The position numbers and the translations under genes were made by a program. Of a stretch of 45,566 bases of DNA, positions 1 to 45,566 are shown in pieces. The DNA comes from a virus, in IMG/VR virus record IMGVR_UViG_3300005910_000001, positions 1-45,566 of that record; one strand, written 5' to 3'. Numbering within the stretch: the first letter of the stretch is position 1; each line of letters begins with the position of its first letter. Below the pieces are notes generated by a model. The model ran no database searches. It saw nothing but the letters and a program-made list of their open reading frames with translations, and was not told the DNA's origin.

Positions 1-539
1 TACTTCAGCAAAAACTGAATGGACTGCACGCATTTGCGAAAGCTATGACGGCTGTGTACCCTGAAGGAGAGTTCGGTTATGTTTGGGGTGCGCAGGGAGA
101 ACTTATGACTGATGCCGAATTACTACGACTAGAGCAATGGTACGGTCCTAGAGGAAGCGGTACTGATCACTACTACCACACAGATCGTGTGCGTAAGTGG
201 TTAGGTAAGAAAGCTGCAGACTGCTCAGGACTAATAATGTACATACTTGGGCTTATGGATATGTATGATGTAGACATGAACGCAGACAAAATAGAAGATA
301 GATGTTCAGATGTATCTTCTCCTGAACCAGGTGATTTGCAGTTCAAGCGTAGTGGTGGCAGAGAAGTACATGTTGGGGTATACATAGGAGACGGAAAGAC
401 TGTACACTGCCGCGGCACTGCATACGGAATGGTAACAACAGAAGACTGGGAATATTCATGGGATGTTACAAAGAGGTACCCTGATATTCCACAGTGGAAA
501 CTCATTGACGCGGACGCAAGAGTGCGCGAAGATATGTGA
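1..539 (+). CDS. NlpC/P60-type endolysin (3' part; 5' end is at 45437)
   Basis: This is a peptidoglycan-cleaving lysis enzyme of the NlpC/P60 cysteine peptidase type. The window cuts the gene: joined across the duplicated junction it begins at 45437 and gives 182 residues. Numbered on the joined protein, the nucleophile is Cys78 in the family-typical Asp-Cys-Ser-Gly-Leu motif, and the second catalytic residue is His127 in His-Val-Gly-Val-Tyr. The polar residue after it is not obvious. There is no signal peptide and no separate cell-wall-binding repeat, so release should depend on the holin at 45208, whose stop lies one base before this start. The ATG at 45 is only codon 19, lacks a good ribosome site, and is not the true start. 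Confidence 0.88.
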   Translation, partial: LQQKLNGLHAFAKAMTAVYPEGEFGYVWGAQGELMTDAELLRLEQWYGPRGSGTDHYYHTDRVRKWLGKKAADCSGLIMYILGLMDMYDVDMNADKIEDRCSDVSSPEPGDLQFKRSGGREVHVGVYIGDGKTVHCRGTAYGMVTTEDWEYSWDVTKRYPDIPQWKLIDADARVREDM

Positions 540-545
540 TATAAT
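537..545 (+). promoter_or_regulatory. Possible extended -10 promoter before the ejection-type genes
   Basis: TGATATAAT is an extended -10 (TG-n-TATAAT) overlapping the endolysin stop codon. It lies 21 bases before the ATG at 566, with AGGAGG in between. No convincing -35 sits at the right distance. It may add transcription for the two large genes downstream. Confidence 0.35.
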
Positions 546-565
546 AAACACAGGAGGAATGTAAC

Positions 566-2425
566 ATGGCTTTACAGATGACACCTAACCAAATTAGGCA
601 GGAACGGCAGATATACCCATTGAACCCTGCACAACCTCAGATGACACCTGCGCAAATAAGAAATGAAAGAAACTTGCGTGCTATGCCTAAAGGAGCGCCA
701 GGGGTTATTAAGCCTGGGCAACATAATATGCAAGCACCTTTAAACCCTATTAGGCAGTACGGCGACGGTAGTGACCAAAGGTTAGCTATACAGAAACCTG
801 CACAGATGATAGCACCGTTACAGAGACCTCCTACAGATGGTGGGCAGAACCAGGCAACGCTAGCACCTCGGTCTCCTATACAGAAACCTGCGATGCAGAA
901 TAACATAGGACAATACACTGATGGTAATACACGTGGAAACGCAGCTAATCCTACATTCCGTAATGTTAATGATATAAATAGACAGGGTATGACTGACGGA
1001 GGTACAGGCGGAGCAGCACCTCCGCGTGCGTACACACCTGAGAATGTTAGGTCAGAGAGATTTCCTGGGGTACCTTACACACAGCCAAACACACAGTACA
1101 AGGGGGTTGATGGGTATTCCCAAGCGCCAAATCAATATCGACAGCCTACTAATCAAGTTGCTAGATACACAGACGGTGGAAATAATAATGGCGTAAACAC
1201 AGGTGGTGTTAATGAAAATAACTCTGCACTTTTGAATGGGGGTGGCAATGTGCCAGGACAAGGTGAAAATAATTTACTTTCAGGGGATGGCACGTACTTA
1301 CCTACACCAGGCGCAGGCGGACAAGGTTCCACAGATGTAACAGGCGGGAACCAAGGACAGTACTCAGACCTGTACAGCCAGTTCGGTGAAATGCTTAAAT
1401 CTATTAACTCTAGTAATGAATTGTACACCTCACAGATTGGTGGGTTGCGTGAAGATATAGGCGGAAGATTAGGTCAGTACGACCAACAGATGCAGGGCGA
1501 CAGGGCGGCATTGCAGAACCTAATGACTCCTGAACATATGCAGATGTTAATCAATCAACAGATGACAAACCTAGACCCTCAATATCAGCAGGGTTTACAA
1601 GATATACAAGGACAATTACCTGAAGCACTGGTAAGACAGAGAACAATGGACGAGAGACGTGGCTTCGGTGCGTCAACTGAAGCATCTAATGCAGCCGCAG
1701 GTATCGAAGGTGACGCTATTAGAGCAGGTTCAGACTTGTACAATTCTCTGTTAGGAGAGGCATCAGGCAATGCTTCTAATTTCCTTAATCAGCAGTTAGC
1801 AGGACAAGGACAATTAGCAGGGTTATCCGCAGCGCAGTACGGAGCAGGAATGGAAAACTTCGGAGCACTAGGAGACCTAGCTAATAACCAGTTTGGTGCT
1901 GCCGATACAACACAGCAACGTACACAGGGTATATACGGCGACCAAGCAGGATTGATTGAAGCTAATCAGAACCAAGAGTATCGTAATTCACAGATAGGCA
2001 TACAGCAACAGCAATTAGCTCAGCAAGCTTCCCAATACGAGACAGAAATGGCTAATGGGGATAACACTAACGAAGATGAATACAACATCGTAACAATGAC
2101 ACAGCAGGCGATGGACCCTATAAACGCGATACTAGCAAGTGACAGCGATGACGCTAGTAAGCAAAGAGAAATTGACGCACTTATAAATATGTGGAGTGGC
2201 ATGTACGGGGGACGTATCTCAGATAATCTAAGACAGATGGCTGCGGGCGCTATGGCAGGAACCGCTAATGAACCACAGGAAAGAGTAAGTCCTTATGTGG
2301 ACAAAAAAGTAGGAGAAGTTTTTGATAGACCTGAGTATACAGCAGATGATACTTGGTGGGACAAAATGGTAGGAAACATTGATTGGAGTTTTAAAGGGTC
2401 TAACCCCAATGCAGGGAATAAATAG
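566..2425 (+). CDS. Gln/Gly/Asn-rich virion protein, probable internal/ejection protein
   Basis: This 619-residue protein is not matched to a named family. Its first 300 residues are low-complexity and rich in Gln, Asn, Pro and Gly. They contain near-repeats: a Met-Thr-Pro-x-Gln-Ile-Arg block occurs twice in the first 33 residues, and Tyr-x-Asp-Gly-containing blocks recur. The remainder is predicted helical and Gln-rich, with no membrane segment. It follows the lysis genes and precedes the 1140-residue ejection-type protein with a 21-base gap. In short-tailed phages this late position often holds internal virion proteins that leave the capsid with the DNA. That role is inferred from position, length and composition. 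The start has a strong AGGAGG site. Confidence 0.6.
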   Translation: MALQMTPNQIRQERQIYPLNPAQPQMTPAQIRNERNLRAMPKGAPGVIKPGQHNMQAPLNPIRQYGDGSDQRLAIQKPAQMIAPLQRPPTDGGQNQATLAPRSPIQKPAMQNNIGQYTDGNTRGNAANPTFRNVNDINRQGMTDGGTGGAAPPRAYTPENVRSERFPGVPYTQPNTQYKGVDGYSQAPNQYRQPTNQVARYTDGGNNNGVNTGGVNENNSALLNGGGNVPGQGENNLLSGDGTYLPTPGAGGQGSTDVTGGNQGQYSDLYSQFGEMLKSINSSNELYTSQIGGLREDIGGRLGQYDQQMQGDRAALQNLMTPEHMQMLINQQMTNLDPQYQQGLQDIQGQLPEALVRQRTMDERRGFGASTEASNAAAGIEGDAIRAGSDLYNSLLGEASGNASNFLNQQLAGQGQLAGLSAAQYGAGMENFGALGDLANNQFGAADTTQQRTQGIYGDQAGLIEANQNQEYRNSQIGIQQQQLAQQASQYETEMANGDNTNEDEYNIVTMTQQAMDPINAILASDSDDASKQREIDALINMWSGMYGGRISDNLRQMAAGAMAGTANEPQERVSPYVDKKVGEVFDRPEYTADDTWWDKMVGNIDWSFKGSNPNAGNK

Positions 2426-2446
2426 GGTAAGATAAGGAGAATATAG

Positions 2447-5400
2447 ATGGCAACAGATTGGAAAACCCTACTTGAAATAAGACAGAAATATGGGATACCT
2501 ATATCATCACTGCAACCGCCACCTTTGACTGAGTTTAACAAGCGGTTGCAATCAAATCAGACACAAGCTACGAATTATAATACTCGCTTGGGTGCTATTA
2601 ACGAAGATGTTGCGCCTGAAGAAACTAAAAAAAAGAACTGGTTTTTCAAGGCTATTGAAGCAATAGATAAACCTCGTAACGCTGTATGGAACGCACTTGA
2701 GGACTCTGCTAAAGGAGAGAACTCTTTTATGCAGGGTCTTAAAGAAGGTTGGACAGGTGAAGAGAAGTACTATGGTACTGACCTCATGGAAGACTTCGGC
2801 GTTAAGAATAAGTTTGCCAAAGGTGTCGGAGGCTTCGCGGCTGAGGCAATACTAGACCCGTTGAACCTCGTATCATTAGGTGCAGGTTCTTTTACAAAGG
2901 GAGCATTAACAGGCTCAGCTAAGACGCTGACACGCGAGGGTGCCGAACAGTTAGCTAAGGCAGCACTAAGAGAGGTGTCCGAAACAGCAATTAGAAAAAG
3001 TGCTAAGTTTGCAGGTAAGAGTGTAAAAGGTGGTGTTATCCGTAACGCAATGAAGACGGGCGCAGGCGGTATACTTAAAGGATTGGGCGCTAGTACGGAT
3101 GATATGTTACGTTTAGCAAAGTCAAGTATCGCAAACTCAGCGGATAGTGCTAGGTTATGGGATGACATACTGGATACTGCAACCAATGCTATACAGAAAA
3201 ACCAAGACATACTATTAAAATCTAAGGGGCGTGGGTTGAAGATCGCGGGCAAAGAATTTGCAACCGCGGGTAAGATGCAGGACCTCGGTGCAGCGCTGAA
3301 CAAAAAAGTACTTGGCGCAGATAATATTGTGGGTAAGACAGCCACTAAATTTAACGACATGGTGTCTACTGTGTTTAGTTCTAAGCATATCTCAGGGGTT
3401 GACAAGAATACACAGAAGATATTTAAGATACTTGAACAACGTAAGAAAGGTGCTAGGCACCTACTCGACTCAGGAACAGAGAAACAATACAAGCAGTTCC
3501 TTGACGTACTCGGAAGGCACAGCAAGGAAGACTTCGATAAATATGATAAGACCTTAATGAACATACTTGAGGGTAGGGTTACTCTTGATAAAGTGCCTGA
3601 TGACATCAAGACAGTGTATATGGACATAGCCAAAAACCTCGAAGATATTGGCTTGAGCGAAACAGCTATAATGAAACTTAAAAAGCAGGCTAAGAACTAT
3701 GCACCTCATGTTCAGGCATGGGACTTATCTAAAGGAGACCAGGAGATACTGCAGAAGTTCGCACGAGGCGGGGATAGTGGCACAGGCTTTGATGTTTATA
3801 ACCGTGCTGCACAGGCTAGAAAGTTCGGAGATGATGTAGATGTATCTAACATACTTATTAACTTCGACACTTCAGGCGACGCGGCAAGGCGGGCGTACCT
3901 AAACTCTATAGCTAACCAGGTTCCTTCGCGTGTTATGGACATACGTAAAGTTCGTAAGTACTCCGACTTAACAGGCATATTAGCTGACGAGGGCATCAAA
4001 GGCACAGCAGCTTACAACATATTGTCACGAAATGCTGATGGCTTAGACGGTGTATCAGGGTTCTTTGAAACATCAGCAGTTAAATCATGGATGTCACGTG
4101 CGCTGCAGCATAATAAAATTATATCTGAAGCAGGCTTTATAGAGGATGTTAAGTCTGCGTTTGGGCGAACCATAAGAAATGTAGACGAGATACGCGACGC
4201 GCGTAGGGCAGGTCAAGTTATAGTAATGCCTCAATCATACGCTAAGAAAGCGCGTATAGACGAGAATATATTACAACAACTTAAGTCATTCCAGGCGGAC
4301 CCGTTATCTCCGTACTTAACACTTGATGATGATGAAGTTAATTTAATTATGAAATATTTTGGGCAGACAGGACAGCTATCCAATCCACTTAGAAGTGGTG
4401 ACATGGTAGCATTGCCGAAGGGCATGGTCCAAAAGATAAATGGTTCTGCGCGTGCACAGACTGAAGCAGGCACGAAAGCACTAACCAAGATGGTAGATAA
4501 GTTCTATTCATTGTGGAAACCTACTGTTACAGGCTTGAGACCTGACTATCACATACGAAATCTATTTGGCTCGACTATGAATAATATGTACGATGTAGGC
4601 TTTAAAGCTATTGACCCTAAGACGCAGGGTATGGCTGCTAAGGTGTTACGTAAAGCCACAAAAAATACTGACAGTATAGAGTTAGGTGGGACACGATTTA
4701 CTGTGGGTGAAATAAGAGACCAAATTGAGAAACAAGCTGTTAAGATGAACCTTCACATTGCCGAGTTCGGCGATGTCGCAAAGACACATCAGATAAAGTT
4801 CGCGCGTGCGCAAGATGGCACTTTGCAGAACATAGCTAGGCATCCGCTACACGGTGCTGCTGAGGCAGGTAAAGCTGTTGGCGAAACTATAGAAGGACAG
4901 GTTCGTACAAGTAACTTCTTAGCTAACGTTGATACATTCTTAGGTAATGGGATGTCAGTCGATGCCGCGTTTGAAGCCGCGGGTGAACAGGTACGAAAGT
5001 ACCATTTTGATTATGGTGATTTGACCAATGCAGAGATTAAAGGTATACGTAGATTGCTACCTTTCTATACATGGTTCAGGAAGAACGCACCGTTGCAGTT
5101 AGAAGAACTGCTGAATAAGCCAGTACGTGCTACATTTGTTAATAAGTGGAACCGTAACATTTCAGCGGCGGAAGGGTATGACCTTACCGACCTGCCTGAT
5201 TATGTTCAAGAAAACATGGCACTTGCAATGCCTAGACTTGGTCTTGGTATGACAGACGAGGATAACATACCTATGGCAAACATAGGTGTTCCACAGGCTG
5301 ACCTCGCTATGCTAGGTTCTCCTGGGTTTGGGCGTGACTTAGCTAGTATGTCTAATCCGTTGCTTAAGGCACCGATTGAAATGTTAATGAATCAAAACAT

Positions 5401-5869
5401 GATGACAGGCGCACCTATATACAGTAATGAATATGAGAAGGGTGAAAAACTAGCCAAACATGCGCAACAGCAGTTCGGAATAGTTAATGACATCGCTCAG
5501 ACTATTAGCCCGCGCGACTACGAAGGCGCCACAATGAAGCCACAGTTTGAGGGGTCTCCACTTAGAATAACTAATTCGCTATTCAAAGAGTTTGATAGTC
5601 AAGAAGCTAAACTTGATGCTTCGTATTCATACAACCGTGCACTTGCTAACAAGGTACAGTATCTTAAGTCTCAAGGAGTTCCTGTGCCTGACCTTAACAA
5701 GATGGATATAGAGATGATACAGCAGTTATCGGATGAAGACATCGAGATGATTAAAGAACTCGGTGAGTTCCCTGCAGTATTCTATAAGAATAGAACTACG
5801 GCACTGCCGTCTGATGAACGCAGTACGTTCTCGCAGGCGCTTGAAAAGTACAGGTCGGGAATGTATTAA
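2447..5869 (+). CDS. Large internal virion / DNA-ejection-type protein (1140 aa)
   Basis: This is the longest protein in the genome. It is mostly helical, with Ala/Gly/Lys-rich stretches at about residues 120 to 280. Near residue 880 there is a Leu-Pro-Phe-Tyr-Thr-Trp-Phe-Arg-Lys segment followed by Leu-Gln-Leu-Glu-Glu-Leu. That pattern resembles the helical modules of large polyvalent or ejection proteins of short-tailed phages (LPD38-like). No protease or lysozyme motif is evident. It is the last late gene and converges with the early operon, whose final stop (5878) is only eight bases away, with no terminator between them. The likely job is to form part of the internal core or a trans-envelope conduit. 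The class is fairly secure but the mechanism is inference. Confidence 0.62.
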   Translation: MATDWKTLLEIRQKYGIPISSLQPPPLTEFNKRLQSNQTQATNYNTRLGAINEDVAPEETKKKNWFFKAIEAIDKPRNAVWNALEDSAKGENSFMQGLKEGWTGEEKYYGTDLMEDFGVKNKFAKGVGGFAAEAILDPLNLVSLGAGSFTKGALTGSAKTLTREGAEQLAKAALREVSETAIRKSAKFAGKSVKGGVIRNAMKTGAGGILKGLGASTDDMLRLAKSSIANSADSARLWDDILDTATNAIQKNQDILLKSKGRGLKIAGKEFATAGKMQDLGAALNKKVLGADNIVGKTATKFNDMVSTVFSSKHISGVDKNTQKIFKILEQRKKGARHLLDSGTEKQYKQFLDVLGRHSKEDFDKYDKTLMNILEGRVTLDKVPDDIKTVYMDIAKNLEDIGLSETAIMKLKKQAKNYAPHVQAWDLSKGDQEILQKFARGGDSGTGFDVYNRAAQARKFGDDVDVSNILINFDTSGDAARRAYLNSIANQVPSRVMDIRKVRKYSDLTGILADEGIKGTAAYNILSRNADGLDGVSGFFETSAVKSWMSRALQHNKIISEAGFIEDVKSAFGRTIRNVDEIRDARRAGQVIVMPQSYAKKARIDENILQQLKSFQADPLSPYLTLDDDEVNLIMKYFGQTGQLSNPLRSGDMVALPKGMVQKINGSARAQTEAGTKALTKMVDKFYSLWKPTVTGLRPDYHIRNLFGSTMNNMYDVGFKAIDPKTQGMAAKVLRKATKNTDSIELGGTRFTVGEIRDQIEKQAVKMNLHIAEFGDVAKTHQIKFARAQDGTLQNIARHPLHGAAEAGKAVGETIEGQVRTSNFLANVDTFLGNGMSVDAAFEAAGEQVRKYHFDYGDLTNAEIKGIRRLLPFYTWFRKNAPLQLEELLNKPVRATFVNKWNRNISAAEGYDLTDLPDYVQENMALAMPRLGLGMTDEDNIPMANIGVPQADLAMLGSPGFGRDLASMSNPLLKAPIEMLMNQNMMTGAPIYSNEYEKGEKLAKHAQQQFGIVNDIAQTISPRDYEGATMKPQFEGSPLRITNSLFKEFDSQEAKLDASYSYNRALANKVQYLKSQGVPVPDLNKMDIEMIQQLSDEDIEMIKELGEFPAVFYKNRTTALPSDERSTFSQALEKYRSGMY

Positions 5870-5877
5870 ATAACATA

Positions 5878-6156
5878 TTATGTGCTGAAATACTTAGCGA
5901 ACACGCTAGGTAAAGGCATCACTGTGATTAACATTTCACCGTCAAACGCAAACACTCTGTTGTTGAATATGATTAAGTCTTGGTGGTGTCCGTACTTGTG
6001 CCACAGTGAGTCTACGTACTTACGTATACTTCCATTTAAGGCAGTACGGTGCACCCCACGTGCAAGAGCGAGTTCGGCTTGTCTAATTGCCGCTCTTTTA
6101 GGTATGCCGATGCGCTCTTTTATACGTTTGTAAGCATGTCTGCTTAGTATTACCAG
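5878..6156 (-). CDS. Conserved-looking small protein lacking a canonical start codon
   Basis: An open frame of about 100 codons reads leftward to a TAA at 5878. Its translation looks like a genuine folded protein: a basic helix (Ala-Tyr-Lys-Arg-Ile-Lys-Glu-Arg-Ile-Gly-Ile), then a segment ending Lys-Tyr-Val-Asp-Ser-Leu-Trp, then beta strands (Leu-Ile-Ile-Phe-Asn-Asn, Leu-Ile-Thr-Val) and Pro-Leu-Pro near the end. This layout recalls small DUF4258/toxin-like phage proteins, but I cannot name the family. No ATG or TTG lies upstream in frame, and the first GTG would remove about a third of the protein. CTG at 6156, overlapping the stop of the previous gene, is used here as a provisional start. 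A frameshift from the preceding gene or a sequence error is also possible. Confidence 0.5.
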   Translation of the reverse strand: MVILSRHAYKRIKERIGIPKRAAIRQAELALARGVHRTALNGSIRKYVDSLWHKYGHHQDLIIFNNRVFAFDGEMLITVMPLPSVFAKYFST

Positions 6157-6317
6157 TGTCTTGACTGCTCCATAAGTTCGTCATCTGCGGCAGTCTGTAA
6201 TCGTTCGTACTCTTCACGGTAACATTCTATTTCTGATGACATATAGTCACCATTCTCTTCACGTTCCTGTAGAAGTCCCTCTAGGTATGCCATTCTTTGT
6301 TGGGCAGCATGTTTCAT
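6150..6317 (-). CDS. Small acidic helical protein (55 aa), unknown function
   Basis: Its ATG overlaps the TGA of the DNA polymerase gene as ATGA, the arrangement used throughout this operon, so it is probably translationally coupled. The 55 residues are strongly acidic and helical (Glu-Arg-Glu-Glu, Tyr-Arg-Glu-Glu-Tyr-Glu-Arg), with a single Cys and a C-terminal Trp, suggesting a short coiled coil. No family is recognised. Its 3' end overlaps the open frame of the next small gene by a few bases. A role accessory to polymerase is possible only by position. Confidence 0.65.
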   Translation of the reverse strand: MKHAAQQRMAYLEGLLQEREENGDYMSSEIECYREEYERLQTAADDELMEQSRHW

Positions 6318-8476
6318 TCTTCCACCTCAATCGTTCCGTACCCTGTGCGCCAGTTTGCTAACTCGGCAGCGTACTCTTTGGAGCAGTGGCTCCAACTCTT
6401 TACACTTCCTTCAGTTCCCCATGTGATAGGTACCCTGAAATCAAGGTCTTGTAATTTACGGTTGATTTTCTTAATCAACTCCGCATCGTCGCGGTGTATC
6501 TCAAACAAGATTTCATCGTGCGTCTGCAACACCATTCGGCTACGTTTATTAGTTAGATATAACCGTAGTTCCCACAGCTTAAGCTTGAGTATGTCACCAC
6601 ACCCGCCCTGTATTATAGAGTTAGGTGCTTTGTACCCTTCTCTTTGTGGGTTCTTGAAGTGCCGCCTTCGACCATACCATGTTTTAACCCAACCACGTTG
6701 CGACCCTACATCCCCTGCTCCTTTAATAAATCTACGTATGCCAGGGAATATCTTAAAGTATTGTTCTCGTGTGTCAACCGCTTCCTGTATCATCTCACAT
6801 GTTTTATAGTGGAAGAAGTACCTAAGTGCAAACACTAGGGCATCGTCCATACCAACTTCAATGAAGTCAGTAACACTGTATTTGTCCTTGTACGGTGGCA
6901 GGTCATAAACCTTTACCTTGTTGTACAGATACTTGGATGCTGTCTTGTAGATTGCTTCATCGAACTCCTTAAACAATACATTTGTCATGGAAGCTACACC
7001 GAGACCGTATGACAGCGCGAAGTTCATTGTCTTACCCTTTGCTCTAAGCTTCTTATCAAGTGTTGCGTTCTCGTATGAGGTGCTGAACATCATTGCGGCG
7101 GTGCTTGCATGAATATCTTTACCCTCTTTTACGAACTTCATAAACCGTTCGTCTCTGCCGTAGTGTGCCAGTAATCTATACTCCTCTTGGTCAGCGTCCA
7201 TAGCAAAGAACATATACTCCTCACTCGTAGGAATGAAGTACTCACGCATCTTAAGTTTCTCCCCATTAGGCAGCATGATTGCTTCCTTAGGTATGTTCTG
7301 CATGTTCGGGTGTGAACTTGATGTTCGTCCTGTTTTAGTACCCCCCTGTCCTCGTTCATCAGGTGCTATGTTATACGAGCAGTGTATCCTTCCATTCTGA
7401 TTATAGAACTCTAGGTTTAGAAGGTACGTGGTGTATATCTTATTCAGGGACCTGTAATCTTGTACAAGTTTTGCGAACTGCTTAACTTCAGGAGTTTTAC
7501 CCTCTGCTTCAAGCTTCTTGAGGACATCCCCTGTGGTTTGTTCCCTACCTGCGTCTGTAAACCATAGCCATTTTCCTGAGCCGAGCAAAAGGAATACACT
7601 TACTATAGCTCGTGAATTATCCACAGGAAAGAACATGCCTGCGAGTTTGTGCATCTCGGATATGCAACCATCTCGCATTGCGTTTACATTCGCCATGTCT
7701 GTTGCAAGTTTTGCCGCGTCAAGTTTTACACCTGTACGCTCCATATCGTATACGGATATTGTTGCCTCGATGTCTAGCTCTACAACCTTCTCAAGTTCCT
7801 GCTCTATTATCTGAGGCAGCAACTTGTAATACAATTTGTATGTTAATTCCGTATCGAAGATTGCATAGTGCACCATCGCATCGTGGTCTTGCTTGTATAA
7901 ATCCAGGTAACTCACCCGATTGGGTGTAGTATCTTGCTCCTTAGCAACGACACGCTTCAGCTTTTTAAGTTCGTCTTCTCCCTTGTGCGCCTTAGTTGTT
8001 ACGAAGTGATACCCTAAGTCCTTTAGGCGTTTGCTTCTTCGCATTTTACCGCTCGGCATCTCACACATAAACTCTTCGTCTATGTCTTGTATCATAACAG
8101 ACGTGTCTGCTAATCCACCTCTAGGGTGTATCCCTATGTTGGCTAGCATGTGCATGTCGAACTTCACATTATGAAACACCTTCAGTATATCCTCACACTC
8201 AAGCAAAGGTTTGAGTTCAATCAAATCGTAGTCAAACCAAAAGCCGTAAGGCACCTCGTCATGTTCGTAATACAGTGACACACCAAATGGTATGTTATTC
8301 TTGTTCTTCTCTCTACCTATGAACCTCGTGACAGCGCCGTAATCCTGTGCCTTCTGCACGAATGATGTCTCAGTGTCAACTGCTATAACTTTAATTGCTT
8401 CCTTGTTGTGTAGCACATAATCCACTACTGCTCGCGGGTGTTTCTTTGACCAATCCTGGTAACAATTTATATTCAT
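6314..8476 (-). CDS. Family A DNA polymerase with 3'-5' exonuclease
   Basis: This is the replicative DNA polymerase of the phage (720 residues, a normal length for T7-type enzymes). The exonuclease domain has Asp34/Glu36 in an Asp-Thr-Glu motif, Asp107 in Asn-Val-Lys-Phe-Asp, and Tyr204/Asp208 (Exo III). The polymerase domain has the Thr-Gly-Arg segment near 382, motif A with Asp427, motif B with Arg478, Lys482, Phe486 and Tyr490 (the Pol I O-helix pattern), and motif C His653-Asp654-Glu655. All expected catalytic residues are present. Phe at the sugar-selecting position matches E. coli Pol I rather than T7. The ATG has a GGAGG site. It works with the primase-helicase at 25281 and probably the ssDNA-binding protein at 10695. 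Confidence 0.96.
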   Translation of the reverse strand: MNINCYQDWSKKHPRAVVDYVLHNKEAIKVIAVDTETSFVQKAQDYGAVTRFIGREKNKNNIPFGVSLYYEHDEVPYGFWFDYDLIELKPLLECEDILKVFHNVKFDMHMLANIGIHPRGGLADTSVMIQDIDEEFMCEMPSGKMRRSKRLKDLGYHFVTTKAHKGEDELKKLKRVVAKEQDTTPNRVSYLDLYKQDHDAMVHYAIFDTELTYKLYYKLLPQIIEQELEKVVELDIEATISVYDMERTGVKLDAAKLATDMANVNAMRDGCISEMHKLAGMFFPVDNSRAIVSVFLLLGSGKWLWFTDAGREQTTGDVLKKLEAEGKTPEVKQFAKLVQDYRSLNKIYTTYLLNLEFYNQNGRIHCSYNIAPDERGQGGTKTGRTSSSHPNMQNIPKEAIMLPNGEKLKMREYFIPTSEEYMFFAMDADQEEYRLLAHYGRDERFMKFVKEGKDIHASTAAMMFSTSYENATLDKKLRAKGKTMNFALSYGLGVASMTNVLFKEFDEAIYKTASKYLYNKVKVYDLPPYKDKYSVTDFIEVGMDDALVFALRYFFHYKTCEMIQEAVDTREQYFKIFPGIRRFIKGAGDVGSQRGWVKTWYGRRRHFKNPQREGYKAPNSIIQGGCGDILKLKLWELRLYLTNKRSRMVLQTHDEILFEIHRDDAELIKKINRKLQDLDFRVPITWGTEGSVKSWSHCSKEYAAELANWRTGYGTIEVEE

Positions 8477-8479
8477 TAC

Positions 8480-8695
8480 TTACCTCCGCCTATGTTTCTT
8501 GTGTGTGCGCTTAAGTCCTTTAATGCGCGCAAATTCATTTGTTATTCGGTGGTCCTTAGAACGTCCTTTTGGGTTGTTGCGCTCTGACCACATTATTCGC
8601 TGAATTATAATAGCATCTCGCTTGTCGACCAGTTGTTTCCGTAAAGCGAAGTACTCGGTACACCACTGTACACACTCCCTTACCCATTTCTTCAT
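8480..8695 (-). CDS. Small basic protein (71 aa), unknown function
   Basis: The protein is highly basic, with a Lys/Arg/His-rich C-terminus (Lys-Lys-His-Arg-Arg-Arg) and several aromatic residues in the N-terminal half. This would suit nucleic-acid binding, but no motif is recognised. It lies directly before the DNA polymerase (three-base gap), and its ATG overlaps the upstream stop by four bases. Such small basic proteins next to polymerase are common in phages and are usually uncharacterised. Confidence 0.65.
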   Translation of the reverse strand: MKKWVRECVQWCTEYFALRKQLVDKRDAIIIQRIMWSERNNPKGRSKDHRITNEFARIKGLKRTHKKHRRR

Positions 8696-8919
8696 TCTGT
8701 TCCCTCCTCTAGCTTATCCATTATGTCATCCACCTTGATGCACAATAAGCTTATGCGTGCATCGTATCTGTTAAACACTTCTTCAATGTTTGCTATTGTA
8801 GGTATCTCTTCCTGTGCTTGTTTGTACCCTGCGAAATAGCTACCAAGCATAGTTACCATGAGTATGCACACCACAAGTAAAATGCACATAGACAACGTAC
8901 CCTTGTGTTCTTTATTCAT
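8692..8919 (-). CDS. Small single-pass membrane protein (75 aa)
   Basis: The start is set at the ATG at 8919, preceded by AAAGGACAG; the upstream TTG at 8934 has no ribosome site. Residues 10 to 31 form one hydrophobic segment. It is followed by a mostly acidic, helical C-terminal domain with one Cys, so the topology is probably N-in with an outside domain, or the reverse. No family is recognised. It overlaps the secreted transglutaminase-like gene upstream by eight bases, so the two are likely co-translated and may act together at the envelope. That link is inference. Confidence 0.65.
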   Translation of the reverse strand: MNKEHKGTLSMCILLVVCILMVTMLGSYFAGYKQAQEEIPTIANIEEVFNRYDARISLLCIKVDDIMDKLEEGTE

Positions 8920-9397
8920 AATCTGTCCTTTCAATATATAGTTCTACATGGTCTTCAAATACTTCTTTCTTGTACCAAAGTTTCGATAGCAACCCGTCAC
9001 CAGTGTCGTCAAGAGTAACGTCCACATAGTACCACCCATCTGAAAACTTGACTCTGTTCCATGCGTGCATACCACCGTTGTATACTCCGTAAACTACTTC
9101 ACACTTGATGTTCCACATTTGAAGTATCTCCTGCATTGCTTCTGAGTATCCCTTGCAGTTAGTTTCCTGCTCCACAATAGCTTGGTAAGCTGTGCCTTCG
9201 TCCTTGTGCGCATAGGTTACGCTAAGTGTAAGATAATCGTGCGCTGCTAGTATCGTTTCATCGAAGTCACCTCTCCACAGAAACCTCTTTAGGCTACCCA
9301 TGTACGTGCTGTAATCTTCTTGTATAGGCTCAGCCATTTCGCAAGGTGCGCCTACTCCTATTAGTGTTATTAATATAATTAACAGTATGCTTCTCAT
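8912..9397 (-). CDS. Secreted transglutaminase-like (papain-fold) protein
   Basis: The first 18 residues form a hydrophobic signal segment ending in Gly-Ala-Pro-Cys, so export is likely. The nearby Cys19 could be lipid-modified, though the lipobox is poor. The mature part holds the bacterial transglutaminase-like core: Cys81 in Asn-Cys-Lys-Gly-Tyr-Ser-Glu-Ala, His111 in Met-His-Ala-Trp-Asn, and Asp126 in Tyr-Tyr-Val-Asp-Val-Thr. That is a complete Cys-His-Asp triad with typical spacing. Members of this superfamily are proteases, peptide cross-linkers or amidases; the substrate here is unknown. It is an unusual cargo for an early phage operon and may act on the envelope or cell wall during infection. 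At 161 residues it is close to the minimal domain size. Confidence 0.78.
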   Translation of the reverse strand: MRSILLIILITLIGVGAPCEMAEPIQEDYSTYMGSLKRFLWRGDFDETILAAHDYLTLSVTYAHKDEGTAYQAIVEQETNCKGYSEAMQEILQMWNIKCEVVYGVYNGGMHAWNRVKFSDGWYYVDVTLDDTGDGLLSKLWYKKEVFEDHVELYIERTDYE

Positions 9398-9699
9398 AAT
9401 TTACCCCCTAAGAGTTCTAAAACCTTTTTATAAGTTTCAACACTTGTATTCAAAGATACTTCTGTTTCTATTGGACAATTCAACATATTGTTTTTCTCAT
9501 AGTGTTCAAGTTCATTTTTACAATTCTGTTTCCATGCCTGTATCTTGGCTATTGGATTTGGGATTAAAATATCATCATTACCAATAGGAATAACCTCACC
9601 ATTAACAAATATTTCATATCTTTCCTTTTTAGTCTTGTGTCCAATATAAGCATCCATAATTTCTGTAACTAAGAATACTGGTTCTCCTACTTTATACAC
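9394..9699 (-). CDS. Small phage protein, paralogue of the gene at 9832
   Basis: This 101-residue protein begins at a GTG with GAGGAG six bases upstream. It shares its beginning (Met-Tyr-Lys-x-Gly-x-Pro-Val), a central Ile-Pro-x-Pro-Ile-Ala-Lys-Ile-Gln, and its ending (Val-Leu-Glu-Leu-Leu-Gly-Gly-Lys) with the product of 9832 to 10146, while the middle differs. The N-terminal part looks like a small beta-barrel and the C-terminal part is helical. Function unknown. The two genes look like a duplicated cassette in an AT-rich stretch of the operon. Confidence 0.68.
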   Translation of the reverse strand: MYKVGEPVFLVTEIMDAYIGHKTKKERYEIFVNGEVIPIGNDDILIPNPIAKIQAWKQNCKNELEHYEKNNMLNCPIETEVSLNTSVETYKKVLELLGGKL

Positions 9700-9718
9700 A
9701 TCTTACTCCTCTCCAAAC

Positions 9719-9835
9719 TCACGTATCTTTTATTTCAAGTATTATAATTACAATGCCCCAAATAATTAATACTCCGACTAATACGCCTACTAAACATAAA
9801 ACACATCCCCATACTATCCCTAATATTGTATTCAT
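9719..9835 (-). CDS. Membrane micro-protein (38 aa)
   Basis: The ATG overlaps the TGA of the upstream gene (ATGA), and a purine-rich GGGGGTAAGG precedes it. Almost the whole product is one hydrophobic segment (residues 4 to 33, rich in Val, Leu, Ile and Gly, with two Trp and two Cys) followed by a short charged tail (Glu-Ile-Lys-Asp-Thr). It is probably a single-span inner-membrane peptide. Function unknown. Superinfection exclusion, ion-channel or holin-like activity are all possible but unsupported beyond its hydrophobicity. Confidence 0.55.
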   Translation of the reverse strand: MNTILGIVWGCVLCLVGVLVGVLIIWGIVIIILEIKDT

Positions 9836-10146
9836 ACCTTACCCCCTAAGAGTTCTAAAACTTCTTCACAAGCCTTTTTATATCCGAACTGGAAACCTTT
9901 AGTCCATTTAAGTTCAGATGCTTGTTTTAATGTTTCGGCTAATCTATCAGCACTTTCTCTCATGTCCTGTATCTTGGCTATTGGCGAAGGGATTACGTCA
10001 TTTGCATTTATTCTATTTTTCCCATTATGGAGCTTATCTAATTTAAAATAATTTGGCACAAGCCTAGAATTTCCTAAGTCAATTATGTTGCCCGTGTACT
10101 TCTTCCCCATAAATATATAATCTACTGGGTCTCCTAGTTTATACAT
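9832..10146 (-). CDS. Small phage protein, paralogue of the gene at 9394
   Basis: The start is the ATG at 10146 (GAAGGA eight bases upstream), because the conserved Met-Tyr-Lys-Leu-Gly-Asp-Pro-Val beginning matches its paralogue at 9394. The 104-residue product has a beta-rich N-terminal third and a helical C-terminal half ending Leu-Gly-Gly-Lys-Val. Beginning, centre and end are shared with the paralogue; the rest has diverged, and the DNA encoding the shared ends is nearly identical. Function unknown. Confidence 0.68.
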   Translation of the reverse strand: MYKLGDPVDYIFMGKKYTGNIIDLGNSRLVPNYFKLDKLHNGKNRINANDVIPSPIAKIQDMRESADRLAETLKQASELKWTKGFQFGYKKACEEVLELLGGKV

Positions 10147-10408
10147 TATATTTTCCTTCTCTATAATCAACCCTACATGGTTTTGGTTCATCAACTATTG
10201 TTATTGTCATTCCTCTGAATTCTTGCATTTCTTCTGTGGGAAAACTTGGGTTTTCTATGGTTGGTTTTTTCTTATTACATTCAAAATACAGTTCTTCAAA
10301 TTCTTCTGTACTCATATCAATAACATTCGGGTATTTATCATGCTTCCGTTTAAACTCCGTCATTGCTCTTGATATTCTGTCTACTGGCTCTCTGTAATAT
10401 ACTTTCAT
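10139..10408 (-). CDS. Small protein (89 aa), unknown function
   Basis: This 89-residue protein is mixed-charge and has one Cys in Tyr-Phe-Glu-Cys-Asn and another in the C-terminal Pro-Lys-Pro-Cys-Arg. It has an AGGAG site nine bases before ATG and overlaps the next gene by eight bases. It lies in the AT-rich island (9394 to 10632), where several genes share the same TTACTCCTCTCC leader. No family recognised. Confidence 0.6.
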   Translation of the reverse strand: MKVYYREPVDRISRAMTEFKRKHDKYPNVIDMSTEEFEELYFECNKKKPTIENPSFPTEEMQEFRGMTITIVDEPKPCRVDYREGKYNV

Positions 10409-10425
10409 AATTCATTACTCCTCTC

Positions 10426-10632
10426 CTAAAACCCAACACTAAAATCTAAAGCACGAGTTAATCGTGTGATTACATGCCCACCACAGAACGGGCATATTAA
10501 CTCTGCACCACTATACGCAACCGTAACATCTTCTCTCTCATAGCTGAATTTTGTACCACAAGCCCAATGATGAGTTTTGTAGACCTTTGTTGGTTTAATA
10601 CGTAGTACGCCTTGTTTAATTATTATTTTCAT
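10426..10632 (-). CDS. Small putative zinc-binding protein (68 aa)
   Basis: The 68-residue product contains Ala-Cys-Gly-Thr-Lys near residue 25 and Cys-Pro-Phe-Cys-Gly near residue 49. With a His before the first Cys, this gives a plausible zinc ribbon lacking one canonical Cys. It may bind nucleic acid. The gene is the first after the terminator that follows the ssDNA-binding gene, and its AGGAG site overlaps the repeated leader seen before its neighbours. No named family is recognised. Confidence 0.62.
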   Translation of the reverse strand: MKIIIKQGVLRIKPTKVYKTHHWACGTKFSYEREDVTVAYSGAELICPFCGGHVITRLTRALDFSVGF

Positions 10633-10648
10633 ACCTTACTCCTCTCCT

Positions 10649-10680
10649 AAAAAAGTGCGCAGGGTCCGAAGACCCCACGC
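10649..10680 (-). terminator. Rho-independent terminator after the ssDNA-binding gene
   Basis: On the minus strand a GC-rich stem closes with a C-UUCG-G tetraloop and is followed by ACTTTTTT. It has five pairs at the loop and three at the base, separated by a two-base internal mismatch. It lies 15 bases after the stop of the gene at 10695, so genes further left, including DNA polymerase, would be transcribed by read-through or antitermination, or from an unseen promoter. Confidence 0.8.
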
Positions 10681-10694
10681 TATATTAAAGAATG

Positions 10695-11474
10695 TTAGTA
10701 CTCGTCTGAGGTGGCGGGTGCGTCTTCTCCTTCGCCGTGTACCTGGATTACCATATCCTTGAACTCATTGTAGAAGGCTTCGCCCATCTCATATTCGTCC
10801 TCGGTTACTTTACCTTTAGGTATTACGGTGTACTCGAACCAGTCCATCTTGCCTTTTGACATAGGCTTGGAACCTACCTTGTACTTCTTACTGAACACGT
10901 CTCCCCCACCGAACAATGTCATACTCTTCAGTGTGATACCTGTCTTGTAAGATGTACTTGAGAACCTTATTACTGCAGGCATACCGCTTTCAGGTGTGAT
11001 TGCCAGTACATTTACGTTGAACCTGCACTTAGGGGGTTCTCCGTTAATCCATTTAGACATAGGACATTCTTTACATTTACCGTATGTCTCGCCTGTGATG
11101 TTGTCAGGTGCACGGCAAATTATATCGCCGTCAAGTGACATCTCTGTACCAGTGTTATCCTTTATGAACTTAGCAAGTTCAGGAACCTTTGCGTCTTCCA
11201 TAGGCTTGAACAGTATCTTGTCATCCCATATCATAATGGGTATGAACTCACCACTCAGCTTCTCCAGGCTCACACCATTGAAGATGTCGCCTGGGCGGAT
11301 GTTAAACTCTCTGAACTCTTCCAGTTTTACTTCAGGTGAACCTGACTGCCCTAGTCTTATCTCAGGGAACTTTACACCAGTCTTGTCCATGTTTTCGAAC
11401 CCACGCCTCTGCCCTGTGTTAGTTGCGTCTGCTACTTCATTCTTCTTTGTCTTAACTACTTCGTTTTTAGCCAT
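10695..11474 (-). CDS. Probable single-stranded DNA-binding protein
   Basis: The 259-residue protein has the layout of a phage replication ssDNA-binding protein: a basic flexible N-terminus (first 25 residues), a beta-rich core, a four-Cys cluster (Cys120, Cys134, Cys137, Cys150) likely to bind zinc, and a strongly acidic C-terminal tail from about residue 241 ending Asp-Glu-Tyr. An acidic tail with a terminal aromatic residue is characteristic of T7 gp2.5-type proteins, where it contacts polymerase and helicase. Its position among nuclease, helicase and polymerase genes fits. Sequence-level identity to a named family is not certain from reading alone. A strong terminator follows, which would favour high expression. 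Confidence 0.6.
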   Translation of the reverse strand: MAKNEVVKTKKNEVADATNTGQRRGFENMDKTGVKFPEIRLGQSGSPEVKLEEFREFNIRPGDIFNGVSLEKLSGEFIPIMIWDDKILFKPMEDAKVPELAKFIKDNTGTEMSLDGDIICRAPDNITGETYGKCKECPMSKWINGEPPKCRFNVNVLAITPESGMPAVIRFSSTSYKTGITLKSMTLFGGGDVFSKKYKVGSKPMSKGKMDWFEYTVIPKGKVTEDEYEMGEAFYNEFKDMVIQVHGEGEDAPATSDEY

Positions 11475-11485
11475 TTATAAGCCTC

Positions 11486-11869
11486 CTATTTCTTACGTAC
11501 CACACTAAATTGTGCTAGTGGTATGATATTCATGTTGACACCTTCAGGTAAGAGTCCGTCTTCCTTTAGCATCTCTCTCAACACTGCTGAATTAACTCGC
11601 GACTGCACGACATCGGCTCTACCCGCTTGTGCACACCAGTCAATCATAGCCTGCTTGTCAGATATTTGGTACGTGTCTTTGTCTACTAACTTAAACCTAC
11701 CGAAGTCAGTCTCAACAGATTTAACTTCTGCGTCAGTCATGTAGAACTTGAAGTCACGTTCAATCTCCGCCATGCGAGATTTATTTTCTTTAATCTCGTT
11801 GCCCAGGCTTGTGTTCTTCATCTTCAGCTCTAGGTACTCCCTAGTAGCTTCCTTTAAGTTTAGTTCCAT
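11486..11869 (-). CDS. Coiled-coil replication/recombination-region protein, unknown
   Basis: This protein has 127 residues. Residues 5 to 45 are a Glu/Lys-rich amphipathic helix likely to form a coiled coil. The second half has Asp-Phe-Gly-Arg-Phe-Lys strands and a helical segment ending Leu-Pro-Glu-Gly-Val. It lies between the VRR-NUC nuclease and the ssDNA-binding gene, with an AGGAGG site before ATG. Position suggests a recombination or nuclease-accessory role, but no family was recognised. Confidence 0.65.
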   Translation of the reverse strand: MELNLKEATREYLELKMKNTSLGNEIKENKSRMAEIERDFKFYMTDAEVKSVETDFGRFKLVDKDTYQISDKQAMIDWCAQAGRADVVQSRVNSAVLREMLKEDGLLPEGVNMNIIPLAQFSVVRKK

Positions 11870-11895
11870 AGGAACCTCCTCTTATATTCTTGTAT

Positions 11896-12243
11896 CTATT
11901 CTGTTCGAGTGTCCAACCCTGCGTTGATAAACAATCGCTTAACATCGCCCCAGTTGTAACACACCCCACCTATTCCACCTGCGGTACGTATACAGTCAAT
12001 GAAATAGATTTGCAACGCTGACGCTTTCTTGTCAGGTTGCTTTAATTCAACAGCTACAAACCTACCCTTGATACACACAAGTATGTCAGATATTCCCGCA
12101 GTGGTGCGGTCGTTAATCTTAACTGCATATATCGGTTTACCCTGTTGTCGGTAGTGCTTTACTCGCTTCATTACAAATGTGCGGAACGCACTCTCATCAC
12201 GAAACTTCTTCTCTTCCAGTTCTGCTTCACTTCTTCGTGGCAT
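11896..12243 (-). CDS. VRR-NUC domain nuclease
   Basis: This is a stand-alone VRR-NUC (PD-(D/E)xK) endonuclease of 115 residues, the usual size for phage members. The catalytic strand pair is visible: Gly-Ile-Ser-Asp53-Ile-Leu followed by Val-Ala-Val-Glu66-Leu-Lys68, then a helix with a conserved Gln and the Gly-Gly-Val end typical of the fold. Such proteins process branched or recombination intermediates and often sit beside SNF2 helicases in phages, as here. It starts inside the preceding gene's end, with an overlap of 17 bases. Confidence 0.88.
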   Translation of the reverse strand: MPRRSEAELEEKKFRDESAFRTFVMKRVKHYRQQGKPIYAVKINDRTTAGISDILVCIKGRFVAVELKQPDKKASALQIYFIDCIRTAGGIGGVCYNWGDVKRLFINAGLDTRTE

Positions 12244-12415
12244 CGCGTAACCTCTCTCTCAGTCCATCAACAGTACCCTCAAGATTGTACACTTTTTTCT
12301 GCAATATGACATTGCGTTTCCGTAAGTCTTTAATCTCTTCAGAGTGAGGGGTAATAGGTAAGCTTACCTTACGTGCGTTGAACCCAGGTGGTGAGCTCTT
12401 TCTATCTTGTGGCAT
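12227..12415 (-). CDS. Small coiled-coil protein (62 aa)
   Basis: The first 22 residues are Pro/Ser-rich. Residues 26 to 60 form a heptad-like helix with alternating Leu, Ile, Val and charged residues, ending basic. It lies between the SNF2 helicase and VRR-NUC genes and abuts the helicase stop directly, so it is probably a small adaptor of the recombination module. That role is inferred from position only. Confidence 0.6.
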   Translation of the reverse strand: MPQDRKSSPPGFNARKVSLPITPHSEEIKDLRKRNVILQKKVYNLEGTVDGLRERLRDATKK

Positions 12416-14188
12416 CTACTTTCTCCTCTCACGCAGTATGTTTTCAATCATAGTTGCGTTGGTGTCTTTGTTCGTTACGGCTTGCCTCACTGTTGAATCT
12501 ATAGTGTCATCAGCCACAAGGAATAGATAGGTACATGGTTTCGTTTGACCTTTCCTGTATATGCGGTCATGCGATTGGTAATACTCCTCATATGAATGAG
12601 ACATAGAATAGTACAGTGCATACGTGCAGTTCGTAAATGTCGCCCCATACTGAAGCGTTCGTGGATGCGCAATGATGTATTGAACCTTACGGTTCTTGAA
12701 TTGCGAGATACTTTCGTCCACATCCTTCGTCTTGCTGTACGCTGTAACATATGTAGCCTTTCTCTTGAGTAACAGTTCTTCTATCATTGCAATCTCAGGT
12801 TTGAACTGAACCCATATGATTAGTTGCACCTCACCTAGTTCATCTAGTAACTCAGCGAGCGCCTTGATCTTGTCCATGTGTATCGGTATGACTTTGCCCT
12901 CATGCTCTGATGAGTACACGAACCCTGATGACATTTGTCTTAGCTTCATCAGTGCCGATACCTTAATTGCTGCGGCAATCACCTCGTCCTCAAGGATTAG
13001 AAGCTGTTGCTTCTCAAACAGTTCGTACTGTTTACGTGCTGCAGGACTCAACTCAAAGATACGCTTATCGTATGTCTTCGCAGGTAAGTCTAAGCAGTCT
13101 TCCTTACGTATAAAGTATGTTTTGTGCGACAGTCTACCAAAGAATGCGTCACTCTTTTCTTCACACAATCTCCACGGTCTATACGCCTGCATATGTGCAG
13201 GTAACCACCCATGTTGTTCAAAGAAGAACTCTCTGAACTTGTAGTAACTCTTGCCGAACAGGGTGTCATCCACCACTCGCATCTGTGAGAAGTATTCCAT
13301 CTCATTGTTAGGTGCAGGTTTCCCTGAGAGTAAGTAAACATACTTCATGTGCTGTGAAACCTTGTACATGCACTTGGATATGTCGCTCTGTGCGTTCTTT
13401 AGGATTGCACTCTCATCGAATATGATACCGTTTGTTCCGCAAGGTAATGATACCTCAAGGTCTGTACCATCTTTGGTACCCCAGTTAATAGGGACACCGT
13501 CTTCAAACTCTAGGCGCTTGAACATCTGTGGATTGATAACGTAATGGTCTGCGTACAACATCATATGTGCAAGCAGTTTAGCGCGGCTCATTTTGTACAT
13601 TCTTTGTGGCTTCGGTGCCACCTTACGTTCTATCCATGTCTCAAGAAGAGCCAGGTAATCCTTAGCTTTCATGTTCTTGCTCAGTGGCAAGAGCGCCATG
13701 TTAGGGTAGAACTTGTCTTGGTCTTCAAGCCATGCGGATTTGATGATAGCCTTTGGACACACAACCATGTAGGTTGCGTCCTTCTGTTGGTCCATTATCG
13801 CCAATGCTGTTAGCGTCTTGCCTGTCCCAGTATCCATGTAGAATGGGAACTTGTTGAACAGTGCAGCTATCATTGTGCACTTCCATTGGTGAAGCATAAG
13901 CACAGGGTCGCCAAACTTGTCGTCGTAGTACCCGTTCTTTATGTGGAACATCATCTCGTATCTGTGTCGCTGCTCAATCAAAGCTTGCGAGCAGTATTCA
14001 TCATAGTCAATCTCAACGTCAAAAAACATTGCATCAATCCAAAACAGTGCCTCCTCCGAGAAGAGCCAACACTTCTTGCGAGAACTCCACGTGCCTGATA
14101 GGACTGACTTACACCTGTCTTTTTGTTGGTATGTAGCAAATAATACTACCTTACCTGCCTCATAGGATACTTTAACTGGTAACATCAT
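12416..14188 (-). CDS. SNF2-type superfamily 2 helicase
   Basis: The protein has 590 residues with a compact SNF2/SSL2 helicase core. Walker A is Asp-Thr-Gly-Thr-Gly-Lys-Thr at 119 to 125. The DExx box is Asp258-Glu-Ser-Ala, the SNF2 variant, followed by Leu-Lys-Asn. Motif III resembles Ser-Gly-Lys-Pro near residue 290. Motif VI reads Gln-Ser-His-Asp-Arg-Ile-Tyr-Arg-Lys-Gly-Gln near residue 545, which is diagnostic of SNF2 enzymes. It is an ATP-driven DNA translocase probably used in phage recombination or replication restart, paired with the VRR-NUC nuclease downstream. Tandem ATGs at the start overlap the preceding gene by 17 bases. Confidence 0.92.
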   Translation of the reverse strand: MMLPVKVSYEAGKVVLFATYQQKDRCKSVLSGTWSSRKKCWLFSEEALFWIDAMFFDVEIDYDEYCSQALIEQRHRYEMMFHIKNGYYDDKFGDPVLMLHQWKCTMIAALFNKFPFYMDTGTGKTLTALAIMDQQKDATYMVVCPKAIIKSAWLEDQDKFYPNMALLPLSKNMKAKDYLALLETWIERKVAPKPQRMYKMSRAKLLAHMMLYADHYVINPQMFKRLEFEDGVPINWGTKDGTDLEVSLPCGTNGIIFDESAILKNAQSDISKCMYKVSQHMKYVYLLSGKPAPNNEMEYFSQMRVVDDTLFGKSYYKFREFFFEQHGWLPAHMQAYRPWRLCEEKSDAFFGRLSHKTYFIRKEDCLDLPAKTYDKRIFELSPAARKQYELFEKQQLLILEDEVIAAAIKVSALMKLRQMSSGFVYSSEHEGKVIPIHMDKIKALAELLDELGEVQLIIWVQFKPEIAMIEELLLKRKATYVTAYSKTKDVDESISQFKNRKVQYIIAHPRTLQYGATFTNCTYALYYSMSHSYEEYYQSHDRIYRKGQTKPCTYLFLVADDTIDSTVRQAVTNKDTNATMIENILRERRK

Positions 14189-14624
14189 CAGCCTCCTCGA
14201 TACTCTTTAGTGTGTCATATATAGCGCTTGCCTCCACAACGTCGAGTACCCACTCTGTCATTTGTTCCATGTGTACTGCTAGTAGCTTAGTCATAGCAGA
14301 CAACCTTACATCTAACTTATCATCTTCACTCATTGTAGCTAGTATGTCTATGAGCGAGATGTACAGAGTGCCAACAACTACGCTCATGTCGGGGAACTTA
14401 GAGTACAGCGTGTCCATTACGTCTATGAGCAGGGTTGCTTGCCGTTGGTTCTCCAACGCAATAGGCTTGAGATGTTTCTCAAACTCACCTGACTCGATAA
14501 GAGGTAACGCTTTTAGCTGCGCTCGTTCCTTGTATAGCTTAGCGTTGCGCATTTCGTCTGCCATAGCACGTACCTTAGTACTGTGTATGTTTTCAACAAT
14601 GCTAAACTTTGGTTTGTTTTCCAT
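14172..14624 (-). CDS. Helical protein (150 aa), unknown function
   Basis: The 150-residue protein is almost entirely helical, with an acidic C-terminus. It shows no enzyme motif, signal peptide or membrane segment. Its ATG follows AAAGGACACA and overlaps the end of the AbrB-type gene. It is co-transcribed between a regulator and the SNF2 helicase. No family was recognised. Confidence 0.65.
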   Translation of the reverse strand: MENKPKFSIVENIHSTKVRAMADEMRNAKLYKERAQLKALPLIESGEFEKHLKPIALENQRQATLLIDVMDTLYSKFPDMSVVVGTLYISLIDILATMSEDDKLDVRLSAMTKLLAVHMEQMTEWVLDVVEASAIYDTLKSIEEADDVTS

Positions 14625-14838
14625 TGTGTCCTTTCTTCAATCGGTCTACATGCACCATGCTCCCACATTCTCCACACTCATAGAGTGCTACTGTTGGAGT
14701 AAGGGTTATGCTCCCCGCTACTGTGTAGTCTACTTCAAATTTAGTTCCCGCATCATAGCCTAAAAACCTTCTGACTTCCGCAGGTAGGACTACTCTACCA
14801 TGTTGGTCTATGCGTGTTGTTTGTATATACTTTTTCAT
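14602..14838 (-). CDS. AbrB/SpoVT-type transcription regulator with Cys-x2-Cys tail
   Basis: The start is the ATG at 14838, with GGAGGTG five bases upstream. Residues 1 to 48 form a swapped-hairpin AbrB domain (Thr-Arg-Ile-Asp-Gln-His-Gly-Arg-Val-Val-Leu-Pro, then Leu-Gly-Tyr-Asp-Ala-Gly-Thr), a dimeric DNA-binding fold typical of Bacillota regulators. The C-terminal part adds Glu-Cys-Gly-Glu-Cys-Gly and a His/Lys-rich end, suggesting a metal knuckle. It could repress or switch early transcription. An extended -10 promoter lies just upstream, which fits autoregulation, though no operator is proven. The 78-residue length is normal. Confidence 0.85.
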   Translation of the reverse strand: MKKYIQTTRIDQHGRVVLPAEVRRFLGYDAGTKFEVDYTVAGSITLTPTVALYECGECGSMVHVDRLKKGHNGKQTKV

Positions 14839-14854
14839 GCTCACCTCCCCCATA

Positions 14855-14863
14855 AGTATACCA
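14855..14863 (-). promoter_or_regulatory. Extended -10 promoter before the AbrB-type gene
   Basis: Read leftward, TGGTATACT is an extended -10 lying 16 bases before the ATG at 14838. The -35 is weak. It sits between the E1-like and AbrB-type genes, so it could separate expression of the replication half of the operon from the conjugation cassette. Confidence 0.5.
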
Positions 14864-14891
14864 TATTCAGCGGGTTTATGCCATGCTTACT

Positions 14892-15566
14892 CTAAAATGT
14901 CACCGCCACCATGCGTTCACAGTCAAAAAACATCTCGTACCAGACCACGTCGTCTGCGTTACGTTGTATTCTTATAACTTGCCACGCTTTGAACGAGGCG
15001 AGCATGTTAGCTGTCGCTCCTACTGATACCGAGGTGCCGCACATCGACTTCTCTGCTTCTTCATCTGTGTACAGTGTTTCTATATACAACTTTACCTTAC
15101 GGGTACTGTACATAGGTATGAAATACACTCGTATGCTGTCTCCTCCCATGCGTCCGTCGATAACATACTTAACATTCTTGTTACGTTGTAGTTCATCAAA
15201 TATCTCAGCACGTGCACTCATTGTGTCTACTGCTAAGTACACCACTGTAGATGTTTCCGCCTTAGCGTGCTCGGCTGTGTACCTTTCGTTGTGCGCTATT
15301 ATTGTGTTACATAACCTGTAGCTTCCTAGTCTATCTTGAAGTGCATTAACCTTCAGCTTGCCAACGTCATCAGGTGTGTATAATTGGTTAGGTATGTTAC
15401 GTTCCTCAACCACGTCGAAGTCATATACGTGCATACTTTCAACACCCATCTTAGCTAGGTTGTACACTAGGTGCGAGCCTCCCGCTCCGACACCTATCAC
15501 AGTTACGCTGTGTTCTTTGTTAAACGCTACACGATTGAACGTGTGCGTCTGTCTTGCAAAATTCAT
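14892..15566 (-). CDS. ThiF/E1-like ubiquitin-like-protein activating enzyme
   Basis: This enzyme of the ThiF/MoeB/E1 fold should adenylate the C-terminus of a ubiquitin-like protein using ATP. The 224-residue product shows the nucleotide loop Gly-Val-Gly-Ala-Gly-Gly-Ser (25 to 31), Asp49-Phe-Asp, the Arg56-Asn57-x3-Gln61 segment, Lys72, and the Asp114 that coordinates magnesium in Ala-Val-Asp-Thr-x-x-Ala-Arg. Cys176, in Met-Cys-Gly-Thr-Ser-Val-Ser, is the candidate thioester cysteine. The start is the ATG at 15566, overlapping the previous TGA and preceded by GGAG; the upstream TTG was rejected. It is the last gene of the Ubl, E2-like, JAB, SH3-like, E1 cassette. The fold is secure, and its pairing with the cassette is inferred from order and complementarity. 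Confidence 0.88.
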   Translation of the reverse strand: MNFARQTHTFNRVAFNKEHSVTVIGVGAGGSHLVYNLAKMGVESMHVYDFDVVEERNIPNQLYTPDDVGKLKVNALQDRLGSYRLCNTIIAHNERYTAEHAKAETSTVVYLAVDTMSARAEIFDELQRNKNVKYVIDGRMGGDSIRVYFIPMYSTRKVKLYIETLYTDEEAEKSMCGTSVSVGATANMLASFKAWQVIRIQRNADDVVWYEMFFDCERMVAVTF

Positions 15567-15766
15567 TCTATACTCCAATCAGGTACGTTAGGTTTACGTA
15601 CCAACTCAAATCTATCTAGCCTGTATTCATACCCCTCGCTATCATACAAGTTCACTCCAAAAATACCATCGTCTCTTGCACTACCGACAGGGTATATATC
15701 TCCTGTATTAAGGTAATTAGTACCGTCCGAGTCAATACATCGTATTCTGTCGCCACGCTTAAACAT
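15563..15766 (-). CDS. Small SH3-like protein with Pro-Asp-Trp-Ser tail (67 aa)
   Basis: The 67-residue product is beta-rich (Phe-Lys-Arg-Gly-Asp-Arg-Ile-Arg-Cys-Ile-Asp, a Tyr-rich middle, then Arg-Phe-Glu-Leu-Val), the pattern of small SH3-like barrels common in Gram-positive phages. It ends Asn-Val-Pro-Asp-Trp-Ser-Ile-Glu. The same tail occurs in three unrelated or distantly related proteins at 18791, 19177 and 19415, and the 19177 product is a clear paralogue. It is embedded between the JAB peptidase and E1-like genes, overlapping both, which suggests a job connected with the conjugation cassette (inference). Confidence 0.72.
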   Translation of the reverse strand: MFKRGDRIRCIDSDGTNYLNTGDIYPVGSARDDGIFGVNLYDSEGYEYRLDRFELVRKPNVPDWSIE

Positions 15767-16655
15767 TAGATGCTAAGTCTTCATCGGGTACCATATAGGT
15801 GAGCGTGTTCTCTATGTTACGTCGCCACAAGTTACCGTCTGCATCTATCCACCCCTTGTTTACTTCATCCCATTCCCATGTGGCATCAGGTATGTCTACC
15901 ATTACGTATGCCTTAGGCTCGATGTATTTGTCCTCAATAGGTGTTGCTTTGCCCCATACATTAACATCCTTATCAAACTCATCTCTCCACCATTGCTTAT
16001 TGTAGTTTGGTGTCAAGTAGTCGTCATAGCAGTAGTTACTCCCATGCCATTTGTATGGTTTGCTTGGTAGCTTAACAACTTTGGTAGCTAGTTCACTCTT
16101 TATGAACTCTTCATACGAGTTGTATGCGTGGTCTACTATCCACGGAACATCCATATACAACAGTCCTGCCTCTGCGTCAGAGTAGTCGAACTGTCTATCG
16201 CCTTTCTTGTTAGCGCGTGATACCAGGAACCATTTACATATGCCGTTCTGACTGAACAGCTTTGTCATGTCCTCGTCAGCTGTAGATTGAAACACTCCCA
16301 TGTTTACGTGTGAATGTCCGCAACCTCGCAGTCTCTCGTTAACCGCTTCAAGTTCATCAAAGTTATTTCCGAAACTATCAGCAAACTTCAGCCACGCATC
16401 ATCTGTAAAGTCAAATGTTGCGCCTGTAACAGTCTGCTCTAATATGTGGATGTCATGTATCGTGAGTATTACTTTGTTCTTTATAACATCACGTGTGACT
16501 TCTTCCATCCAACCTACTTCCTTGTCTGCTAAGTCAACGATTGTGTTCACCTTCATGTATGCCTTAGGCTTAACTAAGACAACAACCTCCTTTGGACTGG
16601 TGTGCACAACCTTTGTAGTAGCGTCTCTTCTTTCCTTATGCCACTTCATCGTCAT
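15759..16655 (-). CDS. JAB/MPN (JAMM) metallopeptidase, deubiquitinase-like
   Basis: The 298-residue protein carries an exact JAMM signature: His114-Ser-His116, seven residues, Ser124, two residues, Asp127. Glu46 in Lys-Glu-Val-Gly-Trp-Met is a suitable upstream catalytic glutamate. This zinc site cleaves isopeptide bonds or trims ubiquitin-like C-termini in eukaryotic Rpn11/AMSH and in bacterial Ubl operons. About 120 residues follow the core, Trp/Tyr/Asp-rich and of unknown fold. It overlaps the E2-like gene by 20 bases and the SH3-like gene by eight. It could mature the Ubl encoded at 18414 by removing the Glu that follows its last Gly, or reverse conjugation. The motif is seen directly; the substrate is inferred. 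Confidence 0.87.
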   Translation of the reverse strand: MTMKWHKERRDATTKVVHTSPKEVVVLVKPKAYMKVNTIVDLADKEVGWMEEVTRDVIKNKVILTIHDIHILEQTVTGATFDFTDDAWLKFADSFGNNFDELEAVNERLRGCGHSHVNMGVFQSTADEDMTKLFSQNGICKWFLVSRANKKGDRQFDYSDAEAGLLYMDVPWIVDHAYNSYEEFIKSELATKVVKLPSKPYKWHGSNYCYDDYLTPNYNKQWWRDEFDKDVNVWGKATPIEDKYIEPKAYVMVDIPDATWEWDEVNKGWIDADGNLWRRNIENTLTYMVPDEDLASNV

Positions 16656-18336
16656 CCCTCACTTCCTTTATGTATTCTGCGTCAATGCTGCACCCTATTG
16701 CATATGTAACATACCCTGGATTGCTACCAGTAGTTACTGCACATTCCACATTCCTATCCGCCACATGCGAATAAGTCAGTTGTTCTGCATCACTGATTAT
16801 GTCATCGTAACTAAATTTTACATACTTGTCGTATGTACAATCAATATATAGGTTCATACGCGAGTACTTGTTGTACCCTATGTGCTTCATAAACTTAGTA
16901 GCTGTTGACACCACTGCATCCTCGTCTGTGTCTACTGGGACTGGTATACAAAATGACCCGACGTTGGGACCATGTATTTTACATACCTTGATGTCTCCCT
17001 CGTAGTTTGCAGGCACAAGTGCTAACTCAATAAAGGTGTTCCATATCTTAGCAATCTCACAACTCCAAAGAAGCCCTCTGTCTTGCCCGCTTATGTCTAT
17101 GAAGTGGTACAGCGGGTAGTTTTTACCCCATGTGTCGTTAGGGTCTGCTGTCTCTAGGAATACGAGCATGTAGTCTACTATGTCATCGTATCTACCCTCA
17201 GAGAATAGGTCAGGGAACACCTCACCTGCATTGCCTGCACACATCTCTCCTGCTGTGTTTTGTATATGTGGGTGCGGAGCAATATTATCTCCTTCTATTA
17301 AGTTCTTTGTGTACATGTGCCCATCGTATAAGAATTTTGTGCTTATTCTGTTAGGCAAGGAGTATCGTACACCCTTTACACGCATCTCCACATTCTTGTA
17401 CACAACGTTTATTTCATTCTCATTTATGTCAACACTCTCCACCTTAGCAATATTACGTATAACATCTAGCTGTGGTGTGAGGTCTATTTCCTTAGTTGTT
17501 GATGCAAGTTTGCTCTCATACTTCTCCTTAGTGTCCCCGTATGTAACCAATTGCGCTTTAAGGTCTCTTATTTGCTTCAGTCTATATGTAACTTGGTCCT
17601 CTGCGTTCTTAAGTGCGTCCTCGTATGTCTTGTATGCAGGGTTAATGAAGTGCTTAACAAAGTTGTCAACCCGTTTGTTGAACGCGTCGTCTAACTCTCC
17701 GCTATCCCTCTTAGTAACCATGAACTCGCATATAGTTTGCTTGAACGATTCAAAGTAATCAGCTGCATACTTAACTAACTTAGTTCTTGCAGCGATTATG
17801 TCGTCGCCTTGCTCTTCGTGTGTCCAACGCACATCTTCGTGCATTACGTCCATCATTTCCCTGTGAAAAGGCACGACTCTTAGTGTGCATGTGTTCTTAT
17901 CCCACGCTGCTATAGGCACGTTAACTGAGTGTATCCCCAACATTTCGTTAAGCTGCGCAAACTTTACGTCGTTGCTCGCTTGTATAATCTCATAGCTGTT
18001 AAAACTATCTGCCAACGTCATCACGTCTGAGTGTGTTGCTATCTTAAACTCAAACGGATCAGGCATGTATATTAACTCTCCTTCGGGAGGGTGTAACACT
18101 TCTACTCCGTATGTAGCCATGTCAAACACACTTAATGGTGCTTCTCTACCTATCAAGGCGTGTGTTGTGCCATTGTATGCGGTGTACTTCTCACCAAATC
18201 TCCATGGGTGTAACCGTCCGTGCATAATCTCAACGGCTACCTCTCCTGTGCTTCTTGCAATCCCAGGGTTGTGCTCTGTTATAGTGTAATTAGGTAACAC
18301 TCCCGCAAGCGCATCTTTTAAATATTCAGGTAGCAT
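16636..18336 (-). CDS. E2-like (UBC-fold) conjugating protein with long extensions
   Basis: This 566-residue protein has an apparent E2 core at about residues 305 to 405. Beta strands (Val-Arg-Tyr-Ser-Leu-Pro, Phe-Leu-Tyr-Asp-Gly-His) lead to Pro-His-Pro-His-Ile at 354 to 358, then Cys366 in Glu-Met-Cys-Ala-Gly. The E2 pattern is His-Pro-Asn followed about eight residues later by the catalytic Cys. A helix then ends in Ala-Asp-Pro-Asn near 400, matching the Glu-Pro-Asn seen after E2 cysteines. The first 230 residues are of unknown fold, 235 to 285 looks coiled-coil, and about 150 unknown residues follow the core. Such size is unusual for an E2. It lies between the Ubl and JAB genes. PRTRC-B-like proteins are the nearest concept I know. 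Confidence 0.72.
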   Translation of the reverse strand: MLPEYLKDALAGVLPNYTITEHNPGIARSTGEVAVEIMHGRLHPWRFGEKYTAYNGTTHALIGREAPLSVFDMATYGVEVLHPPEGELIYMPDPFEFKIATHSDVMTLADSFNSYEIIQASNDVKFAQLNEMLGIHSVNVPIAAWDKNTCTLRVVPFHREMMDVMHEDVRWTHEEQGDDIIAARTKLVKYAADYFESFKQTICEFMVTKRDSGELDDAFNKRVDNFVKHFINPAYKTYEDALKNAEDQVTYRLKQIRDLKAQLVTYGDTKEKYESKLASTTKEIDLTPQLDVIRNIAKVESVDINENEINVVYKNVEMRVKGVRYSLPNRISTKFLYDGHMYTKNLIEGDNIAPHPHIQNTAGEMCAGNAGEVFPDLFSEGRYDDIVDYMLVFLETADPNDTWGKNYPLYHFIDISGQDRGLLWSCEIAKIWNTFIELALVPANYEGDIKVCKIHGPNVGSFCIPVPVDTDEDAVVSTATKFMKHIGYNKYSRMNLYIDCTYDKYVKFSYDDIISDAEQLTYSHVADRNVECAVTTGSNPGYVTYAIGCSIDAEYIKEVRDDDEVA

Positions 18337-18371
18337 AAGCGTACCTCCTTCTTTAATTCATGTGTAAACAC

Positions 18372-18396
18372 CCTGCCCCGTATCATACGAGGCAGG
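18372..18396 (-). terminator. Intercistronic hairpin between Ubl and E2-like genes
   Basis: An 11-pair stem (one G-T pair) with a three-base loop lies between the Ubl stop and the E2-like start. No long U-tract follows, so it is either an inefficient terminator or an RNA-processing/stability element. Either would let the Ubl be made in excess over its enzymes. Confidence 0.5.
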
Positions 18397-18413
18397 CGGG
18401 TTACATGGTTTAA

Positions 18414-18659
18414 CTATTCACCCTTGATTTTCACTGCTACAAGCAGTCTGCCCATGTCATCCTCATCAGTAAGTTCGGTGTCTATGTCAACCGCTTCACT
18501 GTTGAGTTTGTAAGTGGACTCAGACCAGTCAATAGTCTGTCCGTCGCTGATGTCAGCGGCTCCCAATGCAGTCGTAACTACATCTTTAACTGTGTCTCCT
18601 TCTTCTGCTTCTACCATTTTGCTTGTTCCAGGCATGAATAAAACTTTAATATTGAGCAT
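18414..18659 (-). CDS. Ubiquitin-like (beta-grasp) protein ending Gly-Glu
   Basis: The 81-residue protein has the size and strand order of a beta-grasp ubiquitin-like protein. A first hairpin (Ile-Lys-Val-Leu-Phe, then Lys-Met-Val-Glu-Ala) is followed by a helix after Asp-Thr-Val-Lys-Asp-Val-Val, a middle segment, and a last strand Leu-Leu-Val-Ala-Val-Lys-Ile-Lys leading to the C-terminal Gly-Glu. In Ubl pathways the last Gly is activated by E1, and a short extension may first be clipped by a JAB peptidase. Here only one residue would need removal. It opens the conjugation cassette, has its own candidate promoter and a GGAGAGGAG ribosome site, and is followed by a hairpin. The assignment rests on fold pattern plus context; sequence identity to ubiquitin is negligible. 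Confidence 0.65.
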   Translation of the reverse strand: MLNIKVLFMPGTSKMVEAEEGDTVKDVVTTALGAADISDGQTIDWSESTYKLNSEAVDIDTELTDEDDMGRLLVAVKIKGE

Positions 18660-18704
18660 TACGCTCTCCTCTCCATGTGCTTATGCACACTAACACAAAT
18701 ATAT

Positions 18705-18710
18705 ATTATA
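18705..18710 (-). promoter_or_regulatory. Candidate promoter for the Ubl cassette
   Basis: Read leftward there is a perfect TATAAT at 18705 to 18710, 46 bases before the Ubl start. The -35 is weak (GTTAGA at 17 bases). The short leader between it and the gene contains a small stem (TGTGC/GCACA). The 130-base gap upstream has no gene. Confidence 0.45.
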
Positions 18711-18790
18711 GCCTTGCGGCGTTGTGCTCTAACTAATAGTCCCATCAATTATTGTCTTGCCAACAAAAAAGGTGGGACTTTTTGTTTTTC

Positions 18791-19180
18791 TTAGATTTTG
18801 CTCCAATCAGGTATGTTACTACGCCCCATTGTCACGTTGTCGTAGCCCTCATTTTCCAGGTTATGTGTCCACATGTTATGTTCTAACTCGACTGCCCCCT
18901 CATCCATAAGAGCATGTATCTGTTCCTTAGACATACTGTTATCGCTGAATCTATCATGTATTTCATCAACACCACTCGCAAAGCCTCTCCCCTTCATCAC
19001 ACTGGTCTCACTAACCTTACTTGTTATGTGTAATAGTGCCTCTGTGTGGTTAGCTGATGTGTAATATGTAATCACAATGCCTCCAATTTTGTCGTTGCTG
19101 TTGTCATTCACGAATGACAAGTGTGTCCCTGGTTTTATCAGGTTTGCACGCAAGTACTCTTGAAACTGCTCATATGTCAT
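18791..19180 (-). CDS. Unknown protein (129 aa) with Pro-Asp-Trp-Ser tail
   Basis: The start is the ATG at 19180, overlapping the TGA of the previous gene and using the GGAG in that gene's conserved end as ribosome site. The product has an N-terminal helix, beta strands (Ile-Gly-Gly-Ile-Val-Ile-Thr-Tyr) and an acidic helical C-terminal half ending Asn-Ile-Pro-Asp-Trp-Ser-Lys-Ile. The tail is shared with the proteins at 15563, 19177 and 19415. It is the last gene before the Ubl cassette promoter. No family recognised. Confidence 0.68.
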   Translation of the reverse strand: MTYEQFQEYLRANLIKPGTHLSFVNDNSNDKIGGIVITYYTSANHTEALLHITSKVSETSVMKGRGFASGVDEIHDRFSDNSMSKEQIHALMDEGAVELEHNMWTHNLENEGYDNVTMGRSNIPDWSKI

Positions 19181-19413
19181 AATGTGCTCCAATCAGGTTT
19201 GTTTTCATTTACCTTAACAAACCGTGACACATGGTACTCCATGCCCCTATACTCAGCACCTTCTATTCTTACGCGATACCCATAGCCATTGTTATACACC
19301 TCTTTAGCTGTGTATTCTTCTGATAGAATTAACTTCGAGGTTCCTACGGGATCTACGCATCGAAGTGTGTCGCCTGCTTTAAACTTAGGAACCTTGTGTG
19401 TTATAGTAGCCAT
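19177..19413 (-). CDS. SH3-like small protein with Pro-Asp-Trp-Ser tail (78 aa)
   Basis: The start is the ATG at 19413, preceded by GGAGTGAGG; the longer frame begins with a poorer codon. It is a paralogue of the SH3-like protein at 15563: both have Phe-Lys-x-Gly-Asp-x-x-Arg-Cys near the start, Gly-Thr-x-x-Leu, a Tyr-rich centre, Arg-Phe-x-x-Val and then Asn-x-Pro-Asp-Trp-Ser. Such small beta-barrels are frequent in phage genomes but are rarely assigned a role. It overlaps its downstream neighbour by four bases. Confidence 0.7.
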   Translation of the reverse strand: MATITHKVPKFKAGDTLRCVDPVGTSKLILSEEYTAKEVYNNGYGYRVRIEGAEYRGMEYHVSRFVKVNENKPDWSTL

Positions 19414-19414
19414 A

Positions 19415-19792
19415 TCACACCTCACTCCAATCAGGTTTGTTATCTGCTATTACCTCAAGTTCATTTGCCCTAATAAACCATCCTGACTCTAGCTCACCAT
19501 ATGAGTTAAGGTACTCCCCAAGCTCTTCATCAGGTAGCCTTTCGTCACACTCCGTTATTGATAGGTGGCTCTTTACGTTGCCGAACAGCTCGCCACTGTC
19601 ATCATCTTCTGTGAACTTCACAAGTACTAAATTACCAGGGATATCAACCGTCCCTATCAGTGCTATAACTGTGCACTCAGGTCTGTATTCCTCCATTAAA
19701 GGTGTCACCATACCTGTGTCAGTGCTCGTGTTTTGGCTTATTACACACTTAGCACCTACCCTTTTATCTCTGTCTACGTCTTTTAATAACAT
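19415..19792 (-). CDS. Unknown acidic protein (125 aa) with Pro-Asp-Trp-Ser tail
   Basis: The start is taken at the ATG at 19792 rather than the GTG at 19801. The N-terminal half is beta-rich with a Cys in Ala-Lys-Cys-Val-Ile; the second half is acidic and ends Trp-Phe-Ile-Arg-Ala-Asn-Glu-Leu-Glu-Val followed by Asn-Lys-Pro-Asp-Trp-Ser-Glu-Val. Its last codons contain the GGAG used by the following gene. It is possibly an elaborated SH3-like barrel related to the 19177 product at the C-terminal strand. Function unknown. Confidence 0.68.
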   Translation of the reverse strand: MLLKDVDRDKRVGAKCVISQNTSTDTGMVTPLMEEYRPECTVIALIGTVDIPGNLVLVKFTEDDDSGELFGNVKSHLSITECDERLPDEELGEYLNSYGELESGWFIRANELEVIADNKPDWSEV

Positions 19793-19793
19793 A

Positions 19794-20198
19794 TTACACA
19801 CTCACTTCCACTATAGTATCGTCATTACATACATAGTACCTCTCGTTATCTTCCGCCCTGTCTCTTCCTAAGTCGTCGAAGTCAATGTACTGATACATCC
19901 AATCCGCACAGTCACCACTGCCCTCAACGTCGCCTTTGCCTAATTCTTCATATGTTTCAAACTCACAGTACACGGTGAGTGAATCGTATTCCTGATACTC
20001 CCGTACTACTTCCCATAGGTGAGAATCACATATACCAGTGTCATTCCACGAAGACATAAGAGTTTCCATCTCATCGAAGTCGCCCCACGACGGGGTGCCA
20101 CTTACAATACCGTTTTGTAAGTTCTCTCTCTCCTGATACCATAGTGCGCACATTGTGTTAAAAAGTTCAATGTGGTCCATATCTCCTGCTTCTCTCAT
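19794..20198 (-). CDS. Very acidic small protein (134 aa), unknown
   Basis: The product is strongly acidic, with many Asp and Glu, aromatic residues and several Cys and Trp, and it has no lysine beyond a single one near residue 88. It lacks a signal peptide or enzyme motif. Strongly acidic early phage proteins are sometimes DNA mimics that block host nucleoid or defence proteins, but that is only a suggestion from composition. The ATG overlaps the previous stop as ATGA. Confidence 0.65.
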   Translation of the reverse strand: MREAGDMDHIELFNTMCALWYQERENLQNGIVSGTPSWGDFDEMETLMSSWNDTGICDSHLWEVVREYQEYDSLTVYCEFETYEELGKGDVEGSGDCADWMYQYIDFDDLGRDRAEDNERYYVCNDDTIVEVSV

Positions 20199-20434
20199 AC
20201 TGCTACCCCCACTGTTTTTACTACCTTGTGTACGTTAGTAATGATAAGCTCAGCTGTTAGGCTGTGTACCAACATCACCATTCCGTCACCCAGAATCTTG
20301 AACACGTAAAGGTCTTCTGTGCTACCCCTTAAGTGTACTGTGTCTCTAAGCTTTATAATCCTTCGCTTAGTGACTCCGTCACACACGCTAATGCGCTTGT
20401 TCTTGGTGTTGTTCCTTATGGTTATAGTATGCAT
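20195..20434 (-). CDS. Small basic beta-rich protein (79 aa), unknown
   Basis: The start is the ATG at 20434 with AGGAAGGAA upstream; an ATG at 20461 lacks a site and lies inside the preceding gene. The product begins with a basic segment (Asn-Asn-Thr-Lys-Asn-Lys-Arg) followed by alternating hydrophobic strands, suggesting a small beta-barrel. No family recognised. Confidence 0.62.
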   Translation of the reverse strand: MHTITIRNNTKNKRISVCDGVTKRRIIKLRDTVHLRGSTEDLYVFKILGDGMVMLVHSLTAELIITNVHKVVKTVGVAV

Positions 20435-20450
20435 TATGTTCCTTCCTGCG

Positions 20451-20732
20451 CTAGTGCGCATTAACTATGATGAAGCTTATACCATGTTCATAAGGTCCAC
20501 CGTATTCAACCCATAATCCTGTTATCTCGCCTGATGTCGCATCTAGGTTTGGGTATAACCCCCACTCAGGGTGTTCTTCCCTACCCATACTTACCTGCTG
20601 CGCCTTAGTAACGCAAGCTATTAGTGCGTCCCACTTTGAGCTGTATAACCCATAGTAGACGACTTCGTTATCCGCGCAGTTCGACGTGTCGACCCTGCGT
20701 ATTCTGTATTTACCAACAATCTTCGTCATCAT
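20451..20732 (-). CDS. Small protein (93 aa), unknown function
   Basis: It has two adjacent ATGs at its start, with GGGG upstream inside the preceding micro-gene. The 93-residue product contains a helix with Ala-Leu-Ile-Ala-Cys-Val, Gly/Tyr-rich loops and a final hydrophobic strand. Its pattern (Gly-Lys-Tyr-Arg-Ile-Arg-Arg at the start) is that of a small alpha/beta fold. Nothing indicates an enzyme. Confidence 0.6.
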   Translation of the reverse strand: MMTKIVGKYRIRRVDTSNCADNEVVYYGLYSSKWDALIACVTKAQQVSMGREEHPEWGLYPNLDATSGEITGLWVEYGGPYEHGISFIIVNAH

Positions 20733-20829
20733 CTATACCCCAATCCACTATCATGTATACCCCAATACATACCACAAGTATTGCAAGTAGTACAAACGCG
20801 ACCCACTGGTTGCCTATTATGGGTATCAT
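20710..20829 (-). CDS. Membrane micro-protein (39 aa) with acidic tail
   Basis: The ATG overlaps the TGA of the previous gene (ATGA), with GAGGGTG upstream. One hydrophobic segment covers residues 8 to 28, followed by a strongly acidic tail (Asp-Trp-Gly-Ile-Asp-Asp-Asp-Glu-Asp) ending Cys-Trp. Its 3' end overlaps the next gene by 23 bases. It is likely an inner-membrane peptide of unknown role. Confidence 0.55.
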   Translation of the reverse strand: MIPIIGNQWVAFVLLAILVVCIGVYMIVDWGIDDDEDCW

Positions 20830-21083
20830 GCGACACCCTCTTTCTCTTCGAACTTAGCTATTACGTCGCCCAAGTTTTGGCTGTATGTACCCCAACAATA
20901 GTTACCTATAAATGTATCTGTGCCATCATCTTCTACCACGTAAGACCATGTTACGTAGCAGCCGTCCGACTTCCGAACACCCATGACTGCTTCTTTGCCT
21001 TGCATGAAGATCGTGAACCCTACGTTCACGTCGCCTAGTAACTCTGTATGTGTTGCTAGGTCTTTAACTACATTCTTAGCCAT
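20826..21083 (-). CDS. Small protein (85 aa), unknown function
   Basis: An AGGAGG site lies at good distance before ATG, and the gene overlaps the upstream gene by eight bases. The product has a beta-rich centre with Gly-Phe-Thr-Ile-Phe-Met and Tyr-Val-Thr-Trp-Ser-Tyr, two Cys, and a charged helical end. The strand pattern suggests a small barrel or sandwich. No family recognised. Confidence 0.62.
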   Translation of the reverse strand: MAKNVVKDLATHTELLGDVNVGFTIFMQGKEAVMGVRKSDGCYVTWSYVVEDDGTDTFIGNYCWGTYSQNLGDVIAKFEEKEGVA

Positions 21084-21393
21084 TCCTGTACCTCCTGTAC
21101 CCTGCGTAAAGGTTCACTTCGTCCATTGTGAACTCTTCCCAATATAGGCGTGTAACTACTTGTTCTTGCATGCCTGCTTTCTCACCGTAAGCTAATAAGC
21201 GCGAGCAAACTATGCCTGGCTCGTCTGACTTAACGATGAACTCTTCATCACCATTCTCGACTATGTGCGCCATTGCCACATCTTTAGCCTTTTCTTCCGT
21301 AGAGTACACACCCAATATTTTTGTACCCTCACTAATATCGTGAGGGTAAGAAATATCAGCGCATACTACGTCCACGAGTAATGCGTAAACCAT
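21076..21393 (-). CDS. Small acidic protein (105 aa), unknown function
   Basis: The ATG at 21393 has a canonical AGGAGG; the frame continues upstream through the tRNA-like element but without a better start. The product has an N-terminal strand, then a Ser-Thr-Glu-Glu-Lys-Ala-Lys helix and a C-terminal Arg/Tyr-rich end. It is reminiscent of small phage proteins with a ferredoxin-like layout (Gly-Val-Tyr-Ser-Thr-Glu-Glu-Lys-Ala). It is the first gene of the main leftward run after the hairpins at 21414 to 21585. Confidence 0.62.
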   Translation of the reverse strand: MVYALLVDVVCADISYPHDISEGTKILGVYSTEEKAKDVAMAHIVENGDEEFIVKSDEPGIVCSRLLAYGEKAGMQEQVVTRLYWEEFTMDEVNLYAGYRRYRNG

Positions 21394-21413
21394 TCCTATA
21401 CCTCCTGTATATG

Positions 21414-21500
21414 TGTACGCAGTGGGAATTGAACCCACTACACGCAATCCTGCACGTACATATCATCGACATAGAACCCATATTAGTTGTATTGCCTTAC
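21414..21500 (-). other. tRNA-like element (degenerate type II tRNA or T-arm structure)
   Basis: Read leftward, a perfect T-arm is present (5-pair stem, 7-base TTCAATT loop, 21422 to 21438), flanked on its 3' side by a 7-base acceptor-like TGCGTAC. Before it is a 7-pair hairpin (21439 to 21458) that could be a long variable arm. The total of 87 bases would suit a type II tRNA. The 5' acceptor half, D-arm and anticodon stem pair poorly and no CCA is encoded, so a functional tRNA is unlikely. It lies 20 bases before an early gene. Confidence 0.3.
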
Positions 21501-21559
21501 GTTTTGTCATGGACCATTCACCCAGTTCAAGTGACTTAGCCACAAAAAAAGGGTATCCA

Positions 21560-21585
21560 CTACAGAAGCGGTTATGCTTCTGTAG
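21560..21585 (-). terminator. Bidirectional terminator-like hairpin
   Basis: A perfect 10-pair stem (CTACAGAAGC with GCTTCTGTAG, six-base loop) overlaps the 3' end of the gene at 21572. On the plus strand TTTT follows directly. Leftward, a run of seven T follows after nine bases. Confidence 0.55.
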
Positions 21586-21943
21586 TTTTGCCAGTTTTGA
21601 AGTCGTACGTTTTAAGCCATTTTAAAGCACTCCTAAGAGTCTTAATTCTAGCTTCAACTAATGCGACTGCATTACCTTCGCCTGCGTCTTCAAAAAATTC
21701 AAGAGGTAAACGAAAACTGCGCGTTGATTTCAATTCACGATTGGGAATCACTTTGCCAGCATCATCGACTTTTGTCTTGTCTCTTTTGTAAAATCCTTCA
21801 TCAAGACACAACTTGCCTTCATACATGACGAACTCAGTTACGAGGTTTTTGTATGGAAGTTCAATTTCTCCGACTTTGGAGACTACTTCGCACACTCGGT
21901 CTGCGGGTCTTACAATGGCTGTCTTTAAGTTTAATTTTATCAT
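21572..21943 (-). CDS. Unknown early protein (123 aa)
   Basis: AAGGAAG lies eight bases before ATG. The product begins with beta strands (Ile-Lys-Leu-Asn-Leu-Lys), has a charged middle (Lys-Arg-Asp-Lys-Thr-Lys-Val-Asp-Asp) and a C-terminal helix followed by Lys-Trp-Leu-Lys-Thr-Tyr. It is flanked by terminator-like hairpins on both sides and preceded by two promoter-like repeats, so it seems to be a separately controlled unit, presumably expressed very early. Base composition is more AT-rich than the operon to its left. No family recognised. Confidence 0.68.
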   Translation of the reverse strand: MIKLNLKTAIVRPADRVCEVVSKVGEIELPYKNLVTEFVMYEGKLCLDEGFYKRDKTKVDDAGKVIPNRELKSTRSFRLPLEFFEDAGEGNAVALVEARIKTLRSALKWLKTYDFKTGKTTEA

Positions 21944-21966
21944 CGGGTTACTTCCTTAAATAAAGT

Positions 21967-22027
21967 CATTGGATAATATCCAATGCTATTAAGCATATGT
22001 TTAAAATACACTTAATAGCAATGGATA
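21967..22027. repeat. Nested inverted repeats able to form alternative hairpins
   Basis: A 17-base inverted repeat with one mismatch (21977 to 21993 against 22011 to 22027) shares its TATCC-containing arm with a 9-base inverted repeat (21967 to 21985). Only one pairing can form at a time. In the leftward transcript this is the 5' leader of the gene at 21572, so it resembles an attenuator or riboregulatory switch. Confidence 0.55.
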
Positions 22028-22047
22028 CCCTTTTTGTAAATTGCTTT

Positions 22048-22085
22048 ACACTTAATAATAGTATGAAACTTTAAAACGTTGCACT
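22048..22085 (-). promoter_or_regulatory. Promoter-like motif, copy 1
   Basis: Leftward it reads GTGCAACG, then TATTAT after exactly 16 bases (-10-like at 22055 to 22060, -35-like at 22077 to 22082). It matches copies 2 and 3 and lies upstream of the gene at 21572. Confidence 0.55.
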
Positions 22086-22162
22086 TTTTTAAAAACATAT
22101 AAAATGTTTAAAATAAAATACAAACTTAAAAAGTTCAATACAATTAAAATGTAAAAGTTCAA

Positions 22163-22203
22163 TACACTTAATAATAGTGTGAAGCTTTAAAAGGTTGCAC
22201 CTT
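22163..22203 (-). promoter_or_regulatory. Promoter-like motif, copy 2 (palindromic -35 region)
   Basis: Leftward it reads GTGCAACC, a 16-base spacer, then TATTAT (22171 to 22176). The -35-like part sits inside a perfect 7-base inverted repeat (AAAAGGT TGC ACCTTTT), which could be an operator. About 39 bases are closely similar to copy 1. Confidence 0.55.
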
Positions 22204-22225
22204 TTTATTTGCTATACATTTACAC

Positions 22226-22266
22226 AAAAAAAATGCCGCCGCTTACAATCGAATGTAAGCGGCGGC
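22226..22266 (-). terminator. Strong Rho-independent terminator after the sigma-like gene
   Basis: A perfect 13-pair GC-rich stem (22235 to 22247 with 22254 to 22266, loop ATCGAA) is followed leftward by a run of eight T. It lies 20 bases past the stop at 22287, so the first early gene is its own transcription unit. Confidence 0.92.
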
Positions 22267-22286
22267 AAGTGGTAAATGATGTTATG

Positions 22287-23453
22287 TTATGCTTTGATAA
22301 TTTGTTTCGTTGTAAAGTGGTCTGAGTGTCTGTGTGCAAGGTCTATGATTTGCGCGTCTGTTAATTTATACCCGCTTGCCATAGTATGGCATAAGTGTTT
22401 CAAGTCATTAACTTTATTGCTTTTTATACGCTTCACTTTTACGCCGTCGCTTGTCTTACCTTGCGCGACTGCTTTACTTCCATAATGTGCAATGATTCCC
22501 AAATATTCAGCTTCTTTTTTTGTTAGTGCTTTATTGATGCTTTTGATAGTATCATCGACTGCCATGGTATCGTATAAATTTTGTATACCATTTATATGGT
22601 TATTGAAAACCGCTCCGCCGATATACTTATATTCGTTCAGTGCAATATCATTAACTTGAATATTATCGTATCTATACATGGTATATATTTTTCGGAGCGC
22701 GTCCATAACTTTATTGCCTGTATACCCTTTAAGAAGGTTATACACGTCTTTTGAATCATATGTGCAAAGTGGTTTGTCTTTAATCCCATCAAGCTTCCAT
22801 TCATTAAGCACTTCCCATGATGCAAGGTAACATAAAGACTTATAGTCATCATGGTCAGCAGTATTTGGAATAATTTCCTTACTTGTCGCGGTAAAGAAGC
22901 CCTTGCGCATTAAGTACTTTGATATGCTATAGGTTAATACTTCATGAATTGCACTTAGATATCCATCAATGTCATTATTTTCAAGGCACGCTTCAGCATC
23001 ATCAAATACTGCTGTTCGCTTCAAGTCATCTGTTAATACCCATGCGGTCTTTTTGCCTTTATTATCTGAAGTTGTAGGCGCTTTATATTCTACTTGAATT
23101 GCTATATTGTCATGATTGATTCTATCTAATGGTAAATTGTAACTATTAAGCTTATGCGGGGCTTCATACGTTTCGGTAAACGTTGCAACGGGTGAAGCTT
23201 CCATGCTTCTCTTTTCTCTAGTAATGTGCACTGCTTTATTCACTTGCAGGTTTACTGATAACGTACGTTTTGTTGAATTGCTTTGCGCCTTTACGCCGTC
23301 GCCGTTGCTTAACCCCTTCAATGCTTCTCTCGTATGCATTGCTTCATTAAGTGCTTTGCACCTTCGCGCTTCATCGTTGCTTTTCTTATAAACAGCGTAT
23401 GCTTCGATTTGCGCTTCTACTTTGCTTCCATTCACTTTTGAACTCATTTTCAT
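22287..23453 (-). CDS. Large early protein with sigma-factor-like features
   Basis: The 388-residue product is not firmly assigned. Residues 200 to 262 (Asp-Asp-Tyr-Lys-Ser-Leu-Cys-Tyr-Leu-Ala-Ser-Trp-Glu, then a Tyr-containing stretch and Val-Met-Asp-Ala-Leu-Arg-Lys) resemble region 2 of sigma-70 proteins. Residues 301 to 355 (Leu-Thr-Lys-Lys-Glu-Ala-Glu-Tyr-Leu-Gly-Ile, then a basic helix Val-Lys-Arg-Ile-Lys) resemble region 4. The first 190 residues are Lys/Ala-rich and unknown. The start is the ATG at 23453, with AAGGTGG upstream. It is the first leftward gene, has its own promoters and terminator, and is surrounded by three copies of a noncanonical promoter-like motif. A recombination or DNA-binding role is the alternative. 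Confidence 0.75.
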   Translation of the reverse strand: MKMSSKVNGSKVEAQIEAYAVYKKSNDEARRCKALNEAMHTREALKGLSNGDGVKAQSNSTKRTLSVNLQVNKAVHITREKRSMEASPVATFTETYEAPHKLNSYNLPLDRINHDNIAIQVEYKAPTTSDNKGKKTAWVLTDDLKRTAVFDDAEACLENNDIDGYLSAIHEVLTYSISKYLMRKGFFTATSKEIIPNTADHDDYKSLCYLASWEVLNEWKLDGIKDKPLCTYDSKDVYNLLKGYTGNKVMDALRKIYTMYRYDNIQVNDIALNEYKYIGGAVFNNHINGIQNLYDTMAVDDTIKSINKALTKKEAEYLGIIAHYGSKAVAQGKTSDGVKVKRIKSNKVNDLKHLCHTMASGYKLTDAQIIDLAHRHSDHFTTKQIIKA

Positions 23454-23501
23454 TATGAAAACCACCTTCTTTTATTTGGTCAAACTTTATGACCTATATA
23501 T

Positions 23502-23530
23502 AGTATATGGGATTTTATAGAAAATCACAA
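23502..23530 (-). promoter_or_regulatory. Leftward sigma-A-like promoter of the first early gene
   Basis: Leftward it reads TTGTGA (23525 to 23530), 17 bases, then TATACT (23502 to 23507). It lies about 50 bases before the ATG at 23453. The match to consensus is 4/6 and 5/6 with ideal spacing. Confidence 0.6.
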
Positions 23531-23550
23531 CAATATTGACTATATATAGA

Positions 23551-23580
23551 ATAATTGTGCGACGGTATAAAAGGTTGCAC
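23551..23580 (-). promoter_or_regulatory. Promoter-like motif, copy 3
   Basis: Leftward it reads GTGCAACC, a 16-base spacer, then AATTAT (23551 to 23556), the same geometry as copies 1 and 2. It lies directly upstream of the sigma-A-like promoter of the gene at 22287. Confidence 0.5.
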
Positions 23581-24577
23581 TGTCACATGGTCACGTCGCG
23601 ACGTTTTCGCCCCGTATCTATAAATAGATATACAAATCATAACCACATATTGTTATATTACGATATGTTAATGTATTTTTATATTGTCATATTCGAATAA
23701 GTGGATATGTTAATAGTTAGCAATCTTATAATGTATAGGGTAGTACCGCCGAACTGCGACCGCGCCATGCTTATTTAATCCACAACTCAGCTAACTATAG
23801 GCATTTCAGAGACCTCATACCATTGTCATACCATCCACATATAACCCTGTCCAATTAAGAAAATAAGACAGCGCGACCACGCTCTGAGCAGCCGTGCGAG
23901 GATTTGAACATATCCAATGAAGCCATACGCGTGAGCATACCATCGCGTACCATGGAATGTAGACAAAATAAATGACATTGTCTCTATTTAGAGCATTTTA
24001 CAGGAAAACCAATTAACATATTTTACCAGTAAGAACAAAAACCCCCCTAAAAACATCTTATTTATAGGCAAAAGCACCGAACAGCCAAAAGTAAAAGGTT
24101 ATAAGGTTACACCTTCCTCTAAAAACACTTTTAATCGGTGACACTCAGAACACTGCCACAAACTGCTTGAGAGCAAGACGGCACCACCAACATAATAATA
24201 TTTTCTAGAAATAAATATATATATACTTGTATAGAGAATTACTTTTTATTTAGGTCTCTTTTCCTTAATGTGTATTTAATTGTTTAAATAATATATTCTC
24301 TTTATATAGTCGTCTGTTCCTCGGTATTCCGATGATTTTTTATCATGTAAACGGTGCCGAATTTCATAGAACAGTACTATAGGCTGTTTAAAGCCCTATA
24401 AAAAGCGACCAAAAAACCACAAAAAATATTTAAAAAAGACCCTTTTACCCATAAACTTTTTTGTAAACGGTGTTTTTGTTTACCCCTTTTTACCAAAACA
24501 GTATTAAATGGTAGTAAAAACAGATAAAATTGAAAAGCCAAAAAATAAAAATAATATAAAATAGTAGAATAAAGTTC

Positions 24578-24606
24578 TTGACTTTTAAAAGATATAAACA
24601 TATAAT
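24578..24606 (+). promoter_or_regulatory. Near-consensus rightward early promoter
   Basis: TTGACT (24578 to 24583), 17-base spacer, TATAAT (24601 to 24606). This is the best sigma-A promoter in the window and faces the primase operon. The leader of about 180 bases carries hairpins. Confidence 0.85.
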
Positions 24607-24653
24607 ATTCTCACCGCCTCAAAAATCAAGTAAAACATATGTTCGATGAGGCA

Positions 24654-24675
24654 AAAAGCAGGCACGGCTGTTTTT
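24654..24675 (+). terminator. Leader hairpin 1 (attenuator-like)
   Basis: AAAAGCAG pairs with CTGTTTTT (one G-T pair, six-base loop), ending in a T run. It lies about 50 bases after the strong promoter and before the first gene, so it could attenuate transcription. Confidence 0.4.
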
Positions 24676-24751
24676 ATAAAATAAAAGACCTAGAGATAGG
24701 CAGATAATATTTTTACAAACTGATGTTGTGGTGGTACGTAGCATCAGAATC

Positions 24752-24774
24752 CCTCTACCGTGTTAGAGGCTTTT
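24752..24774 (+). terminator. Leader hairpin 2 (attenuator-like)
   Basis: CCTCTA pairs with TAGAGG around a six-base loop, followed by CTTTT, ending 17 bases before the ATG at 24791. A 6-pair stem (CTGATG with CATCAG, 24720 to 24747) precedes it. Confidence 0.45.
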
Positions 24775-24790
24775 ACAAGAAGGAGACGAA

Positions 24791-24934
24791 ATGGTAGATA
24801 AGAGCAAGACTGATAACCTAATGACATGGGTTAACACCGCAAGGCTACAATACACAGACACAATATTTGTATGGCATGAGGACATTAAAATGTGGGTACT
24901 GACCCCCGTTAAGGAGGCATATAATGGTAGATAA
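24791..24934 (+). CDS. Small protein (47 aa), first gene of the primase operon
   Basis: ATG with AAGGAG six bases upstream, directly after the leader hairpins. The 47-residue product has a Trp in each third and a mixed helix/strand pattern, with no membrane segment. It begins with the same four residues (Met-Val-Asp-Lys) as the next gene, with which it overlaps by 11 bases. The ribosome site of that next gene lies inside this one. Function unknown. Confidence 0.62.
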   Translation: MVDKSKTDNLMTWVNTARLQYTDTIFVWHEDIKMWVLTPVKEAYNGR

Positions 24935-25280
24935 GAAAGACAAATTAGAAGGGCAGACATCATTGGAAGGCACATTACACATAGGTCGCCCCGTCGTACA
25001 GTTCAATTTGAAGTTGGACCCACCTATGGGGAAAGCAATCAGGGTGTTCACAGGCGTAAAGGGCATTAAGTTTCAGCATATGTTCGAGAAGATATGTTTG
25101 ATGTTGCTCACAGGCGAACTGATACTGAAGAATAACAACACCGCACACAAACGAACAGGTGGTTTTGCAGAATTTATGGCTAATATCGAGGTAGACATGG
25201 TCATAGACGGTGAAGCTACACCTGAAGAAGTAGAGAGTATGTTAAAAGACCCTATGGGGTTTGTGGATAAGTGGATATAA
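24924..25280 (+). CDS. Unknown early protein (118 aa)
   Basis: AAGGAGG lies before ATG. The product has beta strands (Pro-Val-Val-Gln-Phe-Asn-Leu-Lys-Leu), a helix with Met-Phe-Glu-Lys-Ile-Cys-Leu-Met-Leu-Leu and an acidic C-terminal helix. It abuts the primase-helicase gene, so a replication accessory role is plausible from position. No family recognised. Confidence 0.68.
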   Translation: MVDKKDKLEGQTSLEGTLHIGRPVVQFNLKLDPPMGKAIRVFTGVKGIKFQHMFEKICLMLLTGELILKNNNTAHKRTGGFAEFMANIEVDMVIDGEATPEEVESMLKDPMGFVDKWI

Positions 25281-28106
25281 GTGGGGGTACTTGCGTTGAC
25301 TAAACAATACATTACAGATATACGTGACATTTCGTTGTTAGACGTATTAGAAAAATACTGCGGGTACTCTCCATCGGAGTTTGAACCTGACGCAGAAGAC
25401 AGATGGCTTACATTGTGTCCATTACACGATGACCACGACCCCTCATTTAAGGTGTATGACAAGACGGCAGAGGGAAAAGGATGGGATTACTCATGTTATG
25501 TATGTGGAGCAGGCGGCAACGCCACAACATTGCTTACTGCATTGGGTAAAGCGGAGAATAGTAAGAAGGCAGAAGAGATGTTACGCAAGGACTTTGGCGT
25601 AGAGATGCCTAAGCAGGTAACATTGTCAGCACTTTGCGACTGGAAGGGCATAGCACCTAACACTGCAGCAGAGTGGGGATGGAAAAACGCACATGACGGA
25701 GTGGAGATGCCTTACTATAACCGAGAAGGTACGCAAATAGGGATTAAAGTGCGCGTGAATTACTCCGACAAGCCTCGTTTCATCTTCCGTACAGGCGAAG
25801 GATTGGTGTCGCACAGCAAAGACCTTATACCGTATGGGTTACAATGGCTTGACAAATGGATTGAACAGGGTGTGGTGTACATAACAGAGGGCGAAACGGA
25901 CGCTTTGACCCTTGCACAGAACGGATACCCCGTAGTTGGAATAGGCGGAACACAGGTTTGGCGGAAAGAATATGCCAAAGTGTTCGGTGAGTTCCGCCGA
26001 GTGATACTCGTAGTAGACAATGACGCACCTGGAATGGAGTTTGCGACCACATTAGCGAAGGATATAGGCGAAAGACTGTACGTAAAGAGCACATTTGGGT
26101 CAGTAAAGGACGTAAATGACCTATGGAGACTCGTTGCTGTGGGTGAGAGAGCTAAGTTTCAGGACATATTCAACGGACTGGAAGAGTTACCTGCTACTTT
26201 GGAGTGTTTTTACAGTGCATTGGAAGACAATCCTGACCTAGTGCGGAGTAAAAAAGCCTTACAGCTACTCAGAAGCGAGTTATCAGACGCTATTGCAGTT
26301 ACTATGTTCATAGAGCGAGTGTGCAAAATCACTAAATTCGGTAAAAGAGCCGTTGGTTCGGTAGTGAGAGCCGCATTGAAGAATGTTTCGACCTCTTCAG
26401 AGAGCACAGATGATGCTCCTGTATACGAACAGGGTGGCAAATACCTGAAAACTGTGGTCGGACCGACAGGGACACGTTCCGTTGAGGTAACAAATTACAC
26501 TTATGACGTATTACATGAGGTAAGAACAGCTAGCGGCATACACAGAGTAGTCGAATTACATGGTGCTAATGGCGAAATAAGTGAACAGATAGATTTTTCA
26601 CCTAAAGACCTTACAAATTTCCAAGACCACATGCAAAAAGTAGTATCTGCAGGGGGTTACACGTTCAAAGGTGGACCTGCTGACCTACAGGACGTAGTAA
26701 ATCACCACTTAATAGGGCAAACACAGACTAGAATATGGTCTCCTTCATACATTGGACTACAGGACGAGGGCGTTTGGCTATTCGGGAACTGTGGAGTAGA
26801 CAAAATGGGCGTGGTAACACCTATAAAAGAAGGCACAGTCACAATGCACGGTAAAACGTACACCCCTAGGGATGTTATGGTAGGCGAAGGGGATGATGGG
26901 CGAATAGCAAGGATGCCGAACCCTGACCACGAAACAGGTGTCCCTGATGGGTACAAAAGACGGATAATGGACTTACTTACTCACGCATTTGGCACATGGA
27001 AAGTGCTCCTGTGCTTAGGATGGATAGCAAGTGGGTGGTGTTCCAACGCAATTTACAGTCGTTGGGGATTTTATCCGATGATGTTCGTAGTAGGCAAGCG
27101 AAATAGTGGCAAATCTACCCTTGCAGGGTTGATGATGAAGGCATTTGGGGCATCAGATGCAGAAGCAGGTATGTCAATAAGCACTCCTACAGTTGTAGGG
27201 ATGTCTCGTATGCTAGGTTGGCAGTCAAGTTTGCCACAATGGTACGATGATTATAGAAATAGTGATAAACGAGTGAAGAGTAAAGACGGATTATTGCTTG
27301 ACGTATATAATCGTCACGGCGCTGTAAAGGGAACGGTCAATGCGGGTGAAGTTAAGAGTGACACCATGCGTGGTTACTTACTTCTCAGTGGTGAGGATGT
27401 ACCATCTAACAATGCGGTACTTACAAGGTGCGTAACAATTCAGGTTAGTGAATTTGACAGAGACTCAGCCGATGCTCACAGGATATACGAAGAACTTATG
27501 GAGCAGTCAGAGTACTTATCCGCAATGGGATTGGAAATGTGCACACATTACCAAAGTGCTGACAACAGGAAGAAACTTATTGCAAGTGCAGAGGTAATTG
27601 GTCGTAATCTTATAGACAAGGGTGTGGATATGCGATACGCAATCAATCATGCGATTATGGTTGCAGGAGTATTGGACTATTTCGGAGATGTAATCACACA
27701 GGAAGAGCACGCAACTATCCTAGAAGAACTAGCAGGGTATAGTGTAGAAGAGCGTCAGGAAATAGAAGAAGACCACATGGTAGCATCGTTCTTTAGCGAC
27801 ATGGAACACATGATTACAATGAAACTCATACGTAATGGAGTGGACTTCTCGCACAAGGGAGACCAACTACACATAAGGTTCCGTAATATACACCATGCTT
27901 GGGCGGCATATAGGAGACAACATGGATTGGAAGAAGTAATAAACGAGCGGACACTTATGAAGTATATTGAGAAGGAACCGTACTACGTAGACAAGGGTAG
28001 GCAGGCTACGTTTAATGGCTCTAAGTTGAAGACAGTATTACTAGACTTAAGCAAAATGGACAATGACCTTAGCGCGATACTATCGTCTGCGGAAGGAGAA
28101 TACTAA
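25281..28106 (+). CDS. Primase-helicase fusion (CHC2 zinc finger, TOPRIM, ATPase)
   Basis: The 941-residue replication enzyme has, in order, a CHC2-like zinc finger (Cys46, His49, Cys72, Cys75), a TOPRIM primase domain (Glu203-Gly-Glu205 and Asp246-x-Asp248), a linker, and a C-terminal ATPase. Walker A in the ATPase is Gly605-Lys-Arg-Asn-Ser-Gly-Lys-Ser-Thr613, in a context (Trp-x-x-Ser-Gly-Trp, then Phe-Val-Val-Gly) like DUF927/D5-type helicases rather than the DnaB-like domain of T7 gp4. It should unwind the fork and lay primers for the polymerase at 6314. The start is uncertain: GTG at 25281 directly follows the previous stop, and TTG at 25296 has a GGGGGT eight bases upstream. Confidence 0.92.
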   Translation: MGVLALTKQYITDIRDISLLDVLEKYCGYSPSEFEPDAEDRWLTLCPLHDDHDPSFKVYDKTAEGKGWDYSCYVCGAGGNATTLLTALGKAENSKKAEEMLRKDFGVEMPKQVTLSALCDWKGIAPNTAAEWGWKNAHDGVEMPYYNREGTQIGIKVRVNYSDKPRFIFRTGEGLVSHSKDLIPYGLQWLDKWIEQGVVYITEGETDALTLAQNGYPVVGIGGTQVWRKEYAKVFGEFRRVILVVDNDAPGMEFATTLAKDIGERLYVKSTFGSVKDVNDLWRLVAVGERAKFQDIFNGLEELPATLECFYSALEDNPDLVRSKKALQLLRSELSDAIAVTMFIERVCKITKFGKRAVGSVVRAALKNVSTSSESTDDAPVYEQGGKYLKTVVGPTGTRSVEVTNYTYDVLHEVRTASGIHRVVELHGANGEISEQIDFSPKDLTNFQDHMQKVVSAGGYTFKGGPADLQDVVNHHLIGQTQTRIWSPSYIGLQDEGVWLFGNCGVDKMGVVTPIKEGTVTMHGKTYTPRDVMVGEGDDGRIARMPNPDHETGVPDGYKRRIMDLLTHAFGTWKVLLCLGWIASGWCSNAIYSRWGFYPMMFVVGKRNSGKSTLAGLMMKAFGASDAEAGMSISTPTVVGMSRMLGWQSSLPQWYDDYRNSDKRVKSKDGLLLDVYNRHGAVKGTVNAGEVKSDTMRGYLLLSGEDVPSNNAVLTRCVTIQVSEFDRDSADAHRIYEELMEQSEYLSAMGLEMCTHYQSADNRKKLIASAEVIGRNLIDKGVDMRYAINHAIMVAGVLDYFGDVITQEEHATILEELAGYSVEERQEIEEDHMVASFFSDMEHMITMKLIRNGVDFSHKGDQLHIRFRNIHHAWAAYRRQHGLEEVINERTLMKYIEKEPYYVDKGRQATFNGSKLKTVLLDLSKMDNDLSAILSSAEGEY

Positions 28107-28663
28107 TGGCTAAAAGAAGAACAACACGAGACCTAGAAGAAACATACACAGCCTCGAATATGCTTAGGTTGTTACATGAGGGGTACACGGCACACGAAAT
28201 AGCGGAGATGATGACGAGAAGTCACAGCAGTACTCAGCGATGGATACGAGATAACTGTGGGTTGACCATACCAAATAAGTCGCGGACTGATGCTTATGCT
28301 CTGATGTGCCACGAGTACGGATTAAATGCTGCAGAGTATTCAAGGGCGAGTTACCGCTCACAGGATAGGACTCAGTTTGAGCCTATTAGGTATACACTGT
28401 TGAACGGTCAGGAACTTGTATTCCAACCAGGAAGGGTACGTAGTTCTAGGTATTTTCTAGGGCGAGACTTCCTAGACAGGACACTGCCGTTGGGGTTCTC
28501 CGCTACCCTATTCCAACGGATATGCAAGGGGCATACGGTTGGTAAGGCACTTGAGTTTTATGGAACTGATGGTCAAATGGAATGGCTTATTGAGAACAAC
28601 AGTAAGCCGATGCACCACATTTATAAACTGATAACAGGCAAGATACAGAAGGAGTGGGGTTAA
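28106..28663 (+). CDS. Helix-turn-helix protein of unknown role (185 aa)
   Basis: Residues 15 to 52 (Ala-Ser-Asn-Met-Leu-Arg-Leu-Leu-His-Glu-Gly-Tyr-Thr-Ala-His-Glu-Ile-Ala-Glu-Met, then Ser-Ser-Thr-Gln-Arg-Trp-Ile) form a resolvase- or terminase-type helix-turn-helix. The rest is basic and unrecognised. The ATG overlaps the stop of the primase-helicase gene, and a terminator follows. It may regulate the early-to-late switch at the adjacent late promoter, or mark DNA for packaging next to terminase. Both are inferences. It is not the small terminase by position, since another gene fills that slot. Confidence 0.72.
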   Translation: MAKRRTTRDLEETYTASNMLRLLHEGYTAHEIAEMMTRSHSSTQRWIRDNCGLTIPNKSRTDAYALMCHEYGLNAAEYSRASYRSQDRTQFEPIRYTLLNGQELVFQPGRVRSSRYFLGRDFLDRTLPLGFSATLFQRICKGHTVGKALEFYGTDGQMEWLIENNSKPMHHIYKLITGKIQKEWG

Positions 28664-28677
28664 CCCCCACTTTTTTT
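28653..28677 (+). terminator. Terminator ending the primase operon
   Basis: AGTGGGG, short loop, CCCCACT, then a run of seven T. The stem overlaps the final codons and stop of the gene at 28106. The late promoter -10 begins five bases beyond it. Confidence 0.85.
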
Positions 28678-28678
28678 G

Positions 28679-28687
28679 TGGTATAAT
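28679..28687 (+). promoter_or_regulatory. Late promoter (extended -10) before terminase
   Basis: TGGTATAAT is a perfect extended -10 directly after the terminator. The -35 (TTAACC-like) falls inside the terminator loop. Transcription would begin about 15 bases before the GTG of the small terminase. Confidence 0.6.
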
Positions 28688-28708
28688 AAAGGTACGGAGG
28701 TGTGGCAC

Positions 28709-29335
28709 GTGGCAAACGAACATTTATTAGACGGCATAATGGGTGATAAAACAGACTTCAATACTAATCTTACAAGACGCACAACAGGAAATGCAGGGGC
28801 GATAGCTATGAACGATGTCAAACGTATTAAGTTTGATGATGTTCTTAACGTGAGTGATCTTGTCAGTGCTAAGCGATTAGACAGAGTTGAAGACAGTATG
28901 AAACCTGTACCTGTGTTTAAGCTTGCTATAATGCACATTAACGGAGAAGGCATAAATAGACTCGCGAATGAGACGCACGTACCTGCGCGCACAATGCGTC
29001 TTATTATTCAGTCTGAGCGGTTTCAACAGGTATTAAGTGCGATGGGCGAAGAGGTAAAGAACAGCGCACTAACATATATGAAAGGGTTGGCTCTATCTGC
29101 GGTATCTACACTAGCGGATGGTATGTCACCTGGAAATAAAATGTCTGACCGCATAAAAGCGGCGACTACAGTTCTTGACAGGGTTGGTCTCAATCCTGTT
29201 AATAAGCATGCAGTTACAAAAGATAACAGTCCTTCGGACGCAATTAGCAATATGTCTGAGAAAGAGCGTAAACAACTCTTAAAGGCGGGCATGGAAAACC
29301 TGCTTGCAGACATGGAGGAGAAGACAGATGCTTGA
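28709..29335 (+). CDS. terS: Probable small terminase subunit
   Basis: The GTG at 28709 has GGAGG eight bases upstream and is preferred over the upstream TTG. The 208-residue product has a central helix-turn-helix-like segment (Ile-Asn-Arg-Leu-Ala-Asn-Glu-Thr, then Ala-Arg-Thr-Met-Arg-Leu-Ile-Ile) and a Lys/Glu-rich helical C-terminus, the usual plan of small terminase (DNA recognition plus large-subunit contact). It precedes the large terminase with an eight-base overlap. Assignment rests on position, size and the helix-turn-helix. Confidence 0.72.
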   Translation: MANEHLLDGIMGDKTDFNTNLTRRTTGNAGAIAMNDVKRIKFDDVLNVSDLVSAKRLDRVEDSMKPVPVFKLAIMHINGEGINRLANETHVPARTMRLIIQSERFQQVLSAMGEEVKNSALTYMKGLALSAVSTLADGMSPGNKMSDRIKAATTVLDRVGLNPVNKHAVTKDNSPSDAISNMSEKERKQLLKAGMENLLADMEEKTDA

Positions 29336-30926
29336 CACACCACAAGCTAGACTTATGGACAGCGAGCAACTACTACGTCTTAAGTTACCAATGATGCGAG
29401 AGAAAGCATGGAATGACCTCTATTATTTCTCTAAGTATGTCCTTGGGTTCACCGACATGGAAGAAGAACCACACAGAGAACTGTGTGAGTGCTTGATGTA
29501 CGGAGTTCAGAAGATGAAGATACTTGGTATAGACTTCGATTACGAATTTACGTCTGTGCCTGAGGACTTTGAAGAAAAAGATAAGAAGCTACTAATGCTT
29601 CCGCGTGGGTCTTTCAAAAGTACAGTTGCGACAACTGCGTACCCAACATGGTTACTGTGGCACAATCCTAACCTCAGGTTAATGATTGACAGTGAAACAT
29701 ATCACAACGCAAAGACTTATCTATGGGCGATAAAAGACCAAATAGAAAACAACGAATGGCTTAAGCTTATATGTGTGGACGAGAATGGCGAGTATTTACT
29801 TGCTCCTGCGTATAAGACAGCAGGCGGATGGACCGAAGAGCAGATAATCCTTAGTAAGAGAACACGTAGGGGTGTAAAAGAGCCTAACATATTCTGTTCA
29901 GGAGCGGATAACGCTAAAACAGGTATGCACATGGAAGTCATAATAGGAGACGACATGGTGTCTGAGCGTAATGTTAGTACTCCTGAGCAAATCGAAAAGG
30001 TGTACAGACATTATAGGATGTCATTATCACTACTTGAACCAGGTGGGCTGCTGATTGTAATAGGAACTAGATACCACATGGATGAAATGTATGGTAGATT
30101 GCTCGCAGAAGGAAAGTTCGCTACACTTGTGCGTCCTGCGATAGATGACGAAGGAAAATTATACTTTCCTACGAGGCTTACACAGGCATTTCTTGATAAC
30201 ATGCTCTCTGACCAGGGTGTGTATATCTACAACTGCCAATATATGTTGAACCCGCTAAGTGGAGAGAACACAACATTCTCTGACGAAACATTCAGGTTCT
30301 ACAAGCGAGACTATTGGGGTGAAGATGAAAATGAAGGTAAGCTGTTCGTAGAGTATGTAAACGAAGAAGGCAAGGAAACTACCGAGGAGATAATAAAGGT
30401 TGAGGTATTAACCGACCTTGCTGTGTCCATGAAAGAGACAGCATGTAACTCTGTCGTGCTGCCGTGGGGTATAACCGCTAAGAGGAATGTCTTTGTACTG
30501 GACTACGAGGCAGATAGGATGTTGTATTCTACGTTTATGGACCACCTATTTAATATTAAAGAGCAGTACGGACCCTTGCTAGGCAGAGTAGGGCTAGAGA
30601 AAGTAGCATTTCAGGCAGTTATGGCACCACTACTTAGGGACGAGATGCGTAGGAGAGGTAAGTTCTTCAGCTTATTTGATGAAAAGGCTAACAAAAAGAA
30701 AGACCAACGTATACAGGCTTTGCAACCGCTCTTTGAGAGTGGTACAATATATATGAAGAGGAAACATACAGAGTTATTCAGGGAACTTATTGAGTACCCT
30801 TATAGCAAACGCAGGGACATCATTGATGCGCTTGCTTACATAATTCAGATGATGCGACCACGTCGAGGCAACTCAAAACGTAAACAGTATAACTACAGAC
30901 CTAGTAATAGAATAGCGGGGTATTAA
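29328..30926 (+). CDS. terL: Large terminase subunit (packaging ATPase/nuclease)
   Basis: The start is the ATG at 29328 inside the small-subunit gene. The 532-residue protein has the packaging ATPase motif Leu-Pro-Arg-Gly-Ser-Phe-Lys-Ser-Thr at 91 to 99, a Walker B in Val-Ile-Ile-Gly-Asp-Asp (to 209) and the RNase H-like nuclease acidic residues Asp363 (Leu-Thr-Asp-Leu-Ala), Asp392 and Asp500 or Asp497 near the end. Length and order are normal. It pumps DNA into the prohead through the portal encoded directly downstream. The way the ends are made (headful, cos or direct repeats) cannot be read from the sequence. Confidence 0.95.
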   Translation: MLDTPQARLMDSEQLLRLKLPMMREKAWNDLYYFSKYVLGFTDMEEEPHRELCECLMYGVQKMKILGIDFDYEFTSVPEDFEEKDKKLLMLPRGSFKSTVATTAYPTWLLWHNPNLRLMIDSETYHNAKTYLWAIKDQIENNEWLKLICVDENGEYLLAPAYKTAGGWTEEQIILSKRTRRGVKEPNIFCSGADNAKTGMHMEVIIGDDMVSERNVSTPEQIEKVYRHYRMSLSLLEPGGLLIVIGTRYHMDEMYGRLLAEGKFATLVRPAIDDEGKLYFPTRLTQAFLDNMLSDQGVYIYNCQYMLNPLSGENTTFSDETFRFYKRDYWGEDENEGKLFVEYVNEEGKETTEEIIKVEVLTDLAVSMKETACNSVVLPWGITAKRNVFVLDYEADRMLYSTFMDHLFNIKEQYGPLLGRVGLEKVAFQAVMAPLLRDEMRRRGKFFSLFDEKANKKKDQRIQALQPLFESGTIYMKRKHTELFRELIEYPYSKRRDIIDALAYIIQMMRPRRGNSKRKQYNYRPSNRIAGY

Positions 30927-30927
30927 G

Positions 30928-32757
30928 ATGGCAGACAAGAAAACTAATGATACGATTACGAGCACAGGTGTACGCGATTTCTCTAATAAGAGTAGCGAGT
31001 ACATTCTTAAACGTGTACGTGACGATAAAGAGATGTCGGATAGCTTCCAAACAAACTTCTTCGACAAGTTTAGAACATGGTACAAGCTTTACAAAAGACA
31101 TATAGATGGGGTTACGGGCAATGAGTACGTAAGTGAAGATAGAGACGGAACACCACAAGACGCAATAAGGTCACAACTGTTCATACCTAAAATTTATTCA
31201 CTTATTGCAGTTCTAATACCAAAGATAGCTTTATCTATGTTTAAGAGCAAGCCATACATGACTGCAGTGGCGGTTGACGCCCCATCCGATACTCGTGAAG
31301 ACATATCAAAGCGGTTCACTCGCTTTATCACATATCAATTTAATAAATATATTAAGATTATTCCATTCAGTATACGTGTCCTTAAGAACACAGCCGTCTA
31401 CGGCACAGCGTTCACTAAGCAAACATGGGAGTACAAAGTAAAGAAGAAGAAAAAGAAAGTAGCTACTAAAGGACTTGGCAAACTAATCAAGGGCAAGTTC
31501 ACTACAGTTGAGCAAACTACAGTTATTAAAGATAACCCTAAGGCTGTTATTATTCCTATTTTAAATTTCTTCTTTGACCCTGAAGCCACTACTATTGAAG
31601 ACGCAAGATATGTTATACATGAATATCCTAAAGATTTAAGTTCATTATTGATGGATGTTGAGAACGCACCTAAGGGTACGTACATGAATATTGATATACT
31701 TAAAGCAACATATTCACATGAGTCTTCTGATAATGACATTGAAAACATTATGGAAGAAACTGGCATATCCCTTTCAAGCACACAGAAGAAAGGTCTTAAG
31801 ATTTGGGAACATTGGACAGATGACTGGGTAACAATGGTTGTAAACGACAAAATCGTTATACAGTCACGCGAGAACCCGTTTGACCACAAGAAGAAACCAT
31901 TTACAAGGTGGGTACTAGACGAGATGGCAGGAGAAATGTACGGACAGAGTATGGTTGACCTTCTTGAGCATCTTCAAGTGGAATTAAATACAACACGTAA
32001 TCAGAGAATAGATAATGTTTCATTAGCAATAAATAAGATGTACAAAATACGCAGAGGCGCAGACATAAATCCTGATGATTTAATATCAAGACCCGCAGGT
32101 TTTATCGAAGTAGATGAAATGGATGATGTTAAAGAATTAGAGATGACGACTGTAGACGGCTCAGCGTACACAGAAGAAGAGTATATTAAAAGAGACATGG
32201 ATGATGCTATAGGCGTTTACGACCCGCAGAGAGGCAGCTCAGGCTCACGTAGGGAGACAGCAACAACTATGTCTATATTAGATAGGGCAGGAAGTCAGAG
32301 ATTTGAGATGATGGTGCTTGTAGCTGAGATAAATGGCTTTGAGGATATGTCGCAACAAATCATAGAATTAGACCAACAGTTCGTTAATGAGAAAGCTATT
32401 TTCTTTATGAGTGATGATGATAGTGGGCAGGATAAAATGCAGCAGCAAGAGGTAGCACCTGAGGAAATGATTTTCAAGTATGAGATATTATCTGCAGGCT
32501 CGTCAGTTGACCCGTATGCGAACAGTGAAATGAAGATTACAAATCTATTACAGATGCTTGGGTATACACAGAGTATGCCTACTGTTGACTCAGCTGCAAT
32601 AGTAAGAGCGGTACTTGAAGAGTACAACATGCAGGGTATCGACAGATTTTTCCGTGAACCTCAGCAAGCCATTGAAGGAGCAGGTACTAATCCTGAAGCG
32701 CTTAACGGTTTACAGAACGCTGCGGCTATGGGACAAATGGGAGGAGCACAGCAATGA
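30928..32757 (+). CDS. Portal protein
   Basis: The 609-residue protein starts one base after the terminase stop. It has the layout of short-tailed-phage portals: a helical N-terminus, a central beta/clip region with a run of Lys near residue 173, the Asn-Pro-Phe and Pro-Phe-Thr-Arg-Trp segment near 325, a long stem helix region (Leu-Leu-Glu-His-Leu-Gln-Val-Glu-Leu-Asn) near 350, and a Gln/Gly-rich C-terminus. It forms the dodecameric channel between head and tail. The assignment is supported by size, order and similarity to P22/N4-like portal patterns, without a diagnostic motif. Confidence 0.88.
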   Translation: MADKKTNDTITSTGVRDFSNKSSEYILKRVRDDKEMSDSFQTNFFDKFRTWYKLYKRHIDGVTGNEYVSEDRDGTPQDAIRSQLFIPKIYSLIAVLIPKIALSMFKSKPYMTAVAVDAPSDTREDISKRFTRFITYQFNKYIKIIPFSIRVLKNTAVYGTAFTKQTWEYKVKKKKKKVATKGLGKLIKGKFTTVEQTTVIKDNPKAVIIPILNFFFDPEATTIEDARYVIHEYPKDLSSLLMDVENAPKGTYMNIDILKATYSHESSDNDIENIMEETGISLSSTQKKGLKIWEHWTDDWVTMVVNDKIVIQSRENPFDHKKKPFTRWVLDEMAGEMYGQSMVDLLEHLQVELNTTRNQRIDNVSLAINKMYKIRRGADINPDDLISRPAGFIEVDEMDDVKELEMTTVDGSAYTEEEYIKRDMDDAIGVYDPQRGSSGSRRETATTMSILDRAGSQRFEMMVLVAEINGFEDMSQQIIELDQQFVNEKAIFFMSDDDSGQDKMQQQEVAPEEMIFKYEILSAGSSVDPYANSEMKITNLLQMLGYTQSMPTVDSAAIVRAVLEEYNMQGIDRFFREPQQAIEGAGTNPEALNGLQNAAAMGQMGGAQQ

Positions 32758-32969
32758 ACACACCCGAACGTAAAGCAAAGTTAGAGCAATATAAAGACAG
32801 TTGGATATATGAGGACTTAAAAGCTAAGCTACAACGTAGGTATAACAAGCACAAAGAAGGTCTTATAACAGGAATAGACGTATCTGACGTGGCTGCATTA
32901 GCAGTAGCACGTGCGATGATGCGCGAGGTGAAAATTATGGCTCAAGAGTTTGACATTGAGTTAACATAA
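32754..32969 (+). CDS. Small head-region protein (71 aa)
   Basis: The ATG overlaps the portal stop (ATGA). The product is basic then acidic and mostly helical, with Leu-Lys-Ala-Lys-Leu-Gln-Arg-Arg-Tyr and Val-Ala-Ala-Leu-Ala-Val-Ala-Arg. Small helical proteins at this spot in short-tailed phages often belong to head assembly. No family recognised. Confidence 0.65.
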   Translation: MNTPERKAKLEQYKDSWIYEDLKAKLQRRYNKHKEGLITGIDVSDVAALAVARAMMREVKIMAQEFDIELT

Positions 32970-32994
32970 GAATATAATTAAGGAGGACATAGTA

Positions 32995-33951
32995 ATGTCA
33001 CCAACCAATGTAGGTGAAGGCGGAAACGTTGTACCACAGACCCCTCAGATTAACGAGTTTACAGGAGAAGCGAACATAGCAAACGACTTCTTTGAACCAC
33101 AGGATGACGGACAATCAGAGGACAACACCCCCGAACCAACTATTCAAGATGCTTCCCCTGAACAAGGACAAGAAGCACCACCAACCGACGTGCAGGCTCC
33201 CCCCGAACAGGGACAAGGCGAAGCAGGTCAACAAGCGGAAGAAACCTGGGATAAGCAATTCAGCTCTCCTGAAGAGATGTTTGCAGCTTATCAGAAAACG
33301 AATAAGTCATACAAAAACCTAGTTCCTGAGTTCACGAAGAAGGCACAAGAACTTAGTTCGTTAAAGAAGGCGACACCGCAAGAAGACAGTTTACAACAAA
33401 ATATCGAGCCTCAACAGCAGACTCAACCACAACAGCAGTACCAACAGCCTAATCAACAGCCTACACAACAGCAGTATCAACAGCAACAGCAGGCACAAGC
33501 TGTAGATAGGTACATTGAGAACAGGATTAACATTGCACTGCAGCAACAGCAACAGCCACAAACTGAAGCTTTAATGCAGATGCAGAACGAAATGCAGATA
33601 CAGAGAAGGAGTAACGAACTTTCTCAGATACACTCTAAAGAACCTGAGATGTTCGATGCAGTGTATCCGTCTATGAAGACTGTAGCAGAAGCTAATCCTG
33701 AGTTGACAAACCTACCAAACGCAATGCAGATTGTTTACAATCTAGCAAAGGTGGAATACCTAGAAGCAAATGCAGGCACCATAGCAGCGGGAAACCAAGC
33801 TAGGGCAAATGCACAGGTTCTTGCTAAACAAGGTGCTCCAGGTGTGGGTACACAAGTAGCTGACCAGGGTGGGGGTAAGTCTTATGAAGAAGGTCTCGCA
33901 GATGGAATAGTCAGCACAGCCAACAAGTACAATGGTTCTATGTTCGGCTGA
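32995..33951 (+). CDS. Probable scaffolding protein (Gln-rich)
   Basis: The 318-residue acidic protein lies directly before the major capsid gene. The first 85 residues are Pro/Glu/Gln-rich and disordered. Residues 85 to 125 include Met-Phe-Ala-Ala-Tyr, a helix typical of scaffolds. A Gln-rich tract spans about 135 to 190, and a helical C-terminal part ends near a Gly-rich tail. Composition, position and length fit an internal scaffold that shapes the prohead and then leaves. AAGGAGG precedes ATG. No protease gene is seen nearby, so it is probably released intact or cleaved by a host enzyme. Confidence 0.78.
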   Translation: MSPTNVGEGGNVVPQTPQINEFTGEANIANDFFEPQDDGQSEDNTPEPTIQDASPEQGQEAPPTDVQAPPEQGQGEAGQQAEETWDKQFSSPEEMFAAYQKTNKSYKNLVPEFTKKAQELSSLKKATPQEDSLQQNIEPQQQTQPQQQYQQPNQQPTQQQYQQQQQAQAVDRYIENRINIALQQQQQPQTEALMQMQNEMQIQRRSNELSQIHSKEPEMFDAVYPSMKTVAEANPELTNLPNAMQIVYNLAKVEYLEANAGTIAAGNQARANAQVLAKQGAPGVGTQVADQGGGKSYEEGLADGIVSTANKYNGSMFG

Positions 33952-33983
33952 TAAAGACATTCCGCATATAAGGGAGATACCAA

Positions 33984-35138
33984 ATGGGACTAACATTAAG
34001 CGCACGCGGTACGCATAATATAAACCAAGACCGCAGAATAGTAGAAATGTCCAACAAGATAGCTTTACTGAAACCTAGAATTGCACCAGTAACAGTTATT
34101 CTTAAAAGAGGACTCGGAACAAAGCAAGTCACAAAACAGGAAAAATTTGAATGGCTTGAAGACGCATACATGAACAGATGGACATTAGGTACAGCTATTG
34201 AACCTGATGACGCAACTGTAATAGCAGTAACAGTTGGCACAGGAGTATTGTTCGCAGCAGGCGACCTGATGAAGCTTGTACGTACTGGTGAAGTTATGAA
34301 AGTTGTTTCAATAGCAACTGACAACATCACTGTAGTAAGAGGTTATGGTTCTACAACAGCAGCAGTTACGGAAGTTGGTGACAGCTACCTAATCATGTCA
34401 AATGCGAACATGCAGGGTGCTACTGTTCCTTCAGAGAAGTACAGAGCAACAACTGACAACTATAACTATACTCAGATTTTCAGAACACCTTATTCAACCA
34501 CTGGCACTCTTAATGCCTCTGAATTGTATGGTGGACCTGAACTGCAGAGACTCAGAGCCAAAAAAGGTGAAGAGCATATTCGTTCAATAGAGTATGCTTC
34601 CCTATTCGGTGAAAGAAGCAGAGTTACAACTGGCGAACAGCCTATCACAACTACAGCGGGTATTGATTACTACGTTGCTATTGCAGGCGGGTTCACAGAT
34701 AGTATTGATGCAGATGACGCTGCTGCAGAAGCAAGTTTTGAAACTTATCTTAGAACATTGTTCCAGTATGGTTCTGATGAAAAGTCTCTAGTTGCAGGAC
34801 CTTACATGATTTCATGGATAAACAGTTTTGCGAAAGCTAAACTAGACGTGATACAGTCTGATAATGATAAGACATATGGTCTACATATCACTAAGTATCG
34901 TAGTCCACATGGAATGTTGAACCTTATTGAACATCCATTGCTCGTAGGCGGCTATGCTAACTACGGATACGGACTCGACTTCGGTAATCTGAAGTACAGG
35001 AACCTTAAGAACAGAGATACCAAGTTGAAACAGAACATACAGGATAACAGTGCTGATGGAACTCAGGACGAGTACATCACAGAGGCGGGATTTGAAGTTA
35101 AACTTCCTGAATCCCATAGAAGACTTATTCTTACTTAG
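33984..35138 (+). CDS. Major capsid protein (HK97 fold, DUF5309/SU10-like)
   Basis: The 384-residue protein has the features of the SU10-like capsid group: an N-terminal arm, then Arg-Gly-Leu-Gly-Thr-Lys, a Glu-Trp-Leu-Glu-Asp segment, beta-rich insertion (Val-Gly-Thr-Gly-Val-Leu-Phe), and the Asn-Tyr-Thr-Gln-Ile-Phe-Arg-Thr region near 155, followed by spine helix and P-domain strands. It lies between scaffold and connector genes and is followed by a hairpin that could boost its relative yield. No cleavable delta domain is apparent. Fold assignment is strong by pattern and place. Confidence 0.88.
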   Translation: MGLTLSARGTHNINQDRRIVEMSNKIALLKPRIAPVTVILKRGLGTKQVTKQEKFEWLEDAYMNRWTLGTAIEPDDATVIAVTVGTGVLFAAGDLMKLVRTGEVMKVVSIATDNITVVRGYGSTTAAVTEVGDSYLIMSNANMQGATVPSEKYRATTDNYNYTQIFRTPYSTTGTLNASELYGGPELQRLRAKKGEEHIRSIEYASLFGERSRVTTGEQPITTTAGIDYYVAIAGGFTDSIDADDAAAEASFETYLRTLFQYGSDEKSLVAGPYMISWINSFAKAKLDVIQSDNDKTYGLHITKYRSPHGMLNLIEHPLLVGGYANYGYGLDFGNLKYRNLKNRDTKLKQNIQDNSADGTQDEYITEAGFEVKLPESHRRLILT

Positions 35139-35152
35139 AATATTTAATAAGC

Positions 35153-35180
35153 GTGGGGAGTTTCGGCTCCCCATGTTCTT
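35153..35180 (+). terminator. Hairpin after the capsid gene
   Basis: An eight-pair stem around a six-base TTTCGG loop, followed by GTTCTTA. The U-tract is weak, so partial termination or mRNA stabilisation is likely. It would make capsid mRNA more abundant than the genes after it. Confidence 0.6.
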
Positions 35181-35193
35181 ATAGGAGAAAAAA

Positions 35194-35391
35194 ATGAAAG
35201 TACGTACAAACCTAAGGTCAAATCTTATCTACGGTGGCAAATTATATGTCAAGAACTTCATGGATGAAATAGAGATACCTGACAACAAACCTGAACTTAT
35301 AAAGTATGTAAAGGCAAACCCTGCAATATTCCCACCTGTAGTAGTGACAGCTAAGTCACCTACTAAAAAGACTGTGAAAACTGAGGAGTAA
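35194..35391 (+). CDS. Small head protein (65 aa), unknown
   Basis: AGGAG precedes ATG. The product is a compact beta/alpha protein with a basic Lys/Thr/Pro-rich tail. It lies between capsid and connector genes; its size suits a head-completion or capsid-associated peptide. No family recognised. Confidence 0.65.
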   Translation: MKVRTNLRSNLIYGGKLYVKNFMDEIEIPDNKPELIKYVKANPAIFPPVVVTAKSPTKKTVKTEE

Positions 35392-35394
35392 ACC

Positions 35395-35922
35395 ATGAAC
35401 CTTACTGAAGCTTATACACGTGCACTAACAATATCTGACGAAGCTATACAACAAAATGATATGTTGCATAGCTTTAACGCATGTCAGAGTGAAAACGCTG
35501 AACTAATATATAATCTTAAGAAAGCAACCATAACCAAAGCGAGTGATGTGTTTACATTACCGACTGATTATGTGAACTACCTTAACATTATGGACCCTGT
35601 CGTTGACCAAAACACTGTAATCCTATATGGAAATACATTTGAGTTCTACGGTTGGGAAGATTTAGATGAATGTGACATAGTATACAATGCTTCACTTGCT
35701 GTGATAACAACAGATGGAACGGCTATTTTACCGTTGCCACTTCATCTTCACGAACTATATCCACTTTACGCTGCTAAGATGTACATGGTACAGGATGACG
35801 AGTCTGAGAGATACAAGATTATCTCAGGTGAGTACGAGCGTGTAAAGACATTACTAAAGAGACATTACGACAAACGTAGACGCTTATACAACGGTGGCTA
35901 CTCTTGGTTAGTGACGAGGTAG
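35395..35922 (+). CDS. Head-tail adaptor/connector protein
   Basis: The 175-residue protein begins with a helix (Asn-Leu-Thr-Glu-Ala-Tyr-Thr-Arg-Ala-Leu) and has a beta-rich middle with Leu-Pro-Thr-Asp-Tyr-Val-Asn-Tyr. It ends with long helices containing Tyr-Ala-Ala-Lys-Met-Tyr-Met and basic residues. The Leu-Pro-x-Asp-Tyr turn and late helices are typical of gp11/gp4-type tail adaptors that bind the portal of short-tailed phages. Its place between head genes and the tail nozzle gene fits. Confidence is moderate because the family is divergent. Confidence 0.72.
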   Translation: MNLTEAYTRALTISDEAIQQNDMLHSFNACQSENAELIYNLKKATITKASDVFTLPTDYVNYLNIMDPVVDQNTVILYGNTFEFYGWEDLDECDIVYNASLAVITTDGTAILPLPLHLHELYPLYAAKMYMVQDDESERYKIISGEYERVKTLLKRHYDKRRRLYNGGYSWLVTR

Positions 35923-35926
35923 ATAT

Positions 35927-38425
35927 ATGCCATACTCAATTAAATACTTCGATAATTTTTCAGGCGGAGAGAACACTAAAAATGCCGCTGAACATTTACG
36001 CCCAACTCAATTAAGACATTGTGTAAACGCAGACCTTATTGAGAGTGGGGGCTATAAGACACGCACAGGTATAGAAGAGCATACGGCGTATTTAACTGGA
36101 GTTGTGTGGCAGGAAGTTAGACCTGTAGGAGATGTGGATAGATATTGGTCAGGGGCGGCACTGGATGGTCAGTATGCTATATGCGGAACTTTTATAGCTG
36201 ACGGGAATGGTAGGTTATACACCTCTGTTGACTACGGTGTTACATGGACAGAAAGGCAGCCTGAGGGCAATGTAGATGTGGCATGGTTTGCTTTTGCGAT
36301 ATCAGGCGGGCACATGTATGCTAGTGAAAGCAGCAACGGTAAAACATGGGTTTCTGATGATTACGGAGTAACATGGACTGAGTTACTAATATCCGCAGCA
36401 TCTTTTGGCACTCAAGCTATATCAGCGAGTGGTGCGTACGTGATACTCACAACAGCTACACCTGTAGACGCAGTATACATATCTAATGATTACGGTGTTA
36501 CGTTTACTAAGGTACAGCCGAACGGTACTTCTGATATAACATACGAAGAGGTTGGTATCGATGATAAATATGCTATTATATGTGATAAAAGTACAACTGG
36601 TAGAGTTTATATATCAAGCGATTATGGTGCTACATGGGCTGAAACACAGCCTATAGACACAGCAGTACACGATTGGACAACGTGCGCTATTAGTGAAGCA
36701 GTAGCATTTGTTACTGAAACTGGGGGTGTGTATAGGTCAGCAGACTACGGGGCAACATGGGCTAAGATACAGCCTGATGGAAGCACTGACACAGCTTATA
36801 CTGTAAGAATAGACGGGCAGGCGTGCGCAGCAGTTACAAACACAGTAATAGACACTATATACAGGTCAAACGACTACGGTGTATCGTGGGTAATAGATAC
36901 AACAGGGGCTTCTATTTCGACGGGGTTCGATGATATCGCAATTAGCGGTAAGTATGCCATAGCATCTCTTATAAATACACCATCGAGACTGTACCAAATG
37001 TCAGGCGGTGGAGCTGATTTACGTACACTTATTGAGTATGAATATATAGACACAAGTGATGTCCGTCAACTTGAAAAATATGCGCTGTATAACGGTGACT
37101 TGGTTAATGCTGATGATGCAACAGATATATTAGTTTCAGGCTTTGGGGAATATCTTGCATGGGAAGTTTATTATAATAAGCTATACCTATTAGGTTCAGG
37201 AATATTTAAAGTATATGATGGGTCAGCAGGCACAGTTGCAGATGTAACAAGCACAACATCAGGTGTTACATACACGGCGCTTAAGAGATGTAAATACCTA
37301 GAACAACGTGGAGATAGAATGTTTGCAGCAGGAGACCACGAGAACCCTAATTTCTTGTATTATTGTCCACCGTTAGACCCTACAGAGTGGGACCCGTCGG
37401 GCACTGTTACAGGCACGGGCACAATAAATAGTATAACAGATGACGGTGATATAATAACTGGATTAAAAGAGTTTCAGGGTAACCTTGTGGTAATGAAGAG
37501 ACGTACAGCATTTGCATGGACAGGGTATGATCCTTCCTCAGATGTATACTTCAAGCAATTACCAGTGCATGAGGGATGTATATCTGAAGAGACTATGGTT
37601 ATTATAGATGATATGCTCGTATACATGGGAGAGAACGGAGTGTACGCACTCTTATCAACCTCTAGTGATACGATAGCAACAAGAGTATTATCTGATAACA
37701 TACAAGCTAGAATGTTTGACACACAGCATAACGTAATATACCCACACCTTGACACATCATGCGCAGTATTCTATAAAGACAGATACATGGTATCATGCAA
37801 AAAAGATTCGGATAGCACATTCAATGATATTGTATTCGTATTTTATCCATACGCTAAGACATGGACAGCTGTTCCAGGAGACCAGTACGCAATGGACGCA
37901 CCGTGGTCAGTATATGAAGGTTGGTATATAAATTCATTCTTAGCAAGCCTTGATGGGGAGTTATATTCAGCATCAAGCACATATGGAAGAATACATCTAC
38001 ACAACGACAACTATAACGACATGGGAGTTGCGATACACATGGACGTTATACACAGGCAGGAAGCATATGATGACAAAGTAAGGCTTAAGAAGTGGAAGAG
38101 AATGTACATATTCTTCAAGCAAATGTCAACAGGAGTAAGCACAATGTCAGTATCAGCTATTGTTGACGGTGAAGAGTTCCTTGATACAATATATGGCGAA
38201 GAGATGTCAGGCGATATTACCCTTGTATGGAATGATGATGATTGGGACAGTTCTAATTGGTCAGGAGCACAAGGCGTAGAAGATTTTGGTTCTAGATACG
38301 CGTATATAAATGCAAGAGGAAATAGACTATCATTCAGAGTACAGACGGATGTTATTGACACAGCAGTTATGATTTACGGAATAGCCGCTGAGTATAAGAT
38401 AAAAAAACCTGCAAGGAGGGCATAA
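35927..38425 (+). CDS. Tail nozzle-type protein with inserted six-repeat Asp-box propeller
   Basis: The 832-residue protein begins like nozzle proteins of short-tailed phages (Phe-Ser-Gly-Gly, Leu-Arg-Pro, Gly-Gly-Tyr-Lys-Thr-Arg-Thr-Gly). Six Asp-box motifs (Ser-x-Asp-Tyr-Gly-x-Thr/Ser-Trp/Phe) follow at about residues 100, 143, 186, 230, 271 and 314, spaced about 43 residues apart. They indicate a BNR/sialidase-like beta-propeller at roughly 60 to 365. After it the nozzle pattern resumes (Arg-Gly-Asp-Arg-Met-Phe-Ala-Ala-Gly, Thr-Glu-Trp, Gly-Leu-Lys-Glu-Phe-Gln). The Asp-boxes alone do not prove sialidase activity, since no arginine triad is evident. The propeller could bind surface glycans or DNA-exit partners. 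Confidence 0.78.
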   Translation: MPYSIKYFDNFSGGENTKNAAEHLRPTQLRHCVNADLIESGGYKTRTGIEEHTAYLTGVVWQEVRPVGDVDRYWSGAALDGQYAICGTFIADGNGRLYTSVDYGVTWTERQPEGNVDVAWFAFAISGGHMYASESSNGKTWVSDDYGVTWTELLISAASFGTQAISASGAYVILTTATPVDAVYISNDYGVTFTKVQPNGTSDITYEEVGIDDKYAIICDKSTTGRVYISSDYGATWAETQPIDTAVHDWTTCAISEAVAFVTETGGVYRSADYGATWAKIQPDGSTDTAYTVRIDGQACAAVTNTVIDTIYRSNDYGVSWVIDTTGASISTGFDDIAISGKYAIASLINTPSRLYQMSGGGADLRTLIEYEYIDTSDVRQLEKYALYNGDLVNADDATDILVSGFGEYLAWEVYYNKLYLLGSGIFKVYDGSAGTVADVTSTTSGVTYTALKRCKYLEQRGDRMFAAGDHENPNFLYYCPPLDPTEWDPSGTVTGTGTINSITDDGDIITGLKEFQGNLVVMKRRTAFAWTGYDPSSDVYFKQLPVHEGCISEETMVIIDDMLVYMGENGVYALLSTSSDTIATRVLSDNIQARMFDTQHNVIYPHLDTSCAVFYKDRYMVSCKKDSDSTFNDIVFVFYPYAKTWTAVPGDQYAMDAPWSVYEGWYINSFLASLDGELYSASSTYGRIHLHNDNYNDMGVAIHMDVIHRQEAYDDKVRLKKWKRMYIFFKQMSTGVSTMSVSAIVDGEEFLDTIYGEEMSGDITLVWNDDDWDSSNWSGAQGVEDFGSRYAYINARGNRLSFRVQTDVIDTAVMIYGIAAEYKIKKPARRA

Positions 38426-38426
38426 C

Positions 38427-39287
38427 ATGACTGATAAGATTACACGTAAATATGACTTTATACCTCGAACACCTGCTAAAGCAGACGAGGTTGATGCTGA
38501 ATTTAACCAGTTAGTTGACACGGTTAATTCGATTATAGATGACACTGTGGCAGGCGATACTAAAGTTGGCGACCAATTATATACAGAAGACAACTATGTT
38601 ACTGACGGCGAAACAGCCACAGAAAGTATAGATGCTCTTGACATACAGGTAAAAGATAATGTTGATTCAATCGTAGCGAACGCATCAGATATAGACGACC
38701 TTGAAACAGCAGGCGGAGTACAAGACACTGCAATAGGTCTTAACACATCTAAAGTCACATATCCTAGTGCAGACAGCGCAAAACTAGCAGGTATTGAAGC
38801 AAGTGCCGATGTAAATAACATATCAGACGTAAACGCAACAGCACTTACAGGTGGTGGGGAAACAGCGTTACATAGTCATGCAGGTGGGGCAGGTGCAGTT
38901 GATTCTGTAAATGAAAAAACAGGCGTTGTAGTTCTTGACCCCGATGACTTAGTTGATACAGCAACCACAAACAAATTCGTAACCGCAACAGACATTACTA
39001 ATCTTGGTAACCTATCAGGCACTAACACAGGCGACCAAACAAAAATAACAGAAAATTTAACACTTAATGCGGCAAATATTTCAAACAAGTACATAGACTT
39101 AGCAAATATACCGCTAGATAACACAGCAGTTGGGTTGTTCCCTGTTGGTGGGGTAAAACAATTATACACAACAGACTTTACAGTTATAACAGACGGGGCA
39201 GATGTGCTTAGATTAAATTGGAATGGATTAGGATTAGAGTCTTTATTATCGGAGAATGATATTATATCAGCCGATTACATATATTAA
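38427..39287 (+). CDS. Tail fibre/appendage protein 1
   Basis: The 286-residue protein starts one base after the nozzle stop. Its N-terminus (Tyr-Asp-Phe-Ile-Pro-Arg-Thr-Pro-Ala-Lys-Ala-Asp-Glu-Val-Asp) is a virion-attachment type seen at the start of phage fibres. The middle is Ala/Asp/Thr-rich with triple-helix-like repeats and a Ser-His-Ala-Gly-Gly stretch. The last 80 residues form a module shared with the next protein (Asn-Ile-Ser-Asn-Lys-Tyr, Pro-Val-Gly-Gly, Leu-Asn-Trp-x-Gly-Leu-Gly-Leu-Glu-Ser-Leu-Leu). It is likely the attachment part of the fibre complex. Confidence 0.78.
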   Translation: MTDKITRKYDFIPRTPAKADEVDAEFNQLVDTVNSIIDDTVAGDTKVGDQLYTEDNYVTDGETATESIDALDIQVKDNVDSIVANASDIDDLETAGGVQDTAIGLNTSKVTYPSADSAKLAGIEASADVNNISDVNATALTGGGETALHSHAGGAGAVDSVNEKTGVVVLDPDDLVDTATTNKFVTATDITNLGNLSGTNTGDQTKITENLTLNAANISNKYIDLANIPLDNTAVGLFPVGGVKQLYTTDFTVITDGADVLRLNWNGLGLESLLSENDIISADYIY

Positions 39288-39315
39288 AGAAATAAAAGGA
39301 AAGTAGGAAAAAGAC

Positions 39316-40119
39316 ATGGCACAGTTAAAAGGTAAGTATATTGAAGATGCAGCGGTTACATTAGCAAAACAAGCTAATATAGCAACGGCATCAATTATGG
39401 GAAGAAAAACAGCCTCAACAGGTGTGCAGGAAGTATTGAGTAAGGCAGATGCTTTAACGCTATTAAACGTAGAAGACGGAGCAAACGCTTATGTTCATCC
39501 TAACCATAGTGGCGATGTAACCTCAGTTGCAGACGGAGCACAGACAATAGCAGCAGCAGCAGTTACTTTAGCTAAGATGGCTAATCTAGCTACAGATACT
39601 TTTATTGGTAGAACTACAGCAGCTACAGGAGTACCTGAAGCACTAACAAAAACACAAGCACTTGGAGTATTGAACGTTGAAGACGGTGCAGATGTAACGG
39701 ACGAGGCAAATGTAACAGACGCTCTAGACGGAGCAACACTTAGTGCGGCAACAGTAGCAACTAACGACAAGGTATTGATACAAGATACTGACGGTAGTGA
39801 TGTATTAAAGACTGTAACGGTAGCAGAGATTATAGCTTTAGCAGGTGGTTCCGAAACACGTATTGTTGAAATACTTACATTAGACGCAACTGATATTTCT
39901 AATAAGTATTCTGACGATATGACACAAGTTCCTGTATCAGCTACCTCGGTTCAAGTTGTACCTGTTGGTGGGATACCACAAGAATACACCGTAGACTTCA
40001 CAATAATAACGGACGGCTCAGACATAAAGCGTTTGAACTGGGACGGACTAGGACTAGAAAGTTTACTTGAATCAACAGACAAGCTAGTAGTAACTTATAC
40101 CTATACAGCGCTCGTATAA
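39316..40119 (+). CDS. Tail fibre protein 2 (modular, internally duplicated)
   Basis: The 267-residue protein contains two copies of a module of about 60 residues (Val-Thr-Leu-Ala-Lys, Gly-Arg-x-Thr-Ala-x-Thr-Gly-Val, Leu-Asn-Val-Glu-Asp-Gly-Ala) at about 13 to 60 and 75 to 125. It ends with the same 80-residue module as fibre protein 1. The duplicated module recurs at the start of the large fibre at 40176. The modules are probably trimeric shaft repeats, and the shared ends may allow mosaic exchange among fibre genes. Confidence 0.78.
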   Translation: MAQLKGKYIEDAAVTLAKQANIATASIMGRKTASTGVQEVLSKADALTLLNVEDGANAYVHPNHSGDVTSVADGAQTIAAAAVTLAKMANLATDTFIGRTTAATGVPEALTKTQALGVLNVEDGADVTDEANVTDALDGATLSAATVATNDKVLIQDTDGSDVLKTVTVAEIIALAGGSETRIVEILTLDATDISNKYSDDMTQVPVSATSVQVVPVGGIPQEYTVDFTIITDGSDIKRLNWDGLGLESLLESTDKLVVTYTYTALV

Positions 40120-40175
40120 GAAAATATGAAGCCAATGACAAAACCTGAAAACTGGCTTAAAGGAGAGCAATTAAA

Positions 40176-42752
40176 ATGAGCAAAATAAGTACAAAACATA
40201 TCGCTGATGAAGCTATAAATAATGCAAAATTAGCGAACATGACACAGACTACATTCAAAGGCAGGAAAACTGCTAGTACAGGTGTGCCTGAAGACATATC
40301 TATGACAGACGCTAGGACAATGTTAAACGTAGAAGACGGCGCAACTAGCGACCAAGTTGCAGCTGATGTAGCTGTAACAGACACAGACGGACATTACATA
40401 GGAACTGATGTAGAAGTCATACTTGCCGAAATAGGTGAAACTAGACATAAAGCAGGTTGGGATAAGTATAACACAAATACCCAACCTGACCTTTCGTTTG
40501 TAGATGGCACACTAACATTTAGTACTACAGTAAAGGGGGGGCAATCAGATTATTCTTTTTGGGTAAATAGCAAACTATTTACAAAGACAGGAACAGAATC
40601 AGTTGTTATCCCTGATGTTACAGGCACTTATTATACATACTTCGACCAAAATGGTGTTTTGCAATATACATTAGAATCTAATATAAATAAATTCTTTTTC
40701 TATAACAATTCATTATGTGCGCTTATTTACTGGAATGCTACTCAAACTAAATCAATCATTTTTGGAGCAGAACTCCACGCATACCAATATCCTAGTGCAG
40801 TTCATGGTTGGGCGCACAATACATTTGGAGCATTATATGGTTATGGATTAGCAATAGAGGGATTATCTAATGGTGGAGATACGTTTACGCAAGTAACGAG
40901 TGGCTCTTTCAGGGATGAAGATATACAACATTTAATCGCTGCACAATCAACTGCTCCATTTATATATAGACTAGGTGCTACAGGCGAATGGACAAATACT
41001 ACTGCAACTAATACAATCGGTCATAATGCAGGTGGAACTTATGATGTATGGAACGAGGACACAGGCTCTACATGGCAACTAACAGAGGGCGGTTCTACAA
41101 CTGACTTCTTTATAACTTTCTTTATCGACACACCTGATTTAGGTGGTGTTAATCTTAAAAAGATATTAAGTCAGAGTGCATACTCAACAATAAATAATGC
41201 AAGGAACGCAATCGAGAGTGAAATAACAAGATTAGTAACAGAAGGATTACCAAGTCCTGAATTTATATTCATTGGTGCTTTAATAGTTAAGAGAGATGGT
41301 CAATTACAAGAACTGTCTGATGGTAGTTTATACTTAGATTTAAGAGATGTAAACGGAACTGGAGCAGGAACAGGTAGTGCTGGTTCGAATTACGCAGAGG
41401 ATATTATAACCGATACAACTAACTTTAATGGCATTCTAAGTGTACTTGACATTAATGTTCAAAGAGCATTAGATACACTAGATGAAATTTCCGATGCTAC
41501 TTTACCATTCACAGACATAACAACTGGCGATGTATCGACTTCTAAACATGGCTTTGCTCCAAAGGGTAATGGGTCTGCAGCTGCGTTCTTAAACGGACAG
41601 GGCGCATACACAACTCCTGCAGGTTCAGGTAACGTAAGCACGTCAGGAACTCCAGTAATAAATGACTTTGCTAAATTCGTTAACGCCACAGACATTGAAG
41701 GCAGAAGTTATGCGGAAGTTAGAACTGACTTAAACGTAGAAGATGGTGCTACAGCAGACCAAGACCTTAGTGGGTTGGTTGTAAAGGTTACAGGGAGTTC
41801 TCTTGTTGAGGACACAGAGATTGCAAAGATACATGCTTCAGGAAGTGACGACCAAGACCTTAGTGGGTTGGTTGTAAAGGTTACAGGGAGTTCTCTTGTT
41901 GAGGACACGGAGATATCAAAGATACATGCTTCAGGAAGTGACGACCAAGATTTAAGTGGATTGGTTGTAAAAGTAGCTACTAAATCTCTAGTGTTTGACA
42001 CGGAGATATCAAAGATACATGCTTCAGGAAGTGACGACCAAGACTTAAGTGGATTGGTTGTAAAAGTAGCTACTAAATCTCTAGTGTTTGACACGGAGAT
42101 ATCAAAGATACATGCTTCAGGAAGTGACGACCAAGACTTAAGTGAACTAGTTGTGAAAGTTGCGGGGAGTTCCCTTGTAGCTGATACAGAGATAGCTAAG
42201 ATACATGCCGCTGTTACAGTTACAGACACAGCAGAGATAGACCTAACACTAACAGGACAGGATATTAGTGCTTCATTGAAGTCAGGCTCAATAGACGAAA
42301 CGAAGTTAGATACATCAGTAAACGCAAGTTTAGACAAAGCTGATAGTGCTATACAAACTGCATCAACTAAATCAAGTCTAGGACTTGATACAACTGATGA
42401 TGTTGAGTTCGATATAATCGAGGGTACTAAGTTTGCATACAAAGGCACTAACATAAACTCGCAGACAGGTACTACGTATACTTTAGTTCTTACAGATAGT
42501 GCCAAATGGCTCAAGATGTCTAATGCGGGAGCAATCACTCTCACAGTTCCTCCTACCTCAGGTGTTGCATTTCCTATAGGAACGCTTGTTGAAATAGGTA
42601 TGTACGGAGCAGGAGAGGTAACTATAGCCCCTGGAAGTGGAGTTACAATTCGCTCAGGTGGTGCTTTTGATACAATATCAGTGCAGTACAATGTAGCTTC
42701 TATAAAGAAAATAGGAACAGAAGAATGGTGGTTAGTGGGGTGTGATAGCTAA
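40176..42752 (+). CDS. Large tail fibre / receptor-binding protein (858 aa)
   Basis: The N-terminus repeats the fibre-2 module (Lys-Leu-Ala-Asn, Gly-Arg-Lys-Thr-Ala-Ser-Thr-Gly, Leu-Asn-Val-Glu-Asp-Gly-Ala-Thr). The next 350 residues are beta-rich and contain Tyr/Trp-rich segments. A second Leu-Asn-Val-Glu-Asp-Gly-Ala-Thr occurs near 525, followed by five 31-residue tandem repeats. The final 100 residues (Leu-Thr-Asp-Ser-Ala-Lys-Trp-Leu, Ile-Thr-Leu-Thr-Val-Pro, ending Trp-Trp-Leu-Val-Gly) are a beta domain typical of fibre tips. It is the main candidate for host recognition. The gene abuts the next one without a gap. Confidence 0.85.
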   Translation: MSKISTKHIADEAINNAKLANMTQTTFKGRKTASTGVPEDISMTDARTMLNVEDGATSDQVAADVAVTDTDGHYIGTDVEVILAEIGETRHKAGWDKYNTNTQPDLSFVDGTLTFSTTVKGGQSDYSFWVNSKLFTKTGTESVVIPDVTGTYYTYFDQNGVLQYTLESNINKFFFYNNSLCALIYWNATQTKSIIFGAELHAYQYPSAVHGWAHNTFGALYGYGLAIEGLSNGGDTFTQVTSGSFRDEDIQHLIAAQSTAPFIYRLGATGEWTNTTATNTIGHNAGGTYDVWNEDTGSTWQLTEGGSTTDFFITFFIDTPDLGGVNLKKILSQSAYSTINNARNAIESEITRLVTEGLPSPEFIFIGALIVKRDGQLQELSDGSLYLDLRDVNGTGAGTGSAGSNYAEDIITDTTNFNGILSVLDINVQRALDTLDEISDATLPFTDITTGDVSTSKHGFAPKGNGSAAAFLNGQGAYTTPAGSGNVSTSGTPVINDFAKFVNATDIEGRSYAEVRTDLNVEDGATADQDLSGLVVKVTGSSLVEDTEIAKIHASGSDDQDLSGLVVKVTGSSLVEDTEISKIHASGSDDQDLSGLVVKVATKSLVFDTEISKIHASGSDDQDLSGLVVKVATKSLVFDTEISKIHASGSDDQDLSELVVKVAGSSLVADTEIAKIHAAVTVTDTAEIDLTLTGQDISASLKSGSIDETKLDTSVNASLDKADSAIQTASTKSSLGLDTTDDVEFDIIEGTKFAYKGTNINSQTGTTYTLVLTDSAKWLKMSNAGAITLTVPPTSGVAFPIGTLVEIGMYGAGEVTIAPGSGVTIRSGGAFDTISVQYNVASIKKIGTEEWWLVGCDS
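41763..42208 (+). repeat. 93-base tandem repeats inside the tail fibre gene
   Basis: Four complete copies start at 41763, 41856, 41949 and 42042, and a shortened fifth at 42135. Copies 1 and 2 are almost identical, as are 3 and 4, indicating pairwise expansion. The frame is kept (31 codons), so copy number can change fibre length. Confidence 0.95.
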
Positions 42753-43300
42753 TGAAGATACCTACAGGCATTTTACAGCAACAAGTTAATTTAGGTGCAG
42801 GTGGAGAAGAAACACTAATTGACTCCTATAGTGAGTCCAAGAAGAATGGGTACAGCCAAGTTAATATCCCCTCTTATGGTCAAACATTCTCCTGTGGAAT
42901 TGATGCTGACATTAGCAAAGCTAAATTCTACTTAGAAAGAGTTGGCGGTGACGAAACTGATGCTTGGATTGCTGAGTTATATGCAATTACTGGGAATTAT
43001 GGGGTATGGGCATACCCAGTTGGCTCACCATTAGCTGTGTCAGACCCTATTGATAATTATGATATACCTAGTAGCGGTTATAATCTAGTTGATTTCTTAT
43101 TTACAGGGGCAGAGCAGTACAGTATGGTTAGTGGTCAAAAATACGCAATCGTTATAACACGAAATGGGTCTAGTGTTTGCAACCTTGCTAGAGACGGTTT
43201 ATCACCAACGCACAGCGGAAACTATGTATACTACGAAAATGGTTCTTGGACAGGAGCTAGCACAAGAGATTACCCATTTTATGTATATGGATTAGTATAA
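42752..43300 (+). CDS. Jelly-roll-like tail accessory / glycan-binding protein
   Basis: The 182-residue protein is beta-rich with no helix-forming stretch. It contains Tyr-Gly-Gln-Thr-Phe-Ser-Cys, Lys-Ala-Lys-Phe-Tyr-Leu-Glu-Arg-Val and Tyr-Ala-Ile-Val-Ile-Thr-Arg segments. These are typical strands of bacterial choice-of-anchor or carbohydrate-binding sandwiches. It follows the large fibre directly and begins at its stop (TAATG overlap). It may cap the fibre or bind surface glycans. Assignment is by strand pattern and position only. Confidence 0.66.
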   Translation: MKIPTGILQQQVNLGAGGEETLIDSYSESKKNGYSQVNIPSYGQTFSCGIDADISKAKFYLERVGGDETDAWIAELYAITGNYGVWAYPVGSPLAVSDPIDNYDIPSSGYNLVDFLFTGAEQYSMVSGQKYAIVITRNGSSVCNLARDGLSPTHSGNYVYYENGSWTGASTRDYPFYVYGLV

Positions 43301-43310
43301 GGAGATTATT

Positions 43311-43724
43311 ATGTACGGATATTTATTATTAAATGGTAACGTAGTTACCGAAGCAGGACTAGGTGCTCCAACAGAATGGTCTGTAAATCATGTTCCCGTT
43401 TCAGATATGGTTGTTGAGCCTGCTACTTTAGTTGGGAAGTTTTATAGCCCGCGAGATAAGAAAACGTATGATGTGTATGAACCACGCTCAGGCAGGTTTA
43501 ACACGTTAATTCCTATGACATCTGAAGATATTAACACACAGGCTATTGTAACTGCTGAGAATGTTGTACAAATAAGTGCAAGTAATTTGTTTGTTAGATT
43601 TATTAACGACGTAATTGCATACGGGCAGCCATTGACAGAGCAGATAGTGCGCAGTAATGCTGAGTATGTTATAAGACAGCTTGACAAATACCTCGGCGAG
43701 GGTAACTACGTAATAGGAGAATAG
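43311..43724 (+). CDS. Small virion-region protein (137 aa), unknown
   Basis: AGGAG precedes ATG. The N-terminal half is beta-rich (Gly-Tyr-Leu-Leu-Leu-Asn-Gly), the C-terminal half mostly helical. It lies in the tail fibre to lysis stretch. It could be a fibre chaperone or accessory protein. No family recognised. Confidence 0.62.
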   Translation: MYGYLLLNGNVVTEAGLGAPTEWSVNHVPVSDMVVEPATLVGKFYSPRDKKTYDVYEPRSGRFNTLIPMTSEDINTQAIVTAENVVQISASNLFVRFINDVIAYGQPLTEQIVRSNAEYVIRQLDKYLGEGNYVIGE

Positions 43725-43725
43725 C

Positions 43726-44187
43726 ATGACACAGCTTACATTTTGGGACATAGTAGTACAATATTGGGTACCTATAATAGGGTGTGCTATTTTAATTACT
43801 GGGTTTGTTACAACTATAGCTGTTAAGCTAAAGAAGAGAATTGTGGCAGAAGTAACGAGAGAATTAAATACTGAGGAGGACAGCATCTTGGCAGGACAGC
43901 AATCAGAGTTGAACAAGGTAACCAAAACAATGGGCGCGGCAGAGAAGAAGTACAATGACAGGAAGAAGTTTGTTGATGACAGGCACAAGATTGACAAAGA
44001 CCAAAACGACAGCGAGCATGCAGGCATTAGTGAAAGACTTGACAGGCTGTGCGAAACGGCTAGACTTAGTGTAAAGAGTAACTCTATAATTTTAAGAGTG
44101 CTGATACCAATGGCTAATGGCAGCAAGCAAGAGGTCAAGGATATGGCAGATGAAATAGACACACATCTATTAAGTAAAATTAAGTAG
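43726..44187 (+). CDS. Membrane-anchored coiled-coil protein (lysis-region)
   Basis: The 153-residue protein starts just after the previous stop. Residues 9 to 33 form one hydrophobic membrane segment (Tyr-Trp-Val-Pro-Ile-Ile-Gly-Cys-Ala-Ile-Leu). The remainder is a long charged coiled coil rich in Lys, Asp and Glu, with no Cys-lipobox. The plan resembles hemolysin XhlA-like or spanin-like lysis accessories and holin-associated proteins. It precedes the decoration protein, holin and endolysin genes. An accessory lysis function is plausible but not proven. Confidence 0.62.
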   Translation: MTQLTFWDIVVQYWVPIIGCAILITGFVTTIAVKLKKRIVAEVTRELNTEEDSILAGQQSELNKVTKTMGAAEKKYNDRKKFVDDRHKIDKDQNDSEHAGISERLDRLCETARLSVKSNSIILRVLIPMANGSKQEVKDMADEIDTHLLSKIK

Positions 44188-44199
44188 GAGGAAAGAATA

Positions 44200-45198
44200 A
44201 TGGGTAAAATAGATGAAGCCGCAAGAGTATTTCTTGGGCAGGCAGGCAGGAGCGGAGTGCAGATAATAGCAGATAATGCTTTACATTTACTAAGGAGTGT
44301 TAAGCAGGTTGAAACTATTACATGTACGGCAGGATTGGTAGCCGCAGTTAAGCAAGTGGAAACCATAGAAGTTACAGAAGGAGCAGTAACCGCAGCAGGC
44401 GATATAACAATGACTATAACTTCGTCAGGCATGGGAAGCTCTCCTAAAGCTGTTGTCGTTCCTATTGGAGATGGGGATAGTGTAGACGAAGTAGCAACAC
44501 TACTTAGGACACATCTTGGTGATGATGCAGATGTAGCCGCTTTCTTCACAGTTGGTGGAACAGGAGAATTTGTTACACTTACACCACTAGCATTTGCTGC
44601 TAATGATGCAACACTAGCCTTTGGTTTTGTTGACACAGACACTACTGGTGTTACATGTGGGGCATCTACTAATACCACAGCAGGAGTTGCTGATGTATCA
44701 GGCGACATTACTATGACAATAACTTCGTCAGGGATGTTAGGTTCACCTGAAGATACAGTAGTAGCATTGGCAGAAGGAGATACCATAGCAGAAGTTGTGG
44801 TTAAATTGAAGGCAGCACTTAATGCTAATAATACTATTACTTCATACTTCGTTATTGGTGGGGCATCTACAACTGTTACATTAACTCCAAAACTAGGTGT
44901 AGCTAATGATGCAACTTTAGCATTTGGGTTCGTTGATACGGATACAACAGGCTCTACGTTTGGTGCATCTACTAACACCACAGCAGGAGCAGGTAGAGAT
45001 TCAGGATATGAAGAGACCGATGTTATCACTAAGATAAAAGTTATAACAGCTACAACATTCGCAGTGCTAACAGCAGAGGATGGGTTCACAGTAATAGGCA
45101 CTATGACAGGTGTTGCATACCCAGTGAATTTTGAAATTGTAGGCAGATTTGTAGGTATAGATTTAACAAGTGGCTCTATCCTAGCATATAAAAACTAA
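44200..45198 (+). CDS. Repeat-containing capsid decoration / head fibre-like protein
   Basis: The 332-residue protein has two tandem domains of about 95 residues (about 67 to 162 and 168 to 262). Each begins Gly-Asp-Ile-Thr-Met-Thr-Ile-Thr-Ser-Ser-Gly-Met and ends Phe-Gly-Phe-Val-Asp-Thr-Asp-Thr-Thr-Gly, immunoglobulin-like in strand pattern. The last 55 residues (Phe-Thr-Val-Ile-Gly-Thr, Phe-Val-Gly-Ile-Asp-Leu-Thr-Ser-Gly, ending Ala-Tyr-Lys-Asn) match the small beta domain found at the end of many phage decoration proteins. Probably surface-exposed on the head, possibly adhering to glycans. Its placement among lysis genes is unusual. Confidence 0.66.
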   Translation: MGKIDEAARVFLGQAGRSGVQIIADNALHLLRSVKQVETITCTAGLVAAVKQVETIEVTEGAVTAAGDITMTITSSGMGSSPKAVVVPIGDGDSVDEVATLLRTHLGDDADVAAFFTVGGTGEFVTLTPLAFAANDATLAFGFVDTDTTGVTCGASTNTTAGVADVSGDITMTITSSGMLGSPEDTVVALAEGDTIAEVVVKLKAALNANNTITSYFVIGGASTTVTLTPKLGVANDATLAFGFVDTDTTGSTFGASTNTTAGAGRDSGYEETDVITKIKVITATTFAVLTAEDGFTVIGTMTGVAYPVNFEIVGRFVGIDLTSGSILAYKN

Positions 45199-45207
45199 GG
45201 AGATAAC

Positions 45208-45435
45208 ATGAACAAACTATTAGGAAACACAACATCATGGAGTGATGTTTTAAAGAGGTTTAAGAGTCCTGTAATAGTTATAGGTATGATAATGCTCATA
45301 CTCAACTACTTACGTAACCAGTTCGGTTGGGAAATTCCTATTGAGTTCCTAGAACTCATACTGGACATACTCATATACGGTGGTGTGCCAATAGTAATGG
45401 GGATTAACGATAGTACAAACACAGCGGGGTTATAA
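45208..45435 (+). CDS. Holin, phiLC3-like
   Basis: The 75-residue protein has two hydrophobic segments, at about 21 to 36 (Pro-Val-Ile-Val-Ile-Gly-Met-Ile-Met-Leu-Ile-Leu) and 47 to 66 (Leu-Glu-Leu-Ile-Leu-Asp-Ile-Leu-Ile). They are joined by a short turn with Trp, and the protein ends Gly-Ile-Asn-Asp-Ser-Thr-Asn-Thr-Ala-Gly. This order and tail are characteristic of phiLC3-type holins of Gram-positive phages. It lies one base before the endolysin gene and would permeabilise the membrane at the end of infection. Confidence 0.85.
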   Translation: MNKLLGNTTSWSDVLKRFKSPVIVIGMIMLILNYLRNQFGWEIPIEFLELILDILIYGGVPIVMGINDSTNTAGL

Positions 45436-45436
45436 T

Positions 45437-45566
45437 ATGCCTGATATACTTCAGCAAAAACTGAATGGACTGCACGCATTTGCGAAAGCTATGACGGCTG
45501 TGTACCCTGAAGGAGAGTTCGGTTATGTTTGGGGTGCGCAGGGAGAACTTATGACTGATGCCGAAT
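45437..45566 (+). CDS. NlpC/P60-type endolysin (5' part)
   Basis: This is the first 43 codons of the endolysin that continues at position 1. The ATG at 45437 lies one base after the holin stop. The GCGGGG just upstream is a weak ribosome site, so translation is probably coupled to the holin. The N-terminal helix (Asp-Ile-Leu-Gln-Gln-Lys-Leu) precedes the catalytic domain that begins near residue 25. The last 120 bases of this part duplicate the start of the window. Confidence 0.88.
   Translation, partial: MPDILQQKLNGLHAFAKAMTAVYPEGEFGYVWGAQGELMTDAE
45447..45566 (+). repeat. 120-base terminal direct repeat of the window
   Basis: Bases 45447 to 45566 are identical to 1 to 120. This is the overlap expected of a closed circular assembly of a terminally redundant or circularly permuted phage genome. 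It is not evidence of a biological repeat inside the virion DNA. Confidence 0.97.

Follow-up and report, generated by a model that had tools for sequence, protein, structure and literature searches.

Research on ubiquitin-like conjugation in bacteria currently centres on its role in immunity against phages. The Bil system (BilABCD), a bacterial defence operon, is a four-part set of ubiquitin-like protein (Ubl), E1, E2 and JAB deubiquitinase. Its modifier BilA has two tandem Ubl domains that are processed by the JAB peptidase BilC ahead of activation, its E2 BilB has Cys138 followed by Glu/His/His (the CEHH order), and its E1 BilD joins an inactive and an active adenylation domain to a Cys domain (PMC11354881). 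Type II CBASS employs a fused E1-E2 (Cap2), a JAB protein (Cap3) and a CD-NTase, and the plasmid system PRTRC brings together a Ubl, an E2-like protein, a JAB protein and a ThiF protein. Bacterial E1/E2/JAB/Ubl operons were grouped into classes 6a-6e by Iyer 2006, with polyUbls of two to three repeats in class 6e; the phage members in that survey are the lambda/T1 tail proteins TAPI (Ubl) and TAPK (JAB) (PMC1779556). Two further points of reference are the eukaryotic ubiquitin system (UBE2D2, Rpn11, polyubiquitin) and archaeal SAMP2/UbaA/JAMM1; conjugation of SAMPs needs no E2 (PMC11354881). Here we describe a gene cassette of a tailed phage that probably encodes a ubiquitin-like conjugation and deconjugation system of the phage's own.

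A five-gene cassette in the replication operon of a tailed phage

The cassette lies at 14892-18659 on the minus strand of the window, by which we mean the whole stretch of viral DNA analysed (a 45.6-kb contig). It consists of five intact consecutive genes in the order Ubl, E2-like, JAB, SH3-like, E1. All five ORFs of the mostly overlapping minus-strand set reported in the first-pass annotation are thus present. The following features were identified:

18414..18659, minus strand: Ubl, 81 aa (window-free family profile E=2.6e-8; 1e-10 with a larger profile)
18372..18396, minus strand: hairpin with an 11-bp stem in the Ubl-E2 gap (predicted RNA folding energy -25.2 kcal/mol, z = -2.74)
16636..18336, minus strand: E2-like protein, 566 aa (translation, AlphaFold, window-free profile 2.1e-5)
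17092..17478, minus strand: predicted UBC/E2-like domain, aa 287-415 (hhalign against human E2s; pLDDT about 85-97)
17239..17241, minus strand: codon of Cys366 of the E2-like protein, predicted to be catalytic (conservation in the family)
15759..16655, minus strand: JAB/JAMM metallopeptidase, 298 aa (window-free profile 3.1e-32)
15563..15766, minus strand: SH3-like protein, 67 aa, ending VPDWSIE (PHROG DNA-binding/unknown, 6.4e-5)
14892..15566, minus strand: E1/ThiF-type adenylating enzyme, 224 aa (Pfam ThiF 6.9e-20)

Overlaps within the cassette amount to 20 nt (E2/JAB), 8 nt (JAB/SH3) and 4 nt (SH3/E1). The SH3-like gene is translationally coupled to E1, whose ATG start overlaps the SH3 stop (ATGA); a TTG at 15578 is a less likely alternative start. 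The Ubl gene is upstream of the E2 gene, separated from it by 77 nt, and good ribosome-binding sites precede both. The hairpin in this gap is without a strong T-run and is not called by terminator prediction. It is possibly an attenuator or processing site that would hold Ubl in excess.

PHROG profiles match TerL, portal and major head protein in the contig, all encoded on the strand opposite to the cassette, and the carrier is therefore a tailed phage. Other genes in the window encode PolA, primase, an SNF2 helicase and a phage endonuclease, and the cassette is located within the phage replication operon. The earlier proposal that a phage carries the set is borne out.

Among the cassette components Pfam at cut-off recognises ThiF alone, and the Ubl, E2 and JAB of the window are recognised by none of Pfam, NCBIfam and PADLOC. 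We therefore built family profiles without the window and searched them against its 671 six-frame ORFs. The top matches were the Ubl, E2 and JAB ORFs, at the values listed above, and the next-best ORFs reached 0.67, 0.086 and 0.018, respectively. Because the window-free profiles rank exactly these three ORFs top, the match goes beyond chance and chance motifs are rejected as an explanation.

The ubiquitin-like modifier

The 81-residue protein had been taken for a beta-grasp-like protein, and both structure prediction and profile comparison uphold this. Its AlphaFold model (pLDDT 84.6) follows a beta-beta-alpha-beta order, and Foldseek against the PDB returned ubiquitin as best matches (probability 1.00, TM 0.67-0.72). 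The family profile matches SAMP2 (6.7e-6), the closest solved Ubl by sequence, and also RnfH, MoaD and TtuB. The C-terminus reads ...VKIKGE, that is, Gly80 and then one Glu. Gly80 is conserved across the family alignment and is predicted to be the activated residue once the final residue is removed. The window thus contains a beta-grasp protein with a C-terminal Gly, as expected of a modifier.

Several relatives encode tandem Ubls. Three copies, each ending KQIKGN, are present in contig L048, two with KGN junctions in L047, L058 and L104, and two with RGA junctions in L110. Single Ubls of the family have one or two residues after the G, as in the KGE of the window. Tandem copies and such ends imply that the Gly is exposed by proteolysis, for which the JAB would be the obvious enzyme. 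One large sub-clade has a Ubl entirely without a C-terminal Gly, and therefore the mechanism proposed below for the Ubl cannot hold for every relative.

The E2-like protein

The 566-residue protein consists of a poorly predicted N-terminus, a coiled coil (aa 177-280), the UBC-like domain (aa 287-415) and an extra C-terminal region. The HPH-to-Cys arrangement that had marked it as an E2 stands: H355-P-H (355-357) is followed by C366-x-G368, and a DPND motif corresponds to the NPDD of canonical E2s. Cys366 is nearly invariant in 43 family members and invariant in the trimmed domain alignment. By hhalign the family aligns with three human E2s at E 2.4e-6 (1.2e-6 without the window sequence), pairing HPH with HPN, Cys366 with the catalytic Cys and the N/D motif with NPDD, whereas reversed, shuffled and unrelated controls gave a best value of 0.079. 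Of the three human sequences, UBE2D2 was verified against the PDB. Moreover, Pfam UQ_con is matched by 2/27 family members (best 1.5e-4); the window E2 itself has no Pfam match.

The structural searches give a more mixed picture. The AlphaFold model shows an alpha-beta(4+)-active site-alpha-alpha order and is mostly of low confidence outside aa 160-415. Foldseek of the whole model retrieved no UBC structure from the PDB, and against viral models it found one uncharacterised phage protein (1e-5). In profile searches of the PDB, coiled coils were the sole matches of the full-length profile, and the trimmed UBC-domain profile found nothing significant. The assignment as an E2 therefore rests on profile-profile comparison, and since Foldseek retrieved no UBC structure we regard a UBC fold in this protein as moderately supported.

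JAB peptidase, SH3-like protein and E1

The JAB carries a complete JAMM site, E46 ... H114-S-H116-x7-S124-x2-D127, as had been read from the sequence. E46, H114, S115, H116, S124 and D127 are invariant in 39 family members, and the family profile matches RPN11 (1.1e-4), CSN5, BRCC36 and archaeal JAMM1. By motif and profile this protein is a JAMM-type peptidase similar to deubiquitinases of the Rpn11 type, and it is predicted to be the deconjugating enzyme.

The E1 is a single adenylation domain with a conserved Cys176. It reaches the cut-off of none of the NCBIfam E1 families, and ThiF models are closest. In an alignment of 104 phage E1s, G25/G27, D49, D51, N57, Q61, K72, D114, R119, R139 and C176 are each at least 96% conserved (Cys176, 98%). 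The first-pass annotation had credited this protein with all key nucleotide residues, which the Pfam match and the conserved ATP-site residues corroborate; it is predicted to be the adenylating enzyme that such a system needs.

The SH3-like gene had been counted as part of the cassette, but it is not a general member among relatives. In contigs L005-L007 E1 is followed by a larger protein, in which SH3-like repeats were recognised by eye. We considered the C-terminal PDWS that the 67-residue protein shares with three neighbours as a tag motif and rejected it: its codons GAT TGG AG contain a ribosome-binding site. The simpler explanation, in at least two of the four cases, is that PDWS is a by-product of the ribosome-binding site of the next gene.

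Distribution of the cassette

Neither tblastn searches of phage records with the E2 and JAB of the window nor scans of viral contigs with single proteins gave a match; relatives were reached only through E1 and later family alignments. We gathered 42 viral contigs via the E1 alignment and 80 (of 112 found) via the JAB alignment, giving a pooled set of 111 contigs after removal of duplicates. All four families occur in 43 of these, E2+JAB+E1 in 32 and JAB+E1 in 27. The JAB+E1 contigs are mostly crass- and Fpv-type, and in them an HxH...C protein occupies the E2 slot. Retrieval with JAB as the only query gave 69 contigs, among which E1 is present in 66, E2 in 61 and a Gly-tailed Ubl in 33, with a median E1-JAB gap of 13 nt. 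A single PHROG model detected terminase in 22/50 of the cassette-bearing contigs.

The most frequent gene order is E2-JAB-E1 (32), followed by Ubl-E1-JAB-E2 (22), E2-JAB-E1-Ubl (8) and Ubl-E2-JAB-E1 (6). The last is the order of the window, which also occurs in MT835544 from human faeces; the order is thus found again in related phages, a point on which the first-pass annotation had made its reading depend. Genes adjoining the cassette across contigs belong to replication and recombination (PolA, DnaB, primase, topoisomerase, Sak4, PDDEXK), and the E1 of 32 related contigs is followed by a retron-type reverse transcriptase. Among named phages, Flavobacterium FpV4, crass-like phages and Xanthomonas/Erwinia jumbo phages carry versions of the cassette, with an E1 to which the annotation gives no other name than 'thiamine biosynthesis protein'.

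Outside viruses the JAB family is scarce. Scanning 84,980 species of bacteria and archaea for the JAB motif yielded 6 loci, all on metagenome-assembled contigs, and JAB profile searches of 396 and 399 genomes from two phyla yielded two each, the seed genome included each time. No match to the family was found in plasmid records. Taken together, the cassette is a widespread viral module and not a one-off. We found no description of such a phage cassette in the open-access literature searched, which does not prove priority; Yutin 2021 makes no mention of one.

Comparison with described systems

The cassette has the same four component types as Bil. It differs in its E2, where His-Pro-His precedes Cys366 as in eukaryotic E2s and the CEHH order is not found; in its E1, a single 224-aa domain without second adenylation and Cys domains; and in being carried by phages. 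A Bil operon of the host borne on a prophage was likewise rejected, given that the JAB family is nearly absent from the bacterial genomes sampled. In contrast to type II CBASS, E1 and E2 are here separate genes. The phage E1 matches E1-E2 models in their E1 part only, and no CD-NTase was found among the window proteins searched in PADLOC; the locus is not a type II CBASS.

PRTRC shares with the cassette both its component types and its residence on mobile elements. The E1 matches NCBIfam PRTRC_ThiF at 3.3e-15, but with 56.1 bits against a cut-off of 144.75, and the PRTRC A, B and C models match none of Ubl, E2 and JAB. Membership in PRTRC was rejected on these grounds. No ParB-type or PRTRC E/F partner was recognised in the scanned subset of the window proteins.

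The operons of Iyer 2006 have the same component types, polyUbl included (PMC1779556). In class 6e, polyUbl goes with an E2 that is inactive and with a JAB fused to E1, whereas here E1, E2 and JAB are separate and the E2 keeps its His and Cys. TAPI and TAPK resemble the present set in that a phage Ubl adjoins a JAB domain. However, they are tail assembly genes without E1 or E2, and here an early-region set has both. A lambda-type tail Ubl was rejected because the cassette lies in the replication operon and the structural genes are on the other strand.

With the eukaryotic system the cassette shares the HPx...C and NxxD motifs of E2, a JAMM deubiquitinase and tandem Ubl precursors, but sequence identity is very low, the E1 is single-domain and no E3 was recognised in the window. 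The archaeal system resembles it in its single-domain E1 and JAMM; unlike the archaeal case, an E2-like protein is conserved here. As judged from sequence, the cassette appears to be a Ubl system of a kind already known in bacteria, in a phage form distinct from Bil, PRTRC and type II CBASS.

Proposed function and alternative explanations

We propose the following scheme. The JAB would trim the Ubl precursor after the conserved Gly, removing one Glu from the window Ubl and splitting the tandem repeats of poly-Ubl relatives. The single-domain ThiF-type E1 would then adenylate the Ubl Gly with ATP and transfer the Ubl onward, probably through Cys176. Next, the E2-like protein would take it as a thioester on Cys366 of the UBC-like domain and attach it to target proteins made in early infection, and its coiled coil and tail may choose these targets. 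Lastly, the JAB could also take the tag off, making the modification reversible. No E3 was identified. The genes for JAB, E1 and E2 travel together, as the contigs fetched by JAB alone show, and this speaks for conjugation; against it, the tail of the window Ubl carries one G, not GG. Given its place in the replication operon of the phage, the cassette would most likely be expressed together with the replication genes, and its most likely targets would be phage replication or recombination proteins, or proteins of the host encountered at that stage. The replication and recombination neighbours across contigs therefore speak for a function in the replication phase of infection rather than one directed purely against defence.

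Alternatively, the phage Ubl and its enzymes may jam or hijack host Bil, Bub or CBASS Cap2, for example through a decoy Ubl or a JAB that cleaves host conjugates. A phage would have a motive to do so, since Bil and type II CBASS run the same E1/E2/JAB chemistry in bacterial immunity, and the operon makes early expression plausible. However, neither a decoy nor a protease would need a full set that includes a conserved E1 and E2 of its own, and the cassette is linked to replication genes. Moreover, the JAB family is nearly absent from sampled bacterial genomes, so that host systems do not look like its source. We consider such a counter-defence role unlikely.

Quite unlikely, in our view, is a Bil-like defence or exclusion system that the phage carries against competing phages. 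The component types shared with Bil would suit it. Retrons are often defence systems, and the reverse transcriptase that follows E1 in the 32 contigs noted above would suit it too. However, the cassette sits inside the replication operon and not in an accessory hot spot, it is almost never found in bacterial genomes, and PADLOC finds no defence gene beyond broad E1 and helicase similarity.

A sulfur-carrier role can be regarded as very unlikely. Here a ThiS/MoaD/SAMP2-like Ubl would receive a thiocarboxylate from the E1 and be released by the JAB, serving thiolation of phage tRNA, a base or a cofactor. SAMP2 and TtuB act in sulfur transfer as well as in conjugation; the Ubl profile matches both, together with MoaD and RnfH, and the E1 is closest to ThiF models. 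Against this stand the E2-like protein with its nearly invariant Cys in 61/69 contigs, and tandem poly-Ubl genes, which make little sense for a carrier. In addition, the window proteins compared with PHROGs included no sulfurtransferase, MoaE or ThiG. A replication or partition accessory after the manner of plasmid PRTRC, to which the shared components, the E1 match and the replication context might point, is highly improbable given the E1 score far below cut-off, the unmatched A, B and C models, the lack of a recognised ParB-type partner among the proteins scanned and the absence of the JAB from plasmid records.

Implications for phage biology

A full conjugation set occurring as a common, compact and virus-centred phage module reverses the immunity-centred picture of bacterial ubiquitin-like systems, and suggests that reversible protein tagging serves the phages' own cycle. 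In a broader form, to which we would give even odds, tailed phages own a widespread Ubl tagging system that is separate from bacterial immunity and serves viral replication, with one branch in which it is joined to a reverse transcriptase of the retron type and the Ubl has no Gly. Phage genes that carry the name 'thiamine biosynthesis protein' probably encode E1s of the system described here, and their annotation should be corrected accordingly. Crass-like phages of Bacteroides and Fpv phages of Flavobacterium offer small cultivable systems. Moreover, the classical HPx-Cys site of the E2-like protein and the poly-Ubl precursors bear on the origin of eukaryotic ubiquitin chemistry.

Reverse transcriptases beside the cassette

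In 32 related contigs, a reverse transcriptase (RT) gene (RVT_1) lies downstream of E1 at a distance of 13 to about 2,300 nt. It stands directly 3′ of E1 in L051, L053, L057, L060, L063, L066, L074, L081 and L105, among others (L-numbers denote contigs gathered in the cassette family searches). The nearest relatives of these E1-linked RTs are retron type II-A RTs, and the YADD box is present. Six of the RT-bearing contigs were screened and yielded no Rfam retron RNA; RT is absent from the window. The association of a Ubl cassette with an RT has apparently not been reported before.

Moreover, a Ubl relative of ~75 aa is encoded upstream of E2 in 30/31 RT-type contigs, and matches the Ubl family by hhalign (1.6e-9). 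Two examples are:
L057, 4009-4236: ~75-aa Ubl relative
L066, 4012-4239: ~75-aa Ubl relative

The majority of these proteins have a C-terminus like ...VVKANNA, lacking the terminal Gly. Therefore, Gly-mediated conjugation cannot apply to them.

Variant Ubl and E2-like proteins

Ubl architecture also varies among the related contigs, the beta-grasp-like N-termini of L002 and L003 being judged by eye:
L048, 2264-2896; L047, 7432-7863; L058, 1347-1775; L104, 7821-8267; L110, 7448-7861: tandem polyubiquitin-like Ubl genes, viral contigs
L002, 2529-3290; L003, 2664-3533; L130, 7454-8455: beta-grasp-like N-terminus fused to a long tail

Some of the long tails look like SAP/HeH-type DNA-binding domains.

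Cysteine-rich CxxC stretches, C-terminal or internal, occur in the E2-like proteins of L005, L006, L018, L004, L079 and L129; these are candidate zinc or RING-like modules that could serve as a built-in E3. L047 and L049 each have two E2-like genes with one E1/JAB, and one L049 copy carries Val at the position of the Cys, possibly making it an inactive partner. The Xanthomonas jumbo phage PV764601.1 (L004) has a GG-ending Ubl-like protein adjoining an 892-aa E2-like protein with HPH...C, plus E1; no adjacent JAB was recognised beside them:
L004, 2736-3158: Ubl-like gene
L004, 3238-5916: E2-like gene

Neighbouring and possible plasmid-type genes

Four small window proteins share an xPDWSxx C-terminus, and a DNA-binding protein gene lies just downstream of E1:
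15563-15766, 18791-19192, 19177-19425, 19415-19801, minus: xPDWSxx-ending proteins
14602-14853, minus: MazE/AbrB-type DNA-binding protein

In at least two of the four cases the GATTGGAG codons of xPDWSxx make up a ribosome-binding site of the overlapping gene that follows, and this may be why the ending is conserved. No toxin partner was recognised for the MazE/AbrB-type gene.

Lastly, one contig classed as viral contains a PRTRC C-like Ubl (C-terminus GTKG), assigned by eye, and a ThiF gene:
L046, 2459-2668: PRTRC C-like Ubl
L046, 6692-7585: ThiF gene

Thus, viral or misclassified contigs may also carry the plasmid-type PRTRC system.
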